A stretch of DNA of 64,000 nucleotides from Arthrobacter sp. NicSoilB4 (lineage in GTDB: Bacteria > Actinomycetota > Actinomycetes > Actinomycetales > Micrococcaceae). The stretch spans positions 2,666,001 through 2,730,000 of the forward strand of contig NZ_AP024653.1 in NCBI RefSeq assembly GCF_019977335.1, read 5' to 3'. Shown one piece after another: positions 1 to 64,000 of the stretch (within the stretch, counting starts at the first letter, position 1; each line of letters opens with the position of its first letter). The position numbers and the translations under genes were made by a program. The notes under the pieces are model-generated. The model searched no databases, was not told the DNA's origin, and saw nothing but the letters and a program-made list of their open reading frames with translations.

Positions 1-410
1 CTGCTGGCCAGCTCCTGGGAGTAGTGCCAGTGCGTGGTGCAGCGGCGGCCGTCCAGCAGCCCGGCCCGGGCCAGGGCGAAGGCCCCGGAGCAGATGGACA
101 TGACCCAGGCCCCGCGGGCGTGGGCGTCGCGCAGGGCGTCCAGGACGGATTCGGGGACGTCGTCGTCACGGCCGAAGGGAACCATGATGACCAGGTCCGC
201 GTCCGCGGCTGCCTCCAGCCCGAGCCCCACCTGCATGGACAGCCCCGATTTCATCGCGACCTCGCCAGGCACGGGCGTACAGACCCGGAAATCAAAAACG
301 GGGACGCCGTTCCCGCGTGCCGAGCGGTCGATGCCGAACACCTCGAACGCGGTCGCGAACTCGAAGATCGAGAAGTTGGGGACCACGATCATTGCCACTG
401 ATTTGATCAT
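1..410 (-). CDS. GlxA-family (AraC-type) transcriptional regulator, N-terminal part only
   Basis: The gene runs off the left edge, so only about 136 N-terminal residues are visible. They form a DJ-1/PfpI (class I amidotransferase-like) domain: a start MIKSVAMIVVP, then FEFATAFEVFGIDR, a central VIMVPFG strand, and the nucleophile-elbow-like stretch SICSGAFALARAGLLDGR followed by TTHW. This is the usual N-terminal half of GlxA-type regulators, whose C-terminal half is an AraC helix-turn-helix domain that would lie outside the window. In this family the DJ-1 domain senses a ligand and is usually not an enzyme. The regulated genes cannot be told from here. The next gene is divergent and only about 90 bases away, so the short gap probably holds both promoters. 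Confidence 0.85.
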   Translation of the reverse strand, partial: MIKSVAMIVVPNFSIFEFATAFEVFGIDRSARGNGVPVFDFRVCTPVPGEVAMKSGLSMQVGLGLEAAADADLVIMVPFGRDDDVPESVLDALRDAHARGAWVMSICSGAFALARAGLLDGRRCTTHWHYSQELAS

Positions 411-502
411 GTTTCCATGATGGCAGAACAGTGGCAGAAATTATAGCTTTTTGGGCATTTCTGCCACTTCTTTTGTCCGTGCCACGGGAGAACCATAGAC
501 GT

Positions 503-670
503 ATGGAACTCATCGGAATCGCAGTCATAGTCCTCATCGTCATCGGCCTCGCCGCCACCATCGCAGCTCTCCGCAAGGACGGGCTGGGCCACAACCCGCC
601 GGTCCGCTCGGAAGACTACTGGACGGCGCTGGACCTGCCCAGCACCAACTACACCTTCCGGATCTTCTAA
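503..670 (+). CDS. Small single-pass membrane protein of unknown function
   Basis: A 55-residue ORF starting MELIGIAVIVLIVIGLAAT. One hydrophobic helix covers about residues 3-20. A short hydrophilic tail follows, with EDYWTALDLPS near the end. An earlier in-frame ATG at 431 would add 24 residues, but ATG 503 puts the membrane helix directly at the N-terminus. I do not recognise a named family. The helix is probably an uncleaved anchor with the C-terminus in the cytoplasm (inference). It stands alone between a divergent regulator and hrpA. Confidence 0.6.
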   Translation: MELIGIAVIVLIVIGLAATIAALRKDGLGHNPPVRSEDYWTALDLPSTNYTFRIF

Positions 671-801
671 GCCGCTGAACCCGGAACGCACTGCCCCCAA
701 TCGAAGTAAAGCCACCGCCCCCGCTGCCCGGCCCCGTCAGGGACCGGGCACTTCCCCGTCCCGGGAGTTGCGCCGGAAACCCCCGCCGGGACAGTTCCCA
801 G

Positions 802-807
802 TAGACT
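802..807 (+). promoter_or_regulatory. Candidate -10 element (TAGACT) of hrpA
   Basis: TAGACT ends ten bases before the hrpA ATG, and no Shine-Dalgarno sequence is visible between them. Transcription would begin within a few bases of the start codon, so the mRNA is leaderless or almost so. No convincing -35 element is seen at the right spacing. Confidence 0.4.
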
Positions 808-817
808 GTGTGCAGCC

Positions 818-3800
818 ATGACACTGCATATCTCCTACCCCGCCGAGCTGCCGGTTTCCGAGCGCCGCGAGGACCTGATGGCCGCCATCGCGGCCAACCA
901 GGTGACGATCATCGCCGGCGAGACCGGTTCCGGTAAGACGACCCAGATTCCAAAGATGTGCCTGGAGCTTGGCCTCGGCGAGAACGGGCTGATCGGACAC
1001 ACGCAGCCGCGCCGGCTGGCTGCCCGCACGGTCGCCGAGCGCATTGCGGAGGAACTCGGCGTCGAGATCGGCCAGGAAGTGGGCTTCCAGGTCCGGTTCA
1101 CCGGTGAAGTCAGCCGCAGCACCAAGGTCAAGCTCATGACGGACGGCATCCTGCTGGCCGAGATCCAGCGCGACAAGCTGTTGCGCAAGTACAACGCCAT
1201 CATCATCGACGAGGCGCATGAGCGCAGCCTCAATATCGACTTCATCCTCGGGTACCTCAAGCGCATCCTGCCGCAGCGGCCGGACCTGAAGATCATCATC
1301 ACCTCGGCCACCATCGATCCGCAGCGGTTCGCCAAGCACTTCGGCAGCGAAGAAGCGCCGTCGCCGATCATCGAGGTGTCCGGCCGAACCTATCCGGTCG
1401 AGATCCGCTACCGGCCGTTGTCCCAGCCGGCCGGCGGGGGCGCCGACGACGGCGGAGAAGGCACTGCCTCCGACGACGAGCTGGAAGAGGACCGCGACCC
1501 GCTGGACGCGGTGTGCGACGCCGTCGACGAACTCGCGCAGGAGGCGCCCGGCGACATCCTGATCTTCTTCTCCGGCGAGCGCGAAATCCGGGACGCCGCC
1601 GAGGCGCTCAACGGCAGGATCCAGTCCAACCGCAAGCTGGCCGGTACCGAGGTGCTCCCCCTTTTCGCCCGCCTGAGCCTGCAGGAACAGCACAAGGTGT
1701 TCCATCCCGGCAACAAGCGCCGGATCGTGCTCGCCACCAACGTCGCGGAGACGTCCCTGACGGTGCCCGGCATCAAATACGTCATCGACACCGGCACCGC
1801 GCGCATCTCCCGCTACTCGCACCGCACCAAGGTCCAGCGCCTGCCGATCGAGCGGGTTTCACAGGCTTCGGCCAACCAGCGCTCCGGCCGGTGCGGCCGT
1901 GTCTCCGACGGCATCGCGATCCGGCTCTACGCGGAAGCGGACTTTGAGTCCCGGCCGCCCTTCACGGATCCGGAGATCCTGCGCACCAACCTCGCCGCGG
2001 TCATCCTGCAGATGACCGCCATGGGCGTGGCCCGCGGACCGAAGGACGTGGAGAACTTCCCGTTTGTGGAGCCACCTGACTCCCGCGCCATCAACGACGG
2101 CGTCACCCTCCTGCGGGAGCTGGGAGCCTTGAGCGCCGCGCGTCCGCAGGAGGAAACGGGCGACGGCGACGCCCGCCGCCCGGCTGCTGGCCGCAGCGGC
2201 GGCGGCAGAAACGGCGGCGGCAGAAACGGCGGCGGACTCACCGCCGTCGGGCAGCAGCTTGCCCAGCTGCCCGTGGACCCGCGGCTCGGCCGGATGATCG
2301 TCGAGTCCGGCAAGCGCGGCTGCGTCCGCGAGGTCATGATCCTGGCGGCCGCGCTGACCATCCAGGACCCGCGCGAGCGTCCGACGGACAAGCAGCAGCT
2401 CGCCGCGGAGAAGCACGCCCGCTTCCGGGACGAGAACTCGGACTTCACCGGTTACCTGAACCTGTGGAACTACCTCCAGGAGAAACAGCAGGAGCTGTCC
2501 TCCACCGCCTTCCGCCGGCTCTGCCGCGCCGAATTCATCAACTACCTGCGCGTCCGCGAGTGGCAGGACCTGTTCGCCCAGCTCCGCCAGCTGGCCCGCC
2601 CGCTGGGCATCAGCCTGGACAACAAGCGCCTGGCCGATCCGGTAGGCAACCACGAGGGCATCCACATCAGCCTGCTCTCGGGCCTGCTGAGCCATGTGGG
2701 CATCCTCGACGAACGCAAGCGCGAGTACGCCGGCGCCCGCGGCAGCCGCTTCGCGATCTTCCCGGGCTCTGCCCTGTTCAAGAAGTCCCCCACCTTCGTG
2801 ATGGCCGCCGAGCTCGTGGAGACGAGCCGGCTGTGGGCCCGGGTCGCGGCGAAGTTCGATCCGCTCTGGGTCGAGCAAGTGGCGCCGGACCTGGTCAAGC
2901 GCAGCTACAGCGAACCGCACTGGTCCAAGAAGATGGGCTCGGTGATGGCCCATGAGAAGGTCACGCTGTACGGCGTGCCGATCATTCCGAGCCGCCGGAT
3001 CAACTACGGCAAGGTGGACCCGGAGCTCTGCCGGGAGCTGTTCATCCGGCACGCCCTGGTCGAGGGCGACTGGCAGACCCACCACAAGTTCTTCCACCGC
3101 AACCGGGCCCTGCTCCACGAGGTCGAGGAGCTCGAGGCCCGGATGCGACGCCGGGACATCCTGGTGGACGACGAGACGCTCTTCGAGTTCTATGACGCCC
3201 GGGTCGGCAAGGACGTGGTGTCCGAGCGGCACTTCGACAAGTGGTGGAAGGACGCCCGGCAGCAGGACCCCGCACTCCTCGACTTCGACCAGGCCCTGCT
3301 GATCAGCGAAGACGCCGATGCCCTGGATGACTCGGCCTTCCCGAAGTCCCTGCTGCACAAGGGCTTTGAGTTGCCGCTGAGCTACGAGTTCCACCCCGTG
3401 GCCCCCGGCTCGCCGCCCAACCCGTCCGACGGCGTCACCGCCGAGGTGCCCGTGCTGTTCCTCAACCAGCTCGACGACGCGGCCTTCCGCTGGCTGATTC
3501 CGGGCCAGCGGGTGGAGCTGGTCACCGCCCTGATCAAGTCGCTGCCCAAGCAGGTGCGCAAGAACTTCGTGCCGGCCCCGGATGTCGCCCGGCAGGCCGT
3601 CGCTGCCCTCGAGTCCGACTTCGACCCGGCCGCCGACGAGCTGGAGGCCTCCCTCGAGCTCGTCCTGCGCCGGATCCGCGGCCAGGTCATCCCGCCGAAT
3701 TCCTGGAACTGGGACGCCGTTCCGCCGCACCTGCGGGTCAGCTTCCGCGTCGTGGACTCCCAGGGGAAGGTCCTCGACGAGGGCAAGGACCTCACCGCAC

Positions 3801-4858
3801 TGCAGGACCGGCTGGCTCCGGCCACGCGCCGGGCGATCGCCGAGTCCCTCGGCGCCACTCCCGCGACGACTGCGCCAGCGCCGGTCGGCAGGACGAAAGC
3901 CCAGGCCAACGGCAAGGCCGCGGCCCAGGCGTCCGGCGCGGCAGCGGGCACTGCGGCCTCCGCTTCGGCGGCCGCCTCAACCGGTTTCGCCGAACAGTCC
4001 GGGCTGACCTCCTGGTCCTTCGGAACACTGCGGCGCCAGGTCCAGGGCACGGTGAAGGGGCATACCGTCACCGGCTACCCTGCGCTCGTGGATGAGGAAA
4101 CGTCCGTGGCCTTGAGGCTCTTCCAGACCAGCTCCGAACAGGGATCGGCCATGCGCGGCGGCGTCATCCGCCTGCTCGCCCTGAGGGTGCCGCCGCCGGA
4201 CCGCTACGTCCTGGAGCACCTGAACAATACCGAGAAGCTGACGTTCAGCCAGAACCCGCACGGCTCCGTCACTGCACTGATTGCGGACTGCGCCCTCGCC
4301 GCCATCGACAAGCTCACCCCCGCCGAGCTGCCGTGGGACGAGGCGTCCTTCAACGCGCTGTACGAGAAGGTACGCGCGGAACTGATCGACACGGTCTTCA
4401 CCGTTACCGCGGTGGTGGAGCGCATCCTGGCCAGCACGCGCCGGATCGAGAAGGCGCTCAAGGGAACCAGCAGCCTGGCCCTGATCAGTGCCCTCAACGA
4501 CATCAGGAGCCAGCTCGAGCAACTGGTGTTCCCAGGTTTCGTGGCACGCACCGGCTACAGCCAGCTCAGCCAGCTGCCGCGCTATCTCGCGGCGATCGAG
4601 AAGCGGCTGGAGAAACTCCCGACGAACGTCCAGCGGGACGCCCAGCACATGGCCGCGGTCCAGGCCCTGGAGGACGACTACGACGACGCCGTGTCGGCGC
4701 TGCTTCCGGGCCGGCGGGCCGGCGCCGAGTTAACCCAGGTCCGCTGGATGATCGAGGAGCTCCGGGTGAGTCTCTTCGCCGTCGAGCTCGGGACCGCTTA
4801 TTCCGTCTCCGAGAAGCGGATCCGCGCGGTGCTGAACAAGGCGCTGGCGCCGGCGTAG
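818..4858 (+). CDS. hrpA: ATP-dependent RNA helicase HrpA (DEAH box)
   Basis: A 1346-residue DEAH-box RNA helicase, close to the usual length of bacterial HrpA. Motif I GETGSGKT is at residues 34-41, DEAH at 131-134, motif III TSAT near 162, and motif VI QRSGRCGR near 352. The winged-helix/ratchet and OB-fold regions follow, then a long C-terminal half of the DUF3418 type found in HrpA. HrpA uses ATP to unwind RNA and in E. coli takes part in mRNA processing and rescue of stalled ribosomes. A glycine-asparagine insert at about residues 459-472 is encoded by a 15-bp tandem repeat (GGGRN twice) and looks like a flexible linker. A second low-complexity Ala/Thr linker lies near residues 1015-1055. 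Transcribed alone; a HIT protein converges from the other side. Confidence 0.96.
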   Translation: MTLHISYPAELPVSERREDLMAAIAANQVTIIAGETGSGKTTQIPKMCLELGLGENGLIGHTQPRRLAARTVAERIAEELGVEIGQEVGFQVRFTGEVSRSTKVKLMTDGILLAEIQRDKLLRKYNAIIIDEAHERSLNIDFILGYLKRILPQRPDLKIIITSATIDPQRFAKHFGSEEAPSPIIEVSGRTYPVEIRYRPLSQPAGGGADDGGEGTASDDELEEDRDPLDAVCDAVDELAQEAPGDILIFFSGEREIRDAAEALNGRIQSNRKLAGTEVLPLFARLSLQEQHKVFHPGNKRRIVLATNVAETSLTVPGIKYVIDTGTARISRYSHRTKVQRLPIERVSQASANQRSGRCGRVSDGIAIRLYAEADFESRPPFTDPEILRTNLAAVILQMTAMGVARGPKDVENFPFVEPPDSRAINDGVTLLRELGALSAARPQEETGDGDARRPAAGRSGGGRNGGGRNGGGLTAVGQQLAQLPVDPRLGRMIVESGKRGCVREVMILAAALTIQDPRERPTDKQQLAAEKHARFRDENSDFTGYLNLWNYLQEKQQELSSTAFRRLCRAEFINYLRVREWQDLFAQLRQLARPLGISLDNKRLADPVGNHEGIHISLLSGLLSHVGILDERKREYAGARGSRFAIFPGSALFKKSPTFVMAAELVETSRLWARVAAKFDPLWVEQVAPDLVKRSYSEPHWSKKMGSVMAHEKVTLYGVPIIPSRRINYGKVDPELCRELFIRHALVEGDWQTHHKFFHRNRALLHEVEELEARMRRRDILVDDETLFEFYDARVGKDVVSERHFDKWWKDARQQDPALLDFDQALLISEDADALDDSAFPKSLLHKGFELPLSYEFHPVAPGSPPNPSDGVTAEVPVLFLNQLDDAAFRWLIPGQRVELVTALIKSLPKQVRKNFVPAPDVARQAVAALESDFDPAADELEASLELVLRRIRGQVIPPNSWNWDAVPPHLRVSFRVVDSQGKVLDEGKDLTALQDRLAPATRRAIAESLGATPATTAPAPVGRTKAQANGKAAAQASGAAAGTAASASAAASTGFAEQSGLTSWSFGTLRRQVQGTVKGHTVTGYPALVDEETSVALRLFQTSSEQGSAMRGGVIRLLALRVPPPDRYVLEHLNNTEKLTFSQNPHGSVTALIADCALAAIDKLTPAELPWDEASFNALYEKVRAELIDTVFTVTAVVERILASTRRIEKALKGTSSLALISALNDIRSQLEQLVFPGFVARTGYSQLSQLPRYLAAIEKRLEKLPTNVQRDAQHMAAVQALEDDYDDAVSALLPGRRAGAELTQVRWMIEELRVSLFAVELGTAYSVSEKRIRAVLNKALAPA

Positions 4859-4865
4859 CGGGCCT

Positions 4866-5294
4866 CTAGGCCTCCGGAACGTGGGCCGTGTGTCCGGCCT
4901 TCCGGAGTCCTTCGCGGAGCTTTTCGGCGTTGGCGTCGAGCCGCGCGGGATCCGGGTGCTGGTCCGCCGAGCCGAAGTCAAAGTCCGCCATGGTATTGGA
5001 CGGCCATACGTGGACGTGCAGGTGGTTGATCTCGTAGCCGGCCACAATGAGTCCGGCGCGTGCCGCGCCAAACACGTCGATCTGCACGGCGCCGATCTTC
5101 TGGGCCACGTGCATCACGCGGGCCAGCACTTCCGGGGAAGCATCCGTCCAGCGGTCCACTTCCTCGGTGGGCACCACCAGGGTGTGGCCGTCTGCGAGCG
5201 GGCCCACCGTGAGGAATGCCACGACGTCGTCCTCGCGCCAGACGAAGCGGCCGGGGATCTCGCCGTTGATGATCCGTGTGAAGAGAGTGCTCAT
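4866..5294 (-). CDS. HIT family protein
   Basis: A 142-residue histidine-triad nucleotide-binding protein. The N-terminal FTRIINGEIPGRFVW and the middle GHTLVVPTEEVDRW are typical of the family. The triad HLHVHV is at residues 91-96 with NHLHV at its start. HIT proteins hydrolyse nucleoside phosphoramidates or dinucleotides; the natural substrate here cannot be read from sequence. It overlaps the alcohol dehydrogenase by four bases and is downstream of it, so the two are probably co-transcribed. Its stop codon almost meets that of hrpA. Confidence 0.93.
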   Translation of the reverse strand: MSTLFTRIINGEIPGRFVWREDDVVAFLTVGPLADGHTLVVPTEEVDRWTDASPEVLARVMHVAQKIGAVQIDVFGAARAGLIVAGYEINHLHVHVWPSNTMADFDFGSADQHPDPARLDANAEKLREGLRKAGHTAHVPEA

Positions 5295-6460
5295 GCGTCT
5301 GCCCTTTCCGAGGGTGCTCCGAGGGTGCTGGTGTCCAGGACAAAACGGTACTTCACATCGCCCGCCACCATGCGGTCGTAGGCCTCATTAAGCTGACCGG
5401 CGCCGACCACCTCAACGTCCGAGGTGACCCCGTGCTCGGCGCAGAAGTCCAGCATCTCCTGGGTCTCGGCAATGCCGCCGATCAGGGACCCGGCGTACGC
5501 GATCCGGCGCCGGATCAGCGCACCGGGGTTCACCGGCGGCATGTCTTCCGACGGCAGCCCGAGCTGGAACAAGGCCCCGTCCACACGCAGGGTGCGGAAG
5601 TACGGGTTGAGGTCGTGTGGCGCGGCGACGGTGTCGATGATGACGTCGATGCTGCGGTTCGCGGCTTCCATCTGGGCCTCGTCGCGGGACAGGATGACCT
5701 CGTCCGCGCCGAGCTCCTGTGCGGCGGCGATCTTGGACTCCGACGTGGTGAAGACCTTCACTTCGGCGCCCATGGCCTTGGCCAGCTTCACGGCCATGTG
5801 TCCCAGTCCGCCCAGTCCAATGACGCCAACGACGTCCCCAACCTCGACGTCAAAATGGCGCAAGGGAGAGTACGTGGTGATGCCGGCGCACAGCAGCGGC
5901 GCGGCAGCGGCGGGGTCGAGGCCGTCCGGGACGTGGAGGACGTAGCGGCGGTCCACAACGATCGAGGTGGCGTAGCCGCCCTGGGTGGTGGAGTCGCCGT
6001 TGCGGCGGTCCTTCGAGCCATAGGTCCCGGTCATGCCGTTTTCGCAGTACTGCTCCAGGCCGTCGAGGCAGCTGTCGCATTCGCGGCAGGAGTCGACCAG
6101 ACAGCCGACGCCGACACGCTCGCCGGGGGTGAAATCGTCGACGGCCGAACCGACCCGGCTGACGCGGCCCACGATTTCGTGTCCCGGGACCATCGGATAG
6201 GTCTGGGTGCCCCACTCACCGCGGGTGGCGTGGACGTCCGAGTGGCAGAGCCCGCAGAATTCGATGTCGATCTCGACGTCGTCTTCCTTCGGCGCCCTGC
6301 GCGCAACCGTGAGGGGAACCAGGCCGCTGTCGCTGGCCGTGGCACCGTAGGCGGCGGCAAGGCGGGGTCCGCCGGCGGCCTCCGCGGTGTCCGTGGTGTC
6401 CGTGGTGAGATCGGGAAGCGGTTTGGCAAGGGGCGGCGGTACGGGGCGTCCAGGAGTCAT
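5291..6460 (-). CDS. NAD(P)-dependent zinc alcohol/aldehyde dehydrogenase (YahK/cinnamyl-ADH type)
   Basis: A 389-residue medium-chain dehydrogenase. The catalytic zinc site is CGLCHSD at residues 69-75 with GHE at 93-95. Structural-zinc cysteines follow at about 125, 128, 131 and 139 in CRECDSCLDGLEQYC. The Rossmann motif GLGGLGHMAVK lies near residue 217. The whole resembles YahK and cinnamyl-alcohol dehydrogenase relatives that reduce aldehydes with NADPH. The first 30 or so residues (PLPDLTTDTTDT) are a non-conserved extension, so a later start is possible; this ATG is kept because the frame is open and a later start lacks a clearly better ribosome site. Upstream gene of a two-gene unit with the HIT protein. 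Confidence 0.92.
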   Translation of the reverse strand: MTPGRPVPPPLAKPLPDLTTDTTDTAEAAGGPRLAAAYGATASDSGLVPLTVARRAPKEDDVEIDIEFCGLCHSDVHATRGEWGTQTYPMVPGHEIVGRVSRVGSAVDDFTPGERVGVGCLVDSCRECDSCLDGLEQYCENGMTGTYGSKDRRNGDSTTQGGYATSIVVDRRYVLHVPDGLDPAAAAPLLCAGITTYSPLRHFDVEVGDVVGVIGLGGLGHMAVKLAKAMGAEVKVFTTSESKIAAAQELGADEVILSRDEAQMEAANRSIDVIIDTVAAPHDLNPYFRTLRVDGALFQLGLPSEDMPPVNPGALIRRRIAYAGSLIGGIAETQEMLDFCAEHGVTSDVEVVGAGQLNEAYDRMVAGDVKYRFVLDTSTLGAPSERADA

Positions 6461-6632
6461 GCCCCGACGCTACCCCCGGGCAGCTGCGGTTATCCAATTA
6501 GCAGCCGGCCGCGGGATGCCGGACGCGGGCCGGGCCTAAGGCAGGTCCAGCCAGCCCAAGCAAGGTCAGCGGACGGAACGGACTCTTGCGACGGCTGTTA
6601 GAACCTGGGGCTTTATTGTCGGAGGTGCCCGA

Positions 6633-6638
6633 TAGTGT
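6633..6638 (+). promoter_or_regulatory. Candidate -10 element (TAGTGT) giving a leaderless DUF222 mRNA
   Basis: TAGTGT ends six bases before the ATG at 6645, which places the predicted transcription start on or next to the A of the start codon. No ribosome site precedes the ATG. Confidence 0.4.
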
Positions 6639-6644
6639 CTTTTC

Positions 6645-8108
6645 ATGGACGGCAATCAGGGGCCCGACGAGGCTCCGGCAGCAGCTGGCACGGTGACGGT
6701 CGCGGAGGTGGCCCGGGCGATGGCCGCTGTCCGGCCCGCCCGTGACAGTGCCGGGCTGATCAGTCAGCTCCGGGAACTGGAAGACCTGAAGTCCGTTGCG
6801 GCCGCGTCGCAGGCCCGGATCGCCGTCGAACTTGATTTGCGCCAGCGCCGGGAACAGTCCGACGACGGAATGCCCGCGGCAGACCTCGGGACCGGGGTCG
6901 CCGCACAGATCGCCCTCGCCCGGCGGGAATCCCCGGCCAAGGGCAGCCGGCTCCTCGGCCTGGCGAAGGCCCTGGTGACCGAAATGCCGCACACCCTCGC
7001 GGCGCTGGAGACAGGGCAGGTCAACGAATGGCGCGCCACCCTGCTCGTCCGGGAAACCGCGTGCCTGTCGCCGGAGGACCGGGCCGCCGTCGACGAGGAA
7101 CTCGCCCCCGACACCGGAACGTTCGACGGCGCCGGGGACCGCCGCATCATCGCCGCCGCCCGCGCGGCCGCGTACCGCCGGGACCCGCGCACGGTCACGC
7201 AGCGGGCCAGCCACGCCGCCACCGAACGGCACGTCAGTCTCCGCCCGGCCCCGGACACCATGTGCTACCTCACCGCCCTGCTCCCCGTCTCGGCCGGCGT
7301 CGCCATGCACGCCGCCCTCACCCGGCACGCCGACACCCTGCGCTCCGCCGGGGACCCCCGGAACCGCGGGCAGCTCATGGCCGATGCCCTCGTCGAACGC
7401 ACCACCGGCACCCCCGGCGGGATCACCGGCATCGAAATCCAGCTCGTTCTGACCGACCGCACCCTCCTCCACGGCGACAGCGAACCCGCCCGCCTCCCCG
7501 GCTACGGCATCGTCCCCGCCGGCTGGGCCCGGCAACTGCTCACAGGCGCCGGGAACCCCGCGGAGGCCAGCGGCGGAAGCAAAGGCAGCGATACCGGCGC
7601 TGACACCGCCTCGCGGCAGGCCCTGAACGTCTGGCTTCGGCGGCTCTACACCGCGCCCGGCACCGGGGAACTCACCGCGATGGACTCCCGCGCCCGGATC
7701 TTCCCGCCAGGACTGCGCCGCTTCATCCAGGTCCGGGACAACACCTGCCGCACCCCGTACTGCGACGCCCCCATCCGCCACCTGGACCACATCATCCCCT
7801 GGCACCACGGCGGCCAAACCACCCACACCAACGGCGCCGGACTCTGCGAAGCCTGCAACCACATCAAAGAAACCCCCGGCTGGACAGTCAGACCCGGGCC
7901 AGGACCACGTCACGCTATCGAAGTCACGACCCCCACCGGGCACAGCTACCGCTCCACCGCACCTCCCCTGCCGGGGACGATGCTGGCTGGCCCGCCACCG
8001 GTCAGGATTGACGTAACGGCGACCGAAGCCAGGAATCACCGCCGCAAACTTCGACACCACGCCAAAACCCTCAGACGCGCACGGCTGGCAGTGCTTCCCT
8101 CTGCATGA
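6645..8108 (+). CDS. DUF222 / HNH-endonuclease-signature protein
   Basis: A 487-residue protein of the large actinobacterial DUF222-HNH family. The N-terminal 300 residues are the helical DUF222 region ([20 protein letters not shown], later [19 protein letters not shown]). The C-terminal part carries an HNH-like module: [16 protein letters not shown], then [17 protein letters not shown], then CNHIKE. Cys and His pairs for zinc and the HLDH and N residues of the nuclease motif are present, so the nuclease fold is probably intact. These genes occur in many copies in Arthrobacter-like genomes, sometimes with intein or mobile-element links, and their role is not established. No repeats or integrase flank this one. 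Confidence 0.85.
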
Positions 8109-8160
8109 GCGAGCGGTCCGGCCGGACACTGCGCGGGAGGCCCTCGGACCCCACGAAGCG

Positions 8161-8175
8161 CCCCGACGATCGGGG
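8161..8175. terminator. Short perfect hairpin after the DUF222 gene
   Basis: CCCCGA and TCGGGG pair around a three-base loop about 50 bases after the DUF222 stop codon. There is no T-run, so a terminator role is only possible. It lies between the DUF222 gene and the opposing 30-residue peptide gene and could serve either. Confidence 0.3.
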
Positions 8176-8285
8176 TATGCCGTTCACTGGGACGGCTGAA
8201 GAATGGGCAGCACCTCTACCGTGCAGCGGTCCCATCAGTGTGGACTTCGGAGCTTTTTGCGGTGTTCTGTTGTCGCTCTTTTTCG

Positions 8286-8378
8286 TCAGTTGCAGATGAC
8301 GAGGGTGCCGGCGGCTGCTTCGATGACGTCGTCGGTGATGGTTTCGAGCTGGCAGTTTCTCGTATGCTCTTCACGCAT
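8286..8378 (-). CDS. 30-residue peptide, possible RiPP-type precursor
   Basis: A short ORF on the minus strand with a good ribosome site: GGAAGG lies about nine bases before the ATG. The peptide begins MREEHTRNCQLETITDD, continues VIEAAAG and ends TLVICN. Third codon positions are strongly G or C from the CAG codon (Gln10) onward, as in real genes of this genome. The acidic-hydrophobic segment L-x-x-I-T-D-D-V-I followed by AAAG resembles the leader and cleavage region of double-glycine-type ribosomal peptides, and the last six residues contain one Thr and one Cys that could be crosslinked. No modification enzyme or peptidase gene is nearby, so this is a resemblance only. The frame remains open upstream, so it could also be a remnant of a longer gene. 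Confidence 0.4.
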   Translation of the reverse strand: MREEHTRNCQLETITDDVIEAAAGTLVICN

Positions 8379-8465
8379 TTCTTCGATCCTTCCCAGATTC
8401 AAACGACCCCGTTGTTCTCGGCGCACACCCTTGCCATTGCCACGCAATCACGCTTGGATCACTTC

Positions 8466-9587
8466 ATGGGTGCACCAAGCAAGCTGGTGATCGTGGGTGG
8501 AGTCACCATCGAGGCCGCCAAGATCCGCAGAGTAAATACCTTCGCGACCTTTACCCAGGGATTCCTGTGCATCCCTGCCCCGGATTCGGAACAGCCATCG
8601 GTCGCTGACATCGACGAGGCCATTGCGGGAATAACTGTGACCTATGCACCCCACCAGCGTTTCCATGCCGTCGAGGTCAGCCGAGGGACAGCAATTTACG
8701 TCTTCCCGGTGAACGCCCCCAGCCATGCGGTGCAGATCGCGGAAAGCATCGCCGAGGCCATCCAACCCCTTGGCTTTACCGGCACCATCACGGCCTGCGC
8801 TGACCGGCTTGGGCCGAGGCCACGGACGGGACGGTACGCGTATAACGCGGCCATCTGCTCGGTGGACGCCGCCATCGACAGGGACGGGGCGCCGCTGGCC
8901 TTCCGGGCTGTGAAGGACAACCAGTCGTGTTGGGCAGTCGAATCGTCCGCCTTCCAGAACTTGGTGGACCGGCTGGCCCGCTGGGCTGCGGACAACACCA
9001 AAGGGCCCATCCTTGCCGGTCTCCACTTCACCAGGTCCCGGTGCGAGCCGGAACAGGTCGCGGCAGTACTGACCCGCTGCTGCGCGGACATCGGGTGGGC
9101 GGAACTGCTGTTTCCCACACCCCACGGCGACTGGTACGTCACATTCTCCCCGGAGGGGTGGATCCTGTCTGGCGTCGAATACAAGGACGGGGCTCCGGAG
9201 GGCATAAACGCTTTGACGGCCCTGCTCCAGTCCATGGCACCGCTATATGATTACGCCGCCGTTATCGTTCGTCATTTCGGCGCGGTAACCGCAAACAGCG
9301 TCATGAGCCAGTGGGGAATCCCGGCCCCATCAGATCACGAATGCGCCGCCGACCACTCCTTCGTAAGGACGACAGCTCCAGGGATTTTCGCCTTCCAAGT
9401 GCTCGGGCCAGGGCACGCTGACCTGCAGCCCGAAGACGCGTGGCACATTTTTCCCTCCGTTGCCGGCAAGCGAATGGTGATCTCGCGGACGCCGGATGCA
9501 TGGTGGCGGCGCCGCGAAGGCTTCCCCGAGGCAGGGTTCGATGCCCTGCGGAAGGCCAATAAGGAACTGCTCGGCAAGTGGGCCTGA
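8466..9587 (+). CDS. Hypothetical protein, cytoplasmic, unknown function
   Basis: About 373 residues from ATG 8466. I do not recognise the family. No signal peptide or membrane helix is seen. The N-terminal half is mixed alpha/beta (KLVIVGGVTIEAAKIRRV, later RFHAVEVSRGTAIYVFPV). A middle segment has PILAGLHFTRSRCEPEQV and WYVTFSPEGWILSGVEY, and a tryptophan-rich C-terminus ends near KELLGKWA. The frame is open back to 8238, and ATG 8364 is an alternative start, but that extension overlaps the peptide gene on the other strand and lacks a ribosome site. GC is a little lower than in the flanking core genes. It could be a stand-alone accessory gene acquired with the peptide (inference). Confidence 0.55.
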   Translation: MGAPSKLVIVGGVTIEAAKIRRVNTFATFTQGFLCIPAPDSEQPSVADIDEAIAGITVTYAPHQRFHAVEVSRGTAIYVFPVNAPSHAVQIAESIAEAIQPLGFTGTITACADRLGPRPRTGRYAYNAAICSVDAAIDRDGAPLAFRAVKDNQSCWAVESSAFQNLVDRLARWAADNTKGPILAGLHFTRSRCEPEQVAAVLTRCCADIGWAELLFPTPHGDWYVTFSPEGWILSGVEYKDGAPEGINALTALLQSMAPLYDYAAVIVRHFGAVTANSVMSQWGIPAPSDHECAADHSFVRTTAPGIFAFQVLGPGHADLQPEDAWHIFPSVAGKRMVISRTPDAWWRRREGFPEAGFDALRKANKELLGKWA

Positions 9588-9671
9588 CGAGCCGGCACGG
9601 ACCCAAGGACATCACCAAAGCACGAAACAGCGACTGACGGACTCCAGGAAGCAGGCTGATAGTCAAATACA

Positions 9672-9696
9672 GCGAACCGTCCCAAGGAAGGTTCGC
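9672..9696. terminator. Hairpin between convergent genes
   Basis: GCGAACC and GGTTCGC form a seven-base-pair stem with an 11-base loop, placed between the convergent ends of the hypothetical gene and the sulfurtransferase. No strong T-run follows on either strand. Its position suggests a weak bidirectional terminator. Confidence 0.4.
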
Positions 9697-9719
9697 CTTA
9701 CGGGCACCCGAGGCGACAT

Positions 9720-10616
9720 TTATCGCTGAGATTCACACCCATCCAGATAAGTCGCGGCCTGGTCCGGATACGGGGCAGCCCCGGTCACAACGGGGTTCGA
9801 GGAATTGTTTGACCACTCGGAGAACGACCCCGGATAGAGCGCCGCGGGGAATCCCGCGATTTCGAGGGCCGCAATTTCGTGCGCCGCCGTGACGCCGGAG
9901 CCGCAGTACACGGCAGTGGGGACGTCGGCGCGCACCCCGAGCTGAACGAAGTGCTCCCTCAGCGCCGCTGGTGACAAGAACTTGCCGTCGGCATCCAGAT
10001 TGGCGGTGGTGGGGGCGCTTACGGCTCCCGGGATATGGCCCGCCCGCGGGTCCACCGGTTCGAATTCGCCGCGGTACCGCTCCCCTGCCCGGGCATCCAG
10101 CAACACACCACCCAGGCCCCACGCGGCCGCCTGCCCGGCGTCGATCACCGGCAGGGCGCCGTCAGTCAACTCAACATCCCCCGCTTCCGCCTGCCGTTCG
10201 CCGCTTTCGACGGCGTAGCCCGCGCGACGCCAGGCGGCTAGGCCGCCGTCGAGCAGGTAAACGTCGGCAAGGCCGGCGTTCCGCAGCATCCACCAGAGCC
10301 GCGCGGCGGCCATGTTCCCGCTGTCGTCATAGGCCACCACGGCGTCACCGCGGCGGATGCCCCAGGAACGCGCCGACGCCTGGAACTGCTCCTGGGACGG
10401 TAGCGGGTGGCGGCCGCGGCTAGCGTCCGCGGGTCCGGCCAGTTCATGGGCGAGGTCCACGAAGACTGCACCGGGGAGGTGTGCCGCGAGGTAGTGTTCC
10501 CTGCCGTGCGGGTCTCCGAGCGCCCAGCGCACATCGAGCAACACCGTCCGCCGGCCGGTCGCGCCGGCGTCGTCCAGCCGGTCCTTCAGTGTGGCCACGT
10601 CCATGAGGGTCTGCAT
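9720..10616 (-). CDS. sseA: Two-domain sulfurtransferase (thiosulfate / 3-mercaptopyruvate type)
   Basis: A 298-residue protein with two rhodanese domains. The N-terminal inactive domain has LLDVRWALGDPHGREHY, HLPGAVFVDL and a central VVAYDDSGNMAAARLWW where the cysteine is missing, as normal. The C-terminal domain has VLLDARAGERYRGEFEPVD, GHIPGAVSAPT and the active loop CGSGVTA with the sulfur-carrying cysteine. CGSGVTA is the loop seen in 3-mercaptopyruvate sulfurtransferases (rhodaneses more often have CRxGxx[RT]), so SseA-like activity is favoured. It moves sulfur from a donor to cyanide or thiols in the cytoplasm. It is divergent from cds1 with only 49 bases between the starts, which ties both to cysteine-sulfur handling. 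Confidence 0.88.
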   Translation of the reverse strand: MQTLMDVATLKDRLDDAGATGRRTVLLDVRWALGDPHGREHYLAAHLPGAVFVDLAHELAGPADASRGRHPLPSQEQFQASARSWGIRRGDAVVAYDDSGNMAAARLWWMLRNAGLADVYLLDGGLAAWRRAGYAVESGERQAEAGDVELTDGALPVIDAGQAAAWGLGGVLLDARAGERYRGEFEPVDPRAGHIPGAVSAPTTANLDADGKFLSPAALREHFVQLGVRADVPTAVYCGSGVTAAHEIAALEIAGFPAALYPGSFSEWSNNSSNPVVTGAAPYPDQAATYLDGCESQR

Positions 10617-10653
10617 CCCCCAACTCTATCCAAGCCGGACCTGCCCCCGCGGG

Positions 10654-10659
10654 TAGGCT
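10654..10659 (+). promoter_or_regulatory. Candidate -10 element (TAGGCT) giving a leaderless cds1 mRNA
   Basis: TAGGCT ends six bases before the GTG start of cds1, so transcription should begin at the start codon itself. No Shine-Dalgarno sequence fits between them. It lies in the 49-base divergent gap shared with the sulfurtransferase. Confidence 0.45.
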
Positions 10660-10665
10660 GGTGCG

Positions 10666-11766
10666 GTGAACAGAGTGCGACAGCAGGACAGGGCCTGGGC
10701 CGACGAGGCCATCCGCAGAATCAACGCCGAGAACAACCGGTCCGCGGACACGCACTTGTATTCCGTCCCGCTTCCGGAGCACTGGGGCGTCCAGCTGTAC
10801 CTCAAGGACGAATCCACGCACCGCACCGGCAGCCTGAAGCACCGTCTGGCCCGCTCGCTGTTCCTCTTTGGGCTGGTCAACGGCTGGATTTCCGAAGGCT
10901 CCACCATCGTGGAGGCCTCCAGCGGAAGCACGGCCGTGTCGGAAGCGTATTTTGCCCAGCTGCTCGGGCTGCCGTTCATCGCCGTGATGGCCCGGACCAC
11001 CAGCCGGGAGAAGATTGCCCTGATCGAGCAGTTCGGCGGCTCCTGCCTGCTCGTGGACCATGCCTCGGAGGTCTACGAGGCAGCCGGGGACCTCGCCCGG
11101 CGCACCAACGGCCACTACATGGACCAGTTCACCTACGCCGAACGGGCCACGGACTGGCGCGGCAACAACAACATCGCCGAATCGATCTTCGGCCAGCTTG
11201 CCCTGGAAGAACACCCGATCCCCCGCTGGATCGTGGTGGGCGCAGGCACCGGCGGCACCAGCGCCACCATCGGCCGCTACCTCCGGTACCACCGCCACAG
11301 CACAGAACTCGCAGTCGTGGATCCGGAAAATTCCGCGTTCTACCCCGGCTGGCTGGAGAGCCGCCGCGCCGCAGACACAACTCACCCGGCCCCCGTGGGC
11401 CAGCCGTCGCGGATCGAGGGAATCGGCCGGGCGCGGCTGGAACCCAGCTTTGTCCCCGCCGTCATCGACCACATGGTCCAGGTCCCGGACGCGGCCTCGG
11501 TCGCGGCCATGCGTCATCTCAACGACCACGCCGGACTGCACGCCGGCCCCTCCACCGGCACCAACCTGTGGGGCGTCTGGCAGCTCATCGCTGGGATGAT
11601 CGCCGAGGGCCGCCGCGGCAGTGTCGTGTCGTTGATGTGCGACGGCGGAGACCGCTACGCCGGCAACTACTACAGCCCGGAGTGGCTGCGGTCCCAGGGC
11701 CTGGACCCCGAGCCGCATGAGGCGACCATCCGTGAATTCATCGCCAGCGGGACCTGGCCGGCCTAG
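10666..11766 (+). CDS. cds1: PLP-dependent L-cysteine desulfhydrase, Cds1 type
   Basis: A 366-residue fold-type II PLP enzyme of the cysteine synthase superfamily. The lysine that binds PLP lies in [19 protein letters not shown] near residues 45-63, followed by the substrate loop [16 protein letters not shown]. The glycine-rich phosphate loop [17 protein letters not shown] lies near residue 192. The set of motifs matches the actinobacterial Cds1 subgroup (Rv3684 of M. tuberculosis), which degrades cysteine to hydrogen sulfide, ammonia and pyruvate, more closely than CysK or CysM. GTG start with a leaderless-type promoter. Cysteine synthase activity cannot be excluded from sequence. Divergent from a sulfurtransferase. 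Confidence 0.85.
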
Positions 11767-11779
11767 GCTCGGCTACTCC

Positions 11780-12436
11780 CTAAACCTCGACGGTGTCCCC
11801 GCTGGAGAGGTGGCGGTATTCGGTGCCGTACTTGGCGCCGAACCGGGTCACATGCCCCTCCACCAGTCCGCGCCCGTTCTCATTGAGAAGGGCGTCATGG
11901 ATCGGGAACGCCTTCGGGGCGCGGACGCCGATCACAAAGTCGACCACCTCCCCCACCTTGTTCCAAGGGGCGTGGATCGGCACCAGCAGCGTCCGCACGT
12001 CCACGCCGTCGGGCACTATGAAGGAATCACCGGGGTGGTAGACATTCGCGTCCACCAAATAGCCGATATTGGCCACCACCGGAATCTGCGGATGGATCAC
12101 CGCATGCTGCCCCCCGAAGCTCCGGACGGAGAACCCGGCCGTCTCGAAGTCCTCGCCCGGAGCCACCGTATGGATCCGGCCCGCGGCCCCGGGCGCCTTC
12201 TCCCGCAGCTGCGCAGCGACTCCGGCCGGAGCGAAAAGCTGCAGCGGACCGCCGGCCGACAAGGCGGCAGTGACTGCGAGGACGTCGACGTGGTCGGGAT
12301 GTTCGTGCGTGATGAGCACGGCGTCGGCACCGGCGAGGGCAGGGCCCGTCTCCGAGAAGTTCCCCGGATCGAACACCAGCACCTTCCCATCCTTCTCCAG
12401 CCGCACACAGGAATGCGTGAATTTGGTCAGCATCAT
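11780..12436 (-). CDS. MBL-fold metallo-hydrolase (UlaG-like)
   Basis: A 218-residue metallo-beta-lactamase-fold protein. The N-terminal KFTHSCVRLEKDGKVLVFDPG is typical of the UlaG/YcbL-like group, and the metal motif is THEHPDHVD (HxHxDH) near residue 44. Further metal ligands are probably the His in SFGGQHAVIH and the Asp in YHPGDSFIVPDGVDV. Substrate is unknown; relatives include lactonases and N-acyl-phosphatidylethanolamine-type hydrolases. It lies convergent to cds1 and divergent from zur across about 100 bases. Confidence 0.88.
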   Translation of the reverse strand: MMLTKFTHSCVRLEKDGKVLVFDPGNFSETGPALAGADAVLITHEHPDHVDVLAVTAALSAGGPLQLFAPAGVAAQLREKAPGAAGRIHTVAPGEDFETAGFSVRSFGGQHAVIHPQIPVVANIGYLVDANVYHPGDSFIVPDGVDVRTLLVPIHAPWNKVGEVVDFVIGVRAPKAFPIHDALLNENGRGLVEGHVTRFGAKYGTEYRHLSSGDTVEV

Positions 12437-12541
12437 CCGGCCAGCCTAGGGTTCCGGCAAAGCGCTGTCCACGTGCCCGGCTGGTAATCTGGGACCTTGC
12501 CACCACCCCGTATAGAGACCACCAGCGAAGCGAGTTCCACG

Positions 12542-13000
12542 ATGTCCCAGGGCGCCACCGCCAACGGCAGCCGGACAACGGCGCCGGCTCCTGCCGCGGC
12601 CAAAGAGCAGCGGGTCACGAAGCAGCGTCTCGCGGTCAGTGCGGTCCTCGACGAGCTGACGGACTTCGTCAGCACCCAGGAGCTGCACCGCATCCTGCAG
12701 GAGCGCGGCACGTCGGTGTCCCTGGCCACGTCGTACCGGATCCTGCAGTCCCTCGCTGATGAGGGCCTGGTGGACGTCCTCCGGAATACAGACGGCGAGG
12801 CCGTCTACCGGCGCTGCGCCGTCACCGGCCATCACCACCACCTGCTGTGCCGCAGCTGCGGCAAGGCCGTTGAAGTCGAGGCGCCCGCGGTTGAGGCCTG
12901 GGCCGCGCGGACCGCCACCGAACACGGCTTCACCGCGGTGGAACACACTGTCGAGATTTTCGGGCTGTGCCCGGAGTGCACGGCCCGTACTGCCGGCTAG
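12542..13000 (+). CDS. zur: Fur-family regulator, zinc uptake regulator Zur
   Basis: A 152-residue Fur-family repressor. The winged helix covers TKQRLAVSAVLDEL to SVSLATSYRILQSLADEGL. The metal/dimer domain has HHHHLLCRSCGKAVEVE and a C-terminal CPEC, giving the two CxxC pairs of the structural zinc site. Proximity to znuABC favours Zur over Fur or PerR. Zur represses zinc importers when zinc is ample. A TAATCT -10 element at 12485-12490 lies six bases before an in-frame TTG at 12497, which would add 15 poorly conserved residues. ATG 12542 is preferred because TTG is an unlikely leaderless start, but the matter is open. The gene overlaps the MFS gene end by four bases in convergent orientation. 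Confidence 0.87.
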   Translation: MSQGATANGSRTTAPAPAAAKEQRVTKQRLAVSAVLDELTDFVSTQELHRILQERGTSVSLATSYRILQSLADEGLVDVLRNTDGEAVYRRCAVTGHHHHLLCRSCGKAVEVEAPAVEAWAARTATEHGFTAVEHTVEIFGLCPECTARTAG

Positions 13001-14628
13001 GCCCTGGGTCCCCGGGCGGGAGCAAGAGCGTCCTCGGCATCCTCGGCGTCGTCGGCCGTGATCAGGATGTTGCCCTCCGAAATGGATTCGGACAGCACGT
13101 CGTGCTCGATGGCCGTGGCCAGCGGCTTCTGCTTCACGAAGCACATCAGCACGGCGGCCGCCAGTGCCAGCGGCACCATCCAGATGAAGATGGGCGTGAG
13201 AGCGTCGTTGTAGGAGGAGATGATGGCTTCCTTGACGGGCGCAGGCAGATGGCTGACCACCGCCGGAGTCAGCGAGTTCGATCCTCCCGGGGCGCCTCCC
13301 CCGGTGGCCGCTGCCGGCAGCCGCTGGGCGAGCAGCTCGGCCAGCCGGCTCGCGAAGAGGCTTCCGACCACAGCGGAGCCAAGGGTGGCGCCGATCTGCC
13401 GGAAGAAGTTGTTCGACGCCGTTGCGGTGCCGACTTCACGCAGCGGGAAGGAGTTCTGCACGATCAGCACCATGATCTGCATGCTCAGGCCCAGCCCCAG
13501 GCCCATCACGGCGAGGTACGCGCAGATTTCCCACAGCGGCGCTCCCGGCTTCAGGGTGGAGAGCAGCACGAGGGCGACGGCGACCAGCAGACCGCCGGCA
13601 ATCGGCATCCACTTGTAGCGGCCGGTGCGGCTGACCAGCTGGCCGGAGACGACCGAGGCAACCAGCAGGGCGCCCATCATTGGGATCATCAGCAGCCCGG
13701 ATTCGGTGGCGTTGACGCTGAAGGCCATCTGCAGGTACGTCGGCAGGTAGCCGATGGCGCCGAACATGGCCACACCGATCAGCAGGCCGGCAATCGTGGA
13801 GAGGTTGAAGTTGAGGTCCCTGAACAGGTGCAGCGGAATGATCGGCTCGGCCGTGCGCCGCTCCACCAGGACGAAGGCGACGGCGCTGAGGACTGCGCCG
13901 GCAATCAGGGCCAGGATAATCGGATCGGTCCATTCGTATTTCCCGCCGCCCCAGGTCGCGAAGAGCACAAGGCAGGTCGTAGCGATCGCGAGCAGCACCA
14001 TGCCGCCGAGGTCCAGCCGCGGCTTGCCGCTGTGCTTGGGCAGCTTCAGGAAGAACACGGCTCCGGCCAGCGCCAGCAGGCCGAGGGGGATGTTGATCCA
14101 GAACACCCAGCGCCAGCCGGGCCCTTCGGTGAACCAGCCGCCCAGCAAGGGTCCTGCGACGGAGGCGATGGCAAAGACGCCACCCATCATTCCCATGTAC
14201 TTTCCGCGTTCGCGGGGCGGCACGACGTCGGCGATGACCGCCTGCGACAGGATCATCAGGCCGCCGCCACCGAGGCCCTGCACGACGCGGGCGGTAATAA
14301 GGACACCCATGTCGTTGGCGAGGCCGCCGATGACGGAACCGATCATAAACAGGACGATGGCCGCGATCAGCAGGGCCTTGCGTCCCATGAGGTCGCCGAG
14401 TTTGCCGTAGATCGGCATGGTGATGGTGGAGGCGAGGATGAACGCGGTGATGACCCAGAGCATGTCGCTGACGCCGTGGAGTTCGCCCACGATGGTGGGC
14501 AGGGCCGTGCTGAGCACCGTCTGGTTCAGTGCCGCCAGCAGCATCGAGAGCATCAGGCCGACGAACAGCAGCACCATGTGCTGCTTTTCTCCGGCAGGTC
14601 CCGTGGCGGGGACAGCTTGCGTGGTCAT
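12997..14628 (-). CDS. MFS drug efflux transporter, DHA2 (14-helix) family
   Basis: A 543-residue transporter with the length and hydrophobic pattern of 14-helix EmrB/QacA proteins. The first helix VLLFVGLMLSMLLAALNQT is followed by VLSTALPTIVGEL, and the loop 2-3 motif GKLGDLMGRKALL is present. Motif C-like GPLLGGWFTE is near residue 157. The family exports drugs or toxic compounds with the proton gradient. It overlaps the TetR gene just upstream by four bases, so both are one operon and the TetR protein very likely controls it. The C-terminus after the last helix is a hydrophilic tail with ADDAEDAEDA. Confidence 0.93.
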   Translation of the reverse strand: MTTQAVPATGPAGEKQHMVLLFVGLMLSMLLAALNQTVLSTALPTIVGELHGVSDMLWVITAFILASTITMPIYGKLGDLMGRKALLIAAIVLFMIGSVIGGLANDMGVLITARVVQGLGGGGLMILSQAVIADVVPPRERGKYMGMMGGVFAIASVAGPLLGGWFTEGPGWRWVFWINIPLGLLALAGAVFFLKLPKHSGKPRLDLGGMVLLAIATTCLVLFATWGGGKYEWTDPIILALIAGAVLSAVAFVLVERRTAEPIIPLHLFRDLNFNLSTIAGLLIGVAMFGAIGYLPTYLQMAFSVNATESGLLMIPMMGALLVASVVSGQLVSRTGRYKWMPIAGGLLVAVALVLLSTLKPGAPLWEICAYLAVMGLGLGLSMQIMVLIVQNSFPLREVGTATASNNFFRQIGATLGSAVVGSLFASRLAELLAQRLPAAATGGGAPGGSNSLTPAVVSHLPAPVKEAIISSYNDALTPIFIWMVPLALAAAVLMCFVKQKPLATAIEHDVLSESISEGNILITADDAEDAEDALAPARGPRA

Positions 14629-15254
14629 GAGAGTTTCCTTAGGAGTTCGTGGAGCAGGGCCAACGACGGCTGGAGCGTTTCCGCGGAGAGCCCCTCGACG
14701 GGGTCGAAATCGGCGGAGGTGATTTTGAAGCGGATGGGGACGCCGGAGATCATGACCAGCATGCGCGCGGACTCTTCGGGGCCGAAACCTGCGGCACCGG
14801 CCGCCCAGCCGGGATCCTCTGCCAGCAGGCCGGCGAGTCCCTGGCAGACGAGGGTTTCCGCTTTGACCATGTAGTCCATGTGGCGGCGGCCCAGGTGGGG
14901 ATCCCGGGCGATCAGCCGGCGGCGGCGTGCGCGGCCGTCGCCCCCGAGCGCGGTCGAGGCCACGGACATCAGGAGGCGGGCAACCTGCCCCACCAGATCG
15001 TCCGCGGTGAGTGAGATCGGGGTGAGCAGCGATGCCTCCAGGACAGGCTCGCGCAGGCCCAGGATGGCATCTTCCTTCGCCTGGAAATAGTTGAAGAAGG
15101 TGCGCGGGGAGACGCCGGCACTGGCCGCAATGGCCTCGACCGTGGTCTGCTCGACGCCGTTCTTCAGGGCGAGCGATGCGGCCGCCTCGTGGAGGGCCGT
15201 CCAGGTCTCAGCCTTTTTGCGCTCCCGCAGGGGCAGCGAAACGGCATCAGTCAT
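14625..15254 (-). CDS. TetR/AcrR-family repressor of the adjacent MFS pump
   Basis: A 209-residue TetR-family protein. The N-terminal helix-turn-helix is visible as KKAETWTALHEAAASLALKNG, TTVEAIAASAGVSPRTFFNYF and QAKEDAILGL. The rest is the variable ligand domain. First gene of the operon with the MFS pump. The 80 bases upstream carry overlapping TTGCA/TGCAA inverted repeats, probably its operator, so autoregulation is likely. The inducing compound cannot be inferred. Confidence 0.9.
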   Translation of the reverse strand: MTDAVSLPLRERKKAETWTALHEAAASLALKNGVEQTTVEAIAASAGVSPRTFFNYFQAKEDAILGLREPVLEASLLTPISLTADDLVGQVARLLMSVASTALGGDGRARRRRLIARDPHLGRRHMDYMVKAETLVCQGLAGLLAEDPGWAAGAAGFGPEESARMLVMISGVPIRFKITSADFDPVEGLSAETLQPSLALLHELLRKLS

Positions 15255-15265
15255 GGGCTAAATAA

Positions 15266-15312
15266 TTGCACGACTGCAACGATTGCACAAATGCATACTT
15301 GCAGTGATGCAC
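15266..15312. promoter_or_regulatory. Overlapping TGCA inverted repeats, probable TetR operator
   Basis: Just upstream of the TetR start lie TTGCA (15266-15270), TGCAA (15275-15279) and TTGCA (15283-15287). The first two form an inverted repeat with a four-base gap. The second and third form another with a three-base gap. Further TGCAT, GCAGT and TGCAC elements continue to 15312. The cluster sits in the gap between the TetR gene and the end of znuB, where a repressor of the TetR-MFS operon would bind. Confidence 0.5.
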
Positions 15313-15335
15313 ACTTACGGCTTCAGGCTGCGGCC

Positions 15336-16226
15336 TCAGGCGGCCGGCACCGCCGCACCGCGGACAACCCGGCCGTTGAGTCCGCGTTTGGCCCGGGCGC
15401 CGCCGATCACGCGGCAGATGACGTAGATGAGGAAGGACAACGTGGTCACGTAGGGGCTGATGGGGATCCGGCCGCCAAGGGCCAGCAGGATGCCGCCCAC
15501 GGTCGCCGTCACGGCGAACACGACACTCAGGACCACCACCAGCCGCGGCGACGACGTCACGCGCATGGCGGCAGCCGCGGGGGTGATGAGCAGTGCCAGC
15601 ACCAGGAGGGCGCCAACAATCTGGATGGAGAGCGCCACGCTGACGCCAAGCAGCAGCATAAATCCGAGGGCCAGCGCCCGCACGGGCACGCCGCGGGCGG
15701 CGGCGACGTCGGGGTCGACACTGGCAAACGTCAGCGGCCGCCAGATGGCGACCAGGGCCAGCATCACGACGACGGCGGCCCCCGCCAGGACCTGCAGCTG
15801 GACGGTGCCGACGGAGACGATCTGCCCGGTGAGCAGGCCAAACTTGTTGGCCGCACGGCCCTCATAGAGCGAAAGGAAGAGGATGCCCAGGCCGAGACCG
15901 AACGGCATGAGCACCCCGATGGTCGAATTCTTGTCCCTGGCGCGGACCCCCATCAGGCCCAGCAGCAGGGCGGCGGCCACGGATCCCGCCAGGGACCCCA
16001 GCACAACGTCGACGCCGATCAACAGGGCGAAGGCCGCACCGGCGAAGGAGAGCTCGGAGATTCCGTGCACAGCGAAGGCCAGGTCCCGCTTCATAACGAA
16101 AGTTCCCACCAGGCCGCCCAGCAGGCCGAGGACCGCCCCGGCCCAGATCGAGTTCTGGACGAGAATGAGCAGGTCGCCATAGTTTTCGAAGTTGAAGATT
16201 GAATTGAGCAGGCTGTCGAGGTCCAC
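15336..16226 (-). CDS. znuB: Zinc/manganese ABC transporter permease ZnuB
   Basis: A 296-residue integral membrane protein of the ABC-3 permease family. After an amphipathic start, FENYGDLLILVQNSIWAGAV leads into about eight hydrophobic helices, including LGLLGGLVGTFVMKRDLAF and the family signature AVHGISELSFAGAA. The GTG start directly abuts the znuC stop codon, so translation is coupled. The permease forms the membrane channel for zinc delivered by ZnuA and powered by ZnuC. Ends in a short basic tail. Confidence 0.93.
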   Translation of the reverse strand: MDLDSLLNSIFNFENYGDLLILVQNSIWAGAVLGLLGGLVGTFVMKRDLAFAVHGISELSFAGAAFALLIGVDVVLGSLAGSVAAALLLGLMGVRARDKNSTIGVLMPFGLGLGILFLSLYEGRAANKFGLLTGQIVSVGTVQLQVLAGAAVVVMLALVAIWRPLTFASVDPDVAAARGVPVRALALGFMLLLGVSVALSIQIVGALLVLALLITPAAAAMRVTSSPRLVVVLSVVFAVTATVGGILLALGGRIPISPYVTTLSFLIYVICRVIGGARAKRGLNGRVVRGAAVPAA

Positions 16227-17042
16227 CTAGCCCGCCTCCCCCGCCACCGCGTGTGCGTCTTCGTGGTGGTGCGTCGTGGCATCGGGGACACCGACCACCA
16301 CCATCCGGCCGTTCGCGTTGATTACTTCGACCCGGCTGCCATACAGGTCGGACAGGACCTCGGTGGTCATGACTTCCTCCGGCGGCCCCACCCGGAACCG
16401 TCCGCCGGCCAGGTACAGCACCCGGTCGACGTAGTCCACGATGGGGTTGATCTCGTGCGTCACAAACACCACGGCGCTGTCCTGCTCGTGGCACTGTGCG
16501 TTGATCAGCGCGCTGACAGCCTGCTGATGCTGAAGGTCAAGGGACAGCAGGGGCTCGTCACACAGGAGGACCTTCGGATCGGCGGCCAAGGCCTGCGCCA
16601 CCCGAAGCCGCTGCTGCTCCCCGCCGGAGAGCTGACCCACCGGCACCTTCGCATAGTCCTGCGCGCCCACGAGATCGAGCAGCCGGTCGATTTTTTGGTT
16701 CGCCCGGGCACTGCCGAGGCGGATTCCCCAGCGGTGGCCATCGACTCCCAGGCCCACCAGGTCGCGGGCCCGCAGCGGCGTGTCGGGGTCGAAGGACTTC
16801 TGCTGCGGGACGTAGCCGATTCGCCGGCTCCCCCGCTCCACGGGGTGGCCGTCCAGCACCGCAGTCCCGGACGTGAGCTCCTGCAGTCCGAGCAGCACTT
16901 TGAGGAACGTCGTCTTGCCGCTGCCGTTGGGGCCGAGGACGGCGAAGAATTCACCCGGGTTGATGTCCAGATCCAGGTTCTCCCAGAGCGTCCGTTCGCC
17001 GAACGCGAGGGAGGCACCGCGGAGACTCACTACAGGGGTCAA
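16227..17042 (-). CDS. znuC: Zinc/manganese ABC transporter ATP-binding protein ZnuC
   Basis: A 271-residue ABC ATPase. Walker A is GPNGSGKTT near residues 38-46, the signature is LSGGEQQRL, Walker B is VLLCDEPLLSLD, and the switch histidine is in FVTHEINPI. The last 20 residues contain a small histidine cluster, THHHEDAH, which could bind or sense zinc (inference). It is the middle gene in the order znuA, znuC, znuB. A 160-base gap separates it from znuA and holds GC-rich hairpins, so it may be expressed at a different level or from its own start. Confidence 0.94.
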   Translation of the reverse strand: MTPVVSLRGASLAFGERTLWENLDLDINPGEFFAVLGPNGSGKTTFLKVLLGLQELTSGTAVLDGHPVERGSRRIGYVPQQKSFDPDTPLRARDLVGLGVDGHRWGIRLGSARANQKIDRLLDLVGAQDYAKVPVGQLSGGEQQRLRVAQALAADPKVLLCDEPLLSLDLQHQQAVSALINAQCHEQDSAVVFVTHEINPIVDYVDRVLYLAGGRFRVGPPEEVMTTEVLSDLYGSRVEVINANGRMVVVGVPDATTHHHEDAHAVAGEAG

Positions 17043-17203
17043 CTTGGCTTTCCTCGATTTCTGCGCAAGCTTGGACGCTTACACTCTCTGCACGCGCGGT
17101 CTACTCACGCCGTTCCGATAATCTTAGGCCCCGCCCGCCCCGGACCGGGGTCATTCGGGCTGGTCCCGTTACTGCCACCGGGGCTGATGCCCCGGGAGGG
17201 ATC

Positions 17204-18163
17204 TCAGGAGAGGGTCCGGACGATGCCGTCCACGTTGTCCGTCATCCACGGAAGGTAACCCTTACCGTCCGGGAGGGTCTCGCTGAAGTCCAGCACCGGG
17301 ACCCCGGCCGACACGGCGGCATCCTTCAGGGCGAGGGTCTGCGGCCCCTCGGTCTGGAGGTTGTAGGCCAGCAGCTTGACGCCGCCGGAGCCCACCTGGT
17401 CAACGGCGGCCTTCAGCACGGCGGGCGGGACGTCGGCGTCGGATTCGATGGCCGACAGGTACTCGGCGGGGGTTTTGTTTTCCAGCCCTGCAGCCTCCAG
17501 CAGGTACAGCGGCACCGGTTCGGTGACGGCGGCCGCACCCGGGCCGGCCGAGGCCTTGACGGCGGCCAGCTTGGATTCCAGCGCCCCCAGCGAGTCCTTG
17601 AATGCCGCCGCATTGCTGCGGAACATCTCCGCGGACGACGGTTCCAGCTCGCCAAGCTTGGCCGCGACGGCATCCGCCAGGCGGGCCATGGCCGGCAGGC
17701 TGTACCAGACGTGCTCGTTGAAGCCCGCATGGTCATGGCCGTGCCCGTCGGCGTCGGGCGAGGCGCCGGCTTCCTCTTCCGGGACCAGCCCGGAGAGCTC
17801 CACCGCATTCAGGACCCGGCCGTGGTCGAGCCCCGTGTCGTCGGCGAGCTTGTGGATGAAGCCGTCATAGCCGCCGCCGTTCTCGACGAGCAGTTCGGCC
17901 TTGGACACCGCCAGCTTGTCCTGGGTTGTCGCCTCGTAGGAGTGCGGGTCCTGGCTGGTGCGGGTGATGATCGACTCGACGCGCACCTTGTCGCCGCCGA
18001 TGGTGCTGACAATGTCGCCGTAGACGCTGGTGGAGGCTACGACGTCGACAATTCCGTCGTCGGCGCTCCCCTGCGGATTGCCCGGGGTCTGTCCGCAGGC
18101 CGTCAGGAGCACACTCAGGCCTGCAAAAGCGGCAACAATGGCACGGGCAGCGGGACGACGCAC
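17204..18163 (-). CDS. znuA: Zinc ABC transporter substrate-binding lipoprotein ZnuA
   Basis: A 319-residue cluster A-I metal-binding protein. The signal peptide ends in a lipobox LTAC with the lipidated cysteine at residue 23. The mature part begins with VVASTSVYGDIVSTIGGDKV and SQDPHSYEATTQD (first metal His). It then has the acidic and histidine-rich loop DADGHGHDHAGFNEHVWY typical of zinc-specific ZnuA, which also contains the second metal His. The last ligand region is PVLDFSETLPDG. Located on the outer face of the membrane. First gene of the operon with znuC and znuB, with Zur-like and palindromic sites upstream. Confidence 0.94.
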   Translation of the reverse strand: MRRPAARAIVAAFAGLSVLLTACGQTPGNPQGSADDGIVDVVASTSVYGDIVSTIGGDKVRVESIITRTSQDPHSYEATTQDKLAVSKAELLVENGGGYDGFIHKLADDTGLDHGRVLNAVELSGLVPEEEAGASPDADGHGHDHAGFNEHVWYSLPAMARLADAVAAKLGELEPSSAEMFRSNAAAFKDSLGALESKLAAVKASAGPGAAAVTEPVPLYLLEAAGLENKTPAEYLSAIESDADVPPAVLKAAVDQVGSGGVKLLAYNLQTEGPQTLALKDAAVSAGVPVLDFSETLPDGKGYLPWMTDNVDGIVRTLS

Positions 18164-18181
18164 GGAAAACCTCGGATCTGT

Positions 18182-18202
18182 TATTGAGAATCAGGAGCAA
18201 TA
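18182..18202. promoter_or_regulatory. Candidate Zur box upstream of znuA
   Basis: TATTGAGAATC on one side and CAATA on the other give an imperfect inverted repeat about 20 bases before znuA. The inner GAGAATCA resembles half of the actinobacterial Zur box, an AT-rich palindrome with a central ATGAT. The match is partial, so the call depends mainly on position and on the zur gene nearby. Confidence 0.3.
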
Positions 18203-18217
18203 GCAACAGTTTTGAGT

Positions 18218-18254
18218 GTAGCCCTAAATAGGAATGATTCCTATTTAGGGCTAC
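18218..18254. promoter_or_regulatory. 37-bp perfect palindrome upstream of znuA
   Basis: The arms GTAGCCCTAAATAGGAAT (18218-18235) and its exact reverse complement (18237-18254) flank a single central G at 18236. It lies between the end of the CNNM/CBS operon and the start of znuA. The centre, GGAATGATTCC, shares the ATGAT core of Zur boxes. As RNA it would make a long hairpin, but no T-run follows on the minus strand, so a simple terminator is less likely than an operator, or a site serving both roles. Confidence 0.55.
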
Positions 18255-18268
18255 CTCCGGCCTGTGGA

Positions 18269-19333
18269 CTACTGGTCCTGGCCAAGCCTCCGGTAGCCGG
18301 TGGCCTGGGTGGCGTCCCTGATCTCGCCGACGAGCTCCTCGATGACGTCCTCAAGGAACAGCACACCCTGGGTGTTGCCGTCCGCCCCAATTACGCGGGC
18401 CAGGTGCGATCCGGTCCGCTGCATCACGGACATGGCCTTCTCGATCTCGTCGTCCATGGACAGGTTGGCCAGGGACCGGATATGGCTTTCGGCGATCGGC
18501 TGGTGGTAGGCCGCATCCGGGATGGACAGCACATCCTTGATGTGGAGGTAGCCCGAGAGCATCCCGTCATCGTCCAGCATCGGAAAGCGCGAGAACCCGG
18601 TCCGACTCACGGCCTTTTCAAACTCCACCGGTGTGGTGGCCGACTTCAACATCACCAGTTTGTCCAGCGGGACCATCACACGCGACGCAGTATGTTCCGA
18701 GAACTCCAGCGCACCGGTGATCAGACCGGCGTCGTCATCCACGAGGCCATGGCGCGTCGATTCCTGCACGATGGACTGGACTTCCTCGAGCGTGAAGGAG
18801 GACGTGACCTCGTCTTTTGGCTCGATCCGCATCAGTTTCAGGATGTGGTTGGCGGACCAGTTCAGGGCAACGATCACCGGCTTCACCACGCGCGCGACGA
18901 ACATCAGCGGCGGCGCCAGCAGCAGGGCCGCCTTGTCCGCCACGGACACCGAAATGTTCTTCGGCACCATCTCGCCGATCGTGACGTGGAGGAAAGTGAC
19001 CAGCAGCAGGGCGACGGCGAACGCGGCGATGTCCGCGATCTCCACCGGAACGCCGACCGCTTCCAGCGGCACCACCATCAAATGATGGATTGCCGGTTCC
19101 GCGACCTGCAGGATCAGCAGCGAACAGACAGTGATGCCCAGCTGTGCGCAGGCCAGCATTAGCGAGACGTTCTCCATCGCGCGCAGCGTGGTTTGCGCGC
19201 GCTTGGATCCCGCCTCGGCCAGGGGCTCGATCTGGCTCCGGCGCGCGGACATGACCGCGAACTCGGCACCAACGAAGAAGGCGTTGCCGAGCAGCAGCAC
19301 AACAAGCCAGAGAATTCCCGCCCAGTCGCTCAT
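18269..19333 (-). CDS. CNNM/CorC-type membrane protein with CBS pair (hemolysin family)
   Basis: A 354-residue protein of the DUF21-CBS (CNNM/HlyC-CorC) family. The N-terminal DUF21 domain has three to four helices, starting ILWLVVLLLGNAFFVGAEFA, with the family motif FVGAEFAVMSARRSQIE. The CBS pair follows, with VMVPLDKLVMLKSATT and GYLHIKDVLSI. The extra C-terminal CorC_HlyC domain present in the upstream paralogue is missing here, so this is the short form. The family is linked to magnesium or cobalt transport. Overlaps the upstream paralogue by four bases. Confidence 0.9.
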   Translation of the reverse strand: MSDWAGILWLVVLLLGNAFFVGAEFAVMSARRSQIEPLAEAGSKRAQTTLRAMENVSLMLACAQLGITVCSLLILQVAEPAIHHLMVVPLEAVGVPVEIADIAAFAVALLLVTFLHVTIGEMVPKNISVSVADKAALLLAPPLMFVARVVKPVIVALNWSANHILKLMRIEPKDEVTSSFTLEEVQSIVQESTRHGLVDDDAGLITGALEFSEHTASRVMVPLDKLVMLKSATTPVEFEKAVSRTGFSRFPMLDDDGMLSGYLHIKDVLSIPDAAYHQPIAESHIRSLANLSMDDEIEKAMSVMQRTGSHLARVIGADGNTQGVLFLEDVIEELVGEIRDATQATGYRRLGQDQ

Positions 19334-20667
19334 GCGGCACCAACCTGCCCGGCCGGGTGGTTCCCGCCCTGGACACGGACGGGCTTGAAGCAGATCCGGT
19401 CGATCCGGCGCCCGTCCATGCGGGTGACGCTCAAGGTCCCGCCGCCGACGTCGACGGTGTCACCGACCGCGGCAATCCGGCCCAGCTGGCTCATGACGTA
19501 GCCTCCCACCGTTTCGTAGGCAGACTCGTCGGGCACGGTCAGGCCCGGGATCTGTTCGGAGAGTTCATCCGGGCGGAGCAGGCCCGGGAAGTACCAGTCC
19601 CCCGAGGCGCTCTGGAGCAGTCCCGGCCGGACCTTGTCGTGCTCATCGGCAACTTCTCCGACGATTTCCTCCACCAGGTCCTCAAGGGTGGCGATGCCGG
19701 CGGTTCCGCCGTATTCGTCCAGGACCACGGCCAGCTGCAGGTTGCCTTCGCGCAATTCCGCCAGCAGGGCGTCCAGGTGGATGGTTTCCGGAACCCGGAG
19801 CACGTCGGTCATGATCGCGCCGGCTTCCAGATTGGCGCGCCGGTCCGAGGGCACGGCGATGGCCTTCTTGATGTGCACCACACCGCGGATGTCGTCGGAG
19901 GATTCCCCGATGACCGGGAACCGCGAATAGCCGGTGCGGCGTGCGGCGTCCACAATGTCGGACACGGGCTGGTCGCCGTCGATGGTCTCGACCCGGATGC
20001 GGGGCGTCATCACGTCCGCTGCCGTCCGCCCCGAGAACTTGAGCGTCCGGGCGATGAAGTTGGCGGTGCCGGCGTCGAGGGTTCCCATCGCCGCCGAGCG
20101 GCGCACGAGGGAAGCCAGCTCGGCCGGAGTCCGCGCGCCCGAAATCTCTTCCTTGGCCTCGAGGCCAAAGATGTTGAGCACCTTGTTGGAGAAGCCGTTC
20201 AGCACCACGATGGCGGGTTTGAAGATGGCCGTGAAGATCAGCTGCGGGCGGGCCAAAGCCTTGCCGACCTGGAAGGACAGCGCGATCGCCATGTTCTTCG
20301 GCACCAGCTCGCCGATCAGCATGGACAGGAGCGTCGCGAACGCCATCGCAAGAATCAGCGACACCGAGGAAATAGCGGCTTCAGGCAGCCCCAGGGCGGC
20401 CAGCGGCCCTTCGAGCAGCGCGCCGACCGATGGCTCCATAACGTAACCGGTCAGCAGGGTGGTGATGGTGATGCCCAGCTGGCAGCTGGAGAGCTGCGTG
20501 GACAGGGATTTGAGGCATTTGAGCAGGGGCGCGGCGGCAGTGTCGCCGTCATCCACAGCCCGCTGGACCGTCGCCTGGTCAAGGGCAACGAGGGAGAATT
20601 CAACGGCTACGAAAAAACCGGTTCCGAGGATGAGCAGAAGGCCTGCGCCGAGAAGGAGCCACTCCAT
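19330..20667 (-). CDS. CNNM/CorC-type membrane protein with CBS pair and CorC domain
   Basis: A 445-residue DUF21-CBS-CorC_HlyC protein, the full-length form. The first helix is LLLGAGLLLILGTGFFVAVE, and the DUF21 signature FFVAVEFSLVALDQATVQ is clear. The CBS pair includes VMTPRIRVETIDGDQPVS and IRGVVHIKKAIAVPSD. The C-terminal CorC domain carries VVLDEYGGTAGIATLEDLVE, its hallmark. First of two tandem paralogues that probably act together in magnesium efflux or homeostasis (inference from family). Its ATG follows directly after the stop codon of a candidate 75-codon leader ORF. Confidence 0.92.
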   Translation of the reverse strand: MEWLLLGAGLLLILGTGFFVAVEFSLVALDQATVQRAVDDGDTAAAPLLKCLKSLSTQLSSCQLGITITTLLTGYVMEPSVGALLEGPLAALGLPEAAISSVSLILAMAFATLLSMLIGELVPKNMAIALSFQVGKALARPQLIFTAIFKPAIVVLNGFSNKVLNIFGLEAKEEISGARTPAELASLVRRSAAMGTLDAGTANFIARTLKFSGRTAADVMTPRIRVETIDGDQPVSDIVDAARRTGYSRFPVIGESSDDIRGVVHIKKAIAVPSDRRANLEAGAIMTDVLRVPETIHLDALLAELREGNLQLAVVLDEYGGTAGIATLEDLVEEIVGEVADEHDKVRPGLLQSASGDWYFPGLLRPDELSEQIPGLTVPDESAYETVGGYVMSQLGRIAAVGDTVDVGGGTLSVTRMDGRRIDRICFKPVRVQGGNHPAGQVGAA

Positions 20668-20895
20668 TTAGCGGCCCGCTTCCGGGGCCGCGGCACCATG
20701 GGGGTGCTCGTGGGATCTGCCCGGCGGAGGATGGTCAGCCGAGGCCGACCCTGATTCCTGGAAGGCTCCGGTGTGGCTTGCCGGAGAGTGATGGGCGCGT
20801 GAACGGGGTTTGCCGGCTCTTCGGGAAGACTGCGCGGGAACGGATTCCGTTCCCCGCTGACAGCCCCCAGGCCGGCACCTAGATTTACTGTCCAT
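20668..20895 (-). CDS. Candidate leader ORF coupled to the CNNM operon
   Basis: A 75-codon ORF whose TAA stop is immediately followed by the ATG of the CNNM gene. A TAGACT -10 element at 20905-20910 lies nine bases before its ATG, so the transcript would be nearly leaderless. The product is rich in Pro, Arg, Ser and His, with SADHPPPGRSHEHPHGA near the end. The composition is not that of a normal folded protein, and it may be only an open frame in a 5' leader. Proline-containing leader peptides control magnesium transport genes in enterobacteria (mgtL), which makes this context notable. No function is claimed. Confidence 0.28.
   Translation of the reverse strand: MDSKSRCRPGGCQRGTESVPAQSSRRAGKPRSRAHHSPASHTGAFQESGSASADHPPPGRSHEHPHGAAAPEAGR
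20836..20854. other. Perfect hairpin in the CNNM operon leader
   Basis: GGGAACGG and CCGTTCCC pair perfectly around the loop ATT, inside the leader ORF and about 170 bases before the CNNM start. No T-run follows. It could be a regulatory stem in the 5' leader. I could not match it to the M-box or another known magnesium riboswitch. Confidence 0.35.
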
Positions 20896-20986
20896 AAGAA
20901 TTTCAGTCTACAGGAGCGCCCGGCGCGGCCGCCGTCATGACACCGCCGGGAGGCGCCCGACGCCGGCCGCCTCCGTCCGCGGCAAC

Positions 20987-26558
<5,572 letters not shown>

Positions 26559-26564
26559 GGTCAA

Positions 26565-26617
26565 CGCTGCCCGGCCGGAGATTGAAACACGCAACTCCGG
26601 CCGGGCAGTGTTGTTTA
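26565..26617 (+). terminator. Rho-independent terminator of kgd
   Basis: CTGCCCGGCCGGAG (26567-26580) pairs perfectly with CTCCGGCCGGGCAG (26595-26608) over 14 base pairs with a 14-base loop, followed by TGTTGTTT. It starts nine bases after the kgd stop codon. Confidence 0.85.
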
Positions 26618-26690
26618 ACCGGAAACCGTCCCCCGGCATCGCTGTCGTCCGGGGACGGTTCAATGGACGCTCTGGAGTGAAGAGGTAGTC

Positions 26691-27290
26691 GTGGAAGATC
26701 GAAAGCTGCGGATCGCGGCCGTGGGCGATGAACTGCTGGCCGGGCTCGGTGACCCCCGGGCACTGGGCTGGCTGGGCCGGGTCCTGGCGCGAACGCCGCA
26801 GGACGGACTGTCGCTTGAATGCTACTCGCTCCCCTGCCCGCAGGAGGGAACGGAGGGCCTGGCCGCCCGCTGGCATGAGGAAGCCGGCCGCCGGTTCAAC
26901 AGCCACCACGAGAACCGCCTGGTGATCGGCCTCTCCGGCCGCGATGTCGAGTTTGGCCTCTCCACGGCACGCAGCCGGCTCAACCTTGCCAACATCCTCG
27001 ACTCCGCGTCGCAGAGCAAGATCGAAGTCTTTGTCGTGGGCCCGCCGCCCTCCCTGGACCCGGCCCAGAACCGCCGGCTTGGCGAGCTCAACACGGCCTT
27101 CGCCGACGTCACCACACGCCGCAAACACCTTTACGTGGACACCTTCTCGCCGCTGCTGAACCACGAACAGTGGCGGCAGGACCTCGCAGCCAACGGGGGC
27201 ACCCCCGGCCAGGCCGGCTACGGGCTGATGGCGTGGCTGGTGCTGCACCGGGGCTGGTTCCAGTGGCTGGGTATGGACGCTCCGGAATAG
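26691..27290 (+). CDS. SGNH/GDSL-like protein lacking catalytic residues
   Basis: A 199-residue protein with the SGNH hydrolase fold. Block I reads AAVGDELLAGLGDPRALGW, where the family has GDSL: the nucleophile Ser is Glu here. Block III is VIGLSGRDVEFGL in place of GxND. Block V reads NGGTPGQAGYGLMAW where the family has DxxHP, so the catalytic Asp and His are Asn and Thr. All catalytic positions are therefore changed while the scaffold is kept, which suggests a pseudoenzyme with a binding or structural role (inference). No signal peptide, so it is cytoplasmic. GTG start with GAAGAGG a few bases upstream. Transcribed alone after the kgd terminator. Confidence 0.75.
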   Translation: MEDRKLRIAAVGDELLAGLGDPRALGWLGRVLARTPQDGLSLECYSLPCPQEGTEGLAARWHEEAGRRFNSHHENRLVIGLSGRDVEFGLSTARSRLNLANILDSASQSKIEVFVVGPPPSLDPAQNRRLGELNTAFADVTTRRKHLYVDTFSPLLNHEQWRQDLAANGGTPGQAGYGLMAWLVLHRGWFQWLGMDAPE

Positions 27291-27315
27291 CAAACCGCAC
27301 TTCGCCGGGAATTTC

Positions 27316-27378
27316 GCGATATATCTTGACCGTGCCGATCCGGCGATATATCGTGACTTCATAGTCACGATATATCGC
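27316..27378. promoter_or_regulatory. GCGATATATC operator array of the DUF4097-padR operon
   Basis: A half site GCGATATATC at 27316-27325 is followed by a large perfect inverted repeat: GCGATATATCGTGACT (27343-27358), a four-base loop TCAT, and the reverse complement (27363-27378). AT-rich ATATAT-centred palindromes are typical of PadR operators. It lies 39 bases before the first gene of an operon that ends with padR, so autoregulation is very likely. Confidence 0.7.
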
Positions 27379-27416
27379 AAAAGTTGGCACGAAGTATCGC
27401 CCTTCCCGGAGGAACC

Positions 27417-28244
27417 ATGTCAGAGAACAACTGGACCGTCACCGGTCCGCAGACCATCGACGTCGACGGCGTCCGCTCACTGAAGCTCGGCATTGTCCGG
27501 GGCCGGTTCGACATCGTCACCCACGAGGAGCCAGTCGCCAGGATCGAGGTCTCCGAGGTCTCCGGCGATCCGCTGGCGGTCAGCCTCGTCGACGGGCGCC
27601 TCGAGGTCCGGCACCAGCTGCACGGTCCGCAGGGCTGGTTCAAGAACCTGATGGACACCGTCAGCAACAACAGCAACAACTCGGTGGTCATCAGCATCGC
27701 CCTCCCGGCCGGCGTCGAGGTCGAGGCCGGCACCGTCAGCGGCGACGGCATGGTGTCCGGAATCAGCGGACACACCCGGCTCAACACGGTGTCCGGGTCC
27801 GTCCTGGCCGACGGCACGTCCGGTGACCTGTCCGTCAACACCGTCAGCGGCGAAGTCATCGCCCGCAACCACAACGGCGTACTGACGGCCAAAAGCGTCT
27901 CGGGCGAGGTCACTGCCTCCGGCGATTTCAGCCACATCCGCGCCAACACGGTCAGCGGAGACCTGAGCTTCGACCTGCACGGTTTCACCCAGGACTTTGG
28001 CGCCAATTCGGTCTCGGGTGATGTCACCATCCGCCTCCCGCACGACGTCGGCGTGGACATCATTGCCAAGTCCGCCAGTGGCGCCGTCGTCATTGGCGAC
28101 ACAAAATACGTCCAGCCCGGCGGCGCCGTCCAGACCATCGCCGGACCCGACAGCCAGCTCATGCTGGTCCGCACCAATTCCGTCTCGGGCAAAACGTCGA
28201 TCTTCCACCGCCCGCCGGGCGCGGACAGCGAAACGGGGCTCTGA
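27417..28244 (+). CDS. DUF4097 family beta-strand repeat protein
   Basis: A 275-residue protein built of short repeated beta strands in the second half: NTVSGSVLADGTSGDLS, NTVSGEVIARNHNG, KSVSGEVTASGDFSH, NTVSGDLSFDLHG and NSVSGDVTIRLP. The recurring N-T-V-S-G motif is the sign of the DUF4097/DUF4098 right-handed beta-helix family. No signal peptide or membrane helix is present, so it probably acts in the cytoplasm or at the membrane face. Function unknown; it is often paired with PadR regulators. ATG 27417 is chosen for its CGGAGGAA ribosome site. Its stop overlaps the padR start by one base. Confidence 0.88.
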   Translation: MSENNWTVTGPQTIDVDGVRSLKLGIVRGRFDIVTHEEPVARIEVSEVSGDPLAVSLVDGRLEVRHQLHGPQGWFKNLMDTVSNNSNNSVVISIALPAGVEVEAGTVSGDGMVSGISGHTRLNTVSGSVLADGTSGDLSVNTVSGEVIARNHNGVLTAKSVSGEVTASGDFSHIRANTVSGDLSFDLHGFTQDFGANSVSGDVTIRLPHDVGVDIIAKSASGAVVIGDTKYVQPGGAVQTIAGPDSQLMLVRTNSVSGKTSIFHRPPGADSETGL

Positions 28245-28864
28245 TGCCCCCGGTCTTCGCCCACGGCGCCCTCCGGCTCTACCTGCTCGCCCTGCTGGAG
28301 ACGGGCCCGAAGCACGGCTACGAACTCATCAAGGCGCTCAGCGAACGCTTCGGCGGCACGTACTCCCCCAGCGCCGGGACCATCTATCCGCGGCTCGGCA
28401 AGCTTGAGGAGGAAGGGCTCGTGGCCACCCACACCGAAGGCCGCCGGACGTGCTACAGCATCACCCCGGCAGGGCTCGTGGAGCTGAACAGCCGGCGGGA
28501 CGAACTTGCCGGCGTGGAAAACGACATTTCCGCGTCGGTCCGGAGGCTCGCGGACAACCTGCGGCAGGACATCAAGGTCAACATGCGCGGGCTGCGGGCG
28601 GACCTGGCCGCAACGGCCGAGGCTGCCCGCTCCTCGGCCCGGGCGGCAGGGTCAACCGTCGCCTCGCTGGCGGGTCAGCGCTATTCACAGGAGGGCGACG
28701 GCCGGCTGCGGGAAGCGGAGATGCTGGTGCAGGCCTTCCGCGACGACATCAGGGTGGAATTGCGCCGCCACGGCGGCCGGCATCCAATCACGCCCGTCAC
28801 GCTGGAGACGGTCAGGACGGTGCTGGACCAGGCCCGGATCTCCATCCGGAATTCCCTGGAATGA
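28244..28864 (+). CDS. PadR-family transcriptional regulator
   Basis: A 206-residue PadR-family protein. The winged helix spans RLYLLALLETGPKHGYEL, IKALSERFGG and the signature SAGTIYPRLGKLEEEGLV, then the wing RRTCYSITPAG. The C-terminal half is a longer helical dimerisation region than the minimal PadR, with RADLAATAEAARSSARAAGS. It is translationally coupled to the DUF4097 gene (ATGA-type overlap) and very likely binds the ATATAT-type palindrome upstream of that gene. The ligand is not known. Confidence 0.92.
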   Translation: MPPVFAHGALRLYLLALLETGPKHGYELIKALSERFGGTYSPSAGTIYPRLGKLEEEGLVATHTEGRRTCYSITPAGLVELNSRRDELAGVENDISASVRRLADNLRQDIKVNMRGLRADLAATAEAARSSARAAGSTVASLAGQRYSQEGDGRLREAEMLVQAFRDDIRVELRRHGGRHPITPVTLETVRTVLDQARISIRNSLE

Positions 28865-28986
28865 TTCGTTTTGCTGCGTAATTGACCCCCCGGGACACTT
28901 CCCGGGCCGCCGGTTCGCGGCGGGTGCGCTGATGTGGGAGACTTGAGGGCAGCTCTTTTGAGTACCAAAAATTAAGGAGGCCAGCT

Positions 28987-29061
28987 ATGAGCAAGCGTGC
29001 ACGTAAACGTCGTGACCGTAAGCGTGGCGGCGCGAACCACGGCAAGCGCCCCAACGCCTAA
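28987..29061 (+). CDS. 24-residue ribosomal protein, bL37-like
   Basis: A 24-residue, highly basic protein reading MSKRARKRRDRKRGG then ANHGKRPNA. Length and the C-terminal ANHGKRPN match the small actinobacterial protein bL37 seen in mycobacterial 50S ribosomes. It has an excellent ribosome site, AAGGAGG at 28974-28980, six bases before the ATG, and its own strong terminator, so it is a separate highly expressed gene. It is not related to the neighbouring genes in function. The identification is from memory of the family; the charge pattern also fits other tiny ribosomal proteins. Confidence 0.75.
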   Translation: MSKRARKRRDRKRGGANHGKRPNA

Positions 29062-29087
29062 GCAACGCTTAGGAACCACAGCTTTGG

Positions 29088-29132
29088 ACAGATGACCCCG
29101 GAAACCTCACGGTTTCCGGGGTCATCTGTTTA
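29088..29132. terminator. Strong terminator after the bL37-like gene
   Basis: ACAGATGACCCCGGAAACC (29088-29106) pairs with its reverse complement (29111-29129) around loop TCAC, with TTT following on the plus strand. The stem is 19 base pairs and perfect. It also lies just after the rsrA end on the other strand, so it may act in both directions. Confidence 0.88.
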
Positions 29133-29165
29133 ACAACGTTCCAGGCGGCGCCGGGCCTGTTTGGG

Positions 29166-29426
29166 TCAGGCCTCGACGGGGTTGCTCGAGTGGATCCGGT
29201 CCAGGATCGAGTTCTTCAGGTTCTCCGGGGCGGCTTCCGTGCACGAACGCTTGACCATCACGCGGATGACACATTCGAGGTCGTACTGCTCAAAGCATTC
29301 GGGGCAGCCCTCCAGGTGGTCCTTGATCTCGGCGATGTCATCGTGAGTGAGGGCACCATCCAGATACTCGTAGATACGTTGCATCCGGGCGTCGTCGCAG
29401 TCGCCCAGTCCCTGGCAGTCGCTCAT
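29166..29426 (-). CDS. rsrA: Mycothiol-system anti-sigma factor RsrA
   Basis: An 86-residue zinc anti-sigma (ZAS) protein. The metal motif is H37-x3-C41-x2-C44 in HLEGCPEC. Cysteines at 4, 10, 52 and 62 are also present. In Streptomyces RsrA a cysteine near position 11 and the CxxC pair form the redox switch: oxidation releases zinc and frees SigR. The spacing here fits that scheme. Overlaps the sigR stop by four bases and is co-transcribed with it. It controls the thiol-oxidative stress response in the cytoplasm. Confidence 0.92.
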
Positions 29427-30220
29427 TTCCTGTTCTCCTGTTTGTTGCTTCCGGCCGCAGCGGTGGCATCGGCGGCCCTGAATCCCCGCTCGGCGGCATA
29501 GTCGGCGAGCATGTCCCGCAGCATCTTCCGGCCCCGGTGCAGACGGGACATCACGGTCCCGATCGGGGTGTTCATGATGTCTGAAATTTCCTTGTACGCG
29601 AATCCCTCGACGTCGGCGAAGTACACCGCCAGCCGGAATTCCTCCGGGATGGCCTGCAGCGCCCGCTTTACGTCGGAATCCGGCAGGTGGTCCAGCGCCT
29701 CGGCCTCGGCCGAGCGGAGTCCCGAGGACGTGTGCGACTCTGCCCGGGCGAGCTGCCAGTCCTCGATCGTGTCCGAGTTGGACTGCAAAGGCTCGCGCTG
29801 CCGCTTGCGGTAGAGGTTGATGTAAGTGTTTGTCAGGATGCGGTAGAGCCAGGCTTTCAGGTTGGTGCCCGGCTTGTACTGGTGGAAAGCCGAAAAGGCC
29901 TTCGTGTACGCCTCCTGCACGAGGTCCTCGGCATCCGCGGGATTCCGGGCCATCCTCATGGCCGCGGAATACAACTGGTCCACATACTGCATGGCGTCCC
30001 GTTCGAACCGCACGCGGCGGTCCTCCGCCGTTTCCGTCGCGACATCGAGTGCCTGGCCGTCCACGATCAGCTCCTGGGCGGCCGCATCCTGAACTGCGCT
30101 TGATTCCAGGGCAGGGGTGGAAAGTGCGCCGGCAGTGCCGGCGACAGGTGACTCGGCAGGCGTGGCGCCGTTTCCGGACGCCTCGTGCATGGCCGCAACG
30201 GCCGGATCCATGGTGCTCAT
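29423..30220 (-). CDS. sigR: ECF RNA polymerase sigma factor SigR
   Basis: A 265-residue ECF sigma factor. Region 2 is [30 protein letters not shown] with [21 protein letters not shown] and [17 protein letters not shown]. Region 4 is [18 protein letters not shown] to [18 protein letters not shown]. Paired with rsrA, it fits SigR, which turns on thioredoxin and mycothiol genes. The frame is open for 54 codons upstream; ATG 30220 is chosen because a TAGACT -10 element at 30229-30234 puts the transcript start just before it. A longer form from an upstream promoter is known in Streptomyces (SigR prime) and could exist here too. The residues before region 2 are a variable Ala-rich stretch. Confidence 0.9.
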
Positions 30221-30644
30221 TGCCTTCAAGTCTACTGTCACCTTCCGGCGCGCGTCCGGAATCGCCGGCACGCCTCCATCCTGCAGGGCCATCGTCCACA
30301 ACTCTGCGGCGTCCGCCGCGGGCTGCATGGTGTCCCTGATAAGCGTTGCGTCCCGGGTGAAACCGTCCTTCACCAGAATCAAATTTCCGCCTCCCTGGCG
30401 CCGCGCCGGAGTTCTCCAGCCTCACCACCGTGTTTCAGCCCGTCATGCGGGCTGACCTGACTCGTTATCCTGCTCGTGTTGTCCCGCAATGTCCTGCGCT
30501 GTCCTGCTCCTTGACCACCGCAGACCAACCGCCGGGACCTGTCATTCACAACCCCGCCGGGCGGGCAAATATTCCGCAAAAGTGCAAGACTAGAACCGGT
30601 TCTCCCGCATTGATTCCGCGGTTCGTCCATCCAGGAGGAAATTC
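30221..30644. other. Control region between sigR and the DoxX gene
   Basis: A 424-base divergent gap. The sigR side is an open frame that could be an N-terminal extension of a longer SigR form, and holds the TAGACT element at 30229-30234. Around 30478-30510 a short TGTCC[CT]GC motif is repeated three times. Near the DoxX start, AGGAGG (ending at 30637) is a strong ribosome site. I see no convincing SigR-type GGAAT/GTT promoter. Confidence 0.35.
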
Positions 30645-31193
30645 ATGTCCTTTGTCCGCTTTCTCGCCCGGCCCATGCTCGCCTCCAGTTTCGTCCTTGC
30701 AGGCATGGACAAGCTCAAGAATGCGGATGACACCGCGACGCAGCTCTCACCCCTGCTGCGCCGCGCGGCTGAATCCCTACCCTTCCAGACCAACGAGAAG
30801 GTCCTGGCCCGCGTTATCGGCGGCACCCAGATTGGAGCGGGCGTCCTCTTCGCGCTCGGCAAGTCAGCACGCCTGGCCGCCACCGTCCTGGCCGCGATCT
30901 CCGCGCTCAACGGCTACGTTGAATGGCGCAGTGCGGACATCACGTCCAAGGAAGGGCGCGAGGCCCGCCGCAAGCAGCTGCTCAAGAACGTCACGCTGAC
31001 CGGCGGCGTGCTGCTGGCCGCCGTCGACACAAACGGCAGGCCCAGCCTGGCCTGGCGCGCCGAGCATCTGGCCGCGGACGCCAAGAAGAACGCCGGCCAC
31101 CTCGCCGCTGATGTCAGGAAGACCACCGGCAAGCAGCTGAAGAAGGCCGACAAGGCCGTGCGCAAAGCCGTAGACCACACCCACGGAGCCTAA
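30645..31193 (+). CDS. DoxX family membrane protein
   Basis: A 182-residue protein of the DoxX family. The N-terminal [21 protein letters not shown] is the usual first helix with the R-P motif. About four helices follow, with [19 protein letters not shown] and [13 protein letters not shown]. After residue 130 comes a long basic, alanine-rich cytoplasmic tail ([17 protein letters not shown]). DoxX proteins are often tied to redox or thiol-stress systems; being next to sigR fits, but the exact role is unknown. It is followed by aroA seven bases later. Confidence 0.85.
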
Positions 31194-31200
31194 AACAGCA

Positions 31201-32604
31201 ATGACAGGCACCACCCCCACCGCCGCTGCCCACCCCCTTCCGGCCGGGACCGCTCCGCTGTGGCGGGCGCCCTTCGCCGAACGGCCCGTTGACGCGACGG
31301 TCACTGTGCCGGGATCGAAGTCCCTGACCAACCGGTACCTCGTGCTGGCGGCCCTCGCCGACGGGCCCTCCCGGTTGCGCGCTCCCCTGCACTCCCGGGA
31401 CTCTGCCCTCATGATCGAGGCGCTGCGCCAGTTGGGGGCCAGCATCGTGGAGGTTCCCGGCGACGGCGACTTCGGCCCGGACCTGGAAATCACCCCCATC
31501 ACCCCCGGCGTTGCCGCTGCGGACACCGTGATCGACTGCGGCCTGGCCGGGACGGTCATGCGCTTCGTGCCGCCCGTCGCGGCCCTGCGCCGGGGAGTGT
31601 CACTGTTCGACGGCGATCCGCATGCGCGCAAGCGCCCCATGGGCACCATCATCGAGGCCCTGGCCGGCCTTGGCGTCGCCGTCAGCGCGCCCGACGGCGG
31701 AACGGCGTCGTCGCTGCCGTTCACCGTCCGGGGCACGGGTGAAGTCCGCGGCGGGCACCTCGTGATCGATGCCAGCGCCTCGTCCCAGTTTGTCTCCGCG
31801 CTGCTGCTGGCCGGCGCCCGCTTCGCCGAAGGCCTCCATCTGGAGCACCGCAGCACCAAAAACCCGGGCAAGCCCGTGCCGAGCCTGGACCACATCAACA
31901 TGACCGTGGCCGTGCTGCGCGGCGTCGGCGTGGCGGTTGATGACTCCGTGCCGAACCACTGGGTTGTCTCCCCCGGTCCGATCCGGGCCTTTGACCAGCG
32001 GATCGAACAGGACCTCTCCAACGCCGGACCGTTCCTCGCGGCGGCCCTGGCCACCCGCGGGACGGTGCGGATCCCCAACTGGCCTGCAGAGACCACGCAG
32101 GTCGGCGACCTCTGGCGCGGAATCCTGACCGCCATGGGCGCGAACGTGACGCTGACGGACGGCACCCTGACCGTCACCGGCGGACCCGAGATCACGGGTG
32201 CGGACTTCGACGAGACCAGCGAACTCGCCCCGACGGTCGCCGCACTGTGCGCCCTCGCCTCCGGACCCTCACGGCTGACCGGAATCGCCCACCTCCGCGG
32301 GCACGAAACCGACCGGCTCGCCGCCCTCGTGGCCGAGATCAACCGCCTGGGCGGCGATGCCGAGGAGACCGCCGACGGCCTCGTCATCCGCCCCGCGCCG
32401 CTGCACGGCGGCGTCGTCCACAGCTATGCCGACCACCGCATGGCCACCGCTGGTGCCATCCTGGGCCTGGCCGTGCCCGGCGTCGAGGTCGAGGACATCG
32501 CGACCACGGCCAAGACCATGCCGGACTTCCCGCAGCTCTGGGAAGCCATGCTGGCGCAGCGAACCACTGCAGAGAAGGACTCCGCCGGTGGCACGCAGCA
32601 CTGA
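31201..32604 (+). CDS. aroA: 3-phosphoshikimate 1-carboxyvinyltransferase (EPSP synthase)
   Basis: A 467-residue EPSP synthase. The shikimate-phosphate site [18 protein letters not shown] is near residues 39-56, and the catalytic GLAGTVMRF follows. The motif [12 protein letters not shown] and the C-terminal [21 protein letters not shown] match bacterial AroA. It joins shikimate-3-phosphate to PEP in the chorismate pathway. The residue after the GLAGT motif is consistent with class I (glyphosate-sensitive) enzymes, but this is not tested. Overlaps rsgA by 17 bases. Order aroA-rsgA-hisN is common in Actinobacteria. Confidence 0.96.
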
Positions 32605-33703
32605 TTCCTGGGACGAATCCGACGTCCGGATCCGCCCCAACAAGAAGGGCACCCGGCCCCGCACCAAGGACCGGCCCGCCTACGACGACGCCGTGACCGG
32701 GCGGATCATCACCGTTGACCGCGGCCGCTACACCGCCGTCGTCGCCGAAGGCTCACCCGAAGAACGCAAGATCATCGCCGCCCGCGCCCGGGAGCTGCGG
32801 CGCAACCCCGTGGTGGCCGGCGACTTCGTCTCACTCGTCGGCGATGTCAGCGGCGAACCGGACACGCTGGCGCGGCTGGTCAAGATCCAGGACCGCAGGA
32901 CCCTGCTGCGGCGCAGCGCCGACGACACGGACCCGATCGAGCGCGCCGTCGTCGCCAATGCCGACACATTGGTGATCGTCGTGGCGGCCGCCAACCCCGA
33001 GCCGAGGACCGGCTTCATCGACCGCGCCCTCGTCGCCGCGTACGACGCCGGCATCGAGCCGCTGCTGCTCGTCACCAAGGCCGACGTCAAGGACCCCGCG
33101 GAACTCCTCTCCAACTACCAGCACCTTGATTTCCCCGTGATCATCTCCAAGACGGCGGATTCCGCGGCGTCCGGCATCGACGCCCGCTCGGACGACGGGC
33201 TGTCCGCCCGGCTGGACAAGGACGCCGTCTCCGAGCTGCGCGCCCATCTCGACGGGAAGGTCACCGTCATGCTGGGCCATTCCGGCGTCGGCAAATCCAC
33301 CATGGTCAATGCCCTGACCGGCGCCGAGCGCGCCACCGGCGGCGTCAACGCCGTCACCGGACGCGGCCGGCACACGTCCTCCTCCGCCCTGGCCCTGAAG
33401 GTCAACGATGCCCCGGCGGGCAGCTGGATCATCGACACCCCGGGCATCCGATCCTTCGGCCTGGCCCATGTGGACCCGGACCGGATCCTGCGGTCCTTCC
33501 CGGACCTCGAGCCCGGCACCGACGACTGCGAGCGGGGCTGCAAGCACGATTCCAGCGCGGTCAACTGCGGGGTGGACGCCTGGGTGGCCGCCGGCCACGC
33601 GGGCGAATCCGGCCCGGCCCGGCTCGCCTCGCTCCGCCGCCTGCTGGGCACGGACCCGCGGATGGAAGCGCAGGACGTCAAGGAACTGGGCACCGTCTCG
33701 TAG
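32588..33703 (+). CDS. rsgA: Ribosome small-subunit-dependent GTPase RsgA
   Basis: A 371-residue circularly permuted GTPase. The G4 motif TKAD comes first, then G1 [12 protein letters not shown] and G3 [10 protein letters not shown], as expected for RsgA/YjeQ. An N-terminal OB fold covers about residues 30-110. The C-terminal zinc knuckle has [20 protein letters not shown]. RsgA checks late 30S maturation. The GTG start lies inside the end of aroA (17-base overlap) with GAGAAGGA upstream, so translation is coupled. Confidence 0.94.
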
Positions 33704-33746
33704 CCGGCTGCGGTGCCGCCTACCGCTCCCCCGCACGCTTTGGCGG

Positions 33747-33752
33747 TAGTTT
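33747..33752 (+). promoter_or_regulatory. Candidate -10 element (TAGTTT) giving a leaderless hisN mRNA
   Basis: TAGTTT ends six bases before the ATG at 33759, which places the transcript start on the start codon. hisN could still be read through from rsgA, whose stop is 55 bases upstream. Confidence 0.45.
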
Positions 33753-33758
33753 GGAACC

Positions 33759-34571
33759 ATGAGTCAACCCGCTTCGAGCTACAACGATGACCTGCGCCTT
33801 GCCCATGTACTGGCAGATTCCGTAGATTCCCAGACCATGAGCCGCTTCAAGGCGCTCGACCTTCGGATCGAGACGAAGCCGGACCTGACGCCGGTGACCG
33901 ACGCCGACAAGTCAGCCGAAGAAGCCATCCGCGGCCAGCTGTCGCGGTCCCGTCCGCGCGACGCCGTGCTCGGCGAGGAATTCGGCAGCTCCGGCCACGG
34001 CTCCCGCCGCTGGATCATCGACCCGATTGACGGGACCAAGAACTTCGTCCGCGGCGTCCCCGTCTGGGCCACGCTGATCGCCCTCGTCGACGAAGGCGAG
34101 CCGGTGGTCGGCGTCGTGAGCGCACCCGCCCTGGGCAAGCGCTGGTGGGCCGCCAAGGGCGCCGGAGCATACATGGGCCGTTCGCTGGCCGCCGCTACCC
34201 GGCTCCGGGTGTCCAACGTCTCGGAACTCTCGGACGCCTCCCTGTCCTACTCCAGCCTGGGCGGCTGGAAGCAGCGCGGCAACCTCGACGAGTTCCTCGG
34301 CCTCACCGAGGAAGTCTGGCGCACCCGCGCCTACGGTGACTTCTGGTCCTACTGCCTCGTGGCCGAAGGCGCCGTCGACATCGCCTGCGAGCCCGAACTG
34401 AATCTCTACGACATGGCCGCGCTGGTACCCATCGTCACCGAGGCAGGCGGGCGCTTCACGTCCCTCGAAGGCGAAGACGGCCCCTTCGGCGGCAACGCCC
34501 TCGCCACCAACTCCATCCTGCACTCCGAGGTCCTGAAGCGGCTCAACCCGGGCCTGGACGACCTGCTCTAG
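33759..34571 (+). CDS. hisN: Inositol-monophosphatase-family phosphatase, probable histidinol-phosphatase
   Basis: A 270-residue IMPase-fold phosphatase. Metal site one is DPIDGTKNF near residues 88-96 with GEEFG about 20 residues before it. Site two is [18 protein letters not shown], the WDxAA-type motif. In Actinobacteria the IMPase-family protein next to aroA-rsgA is the histidinol-phosphate phosphatase HisN, which dephosphorylates histidinol phosphate; activity on inositol phosphates cannot be excluded from sequence. No signal peptide. A terminator-like hairpin follows. Confidence 0.88.
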
Positions 34572-34579
34572 CAACATCC

Positions 34580-34608
34580 GGCGTCGTCCGGCCGGTCCGG
34601 ACGACGCC
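34580..34608 (+). terminator. Hairpin after hisN
   Basis: GGCGTCGTCCG (34580-34590) and CGGACGACGCC (34598-34608) form an 11-base-pair stem with a seven-base loop, nine bases after the stop codon. No T-run follows directly. It separates hisN from the riboswitch transcript. Confidence 0.6.
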
Positions 34609-34675
34609 GCGTAACAAAGCTCTTCATATTCCTTCCCTGCCTTTTCTGCGGCAGCAGGCATGGCCTACGCTCGAA

Positions 34676-34793
34676 CCAGGTCACGAGTGCCAGCGCGAAA
34701 CCCCGGTTTGCTGGCCGGCAACCCTCCATTCGCGGCGGGGTGCCCCGGGTGACGACCTGGCCGGTCCGGAACGGACCCGGCAAGCGCGGATCC
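34676..34793 (+). promoter_or_regulatory. SAM-IV riboswitch
   Basis: The sequence shows the order of elements of the actinobacterial SAM-IV class. P1 is CCAGGTCAC (34676-34684) pairing with GTGACGACCTGG (34749-34760). GAGTGCCAGCG is followed by a GC-rich arm, then CTGGCCGGCAACCCTCC, the CGCGGCGGGGTGCCCCGGG segment, a hairpin GGTCC/GGACC (34763-34777) and CAAGCGCGG. A TACGCT -10 element at 34666-34671 would start the RNA at P1. It sits 34 bases before a class V aminotransferase gene. S-adenosylmethionine binding should reduce its expression. The call rests on recall of the consensus. Confidence 0.85.
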
Positions 34794-34826
34794 CCGGCAT
34801 GTGGGGTCCTTTTCGATCGAGGTCCC

Positions 34827-36293
34827 ATGACGACTGCCACATTCCCTGCCACCCCCGAACTCCACGCCGACGCCGGCCAGGGCCGTCCCGATGCGCGGTT
34901 CGCCGCCGGCCGCCGCCCGCTGGCCGCGGTGACCGGCGCCGAGATCCAGGCGCCGCTCATCCAGGGCGGCCACGTCCGCTACGCCAACCTGGACTACGGT
35001 GCCTCGGCGCCCGCACTGTCCGTGGTCTCGGCCTATCTCAACGAAATCCTGCCGTTCTACGCCAGCGTCCACCGCGGCGCCGGCTACGCCTCCCAGATCA
35101 GCACCTCGGTTTACGAGAACTCCCGCACCATTGTCCGCGATTTCGTGGGCGGCCGCCCGGACGATGCGGTGATCTTCACCCGGAACACCACCGATTCCCT
35201 GAACCTGCTGGCCGGCTGCCTGCCGGCCGTCGACGGCGTGCACACCGGCGAGGTGCTCTATCTCGACATCGAACACCACGCAAACCTCCTGCCCTGGCAG
35301 CGGGTGCCGCACCGGAACGTCATCGCCGCCCCGACGCTCGCCGCCACCCTGGAACTGCTCCGCGGGGAACTCGCCCACGGCGGCGTCAGCCTGCTCGCCG
35401 TCACCGGCGCCTCCAACGTCACCGGTGAGATCCTGCCGATCCGTGCCCTGGCCGCGCTTGCCCACGAATACGGGGCCCGGATCGTCGTCGACGCAGCCCA
35501 GCTCGCCCCGCACCGGCGGATCGACATCACCGCGGACGACGTCGACTACCTCGCCTTCTCGGGGCACAAGCTCTACGCGCCCTTCGGCGCCGGCGTGCTG
35601 GTGGGCCGTCCCGACTGGCTCGACGCCGGCACACCGCACCTGGCCGGCGGCGGAGCCGTGCAGGACGCCCGGATCGACACGGTGAGCTGGACCACCGGTC
35701 CCGCCCGGCATGAAGGCGGCTCGCCCAATGTCCTTGGGGCCGCCACCCTGGCCCGGGCCACCCAGGTGATCGCCGACCTGGACGTGGACCAGTGGCACGC
35801 ACACGAAAACGCCATCCGGTCTTTCCTCGTCGAGGGCCTCGCCCGGATCGACGGAGTGACGGTCCACCAGATCTTCTCGGACAGCGCTTCCTTCGGTGTG
35901 CCGGCGGGCAGTGAACCGGGGAACGGGGCGGGCACGGGCACGATCGGCGTCGTCAATTTCTCCCTCGAAGGGTACGACGCGGGCCTGGTCGCTGCGTACC
36001 TGTCGGCCGAACACGGCCTCGGGCTGCGTGACGGACGGTTCTGCGCGCACCCCCTGCTCCGGCGGCTCGGGCTGCCGTCCGGCTCGTTGCGGGCAAGCTT
36101 CGGCGTGGGTTCCCGGCTGGAGGACGCCCAGCGGCTGCTCGCCGGAATCCAGGAGCTGCGCCGGACCGGCCTCGGCTGGGACTATGTGGTGGACGCCGGA
36201 CGTTGGGTTCCGTCCAACGACACGCGCAGCTACCCGCACTGGGCGCCGAACACACCCGGCACTGCCGGCGCGGCCCCCTGCACCCAGGACTGA
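34827..36293 (+). CDS. Class V PLP aminotransferase (cysteine-desulfurase-like), SAM-IV controlled
   Basis: A 488-residue fold-type I PLP protein of the SufS/NifS-like class V group. The N-terminal YANLDYGASAPALSVV is the usual start. The PLP lysine is in FSGHKLYAPFGAG near residue 250. Histidine and aspartate for PLP are in YLDIEHHANLLPW and IVVDAAQLAPH. A cysteine in RDGRFCAHPLL lies in the region where desulfurases keep their nucleophile, but the loop is not clearly SufS. Because a SAM-IV riboswitch precedes it, a role in cysteine or methionine sulfur metabolism is favoured. ATG 34827 follows GAGG at 34819-34822. Its substrate is not known; kynureninase-like or selenocysteine-lyase-like uses are possible. 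Confidence 0.85.
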   Translation: MTTATFPATPELHADAGQGRPDARFAAGRRPLAAVTGAEIQAPLIQGGHVRYANLDYGASAPALSVVSAYLNEILPFYASVHRGAGYASQISTSVYENSRTIVRDFVGGRPDDAVIFTRNTTDSLNLLAGCLPAVDGVHTGEVLYLDIEHHANLLPWQRVPHRNVIAAPTLAATLELLRGELAHGGVSLLAVTGASNVTGEILPIRALAALAHEYGARIVVDAAQLAPHRRIDITADDVDYLAFSGHKLYAPFGAGVLVGRPDWLDAGTPHLAGGGAVQDARIDTVSWTTGPARHEGGSPNVLGAATLARATQVIADLDVDQWHAHENAIRSFLVEGLARIDGVTVHQIFSDSASFGVPAGSEPGNGAGTGTIGVVNFSLEGYDAGLVAAYLSAEHGLGLRDGRFCAHPLLRRLGLPSGSLRASFGVGSRLEDAQRLLAGIQELRRTGLGWDYVVDAGRWVPSNDTRSYPHWAPNTPGTAGAAPCTQD

Positions 36294-36383
36294 CTGGGCG
36301 GGAAAACGACGAGGCACCGCGGCCCCTGCCGCGTGCGGTAAATTCGGAAGGTACCCATCCGGACCTGCCGAAGGAGATCGCAC

Positions 36384-37142
36384 GTGGCACGCGGTGGCCC
36401 CAAACTGCACCGGGAACGGCGCCAGGAGCTCGGTCAGAGCTTCCAGCACGGCGGGGAGCACTACGAACGCGTGCGCCCCGGCTACCCCGACGATTCGGCC
36501 GACTGGCTGATTCCCGCCGGGGCGATGGACGCCGCGGACCTGGGCGCAGGAACCGGGAAATTTACGGCGCTGCTGGCCGTGCGCGGCCTGCACACTGTGG
36601 CTGTGGACCCGTCCGCCGACATGCTGGAGCAGCTGCGCAGAACACTCCCGGGCGTAACCGCCGTCGAGGGCACCGCAGAGCACACGGGCCTGCCCTCGGA
36701 GGCGTTCGACCTCGTGACTGTCGCCCAGGCGTGGCACTGGTGCGATCCCGTCCTGGCCAGCACGGAGATCGCCAGGATCCTCCGCCCCCATGGTGTCCTG
36801 GGGCTGGTCTGGAACCAGCTGGACACCTCCGTTCCCTGGGTGCACCGGCTCTCGCGCATCATGCATGCCGGCGACGTCCACAAACCCCACTTCAAGCCGC
36901 CGCTAGGGCCGGAATTCACGGGACTGGAGAGTCACCTGACCCGCTGGGAGGATCCGGTGCGCACCGCCGACATCATGGAGCTGACGAAGTCCCGCAGCTA
37001 CTACCTGGCGGCCAGCGAAGCGGTCCGGGCCAAGGTGCTGGGCAACCTCGACTGGTACCTGCACGAGCATCTGGGCCACGACCCCCTAGAGGTGCTGCCG
37101 CTTCCCTATCTGACACAGAGCTGGCGGGCCGTCCGGGCGTGA
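36384..37142 (+). CDS. Class I SAM-dependent methyltransferase (Methyltransf_11 type)
   Basis: A 252-residue methyltransferase. Motif I is AADLGAGTGKFTALL near residues 50-64. Motif II is VAVDPSADMLEQL. The post-motif segment is FDLVTVAQAWHWCDP, a common variant in the small actinobacterial methyltransferases. Substrate unknown. GTG start at 36384 with AAGGAG at 36371-36376. It is 90 bases after the aminotransferase and may share its transcript, which would put a methyl-transfer enzyme under the same SAM riboswitch. Confidence 0.87.
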   Translation: MARGGPKLHRERRQELGQSFQHGGEHYERVRPGYPDDSADWLIPAGAMDAADLGAGTGKFTALLAVRGLHTVAVDPSADMLEQLRRTLPGVTAVEGTAEHTGLPSEAFDLVTVAQAWHWCDPVLASTEIARILRPHGVLGLVWNQLDTSVPWVHRLSRIMHAGDVHKPHFKPPLGPEFTGLESHLTRWEDPVRTADIMELTKSRSYYLAASEAVRAKVLGNLDWYLHEHLGHDPLEVLPLPYLTQSWRAVRA

Positions 37143-37164
37143 CCGGGGCAGGGCCCGTGGTTTG

Positions 37165-37187
37165 GCCGGGCTGCATTGCCCCGGCCC
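37165..37187 (+). terminator. GC hairpin after the methyltransferase gene
   Basis: GGCCGGG and CCCGGCC pair with a nine-base loop about 20 bases after the stop codon. No T-run follows. Probably a terminator or pause before mntH. Confidence 0.5.
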
Positions 37188-37212
37188 CGCACGCTGGCCT
37201 ATGGTTTCGGCA

Positions 37213-37235
37213 TGCCTAATAATTGTTTATAGGCA
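37213..37235. promoter_or_regulatory. Candidate MntR box upstream of mntH
   Basis: TGCCTA at 37213-37218 and TAGGCA at 37230-37235 form a six-base inverted repeat around an AT-rich 11-base centre, 79 bases before mntH. A DtxR-family regulator gene follows mntH. The arrangement fits a manganese-responsive MntR site. Confidence 0.5.
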
Positions 37236-37313
37236 ACTGCAAACTATGGGGCGGGCCCGAGCCCGCCGCCACCGGCAGCGTCGTTGAGACGCACTTACCC
37301 AGGGGAGCCCGCC

Positions 37314-38585
37314 GTGCTGGAAGTTACAGGACACGAAGCGCCCGCGCGGCGGAAACCGGGCGGCCGCCGCGCCATGATCGGCCTTTTGGGCCCGGCGTTC
37401 GTCGCCGCGATCGCCTACGTGGACCCCGGCAACGTTGCGGCAAACCTCACGGCCGGCGCACAGTACGGCTACCTTCTGGTCTGGGTCCTGGTGGCCGCCA
37501 ACATCATGGCCGTGCTGGTCCAGTACCAGTCCGCCAAGCTCGGGATCGTCACCGGGAAAAGCCTGCCCGAGATCCTCGGCGAGCGGCTCAAGCCCTTCTG
37601 GCGCCGCGCATTCTGGGTCCAGGCCGAGATCGTGGCCGCCGCCACCGACCTGGCCGAAGTGGTCGGCGGGGCGATAGCGCTCTACCTCCTTTTCGGGCTG
37701 CCGCTCCCGCTTGGTGCCGTGATCGTCGGCGGTGTCTCCATGGTCCTGCTGGCAGTCCAGGCCCGGAACCGGCAGCGGCCCTTCGAGTTCATCATCATCT
37801 TCCTGCTGGGCATCATCACGATCGGATTCCTGGCGGGCCTTTTCATCAGCCCGCCGGACCCTGCGGGGGTCGCGGCCGGACTGATACCGGGCTTCCAGGG
37901 TCCGGACACCGTGCTGCTGGCCGCCAGCATGCTGGGCGCCACGGTGATGCCGCACGCCATCTACGTCCATTCGGCCCTGTCCAGGGACCGGCACCGCCCG
38001 GACCCGCATCTCCACGTCCCCGCACCGGCGCTTGCGCGCCTCGTCAAGGCGACCCGCTGGGACGTCGTGGCGGCCCTGGCCATTGCCGGGATCGTGAACA
38101 TCGGGATGCTGCTGCTGGCCGCCTCCACGCTGGGCGGCGAAGAGGGAACGGACACCATCGAGGGCGCCCATGCGGCGATCACCGCCAACCTGGGTCCCAT
38201 CGTCGGCGTCATCTTCGCCGTCGGCCTGCTCGCCTCCGGCCTGGCATCAACCTCCGTGGGCTGCTACGCCGGCGGATCCATCATGCAGGGCCTGCTCAAG
38301 ATCCGGATCCCGCTGATGACGCGCCGCGTCGTCACCCTCATTCCCGCCGTAGTGCTGCTGAGCATCGGCGTCGATCCCACCTGGGGCCTGGTCCTCAGCC
38401 AGGTCGTCCTGAGCTTCGGCATCCCCTTCGTCCTCGTCCCGCTGGTTGTCCTGACCAGCAACAAGGCCTTGATGGGCCGCTTCGCGGACGGAATGGCACT
38501 CCGCATTGCCGCCGTCACCGCCGTGATCCTGGTGGTCGCACTCAACCTCGTCCTGCTGTGGCTCACCTTCTCCGGCGCCGCCTGA
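37314..38585 (+). CDS. mntH: Nramp divalent metal transporter MntH
   Basis: A 423-residue Nramp protein with 11 helices. The metal-binding helix 1 has FVAAIAYVDPGNVAANLTAG (the DPGN motif), and helix 6 has MLGATVMPHAIYVHSALSRD (the MPH motif). Both are intact, which supports proton-coupled Mn(II) or Fe(II) import. The GTG at 37314 has AGGGGAG at 37301-37307 and is preferred over an upstream in-frame TTG at 37284. A DtxR-type regulator follows 17 bases later. Confidence 0.94.
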   Translation: MLEVTGHEAPARRKPGGRRAMIGLLGPAFVAAIAYVDPGNVAANLTAGAQYGYLLVWVLVAANIMAVLVQYQSAKLGIVTGKSLPEILGERLKPFWRRAFWVQAEIVAAATDLAEVVGGAIALYLLFGLPLPLGAVIVGGVSMVLLAVQARNRQRPFEFIIIFLLGIITIGFLAGLFISPPDPAGVAAGLIPGFQGPDTVLLAASMLGATVMPHAIYVHSALSRDRHRPDPHLHVPAPALARLVKATRWDVVAALAIAGIVNIGMLLLAASTLGGEEGTDTIEGAHAAITANLGPIVGVIFAVGLLASGLASTSVGCYAGGSIMQGLLKIRIPLMTRRVVTLIPAVVLLSIGVDPTWGLVLSQVVLSFGIPFVLVPLVVLTSNKALMGRFADGMALRIAAVTAVILVVALNLVLLWLTFSGAA

Positions 38586-38588
38586 CGG

Positions 38589-38594
38589 TAGGCT
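38589..38594 (+). promoter_or_regulatory. Candidate -10 element (TAGGCT) of mntR
   Basis: TAGGCT ends seven bases before the GTG of mntR at 38602 and overlaps the end of mntH, so mntR may have its own leaderless transcript besides read-through. Confidence 0.4.
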
Positions 38595-38601
38595 GGACGG
38601 T

Positions 38602-39315
38602 GTGAAGACCAGCCTGCCATCCTCCTCGATCGAGGACTACGTCAAGGTCATCTACTCCTTTACGGAGTGGCAGGACAAACCCATCACCTCCACTCAGCTG
38701 GCCCAGCGCCTTGGCGTCGCGAACTCCTCGGTCTCCGAGATGGTCCGCAAGCTCAAGGACCAGGGCCTGGTGGACCACCAGCCCTACAGCGCCATCACAC
38801 TCACGGCCGACGGCGTCCGGCTGGCGCTGTCGATGGTCCGGCGTCACCGCCTCATCGAGACTTTCCTCGTCAGGGAGCTCGGCTACCGCTGGGACGAGGT
38901 CCACGACGAAGCCGAACTCCTGGAACACGCCGTCTCCGACACTTTCATCGACCGGATGGCAGCGAAGCTCGGGAACCCGGTGCGGGATCCCCACGGCGAT
39001 CCGATCCCCGCCGCGGACGGCTCCGTGCAGATGCCCGCGGCCCACCGGATGAGCGAACTCGACGACGGTCACACCGGCCTGATCACGCGCATCAGCGACG
39101 AAAACCCCGAGCTGCTGCGCTACCTGTCCGCCGAGGAGATCACGCTGGACGCCGACGTCGAGGTTCTGGGCCGGAAGCCGTTCGGCGGCGCGCTCGTGGT
39201 GCGCATCGGCACCGGCGGGGACCGGCGCGAGTTCGACCTCGCCGAGGAAGTCGCCGCCGCGCTCTGGGTCCACAGCGACGCGGCCCATCCCGGCTGCAGC
39301 CTCGAACGGCGCTGA
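38602..39315 (+). CDS. mntR: DtxR-family metal-dependent regulator, probable MntR
   Basis: A 237-residue DtxR/IdeR/MntR-family protein. The winged helix is SIEDYVKVIYSFTEWQDKPI with TSTQLAQRLGVANSSVSEMV. The dimer/metal domain has ELLEHAVSDTFIDRM, and a C-terminal FeoA/SH3-like domain covers about residues 150-225, longer than Bacillus MntR and like actinobacterial members. Next to mntH, manganese sensing is more likely than iron. GTG start. Ends directly before crcB. Confidence 0.88.
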   Translation: MKTSLPSSSIEDYVKVIYSFTEWQDKPITSTQLAQRLGVANSSVSEMVRKLKDQGLVDHQPYSAITLTADGVRLALSMVRRHRLIETFLVRELGYRWDEVHDEAELLEHAVSDTFIDRMAAKLGNPVRDPHGDPIPAADGSVQMPAAHRMSELDDGHTGLITRISDENPELLRYLSAEEITLDADVEVLGRKPFGGALVVRIGTGGDRREFDLAEEVAAALWVHSDAAHPGCSLERR

Positions 39316-39732
39316 ATGCGGACTGCTCTGCCGGACTGGCGCGCGTGGTTCGCCGTCGCCGTCGGCGGCCTGGTCGGAACGGAGCTGCGCTACGGGGCCG
39401 GCGTGGTGTTCCCGGAGGCGGCGGGGAGTGTCCCGTGGACCACCCTGGTGATCAACGTCGTTGGAAGTTTTGTCCTCGCGGCCCTCACCACGGTCTGGAT
39501 CGCACGGCCGAAAACCGCCTTCTGGCTGCGGGCGGGCCTCGGCCCCGGGCTGCTGGGTTCGTTCACGACTTTTTCAGCGGTGGTGTTCTCCATTGACCAG
39601 CTGTTCCGCGGCGGCTTCCATGCCAGCTGGCTGGCCTACCTGGGGCTCTCCCTCGTCCTGGGACTCGGTGCCGCAGCCGCCGGATGGAAGACCGGCAAGG
39701 CCCTGGCCGACCTCAGCGGCGGGGCATCATGA
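39316..39732 (+). CDS. crcB: Fluoride efflux channel CrcB/Fluc, first copy
   Basis: A 138-residue four-helix protein. AVAVGGLVGTELRYG and LVINVVGSFVLAALTT are the typical first helices, with the conserved Asn, and LGSFTTFSAVVFSIDQL holds the FTTFS motif. Fluc channels are dual-topology dimers; actinobacteria often have two different subunits as here. The gene starts on the base after the mntR stop. No fluoride riboswitch is visible before it. Confidence 0.92.
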   Translation: MRTALPDWRAWFAVAVGGLVGTELRYGAGVVFPEAAGSVPWTTLVINVVGSFVLAALTTVWIARPKTAFWLRAGLGPGLLGSFTTFSAVVFSIDQLFRGGFHASWLAYLGLSLVLGLGAAAAGWKTGKALADLSGGAS

Positions 39733-40103
39733 TGACGGCTGCGCTGGTGGGGGTTTTCGGCGTCGCGGGCGCCTTGCTGCGTTTCGCCGTCGATTCCTGG
39801 TTTGCGCACCACCCGGGGCGCCATCCGCACTGGCCGTGGGCGACATTCGCGGTCAATGTGGTGGGCTCCTTCATCATCGGCGCGGCCATGGGGCTGACCG
39901 GCCAGCTGGCGCTGTCGCCCGAGTGGCAGTCCGGTCTCGCGACCGGACTCGCGGGCGGCCTGACCACCTTCAGTTCCTGGACCACCGCCACGGTGCGGCT
40001 GGTGAGCGAGACGAGATACCGCGCAGCCGCCGCCAACATTGCCGCCAACCTGATCGCCGGCCTTGCCGCAGCAGCGCTCGGGCTGGGCGTCAACGGCCTG
40101 TGA
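39729..40103 (+). CDS. crcB: Fluoride efflux channel CrcB/Fluc, second copy
   Basis: A 124-residue paralogue of the preceding gene, with VFGVAGALLRFAVDSWF, WPWATFAVNVVGSFIIGAAM and LAGGLTTFSSWTTATV (the T-T-F-S motif). Two ATG codons lie in a row at 39729 and 39732; the first overlaps the crcB1 stop (ATGA). The pair should form a heterodimeric channel. The upstream part is four residues shorter than copy one. Confidence 0.92.
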   Translation: MMTAALVGVFGVAGALLRFAVDSWFAHHPGRHPHWPWATFAVNVVGSFIIGAAMGLTGQLALSPEWQSGLATGLAGGLTTFSSWTTATVRLVSETRYRAAAANIAANLIAGLAAAALGLGVNGL

Positions 40104-40153
40104 CGGGCGTAACGCCGGCCCTTCGGGGGCGATTCGGGGGCTCCCCCATCCCG

Positions 40154-40159
40154 TATCGT
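40154..40159 (+). promoter_or_regulatory. Candidate -10 element (TATCGT) of the zinc-ribbon-like gene
   Basis: TATCGT ends six bases before the ATG at 40166. The intervening GAAGG would be too close to serve as a ribosome site for that ATG, so a leaderless mRNA is suggested. Confidence 0.4.
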
Positions 40160-40165
40160 TGAAGG

Positions 40166-40537
40166 ATGGTTACCCTTCGTGTTGCAGCCCAGATCCTCGA
40201 CATTCCGCTGGAAATGGCCCACCGTCACGGTATCCCGCCCCGGCTCAGCGACGCCGAGCTCGGCGAACTCCTGGACAACCCGCCGGCGTGGCTGGTGCAG
40301 TCCAAAGCCAACCGGACCGGCAAACGCCCGGTCTGGGTCCAGCTGACGTGCGCGGTCTGCGGATTCTCCGAGGCAGCCCGGCCGAAGAAGTGGTGGCCGG
40401 ATTTCACCTATGTGTGCTGCGCGCACCACGCTCCCTATGAGGTCCCCGGCGTCGCCGCCGGGCTGGTCCGCAGCGAGTATGAGGGTGTGGGCAGCCGGTT
40501 CGTCGGCATCGTGGACGTTACGGTACCTGAGGCGTAA
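40166..40537 (+). CDS. Small protein with cysteine motif, unknown function
   Basis: A 123-residue protein I do not recognise by name. The first 60 residues (VTLRVAAQILDIPLEMAHR, then RLSDAELGELLDNPPAWLV) look helical. A zinc-ribbon-like part follows: LTCAVCGFSE, then YVCCAHHAPYE, giving C-x2-C and C-C-x-H-H. The rest is a short beta-like tail. No signal peptide. Probably a cytoplasmic DNA- or protein-binding factor (inference). Confidence 0.65.
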   Translation: MVTLRVAAQILDIPLEMAHRHGIPPRLSDAELGELLDNPPAWLVQSKANRTGKRPVWVQLTCAVCGFSEAARPKKWWPDFTYVCCAHHAPYEVPGVAAGLVRSEYEGVGSRFVGIVDVTVPEA

Positions 40538-40586
40538 CTTAGTACCACGGGGCCATCCCGGCCCCCTGCTGTTAGGGAGCGCCCAC

Positions 40587-40721
40587 ATGCCTGACAAAAC
40601 GCCGCACCGGAGCGCGGTCAAGAAGCCCGTGAAAACCATCAAGGAAAAACGGGCCGAGAAGAAGTCCAAGAACGTCGCAGAGACGCACTCGGACCCCGTT
40701 GCCCACATCAAGAAGCGCTGA
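40587..40721 (+). CDS. 44-residue lysine-rich small protein
   Basis: A short ORF with AGGGAG at 40574-40579 before ATG 40587. The product is hydrophilic and basic: MPDKTPHRSAVKKPVKTIKE, then KRAEKKSKNVAETHSD. No cysteine and no membrane helix. Similar short Lys-rich ORFs are commonly annotated in Arthrobacter relatives without function. It is followed by a perfect terminator, which supports transcription through it. Confidence 0.6.
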   Translation: MPDKTPHRSAVKKPVKTIKEKRAEKKSKNVAETHSDPVAHIKKR

Positions 40722-40786
40722 ACGCACTCGAATGAGCGCCGCCCGCCTGCCGGGCCGCCGCTTCTGCCAACGACAACCGGGCAATG

Positions 40787-40820
40787 CAAAAGGCCGGAAG
40801 CTGAAGCTTCCGGCCTTTTG
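40787..40820. terminator. Bidirectional rho-independent terminator
   Basis: CAAAAGGCCGGAAGC (40787-40801) and its reverse complement (40806-40820) form a 15-base-pair stem with loop TGAA. T-runs end the stem on both strands. It lies between the small-protein gene and ssrA and can end transcription from either side. Confidence 0.9.
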
Positions 40821-40862
40821 TGTGGGACTCTACGGGGTGGAACACCGTTTCCGGGGCTCCGA

Positions 40863-41231
40863 TGGTGGAGATGGGGGGAATTGAACCCCCGTCCGATGTC
40901 GTGTTGTCAGGGCTTCTCCGGGCGCAGTTTGCGTCGGATTTTCTCGGCCCCGGCCATGCTGCAAACAGCTGGCCGATCCGGGCCCAGTCATCTAAGAGTC
41001 CCGTTCACCCCGATGACGGAGGTAAACAGCAGTGGCTATCTAAATGACGCCAGGATCCGGGGCAATAGCAACCTCGGGCTGACGGACTGTCTTACTGCTT
41101 AGGCAGCGAGAGCGAAGTCAGTGCGTTTTGATTCGGCACTTATTGGTTTGCAGACAGCGTTTACGAGATAATTCTGCATCCTCGGCCCGCTTCACCTGTC
41201 GCGACTAACATCGTCGAAACCGATCATCCCC
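40863..41231 (-). ncRNA. ssrA: Transfer-messenger RNA (tmRNA)
   Basis: A 369-base tmRNA. Read on the minus strand, the 5' end begins GGGGATGATCGG, and the 3' end is a T-arm GGTTCAATTCCCCC followed by CATCTCC and ACCA. GGGGATG pairs with CATCTCC as the acceptor stem. The internal tag ORF at 41099-41137 starts with GCC and reads AESKRTDFALAA, ending in TAA. The CCA is encoded. A GATAAC -10 element lies at 41239-41244, seven bases before the start. It rescues ribosomes stalled on broken mRNA with SmpB, encoded just upstream. Confidence 0.96.
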
Positions 41232-41346
41232 GTATTTTGTTATCAACTAACTTTGTTAACCCGTTCCGGATCCTGCGGATCCTTCCCGGACTACCAATCA
41301 TAACGCAAGGCCCACCGGTTTCATTCCCGTCCGCCCCGGCGGTTCG

Positions 41347-41817
41347 TCAGCGCCGGTTCCGCTCGCGCATGACACGCAGGGCCTCACGCTTGTCCTGCTG
41401 CTCGCGCAGCGTCTGGCGCTTGTCGTATTCCTTCTTACCGCGGGCGACGCCGATCTCAACCTTTGCCCTGCCGTCCACGAAGTACAGCTGAAGCGGGACG
41501 ATCGTGAAGCCCGATTCGCGGATTTTGTGCGAGATCTTGGTGAGTTCGTCCCGGTGCAGCAGCAGCTTCCGACGGCGGCGTGCGGCGTGGTTGGTCCAGC
41601 TCCCCTGGTGGTATTCGGGGATGTGGATGCCCTCCATCCAGAGCTCGTCGTTGTAGAACGTGCAGAAGCCGTCCACCATGGAGGCGTGTCCTTCACGGAG
41701 GGACTTCACTTCAGTGCCCATGAGGGCGATTCCGGCCTCGTAGGTGTCGAGGATGAGGTAGTCGTGCCGGGCCTTGCGGTTGGTGGCCACTACCTTACGG
41801 CCACTTTCTTTCGGCAC
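41347..41817 (-). CDS. smpB: SsrA-binding protein SmpB
   Basis: A 156-residue SmpB. The core KVVATNRKARHDYLILDTYE, GTEVKSLREG and HIPEYHQGSWTNH are all family signatures. The C-terminal tail GKKEYDKRQTLREQQDKREA is the basic helix that reads the mRNA channel. GTG start at 41817 follows AAGGAG. It works with the tmRNA gene encoded just downstream on the same strand. Confidence 0.96.
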   Translation of the reverse strand: MPKESGRKVVATNRKARHDYLILDTYEAGIALMGTEVKSLREGHASMVDGFCTFYNDELWMEGIHIPEYHQGSWTNHAARRRRKLLLHRDELTKISHKIRESGFTIVPLQLYFVDGRAKVEIGVARGKKEYDKRQTLREQQDKREALRVMRERNRR

Positions 41818-41941
41818 GGTAGAACTCCTTGGATCGATGGATGGGCCCCACACCGGATCGGTGTGGGACCGGGACAGAGCGGGCTTCCTCCAGTTTACGG
41901 CAGAGCCGCAGTCCGCCCGGGGTGCTTCCGCTCCGGGCGGA

Positions 41942-43345
41942 TCAGAGCAGGTTCATCGGGTCAACGGCCCGGCTGTTGAGCCAGGTCTCGAAGTGCGAGT
42001 GGCAGCCGGTCGAGTTGCCCGTGGTTCCCGAGTAGGCGATCAGCTGTCCCTGGCTGACCTGCTGCCCAGGCGATACTGCCACGCTGACGTTGTGGTAGTA
42101 AATCGTTGTCAGGGAGTTGCCCTGCACCACACCGTGGGAGATCTTCACGTTGTTGCCGCCGCCGTCGTTGGCCCATCCGGCCGAAAACACGGTGCCTGCC
42201 GCTGCTGCGTAGACGGGGGTGCCGCACGCCGCGGCAAAGTCGATGCCGGTGTGCATGTAGCCGCCCTGGCCATAGAAATCGATCGTGCCCGGCGGCGTCG
42301 CCCGCCACCCGAAGCCCGAGCTGATGGGGACGCCGTTAAAGGGGCTCCGCAGCCCGAAGGCGGACGGGTTTCCTGGCGGGGCGGGCACGTACGGGGGCTT
42401 GGCCTGGCCCTGGGCGCGGGCCGCAGCTGCGGCTGCCTCCGCGATGCGGCGCTGCTCGGCTTCCCAGGCTTCGCGCAGCTTGCGGTCGCGTTCGGCGATT
42501 TCAGCCGCTACAGCGTCCTGCTGGGCCTTGACCTGGGCGAGTTGGGTCTGGATTCCCGGCTTGGCGGCCTGGAGTTCGGCGTCGAGCCGCGTGGTGTCGG
42601 CGATGAGTTTATCGACCTGGGCCTTCTGGGCCTCCGCCTCGTCACGGGCTGCCTGCTCGCGGGCCAGTGCGGCGTCGGCCTTGGCCTTGAGGTCCTTGAT
42701 CTCGGCCTCCACTGCCTCGAGCCGGGCCTGGGAGTTGACGTTGGTCGCGTTCTGCTGGGTGAGTTTGTCCATCGCGGAGTTCTGGCTGCGCATCGCCTGG
42801 TCGGCGAGGTCGATCGTGTCCGTGAGGCTGCCGCCGTTGTTGGAGCCGAAGAATAACGAGAGGTTGGAGGGCACACCGCCGGACTTGTAGGCCTGGGTGG
42901 CGATCTGGCCGATCAGCTTCTTCGTGTCGGCTATTTTCTGCTGGTCCGTCTCGAGCTGCTGGGTGATCTTGGCCTTGTTCTGCTGCGCCAGGTCCACGCG
43001 GGCGGCGAGGGCCTCGGCTTCCTTGACCGCGCTCGCGACGCGGCCTTGGGCTTCCAGCAGCGCCTGCTGGGCACCGGGGAGCTGTCCCTGGTACAGGACG
43101 AGGTCCGAGGCGGCCTGGGCGATCCGGGAGTCCACGAATTCCAGGGAATGCTGCACCCGCGCAGCTTCCTCGCGGAGGGCAGCCTGCTGGTCCTCAAGGT
43201 TGTCAGCGAATGCCACTGGGGTCGACGCGCCCATGCTGGCCGCCAGGACCAGAGCCAGGGCGGCGCTGATGAAGCGGCTGCGGCGACCGGCCATGCGGAG
43301 CCGGGCCGGCCCCGGCTTCGCGGGGGCTCGGTGCATCGGTGTCAT
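41942..43345 (-). CDS. M23-family peptidoglycan hydrolase or activator with coiled coil
   Basis: A 467-residue secreted protein. A basic start and the hydrophobic stretch FISAALALVLAASMGAS form a signal peptide ending near AFA. A long coiled coil (about residues 35-300, with EDQQAALREEAARVQHSLEF) leads to a LytM/M23 domain. Zinc ligands are HTGIDFA, and the HSH in CHSHFETW. All metal residues are present, so it may be active, unlike EnvC. The position directly downstream of ftsEX suggests it is the hydrolase or activator driven by FtsEX, like RipC or EnvC. Start chosen at ATG 43345, with AAGGGA upstream. Confidence 0.9.
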   Translation of the reverse strand: MTPMHRAPAKPGPARLRMAGRRSRFISAALALVLAASMGASTPVAFADNLEDQQAALREEAARVQHSLEFVDSRIAQAASDLVLYQGQLPGAQQALLEAQGRVASAVKEAEALAARVDLAQQNKAKITQQLETDQQKIADTKKLIGQIATQAYKSGGVPSNLSLFFGSNNGGSLTDTIDLADQAMRSQNSAMDKLTQQNATNVNSQARLEAVEAEIKDLKAKADAALAREQAARDEAEAQKAQVDKLIADTTRLDAELQAAKPGIQTQLAQVKAQQDAVAAEIAERDRKLREAWEAEQRRIAEAAAAAARAQGQAKPPYVPAPPGNPSAFGLRSPFNGVPISSGFGWRATPPGTIDFYGQGGYMHTGIDFAAACGTPVYAAAAGTVFSAGWANDGGGNNVKISHGVVQGNSLTTIYYHNVSVAVSPGQQVSQGQLIAYSGTTGNSTGCHSHFETWLNSRAVDPMNLL

Positions 43346-43370
43346 GGACATTCCCTTTTCGTTACGCACC

Positions 43371-44285
43371 CTAGACCCTCAAGTATCGACGGAGAGTCAG
43401 GAGTGATGATACCCCTGCGAGCAAAATCCCGAGACCGATCAGCGCCGGCGCCAGAATCAGCGTCTGACCTGCGGAGATGAAGGCAGTGTCGGGGTACTGC
43501 CTGGACAGATAGCCGCCGAGGAAGAAGTGCGCCACGGCCCACAGCGTTCCCGACGCCAGCGCAGCGCCAATCACGGCGGCAATCACGCCCTCGAGGATGA
43601 ACGGCAGCTGGATCACCATCTTCGACGCTCCGACCAGGCGCATGATCCCCGTTTCCCGGCGCCGGCTGAAGGCCGAAAGCCGGATGGTGGTGGCGATGAG
43701 CAGGATGGCGCAGATGATCATCACGCCGGCGACGCTCACGGCCACAAGGGAGGCCGCGTTCATAACGGAGAAGAGCCGCTCCAGCAGCTGGCGCTGGTCG
43801 ATCACGGTTTCAACACCGGCCTGCGAGGAAAAGGTCTCGCTGATGATCTGGTACTTTTCCGGGTCCTTCATGTTGATCCGGAAGGAGGCCGGAAGCTGGT
43901 CCGGCGTCACGGAGTCGACGATCGGGGAATTGGAGAACTGTTCCTTGAAGTGCTTGTAGGCGTCGTCCTTGGACTCAAACTGGAAGTCGTTGACGTACTG
44001 GGCCACCGCGGGCGACTCCAGGACTTTGCGCAGGTTCTCCTGCTGCTCCGGGGTGGCAGGGCCGGTGGCGCAGCCGGCCGCCGTCGAACCGTCACTGCAG
44101 AGGAAGATGGCCACCTGGACTTTGTCGTACCAGTAGCCCTTCATCTGGTTGATCTGCAGCTGCAACATGCCGGCGGCGCCGACGAAAGTCAGTGACACGA
44201 ACGTCACCAGGATGACCGAGACCACCATGGACAGGTTGCGGCGCAGGCCGCTGCCGATCTCGGCGAGAACGAATTGGAGCCTCAC
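43371..44285 (-). CDS. ftsX: Cell-division ABC permease FtsX
   Basis: A 304-residue FtsX. An N-terminal helix [20 protein letters not shown] is followed by a large extracytoplasmic loop with [20 protein letters not shown]. Three C-terminal helices follow, one including [18 protein letters not shown] and one in [20 protein letters not shown]. The loop would contact the M23 protein encoded next. FtsEX couples ATP use to wall hydrolysis at the division site. Overlaps ftsE by four bases. Confidence 0.95.
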
Positions 44286-45085
44286 AGCTGGCCCTCCCCT
44301 GCGGCGCGGGCTTCAGCGCGGGTGGTGGCTGCCGGGGCGGCGGACTGGGGATCCCTGCCGCTGGCATCCCGCAGCCTGCGCGACTGGCCCACGACCGGAA
44401 TCATGGACGTGTAGAGGGCCTTGGCCTCGTCCCGGATGATGACGCCGTTGCGGAGTTCGACGACGCGTTTGCGCATCTCGTTGACGATGTCGTCGTCGTG
44501 CGTGGCCATGACCACGGTGGTGCCGTTCTGGTTGATCTTGTCGAGGACGCCCATGATGCCCATGGAGGTGGTGGGGTCCAGGTTGCCGGTGGGCTCATCC
44601 GCGAGCAGGATGCCGGGGCGGTTGACGACGGCGCGGGCGATCGCCACGCGCTGCTGCTCACCGCCGGAGAGCTCGTGCGGGAGGCGGTTTTCCTTGCCTT
44701 CAAGGCCGACGGTTTTGAGGACCTCCGGCACGGTGTCGCGGATGACGCTGCGGCTTTTGCCGATGACCTGCATGGCGAAAGCGACGTTGGCGAACACGGT
44801 TTTCTGCGGCAGCAGGCGGAAGTCCTGGAACACGACGCCGATCCCGCGGCGGAGCCTGGGCACGCGCCAGCTGGAGATGTTCGCGACGTTCTGGCCGGCC
44901 ACGTAGACGGCTCCAGAGGAGGCGCGGTCCTCTTTGAGGACGAGGCGCAGGAACGTCGACTTGCCGGAACCCGAGGCTCCGACGAGGAAGGCGAATTCGC
45001 CCCGGTCGATCTCAAGGTTGATCGAATCCAGCGCGGGTCGCGCCTTCTGGTCATAGACCTTGGTGACATTTTCGAAACGGATCAT
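44282..45085 (-). CDS. ftsE: Cell-division ABC ATPase FtsE
   Basis: A 267-residue ABC ATPase. Walker [10 protein letters not shown], signature [14 protein letters not shown], Walker [13 protein letters not shown] and the H-loop ATHDDD are intact. A C-terminal extension of about 35 residues rich in Ala and Arg is not part of the core fold. It pairs with FtsX. The run order prfB, ftsE, ftsX, M23, smpB, ssrA on this strand is conserved in Actinobacteria. Confidence 0.96.
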
Positions 45086-45200
45086 GGCCCTAAGAACCCT
45101 GCAGGACGTGGACGGGTACGGGTACGGACCAGTTCTGCTGCCGGCGCGCGGGCTTTCTATTGGGGGAAGTAGAGCTCCGGCTTCTCGACTATACGCACGG

Positions 45201-45230
45201 GCCCCCGCGGATCCGGCTGAGTGCGGGGGC
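45201..45230 (-). terminator. GC hairpin between prfB and ftsE
   Basis: GCCCCCGC and GCGGGGGC pair with a 14-base loop about 80 bases after the prfB stop. No T-run follows on the minus strand, so termination is likely partial and some read-through into ftsE may occur. Confidence 0.45.
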
Positions 45231-45310
45231 GTGTCGCAGGATTAGCCCCGAGGGGCGGGTGTGACACAAGAGGCGGATGGGGCTGCCTGCGTGCCGTTAC
45301 TTGTCCGCGC

Positions 45311-46426
45311 TTATTTGTCCGCGTTGCGGTTGTCCGTCCGCCAGCGGATGCCGGCGTCGATGAAGTCGTCGATCTCGCCGTCGAACACGGCCGACGTGTT
45401 GCCGACTTCGTGTTCGGTGCGGAGGTCTTTGACCATCTGGTAGGGGTTCAGGACGTAGGAGCGCATCTGGTCGCCCCACGAGGCCTTGACGTCGCCGGCG
45501 AACGCCTTCTTCTCGGCGTTCTCCTCTTCCTTCTTCAATAGCAGCAGCCGGGACTGCAGCACGCGGAGGGCGGCCGCACGGTTCTGCAGCTGGGACTTCT
45601 CGTTCTGCATGGACACGACGGTGCCGGTGGGGATGTGGGTCAGGCGCACGGCGGAGTCCGTGGTGTTGACGGACTGGCCGCCCGGGCCCGAGGAACGGAA
45701 GACGTCGACGCGGATCTCGTTGTCCGGGATGTCGATGGAGTCCGTCTGCTCGATCAGCGGGATGACTTCGACGGCGGCGAACGAGGTCTGGCGGCGGCCC
45801 TGGTTGTCGAACGGGCTGATCCGGACTAGGCGGTGTGTGCCGGCCTCGACGCTGAGCGTGCCGTAGGCGTAAGGGGCCTTGACCTCGAAGGTAGCGGACT
45901 TCAGCCCGGCTTCCTCTGCATAGGAGGTGTCCATGATGGTGGTCGGGTAGCCGTGGCGTTCGGCCCAGCGCAGGTACATCCGCATCAGCATTTCGGCGAA
46001 GTCCGCGGCGTCCACTCCCCCGGCGCCGGCCCGGATGGTGACGACCGCTTCGCGCTCGTCGAACTCGCCGGACAGCAAGGTTACGACCTCGAGGTCCTTC
46101 AGGGCTTTCCGGATCGATTCCAGCTCCGCGGCAGCCTCCCCCATGGAGTCGGCGTCGTCCTCGTCCTGGCCCAGCTCCACCAGGACTTCCAGGTCGTCGA
46201 TGCGCGCGGTGAGGGAGTTCAGGCGGGCCAGTTCGGACTGTCGGTGCGAGAGCCGCGACGTAATCACCTGGGCAGCCGCGGGATCGTCCCACAGATTGGG
46301 TTCGCCGGCCCGTTCGCTGAGCTCGGCGATGTCTTCCTTCAGCGCCTCGACATTCGAAACGTTCTCGATGGAGGCGTAGGTGGCGCGCAGGGCGCGGATT
46401 TCTGCGGGAAAATCAATGTTTGCCAT
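45311..46426 (-). CDS. prfB: Peptide chain release factor 2
   Basis: A 371-residue class I release factor. The UGA/UAA recognition motif SPF lies in [16 protein letters not shown] and the peptidyl hydrolase motif GGQ in [17 protein letters not shown]. One continuous frame covers the whole protein, so the programmed +1 frameshift known in E. coli prfB is absent. A TAGCGT -10 element at 46441-46446 lies 14 bases before the ATG, so the leader is very short. Confidence 0.96.
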
Positions 46427-46502
46427 GGTTTTTTAAGCCTACGCTATCCATGCGAGCCGCCCGGACTTGGTCGGTACGGCCCCGCGGGACGCGAGCGCGG
46501 TG

Positions 46503-47009
46503 TCAGCGCGAAAGCCGGGAGCGCGCCGTCGAACTCGCTTCGATCCTGATGCCATCGGGGACCAGGAAATTGACCACCGGCGGGTGGACGGCGGCGCTGA
46601 GCACCACGACGGCGGTGGAGCCGTCCGGGCTGCCTGTTCTTGCCCCGATGCTGAGGCTGCTGAACCGGGTGAAGGCGCTGCTGCGGTCGAGGAAGTCGAC
46701 CGCAGCGCCGCGCACGCGGGCGCCGGTCAGGACGGCGGTGGGGGTGCCGCCCGCGGTCTCAAGCTGTCCGAGTGTGAAACTGTCCGCCGCTGCCACTGAT
46801 GCTCCGTCAGCCAGCGAAAGGAGCTTCTTGTGCTCGATATAAACGCTCGAGGCGGCGGTGACGACGGTGGCCAGCAGCAGGGCGAGCAGCACGAAACCGA
46901 TGATCAGCACCATCAGTTGCCCGTCGTCGTTGTTCCGGGCCCCGAGGGGATCCCCGTTCGGTCCTTGCCGCGGACGCCGGCATAAGCGCTGCTGTCGGGG
47001 CCGGCTCAT
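46503..47009 (-). CDS. TadG-like Flp pilus-assembly protein
   Basis: A 168-residue protein with one N-terminal membrane helix (LMVLIIGFVLLALLLATVV) preceded by DDGQ, which is the usual form of TadE/G-type pseudopilins in actinobacterial tad clusters. The region after the helix, SSVYIEHKKLLSLADGASVA and AADSFTLGQLE, is the TadG-N-type mature start. No von Willebrand A domain is seen, so it is the short form. Last gene of the tad cluster; overlaps the preceding TadE gene by four bases. Function: pilus biogenesis accessory (inference). Confidence 0.8.
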   Translation of the reverse strand: MSRPRQQRLCRRPRQGPNGDPLGARNNDDGQLMVLIIGFVLLALLLATVVTAASSVYIEHKKLLSLADGASVAAADSFTLGQLETAGGTPTAVLTGARVRGAAVDFLDRSSAFTRFSSLSIGARTGSPDGSTAVVVLSAAVHPPVVNFLVPDGIRIEASSTARSRLSR

Positions 47010-47449
47010 CGGAAGCGGCCCACCAGTTGTGTGGCGGAGGCGCTGAGCTGTCCCGCGTTCAGATCCAGTGCCTCGCTGAATGGGACGAACGGCAACGGCA
47101 CCGTGAGGTGCACCGTGACCGTCACGGCCGAGCCCGCGGCCATGCAGTCTGCCGGGGCACAACTCGTCTCGACGCGGGCCTCCGCCGCAGAGTGCCCATG
47201 GTCGGCGAGCGCCAGCAGAACGGCCTGCTCGGCGGCGGCCCGGCCGCCCGCGGCGTCGGGCTGGGCGACGAAGACCTTGGCGGCCTGGTCAGCGGCGCCG
47301 ACCACCGCGAAGGAGCCGCCCTGGAGCTGGCTCATGGTGATGATGAAGTAGACCAGCGGCACCATCAGCAGCAGTGACAGGAACGTGAATTCGACGACGG
47401 CGCTTCCCCGTTCGGCACAGCCGCCGCCGCTAGGGCTGGATGGCCGCAT
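47006..47449 (-). CDS. TadE-like pilus protein (second)
   Basis: A 147-residue TadE-family protein. The signature ERGSAVVEFTFLSLLLMVPL at residues 12-31 has the Gly-Ser and conserved Glu of TadE pseudopilins. The remainder is an extracytoplasmic domain with a Cys pair in VETSCAPADC. It overlaps the upstream TadE gene by 20 bases. Probably a minor pseudopilin. Confidence 0.85.
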   Translation of the reverse strand: MRPSSPSGGGCAERGSAVVEFTFLSLLLMVPLVYFIITMSQLQGGSFAVVGAADQAAKVFVAQPDAAGGRAAAEQAVLLALADHGHSAAEARVETSCAPADCMAAGSAVTVTVHLTVPLPFVPFSEALDLNAGQLSASATQLVGRFR

Positions 47450-47828
47450 GCCCCTTCACCTCCAGGACCGCGCGGGGTCCGATCAGCCCGATCACGGGCA
47501 GCGGCGCGCGGACGGTGACCTCCAGGGTCCGGACGCCGTGGTATGCGGCTTCGCCCGCGGTCACGTCCGTGGCGAACTCCTGGTTAAGCGCAACCCCGAT
47601 CAGCTGCGCGGTCCGGTCCTTGGCATCTTCGGCGCCGCGGTCCGCGAGGGTCCCGTACCGGGCGCCGGAGGCCGCTGCGTCAATCAGCGTGTTCCGGACA
47701 TGGAGGATCAGGGTGAGCTGGACGATGGCGAGGAAGAACAGCGTCAGCAGCCCGCCCACGAGAACGAAGTCCACGACCGCCGAGCCCCGTTCGTCGGTTC
47801 TGCCCCAGCCGCTGCCGGGCAGTCGCAC
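47430..47828 (-). CDS. TadE-like pilus protein (first)
   Basis: A 132-residue TadE-family protein with DERGSAVVDFVLVGGLLTLF as membrane helix and signature (Asp in place of the usual Glu). The mature part, NTLIDAAASGARYGTLADRG, is typical. GTG start three bases after the stop of the pilin-like gene. Overlaps the next TadE gene by 20 bases. Confidence 0.85.
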   Translation of the reverse strand: MRLPGSGWGRTDERGSAVVDFVLVGGLLTLFFLAIVQLTLILHVRNTLIDAAASGARYGTLADRGAEDAKDRTAQLIGVALNQEFATDVTAGEAAYHGVRTLEVTVRAPLPVIGLIGPRAVLEVKGHAAIQP

Positions 47829-47831
47829 GTG

Positions 47832-48089
47832 CTACTGCCCCACCTTGTCCATGGCCTGGTTAAACAGTCCTTCCAGGGCCGGGCCGGCGAGCGCCAGGAG
47901 CGCGGCAACGAGGACGGCCGACATCAAGGTGATCATCACCCAGCCCGGCACATCGCCCCGCTCGCGGTGATCGCCGGGCTGTTCAGCTCGCGGTCCCGTG
48001 GATTCGTGCGCCCTGGGAAATCTGGCCAGTCCGGGCACGAGGTTGATGCTGCACAGCCACAGCGCCATGCGGTTTGGGATCTGTTTCAA
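47832..48089 (-). CDS. Short Flp-pilin-like membrane peptide
   Basis: An 85-residue protein. A basic N-terminus is followed by RGDVPGWVMITLMSAVLVAA and LLALAGPALEGLFNQAM, one hydrophobic helix as in Flp-type pilins. The position between tadC and tadE is where the major pilin gene lies in many actinobacterial tad clusters. The start is TTG with AAGGGGAG upstream. The classic G/xxxxEY processing motif is not seen, so it could be a minor or unusual pilin. Confidence 0.65.
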   Translation of the reverse strand: MKQIPNRMALWLCSINLVPGLARFPRAHESTGPRAEQPGDHRERGDVPGWVMITLMSAVLVAALLALAGPALEGLFNQAMDKVGQ

Positions 48090-48162
48090 CGTTCTCCCCT
48101 TTGTCGGTGGTTCGGTTGTCTTTTCCTGCTCTGGGGCGGTGGCCCGTGAATGCCCAACGGGT

Positions 48163-49104
48163 CTACAGACCGATGCTGATCGCTGCCAGGCCGGGGTAGA
48201 CGGCGAACAAGACCGTCAGCGGCAGGACGCCGAAGACCACGGGAATCATCATTGCGATTTCCTTCTTTCCGGCGGACTCCATCAAGTCCCGCTTTGCCGT
48301 GTCCCGGACGTCCTGGGCCTGTGCCCTCAGCACCTCCGCGAGAGGCGTTCCCCGTTCGACCGCGACGATCAGCCCGTCCACGAAGCGGAGCAATGGGCCG
48401 AGCTCAGTCCGTGACGAGAACTCCTGCAGCGCTTCCACGAGCGGCTTCCCTGCCCGGGTCTCGGCCAGGACGCGGGTGAAGTCCTTCGACAACTCTCCCC
48501 GGGCGCTGCGGCACACTCTGTCCAGTGCGCCCGTGGCGCTCTCACCCGCACTGACCGCGAGCGCCATGAGCTCGGCAATGCTGGGGAACTCCGCCATTAT
48601 GCGCGCTTCGCGCTTCCTGATCTGGGCGCCCAGCAGGTAATCCCGCAACATAAAACCGCCGGCCGCGCCGCCAAGCACCAGCACGACGGCCAGGAGGGGG
48701 CTGAACCGCCCGGCCACGCCGAATAGAACGACTGCTCCGGCAGCAGCGACAAATCCAGCCGCGCCCCAGAGAAGCTGCCCGGCCCGGAAATCGGCCGGCG
48801 ATTTGGCACTTCCTGCCCTGGCCAGACGTCGGTCCAACGCCGAGGAACCGCGGTTGAGCCTCCCCAGCCACGTCACAGCGTCGCCGAGAGCCGGACGCAG
48901 AATCCGTTCCAGGGGTCCGAACGGGGTGCTGTTTCCCGGCACCGTCCGCAGGAGCCGTGATTCCAGATTGTGGGACTTGAGCTGAGGGGCAATGCGTTCC
49001 GCAAACGTCGCCGGGCGCATGAACGGCAGCCTGACCATCAACAACCAGAAACCGCTGCCAAGGACAACTCCGCAGGCCACTGCCGCCGCGGTCAGCCCGG
49101 TCAC
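48163..49104 (-). CDS. tadC: Type II secretion F-family protein TadC
   Basis: A 313-residue T2SSF-domain protein. Hydrophobic segments lie at the N-terminus (VACGVVLGSGFWLLMV), the middle (PLLAVVLVLGGAAGGFMLRD) and the C-terminus (MMIPVVFGVLPLTVLFAVYP). The T2SSF core runs from FPSIAELMALAVSAGESATG to TPLAEVLRAQAQDVRDTAK. It forms the inner-membrane platform with TadB. GTG start in a GTGA overlap with the tadB stop. Confidence 0.9.
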   Translation of the reverse strand: MTGLTAAAVACGVVLGSGFWLLMVRLPFMRPATFAERIAPQLKSHNLESRLLRTVPGNSTPFGPLERILRPALGDAVTWLGRLNRGSSALDRRLARAGSAKSPADFRAGQLLWGAAGFVAAAGAVVLFGVAGRFSPLLAVVLVLGGAAGGFMLRDYLLGAQIRKREARIMAEFPSIAELMALAVSAGESATGALDRVCRSARGELSKDFTRVLAETRAGKPLVEALQEFSSRTELGPLLRFVDGLIVAVERGTPLAEVLRAQAQDVRDTAKRDLMESAGKKEIAMMIPVVFGVLPLTVLFAVYPGLAAISIGL

Positions 49105-49958
49105 CTGAGCACCCTCTCATCTGCCGGGAGCGCACCAATGCGCAGCATGACGGCATAGGAGACCAGGGAGACCGCCAGCCCGCCAAGCAGGACGGCGGCC
49201 CCGACGGGAGTGTTGTAGGCGGCCACCGCTTCGGGCCTGCTTGCCAGCAGCACCAGGACGATCCAGGGCGCTGCCACCGCAAGCCGGGCGGCGTTGACGG
49301 TCCAGGACTGACGGGCCTCCAGTTCGTTTCTGGTGCGCGCGCTCTCCCGCAGAAACTCCGCCAGAGTGCCCAACAAGCGGCCGAGATCGGAGCCGCCCAC
49401 CTCCCTCGTCAACCGGAGGGCCTCGACGATCCGGTCGGCCACGGGATCCGCCAGCCGGTCCTTGAGCCTGGTCAGGGAAGGATCAAACTGCCCGCCCGCA
49501 CGATAGTCAGAGCCAAATTCCCGGAACACCTGACGGAGTTCCTCCGGGCCCTTGTCGCCCAGTTGGATGAGGGCTTCCGGCAGCGACAGGCCGGCACGGA
49601 TCGCCGACCGCAAGTGGTCGACGACGTCGGGCCAGAGTTGGCGCAGCACGGCGGCGCGCTTCCGCGCGCGCCATTTCACGATAGCCATGGGCAGCCAGCC
49701 GCCAAACAGGCCAAAGCAGCCCGCGATCGGCCAGGACCTGGTCACTGCAAAGAAGACGAGCGTTGTGAAGGCTCCGACGCCGAGGCAGCTTGCCAGCAGT
49801 CCGGAGCCGCTGACTTTTTCTATTCCTGCGGTCCGCAGCAGATCCTCCAGACGCTTGGCCTTGCGAGGACCGGCGCCTGCAACTTTGGGTTGTTCCCAGG
49901 CAGACCACCAGATCAGCAGGAGTCCGGCACCGGCGAGCATGCCGAGAAGCGCTGCCAT
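49101..49958 (-). CDS. tadB: Type II secretion F-family protein TadB
   Basis: A 285-residue membrane protein. N-terminal helices are MAALLGMLAGAGLLLIWW and TLVFFAVTRSWPIAGCFG. The T2SSF region has LWPDVVDHLRSAIRAGLSLP and GGSDLGRLLGTLAEFLRESA. Two C-terminal helices follow. Start ATG 49958 overlaps the tadA stop by one base, so translation is coupled. Works with TadC as the platform of a Tad/Flp pilus. Confidence 0.9.
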   Translation of the reverse strand: MAALLGMLAGAGLLLIWWSAWEQPKVAGAGPRKAKRLEDLLRTAGIEKVSGSGLLASCLGVGAFTTLVFFAVTRSWPIAGCFGLFGGWLPMAIVKWRARKRAAVLRQLWPDVVDHLRSAIRAGLSLPEALIQLGDKGPEELRQVFREFGSDYRAGGQFDPSLTRLKDRLADPVADRIVEALRLTREVGGSDLGRLLGTLAEFLRESARTRNELEARQSWTVNAARLAVAAPWIVLVLLASRPEAVAAYNTPVGAAVLLGGLAVSLVSYAVMLRIGALPADERVLR

Positions 49959-51181
49959 CAGCGCGGTTCCAGCAGAGCCGCGACGTCGTAGCCGGATCGG
50001 GCGAATTTCTCGGCTGCGGGCATCGAGTTGGCCCTGGGCTGCAATTGTCCGTCCGCCAGCGCGAAGACCATCGAGGACTCGATGATGCCGTTTTCCACTC
50101 TCCGGCCCAACGACAGGATCTCTGTCACCTCTCTGCGTCCGCTGGCATGCCGGGCACAGTGCACCACGAGGTCGATGCACGAAGCGACGGTCGGAACCAC
50201 GAAGGCGCTTGAGATGTTCTCGCCTGCCAGCAACGGGAGGGTGCAGATCTTGGTGACCGCGTCGTGCGACGAATTTGCGTGGACCGTGCACATGCCTGGC
50301 AAACCAGAGTTCAAAGCGATCAGCATGTCCAGGCTCTCGGCCTCGCGGACCTCGCCCACCACCAGCCGGTCGGGGCGCATGCGCAGGGCCTCCTTGACCA
50401 GCCGGCGCATAGGGATTTCGCCTTCACCTTCCAGGTTGGGCTGCCGGCACTGCAGCCCCACGACGTCCCGCAGCGGAAACTGCAGTTCGAAGATCTCCTC
50501 CACGGTGATGACGCGCTCGCGGGTTCCAATGCTCGCGGCGAGGCAGTTGAGCATTGTGGTCTTGCCCGCCTGCGTTGCGCCGGAGACCAGGATGTTCAGG
50601 CCGCTGGCCACGGCCGCGCCGAGGAACCGGGCGGCCTGCGGTGTCAGCGTGCCCAGTTCCACCAGATGCTCCAGGCGGCTCGCTTTCACTACGAACTTAC
50701 GGATATTGATGGCCCAGTGACGCCTCGTCACGTCGGGAATCACAACGTGCAGGCGGGAACCATCGGGAAGGGCGGCATCCACAAAGGGTGACGACATGTC
50801 GAGCCGGCGCCCGGAACTCTTGAGCATCCGTTCCACGAGGTCCCGGACCTGCTGGTCTGTGAGCGAGACGGAGGTCAGCTCCGATTCGCCGTTCCGGGCC
50901 ACGTAGATCTCGTTCGGGGCGTTGAGCCAGATTTCTTCGATGGCGGGGTCGTCGAGAAGGGGCTGCAGGGCTCCGAACCCGGCCACGGCGTCGAAGACGA
51001 ATCTCCGGGCCGTCTCCAGCGGGCCGATTGGCGGGAGGGGACCAAGCAGGGTGCGCTCGTCGTAATCCATGACTGCTGCCTCGACGAGACGGCGGACTTC
51101 GCCGGCCTGCGTTGTGGGGTCGAGGCCGCGCCGGCGAATCAACTCGCGGACTTCGCCTTCGACGATGCGTACAGCCTCCAC
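49958..51181 (-). CDS. tadA: Tad/Flp pilus secretion ATPase TadA (CpaF family)
   Basis: A 407-residue VirB11/GspE-like ATPase. The Walker A motif is SGATQAGKTTMLN, the Asp-box ITVEEIFELQFP and the His box MCTVHANSSHDA are present. An N-terminal domain includes EEIWLNAPNEIYVARNGE. The GTG at 51181 with GGGGG six bases upstream is preferred over TTG 51193. First gene of the minus-strand tad cluster. No prepilin peptidase, TadZ or secretin-like gene is in the window. Confidence 0.92.
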   Translation of the reverse strand: MEAVRIVEGEVRELIRRRGLDPTTQAGEVRRLVEAAVMDYDERTLLGPLPPIGPLETARRFVFDAVAGFGALQPLLDDPAIEEIWLNAPNEIYVARNGESELTSVSLTDQQVRDLVERMLKSSGRRLDMSSPFVDAALPDGSRLHVVIPDVTRRHWAINIRKFVVKASRLEHLVELGTLTPQAARFLGAAVASGLNILVSGATQAGKTTMLNCLAASIGTRERVITVEEIFELQFPLRDVVGLQCRQPNLEGEGEIPMRRLVKEALRMRPDRLVVGEVREAESLDMLIALNSGLPGMCTVHANSSHDAVTKICTLPLLAGENISSAFVVPTVASCIDLVVHCARHASGRREVTEILSLGRRVENGIIESSMVFALADGQLQPRANSMPAAEKFARSGYDVAALLEPR

Positions 51182-51480
51182 AATGGCCCCCAATATGACT
51201 GCTTGCCCTGTCCCCGGGGCGCTGCAATTGGGTTAAAGCTAGAGGCGGCCGAGTCCCAGAACAAGGCCTAGCCGGGCTGCATGTGGAAAACCGCCATCCG
51301 CATTCATAACAATTATCACACTAGTCACACCAGAAACTCTGGTTCACCCTATTAGGCGATGTTAGGGTGGGCGCGACAAGTCAGACATTCTCACATCCCG
51401 GACAGCTTTGCATTGCTCAGCCCCCGGGTGCGAGACCATCATGACGCGGCCACCATCGTGTCATTGTTCCGGAGCGGCAA
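51182..51480. promoter_or_regulatory. Divergent control region of tadA and the lysozyme gene
   Basis: A 299-base gap without a believable gene. It holds an AT-rich stretch with TTCATAACAATTATCACAC near 51304, a CCAGAAACTCTGG inverted repeat near 51329 and GTTAGGGTGGG near 51361. The lysozyme ATG at 51481 is preceded by CCGGAG. Two promoters facing away are expected, but no -35/-10 pair is clear enough to name. Confidence 0.35.
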
Positions 51481-54462
51481 ATGAAGCGGACCCTACTTCC
51501 CCCCAACAGTCACCTCCACAGCCGGGCCGGAGCCGCGCTTCTGGCCACCGCTCTCCTGGCCGGCGCCGGTCTGGCTGCTCCGGCGGGTGCCGTTGAGCCC
51601 TCACCGAGCGCCTCTGCGACTCCCACAAGCACTTCGTCATTTTCGCCGTCCGCCCCTGCCAACCCGTCACCCACCGCGACCACCCCACCCCCAACTATTG
51701 CCCCCGAAATCCAGCAGGGCACTTCCGCAGCAACGACGGAGCCGGCGCCAGCCGACTACAGGTCCGTAATGGCGGCAGCCGCAGGTCCGGGCGGTGCCGA
51801 GATGGGCCATGGCGCCACCGGCGGGACAAGCGCAAAAACGGAGTCACTGGCCACCGAAGGGACCTGGACCCCAACGTTTGGTGTCCAGGGCCTGGACGTG
51901 AGTTATTACCAGGCAGGCGTCAATTGGCAGGAGCAGTGGAACATGGGCGCCCGCTTCGCCTATATCAAGGCCACTGAAGGCAATTACTATTCAAGTCCGT
52001 CTTTCGCTGCCCAGTACCAAGGTGCCCGGAACGTGGGCATGATCCGGGGCGCCTATCATTTTGCCAACCCGATGGCGTCCTCGGGAGCGGACCAAGCCAG
52101 AATCTTCGTTCAGGGCGGTGGCCGCTGGTCCGCTGACGGTTATACGCTGCCGCCGGTCCTCGACTTCGAGACGAACCCATATGCGGGACGGACAATCAAC
52201 GGCTTCTATCAGGGAAACACCTGCTACGACATGTCGGCCAGCCAGTTGGCAGGCTGGGCGCGCGACTTCGGCAATACGATGCTGTCGCTGACGGGCCGGA
52301 TGCCGGTCATCTATACCAACACGTCCTGGTGGCGACAGTGCGTCGGTGATGCAGCCGGATTTGGCGACTTCCCGCTGTGGACCGCCTATTGGCCGAGTTC
52401 AGCCAGCAACTACGCCGGCCCCCTGCCATCGAGCTGGTCGAGCTACAACTTCTGGCAGTACAGCGAGTCCGGCCCCTTCGCCGGAGACTCCAATGTCTGG
52501 AACGGCAGCTACGCAGAGTTAAGTGCCTTCGCCAACGCCGGAATTCCGCAAGCCGCTGTTAGGGCGATTGCTGATCTGGCGGCTGTTTCTCCGGGGCTGG
52601 GCCGGGCCGTGACCGGTTTGAAGACCGGTCTGAACGGTGGGGTGTCCCAGGGCTACGAGAATGGTGCGATCTACTGGACCGCCGCCAACGGAGCCCACAT
52701 CTCATCCGGTGTCATCCGGGATGCCTGGGGCGCCCAGGGCTGGGAAGCCGGAGTCCTCGGCTACCCCACCACCGACGTGCGGACCGCCGCCAACGGCGCC
52801 CAATCCCAGGGCTACCAAAACGGTGCGATCTACTGGACCGCAGCGACCGGGGCCCGCATCTCTACCGGTGCGATCCGGGATGCCTGGGGCGCCCAGGGCT
52901 GGGAAGCCGGGCCCCTCGGCTACCCCACCACCGACGTGAAGACCGCCCCCAACGGGGCCAAGTCCCAGGGCTACGAAAACGGTGCGATCTACTGGACCGC
53001 CGCCAACGGGGCCCGCATTTCATCCGGTGTCATCCGCGACGCCTGGGGCGCCCAGGGCTGGGAAGCCGGCCCCCTCGGCTACCCCACCACCGACGTCCGC
53101 ACTGCCCCCAACGGGGCCAAGTCCCAGGGCTACGAAAACGGTGCGATCTACTGGACCGCCGCGACCGGGGCCCGCATCTCTACCGGGGCGATCCGGGACG
53201 CCTGGGCTGCCCAGGGCTGGGAATCCGGGCCCCTCGGCTACCCCACCACCGACATACGGACCGGCCCGAAGAACGGACTGTCCCAGGGCTACGAAAACGG
53301 TGCGATCTACTGGACCGCCGCGACCGGCGCCCGCACGACATCCGGCGTCATCCGCGACGCCTGGGCCGCCCAGGGCTGGGAAGCCGGCCCCCTCGGCTAC
53401 CCCACCACCGACGTGCGGACCGCCCCCAACGGGGCCAAGTCCCAGGGCTACGAAAACGGTGCGATCTACTGGACCGCCGCGACCGGCGCCCGCATCTCAT
53501 CCGGTGTCATCCGCGACGCCTGGGCCGCCCAGGGCTGGGAATCCGGCCCCCTCGGCTACCCCACGACCGACGTGAAGACCGGCCCGAACAGCGGGCTGTC
53601 CCAGGGCTACGAAAACGGTGCGATCTACTGGACCGCCGCGACCGGCGCCCGAAGCACATCCGGCGTCATCCGCGACGCCTGGGCCGCCCAGGGCGCCGAA
53701 TCCGGCCCCCTCGGCTACCCCACCACCGACGTGCGGACCGCCCCGAACGGAGCCAAATCCCAGGGCTACGAAAACGGCGCGATCTACTGGACCGCCGCGA
53801 CCGGCGCCCACATCTCATCCGGAGCGATCCGGGATGCCTGGGCCGCCCAGGGCTGGGAAGCCGGCCCCCTCGGCTACCCCACCACCGACGTCCGGACCGC
53901 CCCCAACGGGGCCAAATCCCAGGGCTACCAAAACGGCGCGATCTACTGGACCGCCGCCAACGGGGCCCGCATCTCATCCGGCGTCATCCGCGACGCCTGG
54001 GCCGCCCAGGGCTGGGAATCCGGTCCCCTCGGCTACCCCACCACCGACATACGCACCGCCCCCAACGGAGCCAAATCCCAGGGCTACGAAAACGGCGCGA
54101 TCTACTGGACCGCCGCCACCGGAGCACACGTCTCATCCGGCGCAATCCGCGACGCCTGGGCCGCCCAGGGCTGGGAAACCGGACCCCTCGGCTACCCCAC
54201 CACCGACGTGAAAACCGCCCCCAACGGAGCCAAATCCCAGGGCTACCAAAACGGCGCGATCTACTGGACCACAACCACCGGAGCCCAACTCAGCCCCAAC
54301 GGACCCATCCGCAACGCCTGGGGCGCCCAAGGCTGGGAATCCGGCCCCCTCGGCTACCCCACGGGTCCCCAAACCTGCACCGCAGCCGCAGATAGCTGCA
54401 ACCAACCATTCACCGGCGGAAGAATCACATGGACACTTTCACGCGGCGCTTTCATCGGCTAG
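51481..54462 (+). CDS. Secreted GH25 lysozyme with C-terminal LGFP-type repeat array
   Basis: A 993-residue secreted protein. The signal peptide (AGAALLATALLAGAGLAAPA) probably ends near AGAVEP. A Ser/Thr/Pro linker covers about residues 40-90. The GH25 (Lyc muramidase) domain spans about 135-355, with GLDVSYYQAGVNW (Asp139), YIKATEG and the catalytic VLDFE (Asp228 and Glu230). From about residue 358 a repeat array follows: units of 53 residues with LGYPTTD and SQGYENGAIYW, ten in register plus partial ones at each end. LGFP-type repeats bind cell-wall or envelope structures. It probably cuts peptidoglycan near the cell surface. The array DNA is nearly identical to that of the next gene. It has no cell-wall sorting signal. 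Confidence 0.9.
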   Translation: MKRTLLPPNSHLHSRAGAALLATALLAGAGLAAPAGAVEPSPSASATPTSTSSFSPSAPANPSPTATTPPPTIAPEIQQGTSAATTEPAPADYRSVMAAAAGPGGAEMGHGATGGTSAKTESLATEGTWTPTFGVQGLDVSYYQAGVNWQEQWNMGARFAYIKATEGNYYSSPSFAAQYQGARNVGMIRGAYHFANPMASSGADQARIFVQGGGRWSADGYTLPPVLDFETNPYAGRTINGFYQGNTCYDMSASQLAGWARDFGNTMLSLTGRMPVIYTNTSWWRQCVGDAAGFGDFPLWTAYWPSSASNYAGPLPSSWSSYNFWQYSESGPFAGDSNVWNGSYAELSAFANAGIPQAAVRAIADLAAVSPGLGRAVTGLKTGLNGGVSQGYENGAIYWTAANGAHISSGVIRDAWGAQGWEAGVLGYPTTDVRTAANGAQSQGYQNGAIYWTAATGARISTGAIRDAWGAQGWEAGPLGYPTTDVKTAPNGAKSQGYENGAIYWTAANGARISSGVIRDAWGAQGWEAGPLGYPTTDVRTAPNGAKSQGYENGAIYWTAATGARISTGAIRDAWAAQGWESGPLGYPTTDIRTGPKNGLSQGYENGAIYWTAATGARTTSGVIRDAWAAQGWEAGPLGYPTTDVRTAPNGAKSQGYENGAIYWTAATGARISSGVIRDAWAAQGWESGPLGYPTTDVKTGPNSGLSQGYENGAIYWTAATGARSTSGVIRDAWAAQGAESGPLGYPTTDVRTAPNGAKSQGYENGAIYWTAATGAHISSGAIRDAWAAQGWEAGPLGYPTTDVRTAPNGAKSQGYQNGAIYWTAANGARISSGVIRDAWAAQGWESGPLGYPTTDIRTAPNGAKSQGYENGAIYWTAATGAHVSSGAIRDAWAAQGWETGPLGYPTTDVKTAPNGAKSQGYQNGAIYWTTTTGAQLSPNGPIRNAWGAQGWESGPLGYPTGPQTCTAAADSCNQPFTGGRITWTLSRGAFIG
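52552..54362 (+). repeat. LGFP array DNA, copy 1 of a 1.8-kb duplication
   Basis: 1811 bases, matched to 56074-57884 with offset 3522 and no gap. Only three differences were seen by eye: 53328, 54006 and 54024, all silent. Inside, LGYP codon units begin at 52756 and recur every 159 bases to 54187, then after 162 bases at 54349. The sharp edges are within coding frames of both proteins. Confidence 0.95.
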
Positions 54463-54480
54463 CTTCACCGGGCAATACGA

Positions 54481-54503
54481 GGGCGGTGCCGTCCGCGCCG
54501 CCC
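54481..54503 (+). terminator. Hairpin after the lysozyme gene
   Basis: GGGCGG (54481-54486) and CCGCCC (54498-54503) pair with an 11-base loop, 19 bases after the stop codon. No T-run. The rest of the 249-base gap before the protease gene holds only a GAAGGAA ribosome site. Confidence 0.4.
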
Positions 54504-54711
54504 GGCTCCCGAGCTGCCGCGCTCCCGCTTGTTTGCCGCAGGAAGCCACCACCGTGAGCGCAATCAGCCTCCTGCACGCATAGGAAATGCGAAGTATTCG
54601 CCCTACCGTCCGGATCGCTGTAAAACCGGTCCATAAACTACTCTGACTTCCCTGTCTCGCCGTGAACGCCCCAAGCGCCGGCTGTAGGCACCATGTTCTT
54701 CGAAGGAAAAA

Positions 54712-57700
54712 ATGAATCCCAAACGGATGATGGCAGCCCTTGTCACAGCTGTGGTTGTCGCGGCGGCGTCGCTGACCGCAGTCTCGGCTGCTGCAGCTCA
54801 GGCAACAGAGCCGCTGCCGTCGGCTACTTCGACAGCGGCCCCTGCGGCTCCGGCCGCACCTTCGGAGCCGGAGCCGACTGTTCAGCCGACCGCAACGGCG
54901 ACGTCGACGGACGCGGCAGTCGCCTCGGAGGGGACGACTCCTTCTTCCCCCGCAGTTGCGGAGACAACCGCTATTCCTCCGGTCGTTGAACAGACCGGCG
55001 GTGCGCCAACCTCTGTCCACACCTTCCAGACGCCCCCCTTGGAGGGAAGCAAGGGAGCGGCGCCGCGGGCACTCGGTACGGAGTCCTACTCGCTCGCACG
55101 GACCGGAGTCATCAAAGTGCGGCTTGTGACCGTGCAGCTAACCGATTACAAGGCCAACATCTCCATGGACACCGCAGTTTCCGCTGTCCAGGCGACCAGC
55201 AACTACTGGCAAACCATGTCCAATGGCAGGCTCAGCATGAGCGTCGCCAGCACCGAGACGCTTAACAGCCGCAGCGCCTCCTCAGGCCAACGATATTCAG
55301 ACATGATGAACACGATCACCAATGAACTTGGCTGGGTTGCAAACCCCTACACGGCTCTCGTGGTCTTCGTTTCGACGCCGACGCTCTCCGACGGGGCCTA
55401 CGGTGCGGGCTGGAGCTACAACGGGACCAGCGGGCGCGTAATCATGCCGCTTCCGGCATCCCTGACTCGAAGTGTCCTCACGCACGAATTCGGCCACGTA
55501 CTCGGCCTCATGCACGCCAACAGCCTCGAGTGTGGCAGCGGTGCCCAGGACGTTGCGACCAACAGCGATGGCACGTTTGCAGATGCATCATGCAGCGTCC
55601 GGGAATACGGCGACAGCATGGACCTCATGGGAGTCTCCCAGACGTCCCAACCGACAATCAGCTCAACGCTGTGGGAATTTGGCGGCTTCGGCACCGGACG
55701 CGAGATCCGGGATGTCGGCAAGGCCGGCAACACGAGCAGTTACACACTCACAGCGTGGGCCGGAGGAGCCGACGGCCGAGCCGTGAAATTCACCGATCCG
55801 GTGAGCGGGGAGGTCTACTATCTGGAGTTGCGCCTGCCGGTCGGCTACGACGCTACTACCGCCACCAACGGCAACCGCGGCGTGAAGATCGTTCAACGGT
55901 TCGGAGCGGGCTCCCTGATCCTCATGCCAGATTCCCGCCGCTTCGCAGGCTATTACAGCTCCCGCCATGCCTGGCAGGCGGGTGAAACCTTCACAACGCA
56001 TGCAGGCTCCCGGGTGTCGGTCAACTGGATCTCCGACACGGCCGCCGGCATCACTATTGAGTCGACCGCTGCCGCCGCTGTTAGGGCGATTGCTGATCTG
56101 GCGGCTGTTTCTCCGGGGCTGGGCCGGGCCGTGACCGGTTTGAAGACCGGTCTGAACGGTGGGGTGTCCCAGGGCTACGAGAATGGTGCGATCTACTGGA
56201 CCGCCGCCAACGGAGCCCACATCTCATCCGGTGTCATCCGGGATGCCTGGGGCGCCCAGGGCTGGGAAGCCGGAGTCCTCGGCTACCCCACCACCGACGT
56301 GCGGACCGCCGCCAACGGCGCCCAATCCCAGGGCTACCAAAACGGTGCGATCTACTGGACCGCAGCGACCGGGGCCCGCATCTCTACCGGTGCGATCCGG
56401 GATGCCTGGGGCGCCCAGGGCTGGGAAGCCGGGCCCCTCGGCTACCCCACCACCGACGTGAAGACCGCCCCCAACGGGGCCAAGTCCCAGGGCTACGAAA
56501 ACGGTGCGATCTACTGGACCGCCGCCAACGGGGCCCGCATTTCATCCGGTGTCATCCGCGACGCCTGGGGCGCCCAGGGCTGGGAAGCCGGCCCCCTCGG
56601 CTACCCCACCACCGACGTCCGCACTGCCCCCAACGGGGCCAAGTCCCAGGGCTACGAAAACGGTGCGATCTACTGGACCGCCGCGACCGGGGCCCGCATC
56701 TCTACCGGGGCGATCCGGGACGCCTGGGCTGCCCAGGGCTGGGAATCCGGGCCCCTCGGCTACCCCACCACCGACATACGGACCGGCCCGAAGAACGGAC
56801 TGTCCCAGGGCTACGAAAACGGTGCGATCTACTGGACCGCCGCGACCGGGGCCCGCACGACATCCGGCGTCATCCGCGACGCCTGGGCCGCCCAGGGCTG
56901 GGAAGCCGGCCCCCTCGGCTACCCCACCACCGACGTGCGGACCGCCCCCAACGGGGCCAAGTCCCAGGGCTACGAAAACGGTGCGATCTACTGGACCGCC
57001 GCGACCGGCGCCCGCATCTCATCCGGTGTCATCCGCGACGCCTGGGCCGCCCAGGGCTGGGAATCCGGCCCCCTCGGCTACCCCACGACCGACGTGAAGA
57101 CCGGCCCGAACAGCGGGCTGTCCCAGGGCTACGAAAACGGTGCGATCTACTGGACCGCCGCGACCGGCGCCCGAAGCACATCCGGCGTCATCCGCGACGC
57201 CTGGGCCGCCCAGGGCGCCGAATCCGGCCCCCTCGGCTACCCCACCACCGACGTGCGGACCGCCCCGAACGGAGCCAAATCCCAGGGCTACGAAAACGGC
57301 GCGATCTACTGGACCGCCGCGACCGGCGCCCACATCTCATCCGGAGCGATCCGGGATGCCTGGGCCGCCCAGGGCTGGGAAGCCGGCCCCCTCGGCTACC
57401 CCACCACCGACGTCCGGACCGCCCCCAACGGGGCCAAATCCCAGGGCTACCAAAACGGCGCGATCTACTGGACCGCCGCCAACGGGGCCCGCATCTCATC
57501 CGGCGTCATCCGCGACGCCTGGGCCGCGCAGGGCTGGGAATCCGGCCCCCTCGGCTACCCCACCACCGACATACGCACCGCCCCCAACGGAGCCAAATCC
57601 CAGGGCTACGAAAACGGCGCGATCTACTGGACCGCCGCCACCGGAGCACACGTCTCATCCGGCGCAATCCGCGACGCCTGGGCCGCCCAGGGCTGGGAAA

Positions 57701-57990
57701 CCGGACCCCTCGGCTACCCCACCACCGACGTGAAAACCGCCCCCAACGGAGCCAAATCCCAGGGCTACCAAAACGGCGCGATCTACTGGACCACAACCAC
57801 CGGAGCCCAACTCAGCCCCAACGGACCCATCCGCAACGCCTGGGGCGCCCAAGGCTGGGAATCCGGCCCCCTCGGCTACCCCACCACCGGCGTGTATTCG
57901 ACAGGGAACGGCAACCTTGCCCAGAACTTCCAGGGCGGCCGAATCGACTGGTCATCAACTGCGGGAGTAAAGACCACCCTGTCCCGATGA
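54712..57990 (+). CDS. Secreted metzincin-type protease with C-terminal LGFP-type repeat array
   Basis: A 1092-residue secreted protein. The signal peptide MMAALVTAVVVAAASLTAVS probably ends at AAAAQA. A Pro/Thr-rich linker covers about residues 33-100. The protease domain carries HEFGHVLGLMH (His258, Glu259, His262, His268) and a Met-turn DSMDLMG (Met306), the metzincin pattern and close to the M11/gametolysin group. From about residue 455 it carries the same LGFP-type array as the lysozyme, identical in protein sequence over about 600 residues, then a different short end (GRIDWSSTAGVKTTLSR). It has GAAGGAA before the ATG. Substrate unknown; a wall or surface protein is likely. Confidence 0.87.
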   Translation: MNPKRMMAALVTAVVVAAASLTAVSAAAAQATEPLPSATSTAAPAAPAAPSEPEPTVQPTATATSTDAAVASEGTTPSSPAVAETTAIPPVVEQTGGAPTSVHTFQTPPLEGSKGAAPRALGTESYSLARTGVIKVRLVTVQLTDYKANISMDTAVSAVQATSNYWQTMSNGRLSMSVASTETLNSRSASSGQRYSDMMNTITNELGWVANPYTALVVFVSTPTLSDGAYGAGWSYNGTSGRVIMPLPASLTRSVLTHEFGHVLGLMHANSLECGSGAQDVATNSDGTFADASCSVREYGDSMDLMGVSQTSQPTISSTLWEFGGFGTGREIRDVGKAGNTSSYTLTAWAGGADGRAVKFTDPVSGEVYYLELRLPVGYDATTATNGNRGVKIVQRFGAGSLILMPDSRRFAGYYSSRHAWQAGETFTTHAGSRVSVNWISDTAAGITIESTAAAAVRAIADLAAVSPGLGRAVTGLKTGLNGGVSQGYENGAIYWTAANGAHISSGVIRDAWGAQGWEAGVLGYPTTDVRTAANGAQSQGYQNGAIYWTAATGARISTGAIRDAWGAQGWEAGPLGYPTTDVKTAPNGAKSQGYENGAIYWTAANGARISSGVIRDAWGAQGWEAGPLGYPTTDVRTAPNGAKSQGYENGAIYWTAATGARISTGAIRDAWAAQGWESGPLGYPTTDIRTGPKNGLSQGYENGAIYWTAATGARTTSGVIRDAWAAQGWEAGPLGYPTTDVRTAPNGAKSQGYENGAIYWTAATGARISSGVIRDAWAAQGWESGPLGYPTTDVKTGPNSGLSQGYENGAIYWTAATGARSTSGVIRDAWAAQGAESGPLGYPTTDVRTAPNGAKSQGYENGAIYWTAATGAHISSGAIRDAWAAQGWEAGPLGYPTTDVRTAPNGAKSQGYQNGAIYWTAANGARISSGVIRDAWAAQGWESGPLGYPTTDIRTAPNGAKSQGYENGAIYWTAATGAHVSSGAIRDAWAAQGWETGPLGYPTTDVKTAPNGAKSQGYQNGAIYWTTTTGAQLSPNGPIRNAWGAQGWESGPLGYPTTGVYSTGNGNLAQNFQGGRIDWSSTAGVKTTLSR
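56074..57884 (+). repeat. LGFP array DNA, copy 2 of a 1.8-kb duplication
   Basis: Matches 52552-54362 over 1811 bases. Differences by eye are at 56850 (G for C), 57528 (G for C) and 57546 (C for T), each a silent third-position change. Both ends fall inside the coding sequence, and the unique flanks on either side are unrelated. Confidence 0.95.
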
Positions 57991-58094
57991 CTGACAGCTC
58001 CTTCACGAGCATTTGACCCGAAGACACATCCGTCGAAGTAGCGCGCCTCTTTGAGGCGTAAGGTTCCGCGGACGGGGCGCCGCCTCATGCAAGA

Positions 58095-58100
58095 TAAGCT
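58095..58100 (+). promoter_or_regulatory. Candidate -10 element (TAAGCT) of the glycosyltransferase gene
   Basis: TAAGCT ends six bases before the ATG at 58107. Transcription should begin on the start codon, so the mRNA is probably leaderless. Confidence 0.42.
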
Positions 58101-58106
58101 GGATAG

Positions 58107-59243
58107 ATGCGAGAAAAACCAGTAACCAACGGAACCTCGGCCGAGACCCGGCCGCTCAGAGTCGCCGTTGCTATGCTCACCCTGGTACCCGGCGGGATGG
58201 GCGGTGGCGAAACCTATGCCCGGGGGCTTCTCCGCGGCCTGACCTCCATCCGGGGTGTTGCCGCGACTGCATTTGTCAGCAACACAGCAGCCGGTTTTTC
58301 AGACCCCATTCCGGAGGTTGTCTGCCCCGAGATAGCCGGCGGAGGGTCCGCCAAGGACCGGATAACAACGCTCGTCGCCGGCCTGCTCAAGCGCAAGTCG
58401 CTCGTGGCCCGCATGGCAGGCAACGATGTTTTTCACGTTCCCTTCGCCGTGAACGTTCCGCTGCCTTCTCGGTCGGTGGCGACTGTGCAGACCCTGTGCG
58501 ACGTGCAACATCGTGACCTTCCCCACCTCTTCAGCCGCGTGGAGCGGCTCTACCGACGAGTCTTCTACGAACGTACGGCACGGAAAGCGGACGCCGTCGT
58601 CACCATCAGCGACTTTGCAAAGCGGACGATCGTAGAACACCTAAAGATCTCCCCCGAGAAGATCTTCACCGCCCACTTGGCTGTCGACGCAGACCAATTC
58701 ACGCCCAATCTCGGTGATCGGGAGAACTTCGTCTTCTACCCGGCACGTGGCTGGGCCCACAAGAACCATGCCGTCCTCTTCGACGCCATGCGTCTTTTGC
58801 AGGACGAACGGCCCGAACTGCGATTGGTTCTCACTGGTGGAGGCCTCGACCATCTCATCGATGTCCCGGAAAATGTAGAGGTCAAGGGCCTCGTGCCCTT
58901 CCCGGAGTTGATTGAGCTGTACCGCAAGGCAAAGTGCCTGGTCTTCCCCAGTTTGTACGAAGGATTCGGCTTGCCTCCCCTGGAAGCGATGGCCTCGGGA
59001 TGCCCAGTGGCTTCGTCGACGGCCGGCTCTCTTCCCGAAGTCTGCGGCGACGCTGCAGTCATGTTTGATCCGCATTCGCCCCGTGCGATCGCGGACGGAA
59101 TCATCGAAGCCATCGCCCGGACCTCCGAGCTCCAAATCAAGGGGTTCCAGCAAGTTGAAAAGTTCACCTGGGATAAATGTGCGGAGGCACATGAAGCCGC
59201 CTACCGCTACGCCGCAAGGCAGCACGCACAGTCCGTTCGCTAG
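58107..59243 (+). CDS. Glycosyltransferase family 4
   Basis: A 378-residue GT-B fold glycosyltransferase. The N-terminal acceptor half starts RVAVAMLTLVPGGMGGGETY. The donor half has FYPARGWAHKNHAVLFDAM and the family E-x7-E motif in FPSLYEGFGLPPLEAMASG, followed by PEVCGDAAVMFDP. The sugar donor is probably a GDP- or UDP-sugar; GDP-mannose-type donors are suggested by the two dehydratases next to it (inference). Cytoplasmic face of the membrane. A leaderless-type promoter precedes it. Confidence 0.9.
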   Translation: MREKPVTNGTSAETRPLRVAVAMLTLVPGGMGGGETYARGLLRGLTSIRGVAATAFVSNTAAGFSDPIPEVVCPEIAGGGSAKDRITTLVAGLLKRKSLVARMAGNDVFHVPFAVNVPLPSRSVATVQTLCDVQHRDLPHLFSRVERLYRRVFYERTARKADAVVTISDFAKRTIVEHLKISPEKIFTAHLAVDADQFTPNLGDRENFVFYPARGWAHKNHAVLFDAMRLLQDERPELRLVLTGGGLDHLIDVPENVEVKGLVPFPELIELYRKAKCLVFPSLYEGFGLPPLEAMASGCPVASSTAGSLPEVCGDAAVMFDPHSPRAIADGIIEAIARTSELQIKGFQQVEKFTWDKCAEAHEAAYRYAARQHAQSVR

Positions 59244-59319
59244 CTCCAATCCGCTGTTCAGCACCCAACCCGATATAGTGGCTGTGCTTGACTCTTCGAC
59301 TTAAAGGACAATTTTCCCC

Positions 59320-60303
59320 ATGCCTCGTGCGCTCATTACCGGTATCACTGGTCAGGACGGTCTTTACCTTGCAGAGCTGCTGCTTTCCAAGGGCTATGAA
59401 GTTTTTGGCCTGATCAGGGGTCAGAACAATCCCAAATTCGATCTGGTCCGTAAGACGGTCCCCGATGTGAAGCTCCTCACGGGGGACCTGACGGACGTGT
59501 CCTCGCTCGTCCGCGTACTGGCAATTTCGCAGCCTGACGAGATTTACAACCTTGGGGCGATCTCCTTCGTAGCCTATTCGTGGGAAAACGCGTCCATGAC
59601 GTCGGATGTCACCGGCAAGGGCGTGCTCAACATCCTCGAGGCCACCCGGCTGTACGCAGGTGACGACATCGGCAAGGTTCGCTTTTACCAGGCGTCTTCG
59701 TCCGAGATGTTCGGGAAGGTCCAGCAAGTCCCCCAGCGGGAGGAAACACTGCTGTGGCCCCGCTCGCCTTATGGAGTCGCGAAAGTCTTCGGTCACTACA
59801 TGACCATCAACTACCGCGAGTCGTACGGAATGCACGCCTCCAGCGGAATCCTGTTCAACCACGAGTCCCCCCGACGCGGGCCGGAGTTTGTGACGCGCAA
59901 GGTCTCTCAGGCTGTCGCCCGCATCAAGCTCGGTTTGCAGGATGAGATCGTGCTGGGAAACCTGGACGCCAAACGTGACTGGGGTTTCGCCGGGGACTAT
60001 GTTGAGGCCATGTGGCTCATGCTGCAGCAGCCCGAAGCAGATGACTACGTCATCTCCACCGGGGAAACCCATTCCATCGAGGAACTGCTGGCAGCAGCCT
60101 TCGCGGCAGCGGGACTCGACGATTGGCGCCGCTATGTCCGCCAGGACCCCAAGTTCATGCGTCCGGCAGAGGTTGACCTTCTCATCGGCGACGCGGCGAA
60201 GGCACAGACTGTCCTCGGATGGAAGCCCAAGGTTTCCTTCAATGAGCTCGTAACCATGATGGTCGAGAACGACCTGGTGGAGCAGCGGCTGCTCGCCAAA
60301 TGA
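59320..60303 (+). CDS. gmd: GDP-mannose 4,6-dehydratase
   Basis: A 327-residue short-chain dehydrogenase. [19 protein letters not shown] is the GMD dinucleotide-binding signature. The catalytic residues are in [12 protein letters not shown] (Ser, Glu) and SPYGVAK (Tyr, Lys). [16 protein letters not shown] is a further GMD motif. It turns GDP-mannose into GDP-4-keto-6-deoxymannose, the first step to GDP-rhamnose, fucose or perosamine sugars. TATAGT at 59274-59279 and an AAAGGAC ribosome site precede it. Overlaps the next gene by four bases. Confidence 0.92.
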
Positions 60304-61325
60304 CCACCGCACCAGCCCGCGATGGAGTTCGCAGCACCCGGACGGCTTTCATTACGGGCGTTACCGGCCAGGACGGTTCCTACTTGGCCGAACAGCTGGC
60401 CAGCGCCGGGTGGCGCGTCCACGGGATGGTCCGGGCAGAGGATGCGTCACCCCCGCAGGATCTTCATGCAGGGGTGACGCTCCACGACGGAGACCTCTCG
60501 AATGCCCCGCGGCTGTCCCGCCTCGTGGAAGAAATCCAACCCGACACGATCTTCAACCTCGGGGGCACCAGCTCGGTAGCAGCGTCGTGGAAAAAACCAT
60601 ACGAAACGTCCGTCAGCACCGGCGCAGCCTCCATTGCCTTGCTCGAAGCCGCGTGGTTGCTTCAGGAACGAACCGGAAATGAAGTCCGGTTCCTGCAAGC
60701 CTCCAGTGCCGAGATCTTCGGCAATGCCACTCAGGTGCCCCAGAATGAGCGCACTCCAGTCAGTCCGATTACACCGTATGGTGCGGCCAAAGCATTCGCG
60801 CACCATGCCGTTGGCACTTACCGGGCACGCGGGCTTTTCGCCTGCTCGGCAATCCTGTACAACCATGAGTCGCTCCGCCGGCCCGCGAGTTTCGTTACGC
60901 GTCGAATCACCTTGGGCGTAGCTGCAATTGCACTGGGGCTCAAAGACCGTTTGAGTTTGGGCAACCTTGACGCTGTCCGGGACTTCGGATGGGCGCCAGA
61001 CTACGTTGATGCCCTGGCGAGAATAGCGACGGCCGAACAGGCGGATGATTTCGTGGTCGCGACCGGAGTTTCGCACAGCGTGAGGGACTTCGCAGAGGCT
61101 GCTTTCTCTGCAGCCGGAATCTCGGACGGACTGTCGCGAGTGGACACTGATCCCAGATTTCGCCGCCCGGTCGACGCCTCCGAGATGCGTGGCGACCCTG
61201 GCAAGATTTCAGCGACTCTTGGCTGGAAGGCGACCACCAGTTTTGACGGCATCGTACAGACCATGGTCGAACACGACATCGAAGTCGTCCGCAACAGCGG
61301 ACTAGCGGCGCTACCAGCGGATTAG
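60300..61325 (+). CDS. GDP-mannose 4,6-dehydratase-like epimerase/dehydratase, diverged paralogue
   Basis: A 341-residue paralogue of the preceding gene. [20 protein letters not shown] and the catalytic ASSAEIFGN and TPYGAAK are kept. The NHES motif becomes [16 protein letters not shown]. The first 16 residues are an extension. It could be a second dehydratase with a different substrate, a partner subunit, or a reductase such as RMD acting on the 4-keto sugar. Translation is coupled to gmd, so both very likely act on the same sugar pathway. Confidence 0.82.
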
Positions 61326-61384
61326 ACGGACAGCGCATCACGACAGCCAGTGCATCACGACAACGTTTGGATGCTGATTACAAC

Positions 61385-62713
61385 GTGAAAGCTCCCGAAT
61401 TGACGGATATTACCCAGTCATCCGAGTTTGTCCCCGAACCGCCTCCAAGCAGCGGTGAGACAATATCAGCCAAATCTGCCGCGGGCGTCGGTGGGGCTTC
61501 GGTGGTGGCGGCCGCAGCCGGCATCGTCATTCTCTTCATCACGAGTCACGCGCTGTCGCCGGCCGACAATGCAGAGTTCCTATCGTTCTGGGCCGCATTG
61601 TTTTTCGTCTGCGGCGTTCTCGGCGGGATTCAGGCAGAGACAACCAGGGCTGTGGGCGCGGCCCGCAGGCCAAGGCCTGCGGGCACTCCCAGGGGCGCGC
61701 GCGTACTGGCATCCGGACTGATTGTTGGTTTGGCCTCAGCACTGGTCATCCTCGCCCTGTCCCCCATTTTGAGCAACTACATATTTCACCGTGACTCCGG
61801 AGCCATTATTGGAGCCCTTGTTGCCACGGCAGTTTTATTCTCATGCCACGCCACATTGGCCGGGGCCGCCCAAGGCCATGACAAGTGGTCGCTCTTCGCC
61901 GGACTGGTTTCACTGGAAGCCCTGCTCCGCCTTGGAGCCATTGCGGTCGCAGCCGCGCTCGCCGCTCCGCTTCTGGGACTGGAACTGGCATGCCTCGCTG
62001 CCCTCGCCGCCTGGCTGATAGTGACGCTTATCTTCCCGACCGCCAGGGCCTCGCTCGCGGCCCGCGCCGATGTGGGCCTCGGCAGGCTTCTTCAGAACAC
62101 CGGACACGCCCTGCTCTCAGCCGCATCTTCCGCTGCCCTGATCGTCGCATTCCCGATCCTGCTGAAGCTCACCACCTCGCCAGCCGACTACGCTTTGTCC
62201 GCGCCCATTCTCCTGGCCATATCGCTCACCCGTGCGCCGATCATGGTTCCACTTCAGGCCTTCCAGGGCGTTGCGCTGACCGAGGTGGTCAAGAACCCCC
62301 GGGACGGCTGGAAGGCGTTGAAGAAGCCACTTGCTGCACTGCTCGCTATCGGCGTCGTCGGCGCCGTCGCGGCTTGGCTGATCGGCCCCTGGCTGATGCT
62401 CTTTTTCGGCCCCGACTACCGTGTGGACGGTTGGGCTCTCGCCGCCCTGACACTTGCTGCCGTGTTGATGGCAGTCCTCACCTTGCTCGGCACCATCGTC
62501 ATCGGCTTAGGCAATCATCGGGCATACTCTGCCGGATGGCTGACAGCAACAGCGGTAGCCGTCGCGCTTCTCCTGCTCCCGGCCAGTGTCGAAGTTCGCA
62601 GCATTCTGAGTTTGGGGCTGGGCCCCCTCGCGGGGATCGTCGTCCATGCATTGGCGATTGCCCGCATTGTTCGCCCCCAGCGTGAAACTGCCGACCAGGT
62701 CGTAGATCCCTAG
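61385..62713 (+). CDS. Polytopic membrane protein, probable polysaccharide flippase
   Basis: A 442-residue protein with about 12 hydrophobic helices, such as VVAAAAGIVILFITSHALSP, ALVILALSPILSNYIF and LLAIGVVGAVAAWLIGPWLM. The pattern and the sugar-gene context fit the Wzx/MATE-like polysaccharide export group, but I see no signature residue, so the name is inferred. Start uncertain: GTG 61385 and TTG 61367 are both in frame and neither has a clear ribosome site. It would flip lipid-linked oligosaccharides across the membrane. Confidence 0.65.
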   Translation: MKAPELTDITQSSEFVPEPPPSSGETISAKSAAGVGGASVVAAAAGIVILFITSHALSPADNAEFLSFWAALFFVCGVLGGIQAETTRAVGAARRPRPAGTPRGARVLASGLIVGLASALVILALSPILSNYIFHRDSGAIIGALVATAVLFSCHATLAGAAQGHDKWSLFAGLVSLEALLRLGAIAVAAALAAPLLGLELACLAALAAWLIVTLIFPTARASLAARADVGLGRLLQNTGHALLSAASSAALIVAFPILLKLTTSPADYALSAPILLAISLTRAPIMVPLQAFQGVALTEVVKNPRDGWKALKKPLAALLAIGVVGAVAAWLIGPWLMLFFGPDYRVDGWALAALTLAAVLMAVLTLLGTIVIGLGNHRAYSAGWLTATAVAVALLLLPASVEVRSILSLGLGPLAGIVVHALAIARIVRPQRETADQVVDP

Positions 62714-62742
62714 GCCACCCAGAGGCCCCGGGGGCAGCCCGC

Positions 62743-63978
62743 CTACCTCGCCCCTAACACGAAGTCTTTCAGCCGGCCCAGAACTATGCTTCGTTCAAGG
62801 TTGGCGAAGTGGTAAGCCTTGCCGCTCTCGCCAAGGCCCTTGCGTTCCTGCGGAGACATTCGGTACAGCGTCCGGATGTTTTCGGCCAAAGCGGCGGCAT
62901 CGGCAGCCGGACCCACGAGTCCACACTGTGCTTCATCCTCGACGAGCGTCCGGACTTCGCCATCCATGGCCAGTGCAAGCGGGCGGCCCGAGGCGATGTA
63001 AGACATGACCTTGGCCGGAATGGTCGCTTCAAGCAGATCGCTCTTGACGAGGCAGCCGACCAGCACATCCGCCAACGTCGTGTACTTGGGGATGTCGGAA
63101 ACCGGATGGTGTCCTTCAAAGCGGAACACGCCCTCAAGACCCCGCCGCGCCACTTCCTGTTCCAGTTCGCTCCGGCTCATACCGTCGCCCACAATTACCC
63201 ACACAATGTCTGTCAGGCCCTCGTGATGGAGCTCTTCGGCCGCATCAACAATGGTTTCGAAGGATTGCGCAGGGCTGATGTTTCCGGTGAAGACGACCTT
63301 GAAGCCCTCGCCCAGGCGCTTTGCCAGCTCAGGCTCATAGATTTCTTCTTCGTAGAGACTTTCGCAAGCCTGCGGCACGACAGTAATCCGGTCATCGGGG
63401 AGACCGGTTATGCCTTTGATTTTGGCACGCATCTGTTCGGACAGCACGACAATTTTGTCCGGTTGGCGGTAATGCCAATGAGATATCTTTTCTGCCAAAC
63501 GACGGAACAACTTGTTTTTCACGTGCAAAACAGAAAAGAGATTTTCCGGCCACAAATCGAGGACATACATCGTGGATTCTATGCCCCGGATCTTCGAGAT
63601 AAGAATCCCTGTGATCGACATCATTACCGGCGAAAGCTGGTATAGAAAAACTTTGTCGTACTTGCCGAAGAGCAATCTCGGCAAATGCAGCAGACTCCCG
63701 ACAGGAAATGACACATAGTTCAGGAAGATTCGAAGGCTCGAATTATCTCCCCGGGGGATCTCCGGGGCCCGGTAAATCTTGATCCCCTTGTGTTCTTGCC
63801 TAAATGGACCTCGCAGCGAGTATCCCGGATAGAGTTGTCCCTGCGGATAGTTGGGAAGGCCGCATAGAACCTCCACATCCAGTCCGTTTTCGACAAAATA
63901 ATCGCAGATATCGTTTATCCGGAAGCCCTCCGGCCAGAAATGCTGGCCGACGACGAGTACTTTGGGCTTACTGTTCAT
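62743..63978 (-). CDS. WcaI-like glycosyltransferase family 4 protein
   Basis: A 411-residue GT4 protein. The start VLVVGQHFWPEGFRINDICD and the motif GLPNYPQGQLYPGY resemble WcaI colanic-acid-type transferases. The donor half has VVFTGNISPAQSFETIVDAA, GDGMSRSELEQEV and IPAKVMSYIASGRPLALAM (variant of the E-x7-E region). The codon use is visibly more A/T-rich than in the neighbouring genes, a hint of recent transfer. It is convergent to the flippase gene. The start lies 22 bases from the window end, so upstream context is missing. Confidence 0.88.
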   Translation of the reverse strand: MNSKPKVLVVGQHFWPEGFRINDICDYFVENGLDVEVLCGLPNYPQGQLYPGYSLRGPFRQEHKGIKIYRAPEIPRGDNSSLRIFLNYVSFPVGSLLHLPRLLFGKYDKVFLYQLSPVMMSITGILISKIRGIESTMYVLDLWPENLFSVLHVKNKLFRRLAEKISHWHYRQPDKIVVLSEQMRAKIKGITGLPDDRITVVPQACESLYEEEIYEPELAKRLGEGFKVVFTGNISPAQSFETIVDAAEELHHEGLTDIVWVIVGDGMSRSELEQEVARRGLEGVFRFEGHHPVSDIPKYTTLADVLVGCLVKSDLLEATIPAKVMSYIASGRPLALAMDGEVRTLVEDEAQCGLVGPAADAAALAENIRTLYRMSPQERKGLGESGKAYHFANLERSIVLGRLKDFVLGAR

Positions 63979-64000
63979 TCCTAAGACGCTGACGTGATCG

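Follow-up and report, generated by a model that had tools for sequence, protein, structure and literature searches.

Near-identical LGFP arrays on neighbouring muramidase and metallopeptidase genes of Arthrobacter, probably produced by array exchange and maintained by gene conversion

In the window (the whole 64,000-nucleotide stretch of Arthrobacter sp. NicSoilB4 DNA that was analysed), two adjacent genes for secreted enzymes, a GH25 muramidase and an M43-like metallopeptidase, ended in nearly the same LGFP repeat array. With considerable confidence, from comparison of sequences, we propose that the metallopeptidase gene would have entered the muramidase locus by exchange between arrays, and that the direct repeats so created would then have been homogenised by gene conversion. 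The features of the locus were as follows.

48163–51193, minus strand: Tad-type secretion genes (T2SSF, T2SSF, T2SSE), with the same neighbours elsewhere, markers of the conserved GH25 locus
51481–54462, plus strand: secreted GH25 muramidase with C-terminal LGFP array, 993 aa (PF01183, PF08310, signal-peptide-like N-terminus)
52552–54362, plus strand: shared array copy 1, from the start of the first LGFP unit to the last full unit, in 159-bp units
54363–54462, plus strand: 3' tail of the GH25 gene, of the G161/G216-cluster type and not the G015/G208 GH25 type by tail alignment scores
54463–54711, no strand: intergenic spacer, from the ORF coordinates
54712–57990, plus strand: secreted M43-like zinc metallopeptidase with C-terminal LGFP array, 1092 aa (PF05572, PF08310, motif HEFGHVLGLMH)
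56074–57884, plus strand: shared array copy 2, from its base-by-base match to copy 1
57885–57990, plus strand: 3' tail of the metallopeptidase gene, of the type of the G015/G208 GH25 tail by tail alignment scores
58107–62713, plus strand: a GT4 glycosyltransferase gene, two GDP-mannose dehydratase-like genes and one membrane protein gene, which in G015 lie directly behind the GH25 gene

Base-by-base comparison of the two array copies showed 1808 of 1811 bases to be identical. The mismatches (copy 1/copy 2: 53328/56850 C/G, 54006/57528 C/G and 54024/57546 T/C) were all synonymous third-position changes. Both tracts were in frame 0 of their host genes, and the 50-base blocks flanking either copy were identical only at the chance level. 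The preliminary description had reported, by eye, three silent differences at these positions and edges lying inside reading frames that agree; the alignment bore this out exactly, both edges included, and did not bring up many non-silent differences. Its statement that one array serves two unrelated enzymes also held, the catalytic domains being GH25 and M43-like metallopeptidase. A chance origin of the match was excluded.

The shared stretch was a 12-unit LGFP (PF08310) array with a tandem period of 159 bp, present as direct repeats spaced 3.5 kb. Units inside a single array were 81–94% alike, and each full unit was 0–2 bases off the unit at the corresponding position of the other array. Copying thus took place in whole blocks rather than one unit at a time. 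All 24 LGFP matches in this genome fell in these two genes, 12 in each, and no further LGFP gene was found in its 4.04 Mb on two contigs.

In the muramidase, PF01183 covered aa 139–335 (E 6e-46, 157 bits against a cut-off of 27), and the nearest solved structures to the protein were muramidase 6zm8 (E 5e-51) and Protein PS1 (6swz/6sx4). The metallopeptidase scored 25.9 bits with PF05572, barely above the cut-off of 23, and its solved-structure matches were weak (E 0.002) and to metzincins. Its HEFGHVLGLMH fits the zinc motif HExxHxxGxxH, of which the residues H, E, H, G and H were invariant across 13 homologues. It was accordingly classed as an M43 or metzincin metallopeptidase, with its place within the clan uncertain. 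Named relatives sharing the metallopeptidase were almost all Arthrobacter. PF08310 gave 12 stretches in each protein (E 7e-188 in the muramidase and 4e-183 in the metallopeptidase; 609 and 594 bits in the two proteins against a cut-off of 22), with units of about 53 aa. An NCBIfam riboflavin kinase match to the array (26.8 bits against a cut-off of 306) was rejected as spurious.

Both proteins had a signal-peptide-like start by eye. Together with the LGFP repeats, this suggested that the muramidase and the metallopeptidase probably both act on the envelope. LGFP domains of Corynebacterium are described as interacting with the peptidoglycan layer (PMC12113857), and by analogy with that literature the array is presumably a wall-binding module. 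Elsewhere in the window, a tmRNA gene with the tag AESKRTDFALAA was present at 40863–41231 on the minus strand.

A search over 206 congeners, with one genome per species, found the GH25 domain in 202 and the metallopeptidase in 106. Among the coordinates listed, the two genes were neighbours in at least six genomes, six cases that are not fully independent of one another. The longest exact array runs were 776 bp in the genome of the window (G000), 1484 bp in G161, 651 bp in G216, 758 bp in G211, 556 bp in G175 and 1046 bp in G031. Overall identity in the best tract ranged from 92% (G175, the weakest) to 100% (G161, with no difference over 1484 bp), and the neighbouring arrays of G175, G211 and G031 were 92–97% identical.

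For all 12 arrays of these adjacent pairs, the nearest relative was the array of the neighbouring gene (92–100%). Between species, on the other hand, the identity of these arrays was only 64–85%, a difference of 15–36%. The homogenised tracts were 795–1811 bp long and their ends varied among the six genomes, lying at the last full unit in the window and past the stop codon in G161. Likeness greater within genomes than between species, identity at synonymous sites, and recurrence with differing tract edges were thus all found, as in concerted evolution. In a tree of the catalytic domains, the adjacent metallopeptidases fell in three separate groups, and that of G211 was sister to the one of G018, whose two genes are 378 kb apart with an exact run of 84 bp. 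The likeness of neighbouring arrays within a species is most likely due to gene conversion.

With merely three differences in 1811 bp, the window taken on its own could be explained by a single event in this strain that copied the array of one gene onto the other, with nothing ongoing since. We give such a one-off duplication very little probability. The same two gene families were alike in five more species with varying tract lengths and edges, and in sister clusters both genes already had LGFP arrays. The recurrence in G161, G216, G211, G175 and G031 makes it implausible, and very unlikely, as a general account.

Long near-identical repeats assemble poorly, and draft contigs broke inside LGFP arrays in G015, G208 and G032. 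An assembler might therefore have duplicated or overwritten an array, and the perfect tract of G161 would fit such an error. The three differences in the window argue against it, as does the divergence between the neighbouring arrays of G175, G211 and G031, which a copying error would not produce. Four of the six genomes with adjacent pairs were, in addition, independent single-contig assemblies. An artefact appeared extremely unlikely, and conversion between real repeats remains the preferred reading.

Draft contigs also ended in or near LGFP arrays at L083:1, at the end of L084, in L085 and at the end of L086. Short-read assemblies are prone to break at such arrays, and adjacent homogenised pairs are therefore probably undercounted in them.

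As controls, 20 pairs drawn from these two gene families but not adjacent gave longest exact runs of 9–84 bp, some of these pairs carrying an FG-GAP or unnamed repeat. They were about 375–405 kb apart if on one contig and otherwise on different contigs; in G095 the distance was about 8 kb, in opposite orientation. A second, non-adjacent metallopeptidase gene of G175, 5.8 kb away, gave an exact run of 38 bp. The fair set for comparison, seven non-adjacent pairs with LGFP arrays on both genes, gave exact runs of 16–84 bp. Homogenisation was thus found in six of six adjacent pairs against none of these seven (Fisher p 0.0006, relatedness not corrected for).

Among 127 within-genome LGFP pairs, again with no correction for relatedness, the six adjacent GH25-metallopeptidase pairs reached exact runs of 555–1374 bp inside the arrays proper, and 116 non-adjacent pairs had at most 84 bp. 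Five other adjacent pairs had 10–33 bp: GH25 with a polysaccharide deacetylase (G012), metallopeptidase with YkuD (once in G031 and twice in G175), and a further pair in G186. These five ruled out adjacency as a cause that suffices by itself. Neighbourhood was therefore necessary, but not sufficient, for homogenisation in this sample, and the arrays probably also had to be similar beforehand. With six of six neighbour genomes homogenised and none of the 20 examined non-neighbours, the system offers a natural experiment on what triggers gene conversion in bacteria.

A third LGFP gene adjoined the metallopeptidase gene in three genomes (L078:11421-13628, L080:11916-13844 and L086:665-2608). Its array was not homogenised. 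In L078 Pfam assigned its C-terminal domain to YkuD (L,D-transpeptidase), and L080 and L086 had sequence resembling it.

Both enzymes presumably bind the same wall, and selection for a common binding surface might keep the arrays alike without conversion. In 13 of 19 non-adjacent species the two enzymes had the same C-terminal repeat type (label shuffle p 0.002, relatedness not corrected), which is in line with such selection and hints, as a hypothesis, that a matched module is useful. The identity, though, reached synonymous sites: the differences in the window were all silent, and G161 had none in 1484 bp. Distant pairs, under the same presumed selection, were just 66–83% alike where they could be aligned at length. 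Selection on the protein is therefore refuted as the sole cause of the likeness, a reading to which we assign next to no probability; it may act alongside conversion.

The GH25 gene adjoined Tad secretion genes in most genomes examined, with or without a metallopeptidase neighbour; the Tad neighbours of the window were found in L076, L077, L078, L080, L081 and L083, and partly in L085, L107 and L109. G015 presented an empty site, in the order Tad-GH25-array-tail-GT4-GMD with no metallopeptidase gene, and no metallopeptidase homologue was found in G015 among the matches listed. The GH25 gene of G015 is broken across two contigs at the array. Its tail, QSFQGGRIDWSP, is followed by the GT4, GDP-mannose dehydratase and further genes found in the window behind the metallopeptidase gene. 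These downstream genes had 78–92% protein identity between the window and G015, and 74% DNA identity over 5.8 kb.

The window thus had G015-like flanks, with the metallopeptidase gene placed between the array and the tail. The tail terminating that gene scored 119 and 113 against the GH25 tails of G208 and G015, the next best score being 62. The GH25 gene of the window carried instead a tail scoring 131 and 121 against those of G216 and G161. A stretch across the start of the metallopeptidase gene (about 54687–54791) matched G161 at 74%.

A corresponding arrangement was seen in G211. The final 110 bp of its metallopeptidase gene and about 2.2 kb downstream matched, unbroken, the muramidase tail and flank of G018, and the sequence around the start of the gene matched the metallopeptidase locus of G018. 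The tail of the G211 muramidase gene was of the metallopeptidase type. An incoming gene with the resident tail and flank, beside a resident gene with the incoming tail, was therefore present in both comparisons (window with G015, G211 with G018). The insertion step rests on these two lineages; in the other four adjacent genomes the tails of the two genes were alike. At the ancestral metallopeptidase locus, about 400 kb off, the gene was missing in four of the six (G000, G211, G161 and G175), with the flanks joined within about 60 bp. This site was occupied in G024 and G031.

Swapped tails are the trace expected of one exchange event between a pair of LGFP arrays. From the empty sites, we propose that, as a first step, the muramidase locus acquired, through homologous exchange between arrays, a metallopeptidase gene that already bore an LGFP array. 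The metallopeptidase gene would thereby gain the muramidase tail and downstream flank, and the muramidase gene would receive a foreign tail. The preliminary description had proposed either a very recent duplication or gene conversion still under way, and this reading was supported. Six genomes speak for recurrent homogenisation. Simple recent duplication is the weaker half, because the array of the metallopeptidase gene precedes the original tail and downstream flank of the muramidase gene, which insertion followed by conversion fits better.

The whole cluster might also have been acquired by horizontal transfer with its arrays already homogenised. The GH25 and metallopeptidase trees disagree, and LGFP arrays have clearly recombined between species, the array of the window being nearest to G015/G208 (81–85%) and its GH25 domain to G068/G111/G095. 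On the other hand, the resident G015 type was seen in the tail of the metallopeptidase gene as well as in the flank behind it, so the cluster could be incoming at most in part, and homogenisation in the donor would be left unexplained. We consider transfer of the whole cluster very unlikely, and prefer exchange at the locus followed by conversion.

In the second step of this scheme, direct repeats 3.5 kb apart would be repeatedly homogenised in each lineage by gene conversion, the mechanism proposed for the observed pattern, and the non-homologous catalytic domains would halt the tracts. This mechanism agrees with the whole of the data. Since the metallopeptidase domain would be lost by crossing over between the arrays, selection retaining the enzyme may favour non-crossover products. 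The genome of the window had a NucS-type match (G000:C1:2628456-2628818, outside the window), and no MutS_I match was found in it. In its mismatch control of recombination it thus departs from the tuf model of Salmonella. In a third step, both enzymes would come to share one version of the wall-binding module while the module changes fast between species.

As the empty sites indicate, one enzyme gene can enter another by way of a repeat array with neither being destroyed. More tentatively, and as a possibility we rate below even chances, LGFP arrays may form a genus-wide exchange platform: envelope catalytic domains would swap in via the arrays, conversion would keep neighbours on one module version, and wall specificity would shift jointly with the wall polymers. 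For annotation and phylogeny, such pairs call for caution, since the array tracks the genome and the catalytic domain tracks the gene.

Protein PS1 of Corynebacterium carries about five LGFP units. The partners here differ from PS1 in being a muramidase and a metallopeptidase with 12 units each. They resemble the Corynebacterium LGFP proteins in their family (PF08310, described in PMC2447325, and the sequence match to solved PS1) and in an envelope role.

Concerted evolution, conversion, and displacement of 3' ends via a shared core are already known in bacteria (PMC6053082, PMC5485169, PMC2935791). Recurrent concerted evolution in prokaryotes was described for 26 genes (Wang and Chen 2018, PMC6053082) and for mtrA (PMC4632066). 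As in these cases, which were ascribed to recurrent gene conversion, paralogues within a genome were closer than orthologues across species, synonymous sites included, in many lineages. Those cases concern paralogous genes, whereas here a mere repeat domain is shared by genes with non-homologous catalytic domains, and neighbourhood divides the homogenised from the other pairs.

Gene conversion in Salmonella tufA/tufB (PMC5485169) likewise acts between two near-identical chromosomal copies, in continuous tracts and under a RecBCD/RecA model; in our case conversion is the proposed mechanism. The tuf copies are of the same gene, 762 kb apart and in inverse orientation, whereas here copies about 380 kb apart were not homogenised and adjacent direct copies were. 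As in rhs genes (PMC2935791), a resident 3' end would have been displaced via homologous recombination in a shared part, which decouples core from tip. The present case departs from rhs in that recombination would have run through the wall-binding repeat array, displaced a tail of about 33 aa along with its flank, and brought in a complete enzyme gene.

A literature search, with most subscription papers outside it, found no description of domain-limited, neighbour-dependent homogenisation between enzymes whose catalytic domains are unrelated, with an empty site pointing to entry via the array. It found no report on Arthrobacter LGFP genes except one paper naming both words, nor did it turn up work on gtfB/gtfC conversion.

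Between species, orthologous GH25 and metallopeptidase genes had one C-terminal repeat type swapped for another (L106–L145). The type was LGFP, FG-GAP (PF13517) or a repeat of about 110 aa that gave no Pfam match (SFDSLxV...GWAVD). The longest match to the array of the window outside its own genome (1.7 kb, 70%) was a subtilase (S8) with 17 LGFP stretches at L079:5292-9467.

Follow-up and report, generated by a model that had tools for sequence, protein, structure and literature searches.

The window analyzed here is a stretch of 64,000 nucleotides from Arthrobacter sp. NicSoilB4. It contains two + strand genes in head-to-tail order with 249 bp between them, both defined from the open reading frame list and Pfam. 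The first (51481-54462, 993 aa) encodes a GH25 muramidase and the second (54712-57990, 1092 aa) a secreted metzincin protease. The muramidase consists of a signal peptide, a Pro/Thr-rich linker, the GH25 head, an LGFP array and a C-terminal cap. The protease has a signal peptide, a linker, the metzincin head, an LGFP array and a cap unlike the one on the muramidase. The GH25 head (51865-52551, + strand) matches Pfam PF01183 at 6e-46. Its catalytic Asp and Asp-x-Glu motifs are present and can be read in the translation as LDVSYYQ (D139) and LDFE (within VLDFE; D228, E230).

The protease head (55093-56064, + strand, 324 aa) was delimited with its sequence relatives and with a model of low to medium confidence that resembles metzincins. 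It has the HExxHxxGxxH zinc site and downstream Met-turn that define this group, here HEFGHVLGLMH (55483-55515, + strand) and DLMG (55621-55632). Among its relatives the histidines that bind zinc do not vary, nor do the glutamate and the methionine, so we assign it to the metzincins. The preliminary description called it M11-like, but no profile backs family M11. Pfam instead gives weak matches to Peptidase_M43 and Reprolysin_5, and an NCBIfam search with the protease assigned no family. The top Foldseek matches of the head model (pLDDT 63) are InhA2 peptidase, ADAMTS and snake-venom metalloproteases, all at low TM-score.

Both arrays are on the + strand. The muramidase array (52552-54362) opens with a leading half repeat that is followed by LGFP repeats of 53 codons (159 bp), and the metzincin copy lies at 56074-57884. 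Pfam PF08310 finds 12 stretches above its cut-off in each protein, with 609 and 594 bits. The repeats (52645-54362 and 56167-57894) do not have the cysteine pair of most relatives in the genus, and neither does MytA of Corynebacterium. A structure prediction for the array (pLDDT 49, pTM 0.22) made a repeating pattern of helix and strands visible and nothing else; it is not counted as evidence here.

The preliminary description reported the same set of about a dozen repeats on both enzymes, and the likeness is stronger than that. Across 1,811 bp the two arrays have 3 mismatches, all synonymous, and no indels (99.83% identity; dN 0, dS 0.006). For comparison, the window heads differ from the nearest species by a dS of 1.0-1.9 and the neighbouring tad genes by 0.4-1.4. 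The identity does not cover the whole tail. It starts exactly at the start of the module and stops short of the two dissimilar caps (54363-54459 and 57885-57987, both + strand). Repeats within one array are about 13% different from each other in DNA. Between the genes, repeats of equal rank differ by 0-2 bases, versus 10-17 bases for the closest repeat of another rank. Since it is the same-rank repeats that match, the copied tracts were long and in register, and judged on the sequence the window array was copied whole. This identity is far above chance or the usual family resemblance. Searching the window genome (2 contigs, 4.04 Mb) for other open reading frames with the array, as had been proposed, gave these two LGFP genes and no others. 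Near-identical repeats of 1.8 kb are a classic assembly trap, and one can imagine that the assembler used one array twice. However, the copies differ at 3 positions, the caps are unlike, the genome is in just those 2 contigs, and the pattern recurs with other identity values in five further genomes, of which G139 and G189 are single contigs and G194, G031 and G153 have the pair on an unbroken stretch. An artefact is therefore most improbable.

It is worth considering how the two genes are distributed in the genus, 206 genomes of which were all covered in at least one search with the protease head. The GH25 head is found in 194 of 198 genomes, making it a core gene of the genus, and the metzincin head in 105 of 198. 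The GH25 gene has a fixed site: in almost every flank examined it lies divergently next to tadA of a Tad pilus operon. In the window, tadA/B/C occupy 48163-51193 on the - strand, and the muramidase gene starts divergently at 51481. A muramidase tied in this way to the pilus locus may open peptidoglycan for the pilus. The metzincin lies directly 3' of GH25 in six genomes: the window genome (G000), G139, G194, G153, G031 and G189. In the other genomes examined it is away from GH25, in several by about 385 kb. The metzincin gene of Arthrobacter sp. OVS8 (G053; L126 / L104) is in pieces through a frameshift.

All six head-to-tail pairs are equalised. The arrays are identical within the genome at 99.83% in the window, 100% in G139, 99.75% in G194, 97.5% in G189, 97.0% in G031 and 92.6% in G153. 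The tandem is therefore present in five other species of the genus, and this recurrence is observed directly, as is the absence of the likeness when the genes are apart. Among 18 genomes with separated genes the best tail match is 84.8% (G018, 381 kb apart). Most such pairs have no alignable match, and sometimes the tails are of another kind, namely FG-GAP repeats. A Fisher test of tandem versus separated genes gives about 1e-5 with 17 distant genomes, a value that is too optimistic since the genomes are related to one another. In G156 the GH25 and metzincin tails (L117, L118) are 73% alike over 883 bp on different contigs, with no other close match; this is possibly an older copying at a distance. 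G156 and G018 both weigh against the explanation proposed below.

Arrays on the same head are mostly 75-85% alike from species to species. The copies are therefore closer within a genome than orthologous copies are between species, which is the mark of concerted evolution. The metzincins of G031 and G153 are sister heads (100/98) that each lie beside GH25. Their arrays match the neighbouring gene at 97.0 and 92.6%, versus 80.6% for the array of the sister, so homogenisation must have gone on after the split. The tract in G139 is 1,484 bp with zero differences and reaches 17 bp beyond both stop codons. A tract that crosses the stop codon means that DNA was copied, beyond anything conservation of the protein alone would do. 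The ends also vary between species, as can be seen directly: they fall in 3' non-coding DNA in G139, in the last codons in G153, inside the array in G194 and G189, and at the caps in the window. Homogenised silent sites and non-coding DNA together with variable tract ends are marks of concerted evolution by gene conversion. Selection on the protein alone is insufficient to account for these ends, the silent homogenisation and the overrun in G139.

We argue that two non-homologous neighbouring enzymes have in common a putative wall-binding module, which very probably evolves in concert through gene conversion. Two secreted enzymes with unrelated heads would each end in an LGFP module that, by analogy with MytA, anchors to the cell wall. 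With the genes head to tail, conversion would repeatedly overwrite one module with the other. Its tracts would be long, beginning at the module start or inside it and ending inside the module or beyond the stop codon. The modules would stay matched within a genome and diverge between species, giving the muramidase and the metzincin the same wall address. Gene conversion is the event we infer from the sequences. One can instead imagine a single recent copying of the tail onto the neighbouring head in each lineage, with no continued homogenisation. The nearest species relatives of the window genome, judged by GH25 head and by rpoB, are G046 and G089. In both, GH25 carries FG-GAP and the metzincin lies at another place, so the window GH25 probably gained its LGFP tail recently, as that scenario would have it. 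However, G031/G153 and G139/G194 have sister metzincin heads beside GH25 and yet their arrays group by genome. The identities are graded from 92.6 to 100% too, which suggests repeated events. We consider a one-off replacement unlikely.

The tail on either head can be an LGFP array, an FG-GAP array or of some other kind. G081, G125 and G177 have FG-GAP on both GH25 and metzincin. G046, G078 and G089 combine an LGFP-tailed metzincin with an FG-GAP-tailed GH25. The preliminary description envisaged a toolkit in which the catalytic part is exchanged and the targeting part stays fixed. The first half stands, because one targeting module is carried by two heads here and again in the five other species. 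The second half does not, because the arrays are 15-23% different between species and heads and anchors are both exchanged. The FG-GAP and other tails on both heads rule out a single toolkit with a fixed anchor. It was also held that finding the array in many unrelated neighbours would speak against the idea. This is partly the case, as LGFP arrays in the genus are also found on L,D-transpeptidase-like, CAP, subtilase and polysaccharide-deacetylase heads. The distinctive feature is that only these two neighbours have their anchor DNA kept equal.

The tandem state requires 3 changes on the metzincin tree and 5 on the rpoB tree. On the metzincin tree the heads from the window, G139 and G194 are monophyletic (100/99), whereas monophyly of the three genomes is rejected with rpoB (p-AU 0.019). 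A metzincin-plus-LGFP unit likely entered the tad-GH25 locus more than once, and its tail was then copied onto GH25 or the reverse. The intergenic region was also considered. The intergenic alignment places TTCCCTGTCTC, a variant of the motif TTCCCGGTCTC, upstream of the metzincin at 54648-54658 (+ strand). Most metzincin genes, whether tandem or separate, have TTCCCGGTCTC in their upstream DNA, and no GH25 gene does. This distribution implies that the metzincin carries its own control region, and going by the motif it need not share an operon with GH25. A G+C-rich inverted repeat right after the GH25 stop (54481-54503, + strand) is a weak candidate for a transcription stop between the genes. 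It does not have a T run, and terminator-like sites in this region are not above shuffles. Sigma-70-type promoters in the region are not above shuffles either, and no riboswitch or other known RNA was found in it.

MytA of C. glutamicum binds peptidoglycan-arabinogalactan through its LGFP repeats, according to a paper that summarizes Dietrich 2020 (PMC11299179). By sequence, the window array is clearly related (7e-34) to the solved MytA/PS1 domain structures (PDB 6swz, 6sx4). Like MytA, both window enzymes are secreted and have tandem LGFP repeats at the C-terminus, and the sequence relation is detectable. We infer by this analogy that the window arrays are wall anchors, and that both enzymes would attach to one common glycan linked to the wall of the producer. 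The muramidase and the metzincin could then act jointly. MytA differs in having 5 repeats versus about 11 here, in its catalytic head and in its wall chemistry, and it has no described partner gene that carries an identical module. This genus is not known to have the mycolate-arabinogalactan wall of Corynebacterium. A polysaccharide cluster lies directly 3' of the pair at 58107-63978, with glycosyltransferases, two nucleotide-sugar dehydratase/epimerase-like genes and a flippase-like gene. A homologue of the latter is found downstream in G031 and G153 too. That this cluster could make the ligand of the array is a guess.

Proximity by itself is not enough for equalisation. Other head-to-tail LGFP genes, 183-1,137 bp apart, have arrays that cannot be aligned or reach no more than 83% identity. 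Examples are metzincin/L,D-transpeptidase-like (G031, G153), deacetylase/GH25 (G012) and CAP/subtilase (G059), and they rule out closeness as a sufficient cause. The G059 genes (L088:849-6280) are 1.1 kb apart with arrays 83% identical. A third gene type, in which a YkuD-type L,D-transpeptidase-like domain comes after the LGFP repeats (L072:9556-11631, L075:10305-12311, L071:8916-10847, L097:665-2611), is often in the same cluster and its array is not equalised with its neighbours. Either the modules of such neighbours drifted below the similarity that recombination needs, or selection favours a match between GH25 and metzincin. In the selective scenario both enzymes must bind one fast-changing wall glycan and matching conversion tracts are favoured. 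It would explain why the GH25/metzincin pair alone is equalised and other LGFP neighbours are not. Equal repeat numbers between partners in 4 of 6 tandem pairs and the polysaccharide cluster 3' of the window pair also fit. However, the mismatched anchors in many genomes, such as G046, G078 and G089, mean that a common address is not generally required, and copying alone accounts for the silent identity. We regard such selection as possible but less probable than its absence.

The ingredients are already known singly: GH25, metzincins, LGFP repeats and gene conversion between neighbours. In Podospora anserina the WD40 repeats of NWD/HNWD (PMC1805685) form a module that, unlike the other domains, evolves in concert across genes through exchange between loci. 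Those are fungal genes at ten dispersed loci with the whole architecture in common, whereas ours are two neighbours with non-homologous heads. The Streptococcus mutans gtfB/gtfC tandem (PMC3586492) is another case of adjoining wall or surface-enzyme genes with long shared DNA that recombines, giving RecA-linked fusions. However, gtfB and gtfC are homologous over their full length and here the anchor alone is shared. The PE/PPE genes of Mycobacterium tuberculosis (PMC12046097) undergo gene conversion between paralogous secreted-protein genes in an actinomycete, but they are paralogues of one family and not two enzymes of unrelated fold. The pairing had been put forward as undescribed, and in searches of the open-licence literature that combined LGFP with Arthrobacter or GH25, neither the pair nor its coupling was described. 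Within the open literature searched, copying limited to the anchor of two non-homologous enzymes, in six species, seems undescribed.

This gives a clear and replicated bacterial case of concerted evolution limited to the targeting module of two otherwise unrelated enzymes. Such genes call for caution, since their annotation and short-read assembly are error-prone. Six tandem pairs, many separated pairs and two module types within one genus amount to a natural experiment on how wall-enzyme specificity changes, and the matched anchors are ready as a set for binding tests. It is a speculative and rather doubtful idea that muramidase and metzincin are a selected co-targeting unit in which conversion keeps the wall address in step as the glycan changes between species. 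If it is true, other adjoining LGFP genes would need no match and would be left to diverge.
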